Source: Saccoglossus kowalevskii
Taxonomy: Eukaryota > Hemichordata > Enteropneusta > Harrimaniidae
DNA length: 20,779 bases
Direction: 5' to 3'
Assembly (NCBI RefSeq): GCF_000003605.2
Contig: NW_003123418.1
Span: 95,468 to 116,246 of the forward strand
The position numbers were made by a program, and so were the translations under genes. The notes under the pieces were generated by a model. It did no database searches. It was not told the DNA's origin and was given only the letters and a program-made list of their open reading frames with translations. Shown here piece by piece: positions 1 through 20,779 of this stretch. Each line of letters begins with the position of its first letter. Positions within the stretch are counted from its first letter, which is position 1.

Positions 1-407
1 AAACAGCCGAGAAATGCTTGATTTTTAGGATTTTTTAGCACAAAAATGGCCGCCATTCCGCCATCTTGAATCAGATCGTAAAACAAAATGATGTGCCTCA
101 AGGTCCTATAATGTCTAATGTATATACCAAGTTTGAACAATACCCATCTGTAAACAGCCGAGAAATGCTTGACTTTGATGATTTTTAGCACAAAAATGGC
201 CGCCATTCGGCCATCTTGAATCAGATCGTGAAACAAATTGATGTGCATATGTATAGTATCATGTATGATGTATGTGTCAAGTTTGATTGTGATTGGTCCA
301 GGCATTTCTAAGATACAGGTCCGGACGCACGCACAAACGCACGCACAGCACGCACGGAGGTCAAAACATAAGTCCCCGTTTTTGGACTGCGTCCGAACGG
401 GGACTAA
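1..407 (+). mobile_element. Helentron/Pearl-like non-autonomous element with tandem core (3' part)
   Basis: Two direct copies of a 151-bp unit begin at 1 and 152, both starting AAACAGCCGAGAAATGCTT; the element runs off the left edge. The second copy holds a perfect hairpin ATGGCCG/CGGCCAT at 196-202 and 208-214. A CGCA-rich microsatellite follows at about 324-358, then a long hairpin at 371-405 with outer stem AGTCCCCG/CGGGGACT and inner stem TTGGAC/GTCCGAA, ending in CTAA (404-407). Tandem core, microsatellite and 3' hairpin with a CTRR-type end is the known plan of non-autonomous Helentron-like elements such as Pearl/CvA of bivalves. The class assignment is inference; the repeats and hairpin are seen directly. 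An open frame at 238-426 crosses the microsatellite and hairpin and is not a gene. Confidence 0.6.
371..405 (+). repeat. Terminal hairpin of left-edge element
   Basis: AGTCCCCG at 371-378 pairs with CGGGGACT at 398-405. The interior TTTGGAC pairs with GTCCGAA around a TGC loop, giving about 15 paired bases with a small bulge. CTAA overlaps the end. This fits a Helitron-class 3' terminal hairpin. Confidence 0.7.
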
Positions 408-471
408 CAAGCAACCTCTCAGCTGAGATAGCTCTGCTGTTAGCAATGCAATCTGAGATCGGCTGACATGA

Positions 472-895
472 AGTACCTATATGTATAATATAAGAGCCAT
501 CAAGCCATCAGTTTTCAACAAGAAGTCGAAAATATCACTTTTACTAAAAGACAAAAATATTCATCAAAATTAGAGAATTAAAAATATCATCATGAAATGA
601 ACAAATTTGAGAGTTCCAGCTGTAGTACCTATATGTATAATATCAAAGCGGTTTTTAAAAAGTCAAAAATATAACTTTTTACCAAATATGACAAAAATAT
701 TCACCAAAATTAGAGAAATGAATCACTGAAATGAAATGAATAAATCTAAGTGAGGTCTTTCCAAGGTAAATATACACCTAGTATCAAAACAATCAGGCTT
801 GTAGTTTTCAAGAAGAAGTCGAAAGAGTAAAAAGACAATCATTCATATGATAGCCTCGCTCGACAAAGTCGCCAGCGGAGCTAGAAAGCGACTAA
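472..895 (+). mobile_element. Second tandem-core element, 152-bp period, with terminal hairpin
   Basis: AGTACCTATATGTATAAT occurs at 472 and 624 (period 152). A third, partial and diverged copy starts near 772. Each unit carries a block like AAGAAGTCGAAA and a block like GACAAAAATATTCA. The array is followed by a structured segment at 853-893 with AGTCGC (867-872) opposite GCGACT (888-893), ending in CTAA (892-895). The plan is the same as in the element at 1-407, but the core sequence differs. A related copy lies inverted at the right edge of the window (about 20617-20672). Confidence 0.55.
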
Positions 896-1280
896 TGACA
901 GCTATGTAGGCTTCTTCCCAGGACATTACAGAGTAATCTTTAATTTTTGATAAACAATAAAGCCAATTTAGCACAACAATGAATACAAAAAGTTATTAAC
1001 ATATTATTTTGTTATGCAAATTAGTATGTGATCTTTTTTCTGGGGTGAGCACTGAGCTAATAAGGTTACAACCAACTTCTTAAACATGAATGTGTTATTA
1101 GCTCCTTGTATCATTACAATAAATATGTCAGCCGAAGTGGACTTTGAACAAAGACAGCTACTCAGCTGCAGCCAACATAAACAATTACTAGTACTGTCCT
1201 CTGGTGGATGGGAGAGGTAATTCCTGTTATTCTTTCAGCCAAGTATAATGGCATAATCTGCATGCACGTGTTCGGAAAAG
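896..1280. other. TRAF6 intron sequence, no exon seen
   Basis: This is AT-rich sequence after the TRAF6 donor, read on the minus strand. I looked for the next TRAF6 coding piece (the region with the second zinc-binding half of the RING, typically containing HKCPVDNE) and did not find it. The next exon is therefore probably left of the window. Confidence 0.4.
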
Positions 1281-1286
1281 GCTTAC

Positions 1287-1444
1287 CTCATTGACTGACA
1301 GATGCAACTGCGACAGAAACGATGTCCACACTGTGTTTGAGTTGGTTCACGCAATGCCATCAAACAAATCGGGCATTCATACTTGGACTCCAATGGTGGA
1401 ACAAATTCCATATCATAACCAACACTTTCATCGGCTTCTTCCAT
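1287..1444 (-). CDS. TRAF6: TRAF6-type E3 ubiquitin ligase, first coding exon (partial gene)
   Basis: TRAF6 is a cytosolic RING E3 that works with Ubc13/Uev1A to build K63-linked ubiquitin chains downstream of Toll/IL-1 and TNF-family receptors. The exon encodes 52 codons plus two bases. It starts [20 protein letters not shown] and then gives the first half of a RING finger: C24-x2-C27, C39-x-H41, C44-x2-C47. [13 protein letters not shown] and CGHRFC are near-identical to vertebrate TRAF6, and the exon ends at SMR with the Arg codon split (AG|N). The donor is GTAAGC at 1286-1281. The start is supported by an in-frame TGA at 1477-1475 with no splice acceptor between. Human TRAF6 has about 50 more residues before the matching MEE, so this protein starts at what is an internal Met there. 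The rest of the RING, the zinc fingers, coiled coil and MATH domain lie left of the window. Confidence 0.92.
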
Positions 1445-1526
1445 GACACCATGTAAGCAGTTAACAAATTCAGGTCAAGTAGGAATTATTCTCCTTGCGT
1501 CTACATGAAAGTACGCAATATCATTC
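1445..1526 (-). other. TRAF6 5' untranslated part of the ATG exon, with candidate splice acceptor
   Basis: On the minus strand a plausible 3' splice site, TTATATATTTCAG, ends at 1527, so the exon would begin at 1526 and reach the ATG at 1444. This implies at least one upstream noncoding exon, further right. The acceptor is inferred from sequence only. Confidence 0.5.
1501..1524 (-). promoter_or_regulatory. Seven-codon upstream ORF in TRAF6 5' UTR
   Basis: If the acceptor at 1527 is used, the second base of the exon starts an ATG (1524-1522) that opens a seven-codon frame (MILRTFM) ending in TAG at 1503-1501, 56 bases before the main start. Such a uORF could dampen translation. This is inference from position only. 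Confidence 0.3.
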
Positions 1527-1529
1527 CTG

Positions 1530-2345
1530 AAATATATAATCAATCAGATATTAAACAGATAGTCATGAAGCATGAACACCTGCCGCATCAGGAATATAGC
1601 ATTCCCAGGCACCAAGCCGGATTTAATGTGACCCATGAATATGTCAATAACCTTTCTGGCGAAATTAGTGGTTTTGTTATTCTAATATCAAAAAAAAAAA
1701 TATTAATAATTATTGAGCTATATACATGTAATTGAAGTTTTAGTTAATACCATCTGCTGCTACACTGACAACCTTATAGATTACATTAATACCGCATTTA
1801 ATATTTGATGATTTGCGACTTCCTTTTACTTGAAGCCATAAAACTATTATTAATAGTGCAAGTTACTGAGTGATAAACAACTAAAGTACACCATGTGGGG
1901 TACATTATGTGTAGATAGTCTTGCGTACATGACAAGAAGGGGGTCGACATTAGTTGTGATAACCCCCGACCCACACACAGTCGTGGATGCGGAACTATCA
2001 TACTTCAAGAAACTATGCTTAGAACTCTGAATAACCGAAGACAATTTTAAATAATTTCTTGCGGTGAAACTATAATGAGAGACATGTAGATGTTGCGTAT
2101 TAATACTCACCAGTGACGAAACTGGACACACCAGAACGCTGACATAGTCAATGAGAAGTATCCATGTTTTAAACAAGGAAGTAGACAACGTCAACAATGA
2201 CTATCTGAATTTTACAACCAGCCCGAACAATGTGACGCCACTTCAACTTCAGGGAGTGAAGCGAGACACATATATGGCAAGTTTTCTCAAATGCACCAGT
2301 TCATCAATATATTTCTTGCAAGTTCTAAATCGACACAATTGACTC
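1530..2345. other. Intergenic or TRAF6 5' intron, no gene recognised
   Basis: AT-rich sequence with a GC-richer patch at 1936-1985 that can fold (GGGTCG at 1938 opposite CGACCC at 1967). Overlapping short open frames on both strands here have no recognisable domain. Confidence 0.35.
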
Positions 2346-2346
2346 G

Positions 2347-2450
2347 ACTTACGTAACGAATGCGTTCGTGTCCGCTTTCCGGGTCATTACATGCTTTGGG
2401 AATTCCCCCCGTTATTCCCCGAACACCGGAAAGCTATCAGACACTAGCAG
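2347..2450 (-). promoter_or_regulatory. Candidate noncoding first exon/promoter of TRAF6
   Basis: The segment is richer in CpG than its surroundings (several CG steps in 2346-2380, CCGAACACCGGAAAG near 2420). Read on the minus strand it ends in a good donor, GTAAGT (2352-2347). It could be the noncoding first exon expected upstream of the acceptor at 1527. CCGGAAAG resembles an ETS-type site. All of this is inference. Confidence 0.25.
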
Positions 2451-2459
2451 CTGTTAATA

Positions 2460-3050
2460 TTAAAAGCATTTGCAGTCGCTTATACGCTCAAACTAAAACC
2501 TAAGAAAAAAATCTTTTTAGTTGCGCCCGGGAGTTGCGCAACTATCATCCGTTTTAAACTACTACTGAGAATGTCAGTAATTGTCAGGAAAGTGAGATAC
2601 TATAAATTTATTGAAATGATTTCTTTTCATAAATGTATGAATGTTTTGGATACCATAGGTCATAATTGGATTGCAAAATACGGTACTGTGAATTTCATAA
2701 AGGCATGAATAGATGAATAGCAACAACTGCCACGGTGTATGTTTGTGTATTCGTTCGTCATCTAGAATATAGTTTGTGAAATATATAAATATTTTATATA
2801 AAAAATTAATTGCTCCATGAAATTCATTGTAAAATCCATGATAAATTAAAAAAAGTAAAATATATAGGGGAAAGTGAATTCAACAGCTGGTAAGTGTTAT
2901 CTCATTTTCCCCTTCTTCGTATTTACTATTTCATAACTCATTTATTAAATCTATAATATCTATCTGTTTTATAACTTTAAGTGTATTTCAAAACTAAATA
3001 AAATAGTACACGTATTAGAAACTTTAAACTTTATTTGTCACTGAATTCCG
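2460..3050. other. AT-rich intergenic sequence, nothing recognised
   Basis: No coding signal, no clear repeat. The patch at 2520-2540 (CGCCCGGGAGTTGCGC) is GC-richer than the rest. Confidence 0.3.
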
Positions 3051-3156
3051 GCAAGGCGATATTTAAAATGCCTAATGTTCTGGCAATAATTGCAAGTGCA
3101 CATGCGATCCAGCCGCGTACCTAGAGGACAGACTGTGCTGTGTTTTATACTACTGA
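3045..3156 (+). promoter_or_regulatory. Candidate noncoding exon with donor, possibly for SCYL2
   Basis: A mildly CpG-containing segment (CCGGCAAGGCG near 3048, CCGCG near 3115) ends in a good donor, ACTGA|GTAAGT, with GT at 3157. SCYL2 needs an upstream noncoding exon if the acceptor at 9463 is used, and this is one candidate, but it lies 6.3 kb away. Low confidence. Confidence 0.15.
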
Positions 3157-3220
3157 GTAAGTCGACTCCGGGAAACGATTATTGGAATTTTTAAATTCAC
3201 TATTTCAGTATTTTGAACAT

Positions 3221-3354
3221 ATTTACTGGGTTTTAATTTTACTAATTCCCCAGAAAAACAATGAGTTATTGTGTTATTTTACATGTTCATATGAATTTAA
3301 TTTTTAGCGGATCTTACTCATCAATGAAAATAGCAAAATTAAAACCCCGTGAAT
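3221..3354. repeat. Inverted-repeat element, ACTGGGTTTTAA family, copy A
   Basis: The arm at 3221-3240 (ATTTACTGGGTTTTAATTTT) and the arm at 3335-3354 are reverse complements at 18 of 20 positions, around a ~94-base loop. The same arm sequence forms another inverted pair in SCYL2 intron 1 (10451-10520), so this is a dispersed palindromic family. Confidence 0.6.
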
Positions 3355-3359
3355 AATTC

Positions 3360-4080
3360 AAAATTTACAGTGTAAGCTTTTCCGTTGAAATCATAAAGCG
3401 TACTTTCATTAGTTTCAGGTGAGTCACGTAGAAGTACAAATTCCAGTATGATGACGGGTTTCCTCCTAAAGAGTACGAACGGAAATTTTGGGCCCAAATG
3501 TTGCCAGTTCTTATAGTGTGACTGCGCAGCGCTAGAGGGTGCATTATCAAATAGTGTTATTCTACACATTACCATCGTCCGAATCGCACGGTTTCGGCCG
3601 AATAAATAATGGTCCTTGGCTGACGAAGATGACACATTACAACACTACATGCAAATGTATTCTTCAGTTCAATTAGAGACAAAACATCCAGTGACCTGTT
3701 GTTGTCATTTTCAACCAGATATCTTATTGTTATCGACAATAATTTGATTTATTTCTCTATTACATTTTCCGCTCAAATAGAAATATATTTTATTATTATA
3801 CAGCTGTAATAAAATTTATCTTAGCTAATTTTATTTTGCTATATATTTATAAATCATTTGATGATTTGAGTTTTTATGGTATTTCAATGCGTATTGCGTG
3901 AAAGGCTTGGACCGAACGTCTGCAACAAATCGAAGAGAATGATTTGATTTTGAAGTTAAATTTATGTGGCAATGCCGATCTTTCAGAAGAGAATATGGCG
4001 GTGAGATGTCCTCACTTCACCCAAATTACGAATCATCAAATGTATATAGGACATTATTAAGCAGGGAAATACCCCCAAAA
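3360..4080. other. Intergenic sequence, no gene recognised
   Basis: A 98-codon open frame on the minus strand (3339-3635) matches no family I know and overlaps the inverted-repeat element, so I do not call it a gene. The rest is AT-rich. Confidence 0.3.
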
Positions 4081-4092
4081 TTCATAGCTGTT

Positions 4093-4165
4093 AATAGAAT
4101 AGAATAGAATATAATAGAATAGAATAGAATAGAATAGAATAGAATAGAATAGAATAGAATAGAAT
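4093..4165 (+). repeat. Pentanucleotide microsatellite (AATAG)n
   Basis: About 14 copies of AATAG/AGAAT in a row, with one interruption (ATAAT near 4111). Confidence 0.95.
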
Positions 4166-4169
4166 ATTT

Positions 4170-5120
4170 GACAAATGAAAGAACATTATCACGGACGACA
4201 ATAATGAATAAAACAGGGGGGAAATCAGAAATTTGCATAAATTTCTAAGATTTTACGAATAAAAACTCCTGGCAATGAAACTATCTTTTGAACTCAACAC
4301 CTAGAATTTTTAAATTTTGGTCATTTGACAGCTTTAAATGTTCGAATGTAGTGCCAGCTTACTTCAGTCTGATAGGCAATGAAAGACGAGTTTATGCGCG
4401 CATGCTTAGTACATATTTCACATTTCTTAGCCGAAAAATAAAACATAAATTATGGTTTAGACAATTGTGAACACTTATGTTTACTACATCTCTAAATCGG
4501 TTAAATTGCTCTATTTATTGATCTCTATTTTATTTTCGTAATTTTCTAATGCTAAAACGTTGACGAATGTAGTTGCTACGAATTACTGGGTTGTATATAT
4601 ACATGTCAACAATGATGGCGGACGGGCGATGACATAGGGGTAACGTTATATTTTTTTTATGAAAACACACATACGTACTATATGGTCTTCTGTTGCAAAA
4701 CTTATTACAACATTTTAAAAGAAAATGTGGCAATTTATTTTTGTTATTGTTCGATTGTATGGACAACTTTATGGAATAATAGTACATACCATAGTATAAT
4801 ATTCACACATTTTGCCTCACTTTCCATAATTGAATCAACGCCTGTGAATTGAATGTGAAGATTTATCATTGGTTATCTGTTTTGTATATGTACATTTCCT
4901 GGTGTTACATATTTATGTACCTCATTGACACCAACACAGTCACTGATATAATTATCACAGTCAGTTACCACGATTTTGAATTGTTATTAGGTGCCGACTT
5001 CATTGGGATGCTGGTCATTATATTGTTCTAGACTCCCATGTTACTAGTAAAGTCGGTAGTCGTCGCGCCGCGTTCTGTTCGATATGGGACACCCCAACTC
5101 ATATCATCTTACACAACGCG
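4170..5120. other. AT-rich intergenic sequence
   Basis: No gene recognised. Two CpG-bearing patches stand out: 4610-4635 (ATGGCGGACGGGCGATG) and 5050-5085 (GTCGTCGCGCCGCGTTC). Either could be a promoter or an element end; there is no further support. Confidence 0.3.
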
Positions 5121-5122
5121 TG

Positions 5123-5220
5123 TATAATATAATATAATATAATGTAATGTAATGTAATGTAATGTAATGTAATGTAATGTAATGTAATGTAATAATATCA
5201 TATCATATCATATAATAATA
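5123..5220 (+). repeat. Compound pentanucleotide microsatellite
   Basis: A run of TATAA units passes into ten perfect AATGT units (5141-5190) and then into ATATC/CATAT units. The period stays 5 throughout, so the variants look like drift of one array. Confidence 0.93.
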
Positions 5221-5619
5221 ATGTTTACATGAAATTCGAACACACGCTGCACAGCTTCCACTGCCCTTTAATGTATCAATTATCGAAATGCAGATTGTGC
5301 CTAAAATCAATTACAAACAATCTCATATGGAATAGCAGATCCAAACCCTTTCCATATACTAAAACGAAAATTTTTGAAAAAGAGTTTCATTTTATATCTA
5401 AGTGTTTTGTATCCCAGTGAGCATAATGGAAAATATAATACAATATATTGTAGGGTCTATGAATGCATCTACAAGTGACAAATATGAATCGTATAGGGTG
5501 ACGGTCATCTGGCCACGCATGCGCGAGATATGAGGTCATATGAACAAAGGTAGCAACTTTGACTATTGTGCAGACCAAGTACAAGAAAGAGCCACTTTAT
5601 GTAAATTTAGAACCAGTAA

Positions 5620-5669
5620 CCATAACCACTGTCCCTCAACACCTGGTGTGGAGGGACTGTGCCATAACC
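5620..5669. repeat. 35-nt imperfect palindrome flanked by 8-bp direct repeats
   Basis: Bases 5627-5661 form an imperfect palindrome (17-bp arms with two mismatches) centred on ACACCTGGTGT, with GTCCCTC opposite GAGGGAC. CCATAACC stands directly on both sides (5620-5627 and 5662-5669). An 8-bp direct repeat around a palindrome resembles the target duplication of a hAT-type insertion or its footprint. This is inference. Confidence 0.5.
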
Positions 5670-5859
5670 TGGCTATTGAAACAGGTATATATTAGGTTTA
5701 TTAGGTTTATATTTCTGATGAGCAATAAAAACCAAAATATAATTAAACAAGTAGGGAAGTATAATTACAAATCTTTTGAAATCAGAAATAAAACTTATTA
5801 CTAGGTACTTTCATTTACTGTTATTTTTATCTTCTTATTAACAAACTAAACTTTCTTTT

Positions 5860-5930
5860 ATTACTTTATTGGACTGATAGAAAGATTGTATTTCTGAGGA
5901 TGCAATAAAGATTATTATATTATTATTAAC
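5860..5930 (+). mobile_element. Possible 3' tail of a truncated retroelement
   Basis: GATGCAATAAAG followed by an ATT-rich run (5899-5930) is typical of the 3' ends of non-LTR retroelements in many animals. No coding remnant is seen upstream. Confidence 0.3.
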
Positions 5931-5945
5931 TGAGAAGCTTTAACT

Positions 5946-5993
5946 AGGTAATTTCTTTGGTGATTAAATTAGGCAAAGGTAATTTCTTTGGTG
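5946..5993 (+). repeat. Short direct repeat
   Basis: AGGTAATTTCTTTGGTG occurs at 5946 and 5977, spacing 31. Confidence 0.8.
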
Positions 5994-6679
5994 CATGTCG
6001 CAGCCAGATTAAAATTAAAACTTTTGATTTTGATTTTTTGATTTTGATTATAAGTGTGCATTGAATTTTGGGAAAATCAATGTTTACCAACAGAAATGTC
6101 GCATATGCTCGGTGCGACAATCATCGCCCTCTAAATTGGCAATAACTATTTATCATTTTTCTCTGATTTTTCATTTTTAATAAATCATTTCCTGTGTCAT
6201 TAGTGCCAATTTATATGCTGTACACCGACATTATACATTAAATCACTTGCAAGTGAAAAAAGATGGCTACAGGTTCGACATCTATAAGAAATCATTCGAT
6301 GATGAGATACAAGATGACTGAATGTCAATCATTTTATTATTAAAAAATCATCATAATCAAGCATCAGCCTCTGGAACCATAGCTCTGACATGTTTATGTT
6401 CAAACTATATATCTTAAATTTGATAACTACGATAACAGGGACTGTGCCATGCATGGCTTGTATTTAAACTAAAAATGATCCAAATCTCAGCTATTGCCTC
6501 TTTAATATGGTTATTTACATTTGTACATAGTGTCATTTTAAGATAAAGTAATAATAACATTTGGTCGTCAACTACCTACTATCACTAACTCACTATTTTC
6601 ATATGGCAAAATAGAATAAACACTTCAGGGGTGGTGATCGTCACACAGTGTATGTTCGAATTTCATGTAAACAATCAAT

Positions 6680-7430
6680 GCAATATTACCTAACTTTGAA
6701 TGAATTATTTATTTAACCAGGAAATAACATTGCAACAACATCAACTTTTGAAGTCATTGAACATGAGTGTTTAGGTTAAAGTTTTTGGTTCAAATGTCCA
6801 CATTGTGAAACTGGTCAAAATCTTATGGTATACATTTACATTACTCAAGGGTGGTTGTTTTTAGTATATTATATCTGAAACATTATTTCGTCAAATTTGA
6901 TCAAACTGTGCTAACGTTTTCTCTGTAACCCAATCTAGTGGTTGCTGTGAATGAAAAAAAAAATATGGACATGAAGGAAATAGTATTTAGACTGAGGCAG
7001 CATTTATGATGCAACAGAGAGAATAGACTCGCAATACAATTTGTGCAGTTGACAATATTGAACACAGAGAGTGGTCATTGATCAAGTTTGAAACTGTAAA
7101 ATTTTCTTTCATGAATAATAATGATAGTTACATATCCACTGAATAAACTGTTCTAAAAAGTCAGGGTGAAGCATGCATACTGTGACTTTCAATGGTAGAA
7201 ATTCAAAGTGTATTTTATGAGGTATTTTAACATTTAATAATGTGCTATACACACATTGATGATGTTCAGGTTTGATGAAGTAGAGGTGTCCAAATGCCAT
7301 ATTCCCAACTGAAAGATCGGCAGTTTGATATTGAGCTATAACAGAACAAGCTCAAAATCAAAATCAAATCATTCATATTTTGCCAGCAGATGTTTCGTCT
7401 GCACATTTCATGCATTACATGAGATGAAAT
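6680..7430. other. AT-rich intergenic sequence, nothing recognised
   Basis: No coding signal, tandem repeat or RNA gene is apparent. Confidence 0.35.
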
Positions 7431-7435
7431 CACCA

Positions 7436-7605
7436 ATTAAAACTACCTCTCATCCAATCATAATCATGCATTAAAACTACCTCTCATCCAATCATAATCA
7501 TGCATTAAAATTACCTCTCATCCAATCATAATCATGCATTAAATCTACCTCTCATCCAATCATAATCATGCATTAAATCTACCTCTCATCCAATCATAAT
7601 CATGC
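7436..7605 (+). repeat. 34-bp minisatellite, five copies
   Basis: The unit ATTAAAACTACCTCTCATCC... starts at 7436, 7470, 7504, 7538 and 7572 with exact spacing of 34. Variation is limited to the ATTAAA(A/T)(C/T)TAC positions. There are no spacers, so it is not a CRISPR array. Confidence 0.95.
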
Positions 7606-7609
7606 ATTT

Positions 7610-8340
7610 ACAGGTGTGATACACTGTTATAATATATACTATTTGTTTAATAGCTCATATCCCCAAATCAGTAAGGTTACAAAAATGTATGTATCACTTT
7701 TTAACAATAATAACTATGAAATAAAATTTAGTGTCTATCATTTTGGCGGGAAGATTTGTTAAAAATATATTTGCAAGGTAGACACCAAGAGAAAGAAATT
7801 GCATGCAAGGTGTTGCAGAAAAAAAATGTTGGCATGTTTATAAATAAAAATGTACAATTAAGACACAGAGAAAAAAAAATTGCACTGGTCAAACTCTTAC
7901 AGGCTCCTATTAAGCTTTTAACTTGAATCACAATATACTAACAGCTTTGTAGATACATGTACATACCTTATTTGTGGCAGATATTGACTGCATTCTTGCT
8001 ATTATGCTGCATTATCTACCATTATTATCCATACATCCCTATCAGTAAGCCCTAAGTGTATATTCCTGGAACACATATACTATTTTCTCAGAAATGTTCC
8101 GGATATTGTACCTGCCTTTTTATGTACTTTACTTGGTTACGACTATCAGGATTTAGGCTGCCATAAATTAAGTACTGGTAAAAGCCAAACAAGTACCTGT
8201 ACAGAAACCATCTAAGGTTTTTTGTATAGAGGGTGATAAGTTTGTATTTAAATGAAAATATGACAAGAACTTACAATCAATTCAAAGGTTTATAATTTGT
8301 CAACTGATATAATGAATTGACAAATAAATAAATGTTCTCG
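7610..8340. other. AT-rich intergenic sequence, nothing recognised
   Basis: No gene, RNA or clear repeat seen. Several A-runs and short, domain-free open frames. Confidence 0.35.
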
Positions 8341-8344
8341 CTCG

Positions 8345-8476
8345 TCTCTGGTCACTTTAGACACGTGAACTTTGTATACAATACAGGTCACTTTACATGC
8401 TAACTGTCCAAAGGTGATCACTATGGACAGGTGATCTTTTTAAAAAATTTGATCACTAACAAAGATTTGACTGTAC
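8345..8476 (+). repeat. Degenerate GGTCACTTTA/GGTGATC repeat ending TTTGACTGT
   Basis: Several loosely repeated units (GGTCACTTTAGACA, GGTCACTTTACATG, GGTGATCACTATGGACAGG) end in GATTTGACTGT at about 8464-8474. Reversed, it begins ACAGTCAAATC and has GTGATCACC/TGTCC blocks, a pattern seen in dispersed DNA elements of animals. The family is not identified. Confidence 0.4.
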
Positions 8477-8529
8477 TTTGTAATTTATTGATGAAACCAT
8501 TTATCTCACCAAAGAAAAGCCAGACTGAC

Positions 8530-8620
8530 TGCGTGCATGACTGGAACCGGCGCTCACGTACGGCACCTAATCTCCTAGTTTCACGCCACTACACGTCTTC
8601 CCCTCGGCCACCGGGCATCC
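8530..8620 (-). mobile_element. tRNA-like (Leu/Ser type) SINE head
   Basis: On the minus strand TGGCCGAGGGG (8610-8600) is a good Pol III A box of tRNA-Leu/Ser type, preceded by GCCCGG. GGTTCCAGTC (8548-8539) resembles a B box (GGTTCRANNC). About 50 bases separate them, longer than in an ordinary tRNA and consistent with a long variable arm or drift. The ends do not pair as an acceptor stem, so this is not a working tRNA. A tRNA-derived SINE is the simplest reading, and it explains the local GC-rich patch. Confidence 0.5.
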
Positions 8621-8635
8621 CCAAAAAAGGATGCT
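8616..8635. repeat. Perfect 6-bp stem-loop
   Basis: GCATCC (8616-8621) and GGATGC (8630-8635) around CCAAAAAA, directly beside the tRNA-like head. Confidence 0.6.
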
Positions 8636-8717
8636 TAATAACCAAGCTTATTACGTGCAGAGAATGAGTGCCGGTTTGATATTGGCTGATGTTGATCAAA
8701 TTTGATGTAATGATAAC

Positions 8718-8913
8718 TACTGTAAAATTTGTATTACCGGTAATAGCCGCATCCCTATTAATAAATAGAAGTCGCCGCATTTTTTTAGAATAATTGAGAA
8801 CCAAAAATTCATCATTTCTCATATGTGTAGATGCTCTAATAGATGCCGCATCCCCTCTATTACATTGTACAAATTTAATTGAAGTCGTGGTTTCTAATAC
8901 AGATTTTACAGTA
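8718..8913. mobile_element. MITE with 19-bp terminal inverted repeats
   Basis: The left end TACTGTAAAATTTGTATTA (8718-8736) and the right end at 8895-8913 are reverse complements at 18 of 19 positions. Both outermost dinucleotides are TA, so a TA target duplication around CTGTAAAAT...ATTTTACAG is possible, as for Tc1/mariner-type elements. The interior is noncoding and carries repeated GCCGCATCCC/TATTA motifs (near 8744, 8774 and 8842). Confidence 0.65.
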
Positions 8914-9463
8914 TTTACTTTTCACTACTACATGTATGTCAACATATTTTTTTCCCGACATGCAAAGTCCAAATGTACTTTATACTGCTTTAGTTTAGTG
9001 TTGTATCATTAAATATTATTAATATATTTAAAGCTGGTAGAAATACTAAATTTCTCATAACTTGTAAATAATATTCTGTTTCATAATTAAGTATTCATAC
9101 GGTCCAAGCATAACTTAATATTTAGTTAGCTTTTAGCTGGCTTAATTAGGGATAGTGTAACTTGATTTTAAAACAGTCACATATATAAATATTGCAAATG
9201 TGTCCCAGCGTGTTTCGTATATGTAGCATGGGTATACTACAAAGGATATATTGAAACTTTATTGAGGACAACTCAATAAAAGTTTTTATGAAAAAGCAAA
9301 GGCAGCTGATAGTCAGCTTTGAAGTTAATTTACACACGGACTGTAATGTATGATAATTTAATAGGTTAAAGATAAATCAAAATCGGACATTGCCCGAATT
9401 ATCTTGACCGAACTGTGGTGTGGTATGAATGAAATCATTAATAACTAATCTCTTTACTTATAG
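8914..9463. other. Upstream region/5' intron of SCYL2
   Basis: AT-rich, no clear promoter seen. A good 3' splice site closes it: TAACTAAT (branch-point-like, 9442-9449), then TCTTTACTTATAG ending at 9463. This suggests a noncoding first exon somewhere upstream. Confidence 0.45.
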
Positions 9464-9487
9464 GTATAGTACTAATGATTCGCTATT
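9464..9487 (+). other. SCYL2 5' UTR in the ATG exon
   Basis: The 24 bases between the candidate acceptor at 9463 and the start codon. They contain an ATG (9475-9477, out of frame with the main start) in TAATGATTC. Confidence 0.45.
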
Positions 9488-9649
9488 ATGGATTTAGTGA
9501 ATAAAATCAAGAATACAGTGCAGAGCACAGTGGGTGGGCTTATAGGGATACCATTATCTAAAGATTTTGATATTAATAAACACCATGCAAGTGCTGGTCC
9601 CGGATATATCTGGAAAATTTATAGTGCAGTTAAGCGATCCACTAAAGAG
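9488..9649 (+). CDS. SCYL2: SCYL2 coding exon 1 (residues 1-54)
   Basis: The start MDLVNKIKNTVQSTVGGLIG aligns with the human N-terminus MESMLNKLKSTVTKVT, and the exon ends at KRSTKE|GTATGG. FDINKHHASAGPGYIWKIY matches the human FDVGRHIASGGNGLAWKIF, which corresponds to the glycine-rich loop. A frame running on past 9649 is intron. Confidence 0.95.
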
Positions 9650-12600
9650 GTATGGACAGGGTATATGTTTTCTGATTAGGGGTCAGTCACCTTTCTTGTT
9701 GTTAATTCGGTTGATGCATTGTTGTGATTGACTTCCGTGTTTGATGTATTGCTTTTTTGTATCATGATTCGCAGTAGATGATGGTGCATTTTATTATTGT
9801 TTACATTGATATGTTTGAAACCTTTAATGTGTCAAGTATTATGTGTACTGTAATAAAAGTAATAGCTACAGTATTCATATCATATTTGCATCAGAAATAA
9901 CTGCATGTCACTGAGCAAATCCTTTGATCTGGTTGTTTTCAACATCTTAGAGTGTTTTCAAGTTATCAATTTACACATAAGATTTTTGGTTTGACGATCA
10001 AAAATGTACTATATTATAAAATCACTATTTGTTGTGAAGCATTTTTAGTTAAGAGTTGTGAGTCTGAGTTGTAGACAGGACTCTCAAGTTGTTTACTTTA
10101 AACCCATTATTTTGAATTTAATAGGATAACTATTTTACTTATGAGGATGTTATCACTTTTGAATTTAATAGGATGACTATTTTACTCATGACGATGATGT
10201 TATCACGTTATCAAAGCAAACTTTATTTACTTTCTGAGTCAGTTGTATTTTGGGAGCAACTGAAGCTGAATTTTAACACCATGACAAGATTTATTGTCGT
10301 GAAGGCCATAAATAACTGTGCTTACAATGAGCATAACTTGCAAACGCATTGACTTTCAAATTTGATTTTTGGCCGTGTTACTTACAATTGAACTATTATT
10401 AAGTTTTACTGACAGTAAAACTTTAATGCTATTGCTCTACATATTACTGCATATTCACTGGGTTTTAATTTTATTCATTTCACTGACTGGAAAATGCACT
10501 AAATTAAAACCAGTGAATATGTAAAATTTAGCATAGAAAACACTATCTAAATGATAAAACTGTGAATTTAAAACCCACTGAATATGCCTGAATGGTAAAT
10601 CAGCGAAATTTAAACCCAGTGAAAATTAGTCATTTTACAGTATACCCTTGTATCTTTGCATATACATGTACATTGTATAACATATATATTTAAATAAATT
10701 TGAATTGTCTTGCAGGAAGTCTCAGTGTTTGTACTAGAAAAGAAACTATTGGAGAAGTATTCAAGAAGAGAACGAGAATTTTTGTTGGATATTTTCAAAA
10801 AAGGTGTGACTTAATTGACACGGTTACGCCATCCAAAACTTTTGACAGTACAACACCCCTTGGAAGAATCCAGGTTAGCAATTACAATATTCACCTTATA
10901 ATAATTAATTATTAATGTGATCAAGGCCCTGTTCATTTTTGTATACTGTAGAGTAAGTTTGTATTTGATGGGTCAGAGTTCATTGATAAAACAAGGAAAT
11001 AGACCATAACAGCCACAGGTTTGCATTTATATCTTTTATCAGTTCGAGTCCAACATGATTCATTGGAATTTGTTTTGAATTTTGAGTTCTCAAATTTACT
11101 TTAAATTCAAACATAATTTGCCCCATCTGCTGTACTTAAAAAATGGTGATGCAGTTACGTACCATTTGTTAACAAGGACATGAAATGACATACATATAAT
11201 TGAAATGGCGACGTGTCAACACTGGTAAACCAATCCTGGAATTAACTTGGTCTGCGTTATGTTTACAAGAGAATTAACAGTTAAACATACTCTGTTGTGA
11301 AATGTATGTGATGATAGGTTCTCACAGAGATGTGACTCATTTCACTGTCAAAAAGTAACCATGCATGTTTATCTGCACTGTAGTGTATTAAAATTGTTCA
11401 ACTCCAAACATGAATATTTAATGCAGCTGTGGATAGTCAACATTTTAGTTTTGAAATTCATGTATATAAAATTCAGAGAGATGACCTGTAATTATTTGTG
11501 TATACCTAGCAATGGGTTCATAATTGGTTTACTAAGGATACTGATTTCTAAAGGGACCATTGCTCTCTTACTACTTACTACACTACAAGTTTTTAAAACA
11601 TAGATGGCCTTATTTTGTTGTTGAAATAAATTGTTTCACAGGGAAACACTTTCACTGTCAATTTATCAACTGGGGCTTGAACTTGCAAGAAGATTATCAA
11701 GAAAATCAATCAGCTGTAGACATTTCAGACAAACAATTTAATCTGACAGTTCATCTTTATATTTAGATAATCTCTGGAATCACTGCTGTTTCTGATTTAT
11801 TTTAACTTGAACAAAAAAATTATAAACAATTTAGTTTTACACATTGTGTATAGCAAGTACTCTGGTGTGTGAATCAGAAGCGCCATGTAACCAATTATTG
11901 GGCTAATTCAAAGATATACAAATGCTTTCTCCAGGTTAATAACATACTAACTATTGAACATCTGCTCAATGTGTATTAGGTTGACTGTGATAAATGTTTA
12001 GGCATTACAAAATAATAATATTGAGATAGAAAGAAAAAAATAATCTCACTACAAATCTAATCAGATTACAATTGGATAATAATCTCAAATCATTATTATA
12101 TTCTAATCTTATCAAATAATCATTGATATTAATCTAAATAATCAAACCATTGCATACTAATCTCTCTAATCAAATCATCATTGATACTAATTTACTAATC
12201 TAATCAAATCATCATTAATACTAATTTTATTATACATTGTACTAATTCTCACAATACTAATCTAATCAAATCATGATTGGATACCAATCTTAATAATCTA
12301 TTCAAATCATCAATGGTTACTAATCATCTGCTCAAATTACCATTAGATTTTATTCTCTAATGAAATCATCATTGGATACAAATCCTAATAATCTATCCAA
12401 ATCATCATTGGATTCTTCTAATCTCTCTATGCTATTGGATACTTATACATCTATATCACTAATCTAATCTAATCAAATCATCATTGGATACTAATATCAT
12501 TAATCCAATGAAATCATGATTGGATACTAATCCTTGTATTTCTCATTTCAAAACAGGGAATATTTTGCTTTTGCCACAGAACCAGTTTTCGCAAGTTTAG

Positions 12601-15600
12601 GTAATGTTCTTGGTTGCCATGACAATCTTCCATCACCAGTACCAACTGAGGTCAAAGACTATGAGTTATATGATGTTGAAATTAAGTACGGTTTACAACA
12701 GGTATTATAGCATTATTTGAGGGTTTTGATGTCACGTTGTATTATAGCATTATTTGACAGTTTTGATGTCCGTTGTATTATAGCATTATTCAACGGTTTT
12801 GATGTTGTGCTGTATTATAGCATTATTTGACGGTTTTGGTGTCATGTTGTATTATTAGCAGAATGTGTCAGTAAAATCATCGTTTGAGTCTGTGTATTTG
12901 AAGCAAGTCATGTTATAATCACTATAATAGTTTTTCAAATATAAATCTAATCTACTACTAAAAATAGTAATGCAAATGAAATTGCTGATTTTCTTCTATG
13001 TTAGATTAAATTTTGATTATACCCAATTGTGAGGTGATACTTTGGTCTGTTTTATTAGTGACAAATCATTTTTTTTCTACCCTGTTCATATCAATTGTAT
13101 GAAATCTTGCTTTTGTTTTACCGGTACTCTGTATTTCTGTTGCCTAGGTGATTGAAGCATTGGCGTTTTTACACAATGATGTACATTTGATACATGGTAA
13201 TATTATTCCTGCAAATGTGATTATTAATAGCAATGGATCATGGAAATTATCAGGATTAGATTTCTGTATTCCTTCATCAACCAAACAACATGATAGTGGT
13301 CAGGTAAGTGATTCATTCAAATTTATATCAGTCAGAACAGAGAAATCATGGAGAGAAAATTGAAGAATTCTTTTTTTTATACTCAACTTGATTTGTTGGT
13401 GCAATGAAATTCTATGAAAACACAGGGTTCTTCTCAAGATTTTCCAGATATTTAATTCACAGTGTAGATGTCTGTATTTTGCCAATATATCATTGTGCAA
13501 ACACCATTTACTTTATTATACTATGATGGAATAAAATTATAGTTTCAGGTTTTCATTCCATTCAATGACTAAGTGATCTACCTCCATGAAGTCGTGTGAT
13601 TATTCACTTCGAACACTGGATCGATCAATTAATTGATCAAACTCAATGTACTTGCTTTATTTAGATGAGAATCTCATTAATTTTAATCATTAAATTAAAA
13701 TCAGATACATTTTTTCAACACCTAGCAATTAACATAGCAACTTAAAACAATAGCAGTTCTTTAAACATTTTTAGATAACAACATTTGTGTTCTTTGACAA
13801 TCTGTGTCTGTGTGAAAATTAATTTTACAAATTTTATAATTTGTACAATCTGCTCTTTTATTCTGTCTTAATTGGACCCTGGTATTTCTCTCTGTTGAGG
13901 AGACCTAATATATTTTTATCCTCACCACTCATTGGCAAGAAGTTGTTCTTTTGAGACATTTTTATTCAGCAACAGCGTAAATTTATTCCGACCAAGATCT
14001 TGGATATTCTTACTATGATTGTGGTCTTGCTGTTTATCTGATGACAACCGACTTAGCTCAGACAATTATCACCAATAAAGCTGTCTGAAGTCTTCATTAT
14101 TACTGAGAATAAATATCTGGTCTCTCCATCCAACTGCAAAAACATGTCAAATTCTTACTTTGGGTATCACACATTTGTAACATGTTACTATTCAAACATT
14201 GAAAAAATCGATCACAGTAAATCATTAAAAATTGTTGTGTGATGATTCACATACATGCAGGTCATTCATATTTAATATGTTTACGGAGAAATAAGAATGT
14301 GTTTCCAAGGAAACATGCAAAATAATCTAAAACAATTTTGCAGCATTTTATTGTAAACATATTATTCCATGGATTCAAAATTCTCCTATTTTTCATGGCA
14401 TTGTATGTAGCCCTTGTAACACTATATATCATACTATTTTTAGCGTAGGTCATCAAACAAAATGTTGAGATAGGATTGAATGTTTCTGCCATTCTGTAAT
14501 TGTAAACTATTGAAAAATCTATTTTTTATTTTAGAATTTTGAACATTACAGTATTAACCCAACCACTCTTGCTTGATTTCAAGGATTTTTGAGTATTTTT
14601 TTAATGGTAGCAGACTACCTTAATACGTGTGTGTTGTGATTGACTTTTAGGCTGTCTACAACTGCAAAGAATGGGATCCTAGTTTACCCGATATAGGGCA
14701 GCCAGTACTGAATTACCTTGCACCGGAGTACATCCGTACTGTCAGCTGTGATACTGCCAGTGATATGTACTCATTGGGTATGCTTATATATACATTATTT
14801 AACCACGGTAAACCATTGTTTGATTGCAATGCTAACTTAAAGACATACCAACGTAATTGTCAACAGGTGAGAGTCAGTTTACTCTGAAATATCGCATAGT
14901 TGTGGTTGAATAACATTATTGCAATATAACATAGTGAAGATTGATACATTCATACTAAAAATACAAAATTATATACTTGTTTTGACATTTTATTTTTAAA
15001 GCAATATCATGCAATTTACATGCTTTTATTCCCATTCCAGTTATCCTCATTAAATCTCACACTACTGAATTGTCTTCCGGAAGTATTACGAGATTATGTT
15101 AAAATGCTGTTTAGTATAACGCCAACCATTCGTCCAGATGCACACCAACTTACTAAGGTAAAGTATATTCTTAGCTATAACTTGTCATTCATTTTTAAAA
15201 TGCATGTAATATTAAACCAAAATGTGGTAATCAGATGTAAAAAGCACCTTTGCATAAAATAAATGGATTTCTTTCTGCCTTTGAGATGCATCTGAGAGTC
15301 TTTTTTAGTCACAGTCTGAAAACTATAGCAGTGCATTTAAATTCTGTTATTGCTTTCAGATATCTTTCTGTCACAGTCTGAAAACTATAGCAGTGCATTT
15401 AAATTCTGTTATTGCTTTCAGATATCTTTCTGTCACAGTCTGAAAACTATAGCAGTGCATTTAAATTCTGTCATTGCTTTCAGATATCTTTCTTTGACGA
15501 TGTTGGTGCCAAGACACTGGAGCATTTGGATTCTTTGTTTCAGTTAGATAATTTACAGAAATCTCAGTTCTTCAAAGGACTTCCTCAAATAATATCAAAG

Positions 15601-18600
15601 TTACCCAAGGTTAGTTGTAATTTCATTTCCTCATGGCAAGTTGTAAACATTGTAATTTCTTTCTCACAAGATATTGTAATTAATGTAGCCTTTTTCATAT
15701 TTCAGTATTGTTGTTTTGATATGGACAAGTTTGTCAGTGAAATAAACAGTGTTGTTTCTGTGGCCTGGTATGTCACATATAAAAAGGAAATCTACCGAGG
15801 ATGCTACTAAGCATGTATGCAATGCATTATGGGAAAGTCATTTCTATTGAATCTTATAAAACATTTATTATTATATTAGAAACTCTGTAAATTATTCAGA
15901 ATTTGCTGCAAATTTATAACAATATAAATGTAAACAAATGTAATGCACTTCCTCATTCTCTTGGCTATTATTACCCATCTAACTGCTGGACTGAATTCCC
16001 ATTCATGTTAAAAATAACCAAATTTTAACAAGAGCTTTATTAGATTGACTTCTGTATACGAATTCTTCAGCTCTTTAAAAAATCAATATTTGTATGTAAA
16101 AGTAGTCCTCCTGTTCTGGGTGTCTTTGATTGTAGCAATTTTTTACTAAATTGTCAGGTAAATGTGAATAACATATTGGCAAAAAACCCAAAGTTACATT
16201 AATTACCAATCATATGCCATAATACATACAAGAGACATTGAACTTAGTCTATAACATGTGTTTTGATTGGTTACCTATTTTCATGGAAGGGTAACAGGTA
16301 TGTGCATCATTGTAATAACTGTCTCATGCAAATTGTACAACCGTACCAAATTCATTGTCTGCCCTTTGCCTAGTAACTAATATGGTACGCAGACTCTTCA
16401 ATATCATACTAGATAATCAAAAGATAACATTGCTACATTAAAACACCGACAAGGAAGGCACTTCACTGATCAAACTACTGAACACCTGTGAACTACTGGG
16501 GTAATACAACTATCATGTTTCAGTCCAACTTTGGTTATACCTATTTTGGGACAAAATGAATCATGCATGTTTTGACCTGGTCATAAATTATTGTTATTAT
16601 TTATTCAGCCACTAAAATTCAAAGCAATACAAATATACATCACTGATAAAAGCAAGTCACAATTACTCATACAAATGAAAGTAGAAGGGAGGGCCAGGGT
16701 ACATAACAACTACAGTCACCATAGCTCGGAAGACAGTTCATCCTTCTCTTTCACTAACAAAACACATAACATGGTACAAAAATAAAAACACAAATATTAG
16801 GTGACCAGATATTTGCATAGACTAAAAGAAAAAGTCTTTGATATTGTTTGTTCTGTTGTTTTAAACTGCTGAGGGATTCACTTTTATTGACAGTGATCAA
16901 ACCACTTTCTGACTGGTTGATGTCTGCCCTCTATGTTGAGATTTTGTAACAAATTATCATAAATTTTTTTTTGCAGAGAGTGGTTCTTCAGCGAGTTCTA
17001 CCATGTCTATTTAAAGAGTTTTATAATAGTGAAATGATTCCATTTGTCTTGCCCAATGTATTACTGATTGCAGAGTCTTGTACACAGAAGGAGTACACCA
17101 CTATTATATTCCCTCATTTAAAACCAATATTTAAATTGCAAGAACCTATCCAGGTAAATAAATGTTATCTCGAGGATATCGAAATGTATGTACAAAGGCA
17201 GTACTGTGATCAAATCAACCTATGGGTGGTGGAGGTCTATGCACTATGCATCTTTTCTCTGCTTGGGTCAGACTTTTATTATCCCTTGTTTAGCGAACCC
17301 GCCAAATAAACAGGAGCCGAAAATGTTATAATAAAATTTTATTTCAGCACACCCGCTGACTTGTGGGTGCAAAAATTGCTAACAAAATTATTTTTATTAT
17401 CATTTTTTTTCCGCCCGCCGCCTAACATATCCATATTCATGGGAGTATCATGATCAAAATACCGAAGTCTCGCACAGATCTATACTTTATGCGCGTTGGT
17501 TGACAGTGAATCTCGGGTCTTGACCTCCCTGCATGCTGCTTAAGACTACTAGGCGAACATGGCGACCACGCCATGAAACTCTGTCGTCAAAAACCGAGAA
17601 ATCCCTCATTAACGCTGAAAATGGTGCCACAATTGGCGACATTGCCAACCAGGTTATACATCTAATAGAAAAAAAAAGAAATAATTTTATTTTTTTTCCG
17701 CCCTCATCAAAAAAATTGACTTATAAAAACTCGAGAAACAAGGAATAAAAAAAGTCTGGCCTTGTAGTAATAGACTGAAACCAAAAATGTTATGTGCTGT
17801 ATGAACAAATATTATATCAATAGCCTGGAACAAGTCAATGCTGGTGATGTAGTTTATCTGGTATAAGGGGAAATCCAAGCATTGTATGAGTGCAGATATG
17901 CTTTAGAACAAATTCTGGTACAGCTTTTTATGGAATGGCAAATTCCGTTGTTTTCAGTGCTAGATCAACTAATTTGTCCTGTTATCATGATATTGGAGAT
18001 TGTTTCTGTACTACTAGTACTAGTTTATATAGTTTGATTTGATTCACCACGTAGTATGAATATCCAGCTTCGCATCTTTAATACCCAACTTGATAATGAC
18101 TGTATTTATATTTGGATAGAGTGGACTGTTTTAGGGAGTGTTGTCAGTGTTCACAGCCATTTTATTTGTGCAATCAGATTACCGGTACTTTCCCCCTCTA
18201 GTTTTAAATTGTTGTGAATTTGTGGCTTTAATGTAAATTATATTATATTTTATTATGAAATTGGACAGATTTTCCTTTTTTATATTATTATTATTATTAT
18301 TTTATTTCCATTTCTCTAAAGAAATATACCCCACTAACCTGGGGGAACAGGTTACAATGCGAAAGTTACAGGCGTGACTTTAATCGCCTCAATAAAATAA
18401 AGTATTATATATATATATATATATATACACATACACACACACATATACAACTCATCTATTGGAGGACTCACACTAACAAATCGTATCTAATCTGAAAAGC
18501 TGTGTATACAAATCTTGCAATAATTTGGATGATTTCATGGTTATCCTGAGAAAAAATATATGTAAGTTTACGGATAGGCGAAAGGAACTCGAATTGTGGT

Positions 18601-20519
18601 TCAATGCGGTTAATTCGATCAAAAAGCGGTTTTTGAATATGGTATATGTTTAACTAAGCTTATTTTGTTGCAGATTTTACTGATATTTTTGCATAAAATG
18701 GATTTACTTCTGAGTAAGACTCCATCAGATGATATCAAACATCATGTACTCCCTATGGTATACAAAGCATTGGAAACGCCTTCACCTCAGATACAGGTAT
18801 TGCTACCTATTCTAATAAATGTGTGATTACCCTGTTGGTCAAAAATAAAAATACGGCAGAGTTTATTATTTTTTCTCAGATATAAATATAAAATTATTTA
18901 ATTCTACACACGATGCAATTATTAAGAGATTATAAACAGTATGTTCAGTTATTTGGTAGTGGATAGAAGACCTCTCTGTGGAAAATTAGTATATTTAGAA
19001 TTTACCTGCTTTGTAGTGTGCGTTCTAGATTTTGTGTTTCAATTCCAGGGATGAAACACACTCCATAGAATATGCGCGTATATAGGCGAGGCGCATGACA
19101 AAATCAAAAATTCTAATATATATCAACGATCTAGCAGTAATACCAACCATGCACTATTTCTGCACATAAACAAAGCTAAAAAAGTGAAAAATACGTTGTT
19201 TCTAGTTGTGATTTTTGCATTTATGTTGATTTACCAAACTGATGACAGGCCTGGCAAATGAAAGCTACAGACATGTTGAAGATGTCACATGATTGATTCA
19301 ACGCTATTCTACAATCAATGCGCATGTTTCTCATAGAAAGTTTTAGCAATAATAATTTGCATTAGTACTTGTACCAGATTTCCTTGCTTTGATCAGTTGA
19401 TCATACACCCTCATTCTCTATGAACAGTGTTCACACTCCTGAAATTCAAGCCAGTTTATTCAGTTTTTGGTCTTCTAGTGCTAGATATAAGACCTTGCTT
19501 CAGCCAATCAGATGGCTGGATTCAAGCTAACCATGAAGTATATTTTGTCACTTTCAGGAATTGTGTTTGTCAATTATTCCAACCTTTGCTTCGATGATTG
19601 AATACTCATCCATGAAACACTCAATTATACCAAGAATTAAGACACTCTGTCTACGCACAGATTTACTGTCAGTAAGTATCATTAAAAATGTAATTCGGGT
19701 ATACATTTTGGTTTATAATTAAGGTGGTGTGTCTACTTATAGTTATCATTAGCTTGTGGACTCCACTATGCATTGGTATAGAATTTAAAACCACTGTGTT
19801 TAATGTCAATTCAAGTCAAGCATTTGTTTGTGTTCATAAATTTCATTCTTTGAAATATGTTAGTTTGTGGTTCCTATTATTACTTGAAATTTACTTGTAT
19901 TTTCTAAATATAGGTGCGTGTGAACTGTTTAATATGCATTGGTAAACTATTAGAATACATGGATAAATGGTACGTTTTAGATGAAATTCTGCCGTTACTA
20001 CAAGAGATTCCGTCTCGAGAACCTGCTGTACTCATGGCTATGTTAGGTAAGTCCTCATTTTACAGAGTAGTAAATTGTTACTAGTTGGCTGGCTATCCTG
20101 TCCCTAGGTACCAAGTTTGGCCATATGATAGATGTATGTGTGTCTGGCCATGCTATTGACAAACCATTCCTTGTGTGCTGGTTTTAAGGATGCATACTAA
20201 ATATACGAAAAATTTACTACAAATTCTTTTCCTTAATAAATTATACCCTACATTGTTTCCATGGAAACAGTAACTTTGTAATTTCTACATACTGTATAAA
20301 AAACATTTATTTAGGTTTATGAATTTGCCATTGGAAAAAACGGAAAGTTCCATCATCATATTCTGTTTGGTCAATCTTAATGGGATATTGTTTGTTGTAG
20401 GTATTTACAAGACTTCATTAGATCACAAGAAGCTTGGAATAACTAAAGAAATTCTTGCAACCAAAGTATTACCATTCCTATTTCCACTCTGCATTGATAA
20501 TAATCTTAATCTTAACCAG
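9488..20519 (+). CDS. SCYL2: SCYL2 (SCY1-like pseudokinase 2/CVAK104), exons 1-12, 3' end outside window
   Basis: SCYL2 is a pseudokinase of clathrin-coated vesicles that acts in trafficking between trans-Golgi, endosomes and plasma membrane. Twelve exons join to exactly 582 codons: 9488-9649, 10716-10873, 12557-12701, 13148-13303, 14651-14866, 15041-15157, 15484-15609, 16977-17153, 18674-18796, 19558-19671, 19914-20046, 20401-20519. All introns are GT-AG and the frame holds at every junction. Kinase hallmarks are degenerate as in the family: Phe59 in place of the VAIK Lys, H171-G-N173 for HRD, G191-L-D193 for DFG, while APE (231-233) and SDMYSLG remain. Residues from about 360 on are HEAT repeats. 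Human SCYL2 aligns end to end up to NLNLNQ; the clathrin/adaptor-binding C-terminus is missing because the window ends. Exon 2 has an in-frame TAA at codon 87, so this copy may be a null allele, a young pseudogene or a sequence error. Confidence 0.95.
10111..10204 (+). repeat. 47-bp tandem duplication
   Basis: TTTGAATTTAATAGGAT starts at 10111 and 10158. The copies continue (A/G)ACTATTTTACT(T/C)ATGA and both end near GATGTTATCAC, the second with a 3-base insertion. Confidence 0.85.
10451..10627. repeat. Inverted-repeat cluster, ACTGGGTTTTAA family, copy B
   Basis: The arm ATATTCACTGGGTTTTAATT (10451-10470) pairs with AAATTAAAACCAGTGAATAT (10501-10520), one base shorter. Two further half-arms, AAAACCCACTGAATATG (about 10570-10586) and AAACCCAGTGAAAAT (about 10613-10627), lie downstream, ahead of ATTTTACAGTA. 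It is related to copy A at 3221-3354. Confidence 0.65.
10716..10873 (+). CDS. SCYL2: SCYL2 coding exon 2 with in-frame TAA (residues 55-106 and part of 107)
   Basis: It opens EVSVFVLEKKLLEKYSRRER, then a stretch ending FKKGVT, then a stop TAA at 10812-10814, then LTRLRHPKLLTVQHPLEES. Human SCYL2 has GVQQLTRLRHPRLL here, so the stop stands at a Gln, one C-to-T change from CAA. The acceptor TTGCAG and donor CAG|GTTAGC are normal. Skipping the exon (158 nt) would break the frame, and so would the cryptic GT at 10804, so splicing cannot easily remove the stop. The exon covers the beta-3 strand, where Phe59 replaces the catalytic Lys. Confidence 0.93.
10874..12556 (+). other. SCYL2 intron 2
   Basis: GTTAGC...AAACAG. 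Positions 10920-12040 show no exon or clear repeat; the last 500 bases are a degenerate TAATC-rich array. Confidence 0.9.
12050..12533 (+). repeat. Degenerate ~35-45-bp tandem array rich in TACTAAT
   Basis: About a dozen diverged copies of a unit like CTAATCAAATCATCATTGGA plus TACTAAT. TACTAAT itself occurs nine times. The array ends about 24 bases before the exon 3 acceptor (12556). Confidence 0.85.
12557..12701 (+). CDS. SCYL2: SCYL2 coding exon 3 (residues 107-155)
   Basis: The first G completes the split Arg codon. The exon reads EYFAFATEPVFASLGNVLGC, then HDNLPSPVPTEVKDYELYDV, then EIKYGLQQ. Human has LAFCTEPVFASLANVLG and NLPSPISPDIKDYKLYDVE. This is the kinase hinge and alpha-D area. 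Confidence 0.96.
12702..12861 (+). repeat. 37-bp minisatellite beginning at the exon 3 splice donor
   Basis: GTATTATAGCATTATT starts at 12702, 12739, 12775 and 12812, and a broken copy (GTATTATTAGC) starts at 12849. The first copy begins exactly at the intron's GT. Only that copy is preceded by CAG; the others follow CGTT, GTT or GCT. Confidence 0.93.
12702..13147 (+). other. SCYL2 intron 3
   Basis: GTATTA...GCCTAG. The first 160 bases are the 37-bp minisatellite; the rest is AT-rich and featureless. Confidence 0.9.
13148..13303 (+). CDS. SCYL2: SCYL2 coding exon 4 (residues 156-207)
   Basis: VIEALAFLHNDVHLIHGNII carries H171-G-N173 where active kinases have HRD. NGSWKLSGLDFC has G191-L-D193 at the DFG position. 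The same losses occur in human (VHGN, GFD). Donor CAG|GTAAGT. Confidence 0.96.
13304..14650 (+). other. SCYL2 intron 4
   Basis: GTAAGT...TTTTAG. It includes a perfect 16-bp palindrome, GATCAATTAATTGATC (13623-13638), and a CAGACA/TGTCTG stem around an AATAAA near 14059-14088 that could be a retroelement tail. No other gene seen. Confidence 0.88.
14651..14866 (+). CDS. SCYL2: SCYL2 coding exon 5 (residues 208-279)
   Basis: CKEWDPSLPDIGQPVLNYLA continues as PEYI, giving the intact APE motif (231-233), followed by SCDTASDMYSLGMLIYTLFN, the alpha-F region with SDMYSLG. Donor CAG|GTGAGA. Confidence 0.96.
14867..15040 (+). other. SCYL2 intron 5
   Basis: Short intron of 174 bases, GTGAGA...TTCCAG, AT-rich, no repeats. 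Confidence 0.9.
15041..15157 (+). CDS. SCYL2: SCYL2 coding exon 6 (residues 280-318)
   Basis: LSSLNLTLLNCLPEVLRDYV, then KMLFSITPTIRPDAHQLTK. Human has IPEEVREHVKLLLNVTPTVR then PDADQMTK. This is the end of the kinase fold with the conserved RPD. Donor AAG|GTAAAG. Confidence 0.95.
15158..15483 (+). other. SCYL2 intron 6
   Basis: GTAAAG...TTTCAG. Its last 176 bases are copies of a 62-bp repeat that also reaches into exon 7. Confidence 0.9.
15308..15493 (+). repeat. 62-bp tandem triplication spanning the exon 7 acceptor
   Basis: The units start at 15308, 15370 and 15432 with GTCACAGTCTGAAAACTATA and each ends TTGCTTTCAGATATCTTTCT. Each therefore contains a full 3' splice site plus ten exon bases. 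AG falls at 15359, 15421 and 15483. The copies differ by only one base (TTATTGC versus TCATTGC in the third). Confidence 0.96.
15484..15609 (+). CDS. SCYL2: SCYL2 coding exon 7 (residues 319-360)
   Basis: ISFFDDVGAKTLEHLDSLFQ, then LDNLQKSQFFKGLPQ, near-identical to human IPFFDDVGAVTLQYFDTLFQ. Only the third of three tandem acceptors keeps the frame: the upstream ones add 62 or 124 bases and lead to stops. Donor AAG|GTTAGT. Confidence 0.96.
15610..16976 (+). other. SCYL2 intron 7
   Basis: GTTAGT...TTGCAG, with a long T-run before the acceptor (16962-16972). No repeat or other gene recognised. Confidence 0.9.
16977..17153 (+). CDS. SCYL2: SCYL2 coding exon 8 (residues 361-419)
   Basis: RVVLQRVLPCLFKEFYNSEM, then IPFVLPNVLLIAESCTQKEY, then KLQEPIQ. 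Human has VIVQRILPCL and VPFVLPNVLLIAEECTKEEY. First HEAT-repeat helices. Donor CAG|GTAAAT; the open frame that continues to 17309 is intron. Confidence 0.96.
17320..17730. mobile_element. Unidentified insertion-like block in intron 8
   Basis: CpG content is far above the surrounding intron (for example 17411-17421 CCGCCCGCCGC and 17558-17575 ATGGCGACCACGCC). Two copies of a T-run followed by CCGCCC (17402-17416 and 17690-17703) bracket about 290 bases. CACCC/GGGTG (17350-17354 and 17364-17368) can pair. Inside, one frame reads NAENGATIGDIANQVIHLIE and then meets a donor-like CAG|GTTATA at 17651. It could be a transposon 5' end, a captured exon or neither. Confidence 0.35.
18335..18404 (+). 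mobile_element. Possible non-LTR retroelement 3' end with two stem-loops
   Basis: TAACCTG-GGGGAA-CAGGTTA (18335-18354) and AGGCG...CGCCT (18370-18389) are followed at once by AATAAAATAAAG and a TA microsatellite. Hairpins, AATAAA and a simple-sequence tail in this order are common at LINE-type 3' ends. No reverse transcriptase remnant seen. Confidence 0.4.
18405..18450 (+). repeat. (TA)n/(CA)n microsatellite
   Basis: About eleven TA units grading into CA units. Confidence 0.93.
18674..18796 (+). CDS. SCYL2: SCYL2 coding exon 9 (residues 420-460)
   Basis: ILLIFLHKMDLLLSKTPSDD, then VLPMVYKALETPSPQIQ. Human has ILLIFLQKMDLLLTKTPPDE and VLPMVYRALEAPSIQIQ. HEAT region. Donor CAG|GTATTG. Confidence 0.96.
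18797..19557 (+). other. SCYL2 intron 9
   Basis: GTATTG...TTTCAG, AT-rich. A small CpG patch at 19072-19096 (GCGCGTATATAGGCGAGGCG) is the only feature noticed. Confidence 0.9.
19558..19671 (+). CDS. SCYL2: SCYL2 coding exon 10 (residues 461-498)
   Basis: ELCLSIIPTFASMIEYSSMK, then HSIIPRIKTLCLRTDLLS. Human has ELCLNIIPTFANLIDYPSMK. HEAT region. Donor TCA|GTAAGT. Confidence 0.96.
19672..19913 (+). other. SCYL2 intron 10
   Basis: 242 bases, GTAAGT...ATATAG. A frame at 19724-19945 crosses into the exon in the wrong frame and is not coding. Confidence 0.9.
19914..20046 (+). CDS. SCYL2: SCYL2 coding exon 11 (residues 499-542 and part of 543)
   Basis: VRVNCLICIGKLLEYMDKWY, then VLDEILPLLQEIPSREPAVL. 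Human has VRVNSLVCLGKILEYLDKWF. Ends with the split Gly codon G|GT. Donor GTAAGT. Confidence 0.96.
20047..20400 (+). other. SCYL2 intron 11
   Basis: GTAAGT...TTGTAG, 354 bases, no repeat recognised. Confidence 0.9.
20401..20519 (+). CDS. SCYL2: SCYL2 coding exon 12 (residues 543-582), last in window
   Basis: IYKTSLDHKKLGITKEILAT, then KVLPFLFPLCIDNNLNLNQ. Human has HKKLGITKEQLAGKVLPHLI and NNLNLNQ. Donor CAG|GTAGGT. The following coding exons (rest of the HEAT region and C-terminal tail) lie right of the window. Confidence 0.95.
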
Positions 20520-20779
20520 GTAGGTCATAGACCCTCTTATAAGCTCTGCTGTTTTCGTAGATGACAGAGTGGTGCTGTTCGTATAGGTGGTTGTCCATCA
20601 TCATCTGTCAACAATTGCATTTTCGACTTCTTCTTGAAAACTATCGATCTAATTGCTTTGATACTTTTGTATTTATTAACTTTTATTAGAGCTTGCACTA
20701 AAATTACATCTTACATACCTGGTTTGTACATTACAGTTGCAATTTATCTACATATTGTGAGTGGACTGGTAACATTTTC
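20520..20779 (+). other. SCYL2 intron 12, partial
   Basis: Begins GTAGGT and runs off the window. Its only recognised content is the inverted core-repeat copy. Confidence 0.85.
20617..20672 (-). mobile_element. Inverted copy of the left-edge 152-bp core repeat
   Basis: Read on the minus strand, 20672-20617 gives AGTATCAAAGCAATT, then AGTTTTCAAGAAGAAGTCG. This matches 780-824 of the element at 472-895, with an exact run of 23 bases (802-824 against 20643-20621). It sits in SCYL2 intron 12. Confidence 0.7.

Follow-up and report, generated by a model that had tools for sequence, protein, structure and literature searches.

A single in-frame TAA codon in an otherwise intact SCYL2-like gene of the hemichordate Saccoglossus kowalevskii

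The SCYL2-like gene and neighbouring features

The window, meaning the whole 20,779-nucleotide stretch of Saccoglossus kowalevskii DNA analysed here, carries a 12-exon SCYL2-like gene on the + strand at 9488–20519. Exon 1 starts at an ATG (9488–9649) and is followed by exon 2, which holds a TAA codon (10716–10873), exon 3 (12557–12701), exon 4 (13148–13303), exon 5 (14651–14866), exon 6 (15041–15157), exon 7 (15484–15609), exon 8 (16977–17153), exon 9 (18674–18796), exon 10 (19558–19671), exon 11 (19914–20046), and exon 12 (20401–20519). Spliced together, these give a reading of 1746 nt, or 582 codons, in which the phases join at every junction. The 3' limit of the model is the end of exon 12 at 20519 and the gene continues past the window, so its intactness is described for codons 1–582. 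All 11 introns, ranging from 174 to 1683 nt, begin with GT and end with AG. The frame used is free of stops in 11 of the 12 exons and contains one stop in exon 2. Among the frames that are not used, taken from the first base of each exon, 20 of 24 hold at least two stops, with exons not used in the first frame counted by their own used frame and the third frame of exon 3 holding one stop. As most unused frames contain several stops, the open frame is not due to chance. Exon 2 also has one further stop-free frame, missing from the initial annotation, which bears no likeness to the SCYL family.

With an X placed at the stop, the protein matches Pfam PF00069 at residues 37–322 (E 1.6e-18; 67.5 bits, cut-off 31.7). 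Exon 4 encodes HGN (codons 171–173) in place of the kinase HRD and GLD (codons 191–193) in place of DFG, each aligning opposite the corresponding motif of Aurora A. The PDB matches listed (60 of 150) are named as Aurora A, which we take to be the meaning of serine/threonine-protein kinase 6 in these names. The predicted kinase fold with degenerate motifs fits the SCYL pseudokinases. We assume that the gene is SCYL2 in particular, rather than SCYL1 or SCYL3, and that the region following the kinase domain resembles human SCYL2. Pfam gives no HEAT match after the kinase domain at E 0.01, NCBIfam matches four kinase families, all far below their cut-offs, and a scan with Rfam returned no match.

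Several repeats accompany the gene. A 62-bp unit is present three times at 15308–15493 (99% matches in Tandem Repeats Finder), and the other two copies match the first at 97% and 93% over 72 nt. The exon 7 acceptor (TTGCTTTCAG/ATATCTTTC) occurs in all three, giving three near-identical acceptors with exon starts at 15360, 15422, and 15484. Exon 7 normally begins at codon 319 and only the last of these starts keeps the frame, as those at 15360 and 15422 add 124 and 62 nt and run into stops at codons 346 and 360, respectively. Intron 1 contains a foldback repeat (CATATTCACTGGGTTTTAATTT and its complement) at 10449–10626, which resembles a small element of the foldback or MITE type, and related pieces with 75–90% identity lie upstream at 3210–3355. 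A minisatellite at 7436–7608 consists of 5.1 copies of a 34-bp unit with 97% matches, and positions 1–286 contain 1.9 copies of a 150-bp unit with 85% matches. On the - strand, 1283–1474 is an exon encoding a RING finger, with the TRAF RING model among its Pfam matches (27.1 bits, cut-off 26.9). This exon resembles the initial coding exon of a TRAF6-like gene, TRAF6 being the name we presume for it.

The TAA codon and the age of any decay

The TAA occupies codon 87 in exon 2 (10812–10814, + strand), where the peptide reads ...FKKGVT-stop-LTRLRHPKLLTVQHPLEESR. In the alignment with Aurora A it sits directly before the LRHP of the kinase N-lobe, a position that we take to be where helix C ends. 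After the stop, 59 nt of exon 2 remain, and 10 splice junctions follow within the window, the exon 2/3 junction included. An in-frame TAA inside an otherwise intact gene, with the eleven other exons, the splice sites, and the 582-codon frame preserved, was reported in the initial annotation and is confirmed for the part of the gene within the window; the TAA is the sole stop in 582 codons, none of the 11 other exons contains one, and the introns are GT–AG in 11 of 11 cases. A lone stop in a well-kept gene is a true feature of the given sequence, whether it belongs to the animal or to the assembly. Its origin by one C-to-T change from CAA is plausible. Several other codons are also one step from TAA, and the preceding ACT (Thr) likewise differs from the human residue quoted in the initial annotation; we presume that the exon 2 region matches this quoted human SCYL2 sequence. 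A pattern search for relatives gave 2 matches in viral_contigs and 18 in genome_contigs, neither of which holds animal genomes, and 0 were confirmed.

The reading offers 36 transitions and 253 transversions that would create a stop, so that at kappa 2 each unit of neutral divergence should bring ~81 nonsense changes. Taken by itself, the one stop corresponds to d = 0.012 (1.2%), and to at most 0.058 (5.8%). A further 116 frameshifts (assuming 0.1 indels per substitution, two thirds of them out of frame) and 44 splice-dinucleotide lesions are expected, giving ~242 in total with the nonsense changes. A single lesion of any type then corresponds to d ~0.004 (0.4%) and at most ~0.02 (2%), with the assumed indel rate included. 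This neutral arithmetic supports the earlier view that any decay must be recent: if there is decay, it is young. Divergence of this order occurs between alleles in diverse species. An isolated base error requires no decay at all.

Competing explanations of the stop

A null allele, a sequence error, a young pseudogene, and readthrough had been proposed as explanations, which is a reasonable list. A base error in the assembly at 10812–10814, with the gene of the animal intact, is the strongest competitor of a null allele and is possible, if on the unlikely side. It agrees with the intact state of the rest of the 582 codons, as an isolated error predicts, and with the harm that loss of SCYL2 causes in mammals (PMC11988787). 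It agrees less well with the difference itself, which is of the substitution type rather than a homopolymer indel and has no CG at 10811–10815. Errors arise more commonly as homopolymer indels or at methylated CpG.

It is improbable that the gene is a young pseudogene, one of a recently duplicated pair of loci whose other member is intact elsewhere. The several independent lesions expected of a pseudogene are absent, a single lesion being present across 582 codons and 11 introns, although a very young pseudogene need not show several and so few lesions do fit a young copy. The introns are kept, and therefore any duplicate would be a DNA-level one. The near-identical 62-bp triplication at the exon 7 acceptor is a sign of some young change at the locus, but a second copy is absent within the window. 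The next best matches to exon 2 across the window, introns included, have E values of 1.2 (peptide) and 1.3 (DNA), and the next best match to the whole protein has an E value of 0.13.

Bypass of the stop in RNA would require that 10804–10848 is spliced out or that exons 2 and 3 are skipped, either of which gives an open frame. It had been claimed that exon skipping or the donor at 10804 breaks the frame and cannot rescue it. This holds for skipping exon 2 alone (158 nt) and for splicing from 10803 to exon 3 (a loss of 70 nt), both of which are out of frame, but it does not hold in general, as excising 10804–10848 or 10804–10866, or skipping exons 2 and 3 together, keeps the frame free of stops. 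The survey of such routes covered GT...AG sites and annotated exons. Within exon 2, eight GT before the stop and two AG after it, at least 21 nt apart, form 16 pairs, of which two keep the frame. These are 10804–10848 on the + strand (45 nt, donor score 7.0, acceptor score -1.1), whose hypothetical excision would leave 567 open codons, and 10804–10866 (63 nt, acceptor score -7.0), which would leave 561. Skips that start with exon 2 keep the frame in 9 of 11 cases, the skip reaching exon 12 being cut by the window, and the smallest of them, the loss of exons 2 and 3 (303 nt), retains 481 open codons. Joining exon 3 to a donor after 10726, 10756, or 10783 is also in frame, with 533, 543, and 552 open codons, respectively, but these donors are weak (scores of -2.8, 2.2, and -7.3). 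Splicing exon 1 to an alternative acceptor beyond the stop (133 and 151 nt) is out of frame, and no cryptic acceptor in intron 2 extends exon 3 both in frame and open.

Although both main routes keep an open frame, bypass by splicing is possible but unlikely, and we consider its probability very low. The donor after 10803 is equalled by 34 of the window's 1145 + strand GT, the real donors among them, but scores below 10 of the gene's own 11 donors (5.2–13.8). The acceptor at 10848 is weaker by far, with -1.1 against 7.9–15.7 for the 11 real acceptors and 278 of the 964 AG in the window scoring as well, in a comparison that flatters the real sites, since those 11 introns served to train the matrix. 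The excised 45 nt would be roughly one quarter as long as the shortest intron (174 nt) and would remove residues adjoining LRHP in the kinase N-lobe of the Aurora A alignment, while skipping exons 2 and 3 would remove 101 codons of the kinase domain. Exitrons are without internal stops (PMC10985678); the 10804–10848 stretch resembles them in its 45 nt length and GT–AG borders, but its internal TAA sets it outside the class overall. More doubtful still is a TAA fixed in the species, with the gene working through removal of 10804–10848 or of exons 2 and 3 as a pseudokinase with a trimmed N-lobe. If true, a new intron or a shortened isoform would have been born around a nonsense mutation.

Translational readthrough, or an altered meaning of TAA, we regard as the least credible of these explanations. 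The frame is open on both sides of the TAA, and the exon 2 RNA (10716–10873) has a moderately better fold than its shuffles (z -2.31, matched by 8 of 200), in which a hairpin loop begins with the TAA. When the end of intron 1 is added to exon 2, the fold is even more stable (z -4.01, with 0 of 100 shuffles as good), helped by the foldback repeat of intron 1. Known readthrough structures lie after the stop, and the exon 2 fold is given little weight for this reason; the 62 nt that start at the stop are no more stably folded than their shuffles (z 0.74, with 148 of 200 doing as well). The stop context, ACT TAA TTG, contains to our knowledge none of the leaky readthrough forms, which counts against this explanation. 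Glutamine is encoded by CAA or CAG 23 times in the 582-codon reading, with TAA occurring once and TAG not at all. Such counts have a P of 0.002 if TAA and TAG served 30% of glutamines, 0.03 at 20%, and 0.29 at 10%, and so argue against common reassignment only. Re-initiation at the next Met codons (246, 251, and 301) would lose most of the kinase domain, and A-to-I editing is set aside on reasoning alone, as UAA cannot thereby become a glutamine codon.

A probable nonsense null allele and its counterparts in human SCYL2

With somewhat better than even confidence, we favour the reading that the assembled haplotype carries a nonsense null allele of an otherwise working SCYL2 orthologue, most likely heterozygous in the sequenced animal. 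This reading is preferred because there is one lesion only, with no stop in the 11 other exons, GT–AG borders in all 11 introns, and the frame kept, because the implied divergence is of a size that occurs between alleles in diverse species, and because the window holds neither a second exon 2 nor a second gene copy. Against it, an assembly error fits the sequence equally well, and the DNA sequence alone cannot tell the two apart. On the null allele reading, a single-base nonsense substitution in the assembled haplotype would have created the TAA at codon 87. By the usual rule, a stop upstream of splice junctions leads to nonsense-mediated decay; with 59 nt of exon 2 and 10 junctions still to come after the TAA, the mRNA would probably be a target. 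The TAA allele would then make no SCYL2, and the other allele would supply its function.

A real allele of this kind would be one more recessive null frozen into a reference sequence, where it can mislead gene annotation. That an animal carries a recessive null is an ordinary kind of finding, and our literature search found no source on nonsense-allele rates or load in such animals, marine or other. If the TAA were instead fixed in the species, it would mean the loss or in-frame rescue of SCYL2, which is severe when lost in mammals, and would be worth following; nothing in the sequence points that way.

SCYL2 (SCY1-like pseudokinase 2, CVAK104), a pseudokinase of vesicle trafficking, has the same kinase-like domain, with HGN and GLD replacing HRD and DFG. 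The present gene differs in its one in-frame TAA at codon 87, and the C-terminal part, which in SCYL2 binds clathrin and adaptors, lies beyond the window. In humans, loss of both copies of SCYL2 causes severe disease, some patients dying early, and most knockout mice die postnatally (PMC11988787). Frameshifts and early stops, p.(Arg36Ter) among them, are listed there with both parents heterozygous (PMC11988787). A heterozygous null in this gene would thus be biologically ordinary, as heterozygous human parents carry like alleles. While the human nulls were found by sequencing patients and parents and the TAA here is known from one assembled sequence, the SCYL2 nulls of arthrogryposis multiplex congenita 4 are likewise early N-terminal stops or frameshifts with heterozygous carriers (PMC11988787).
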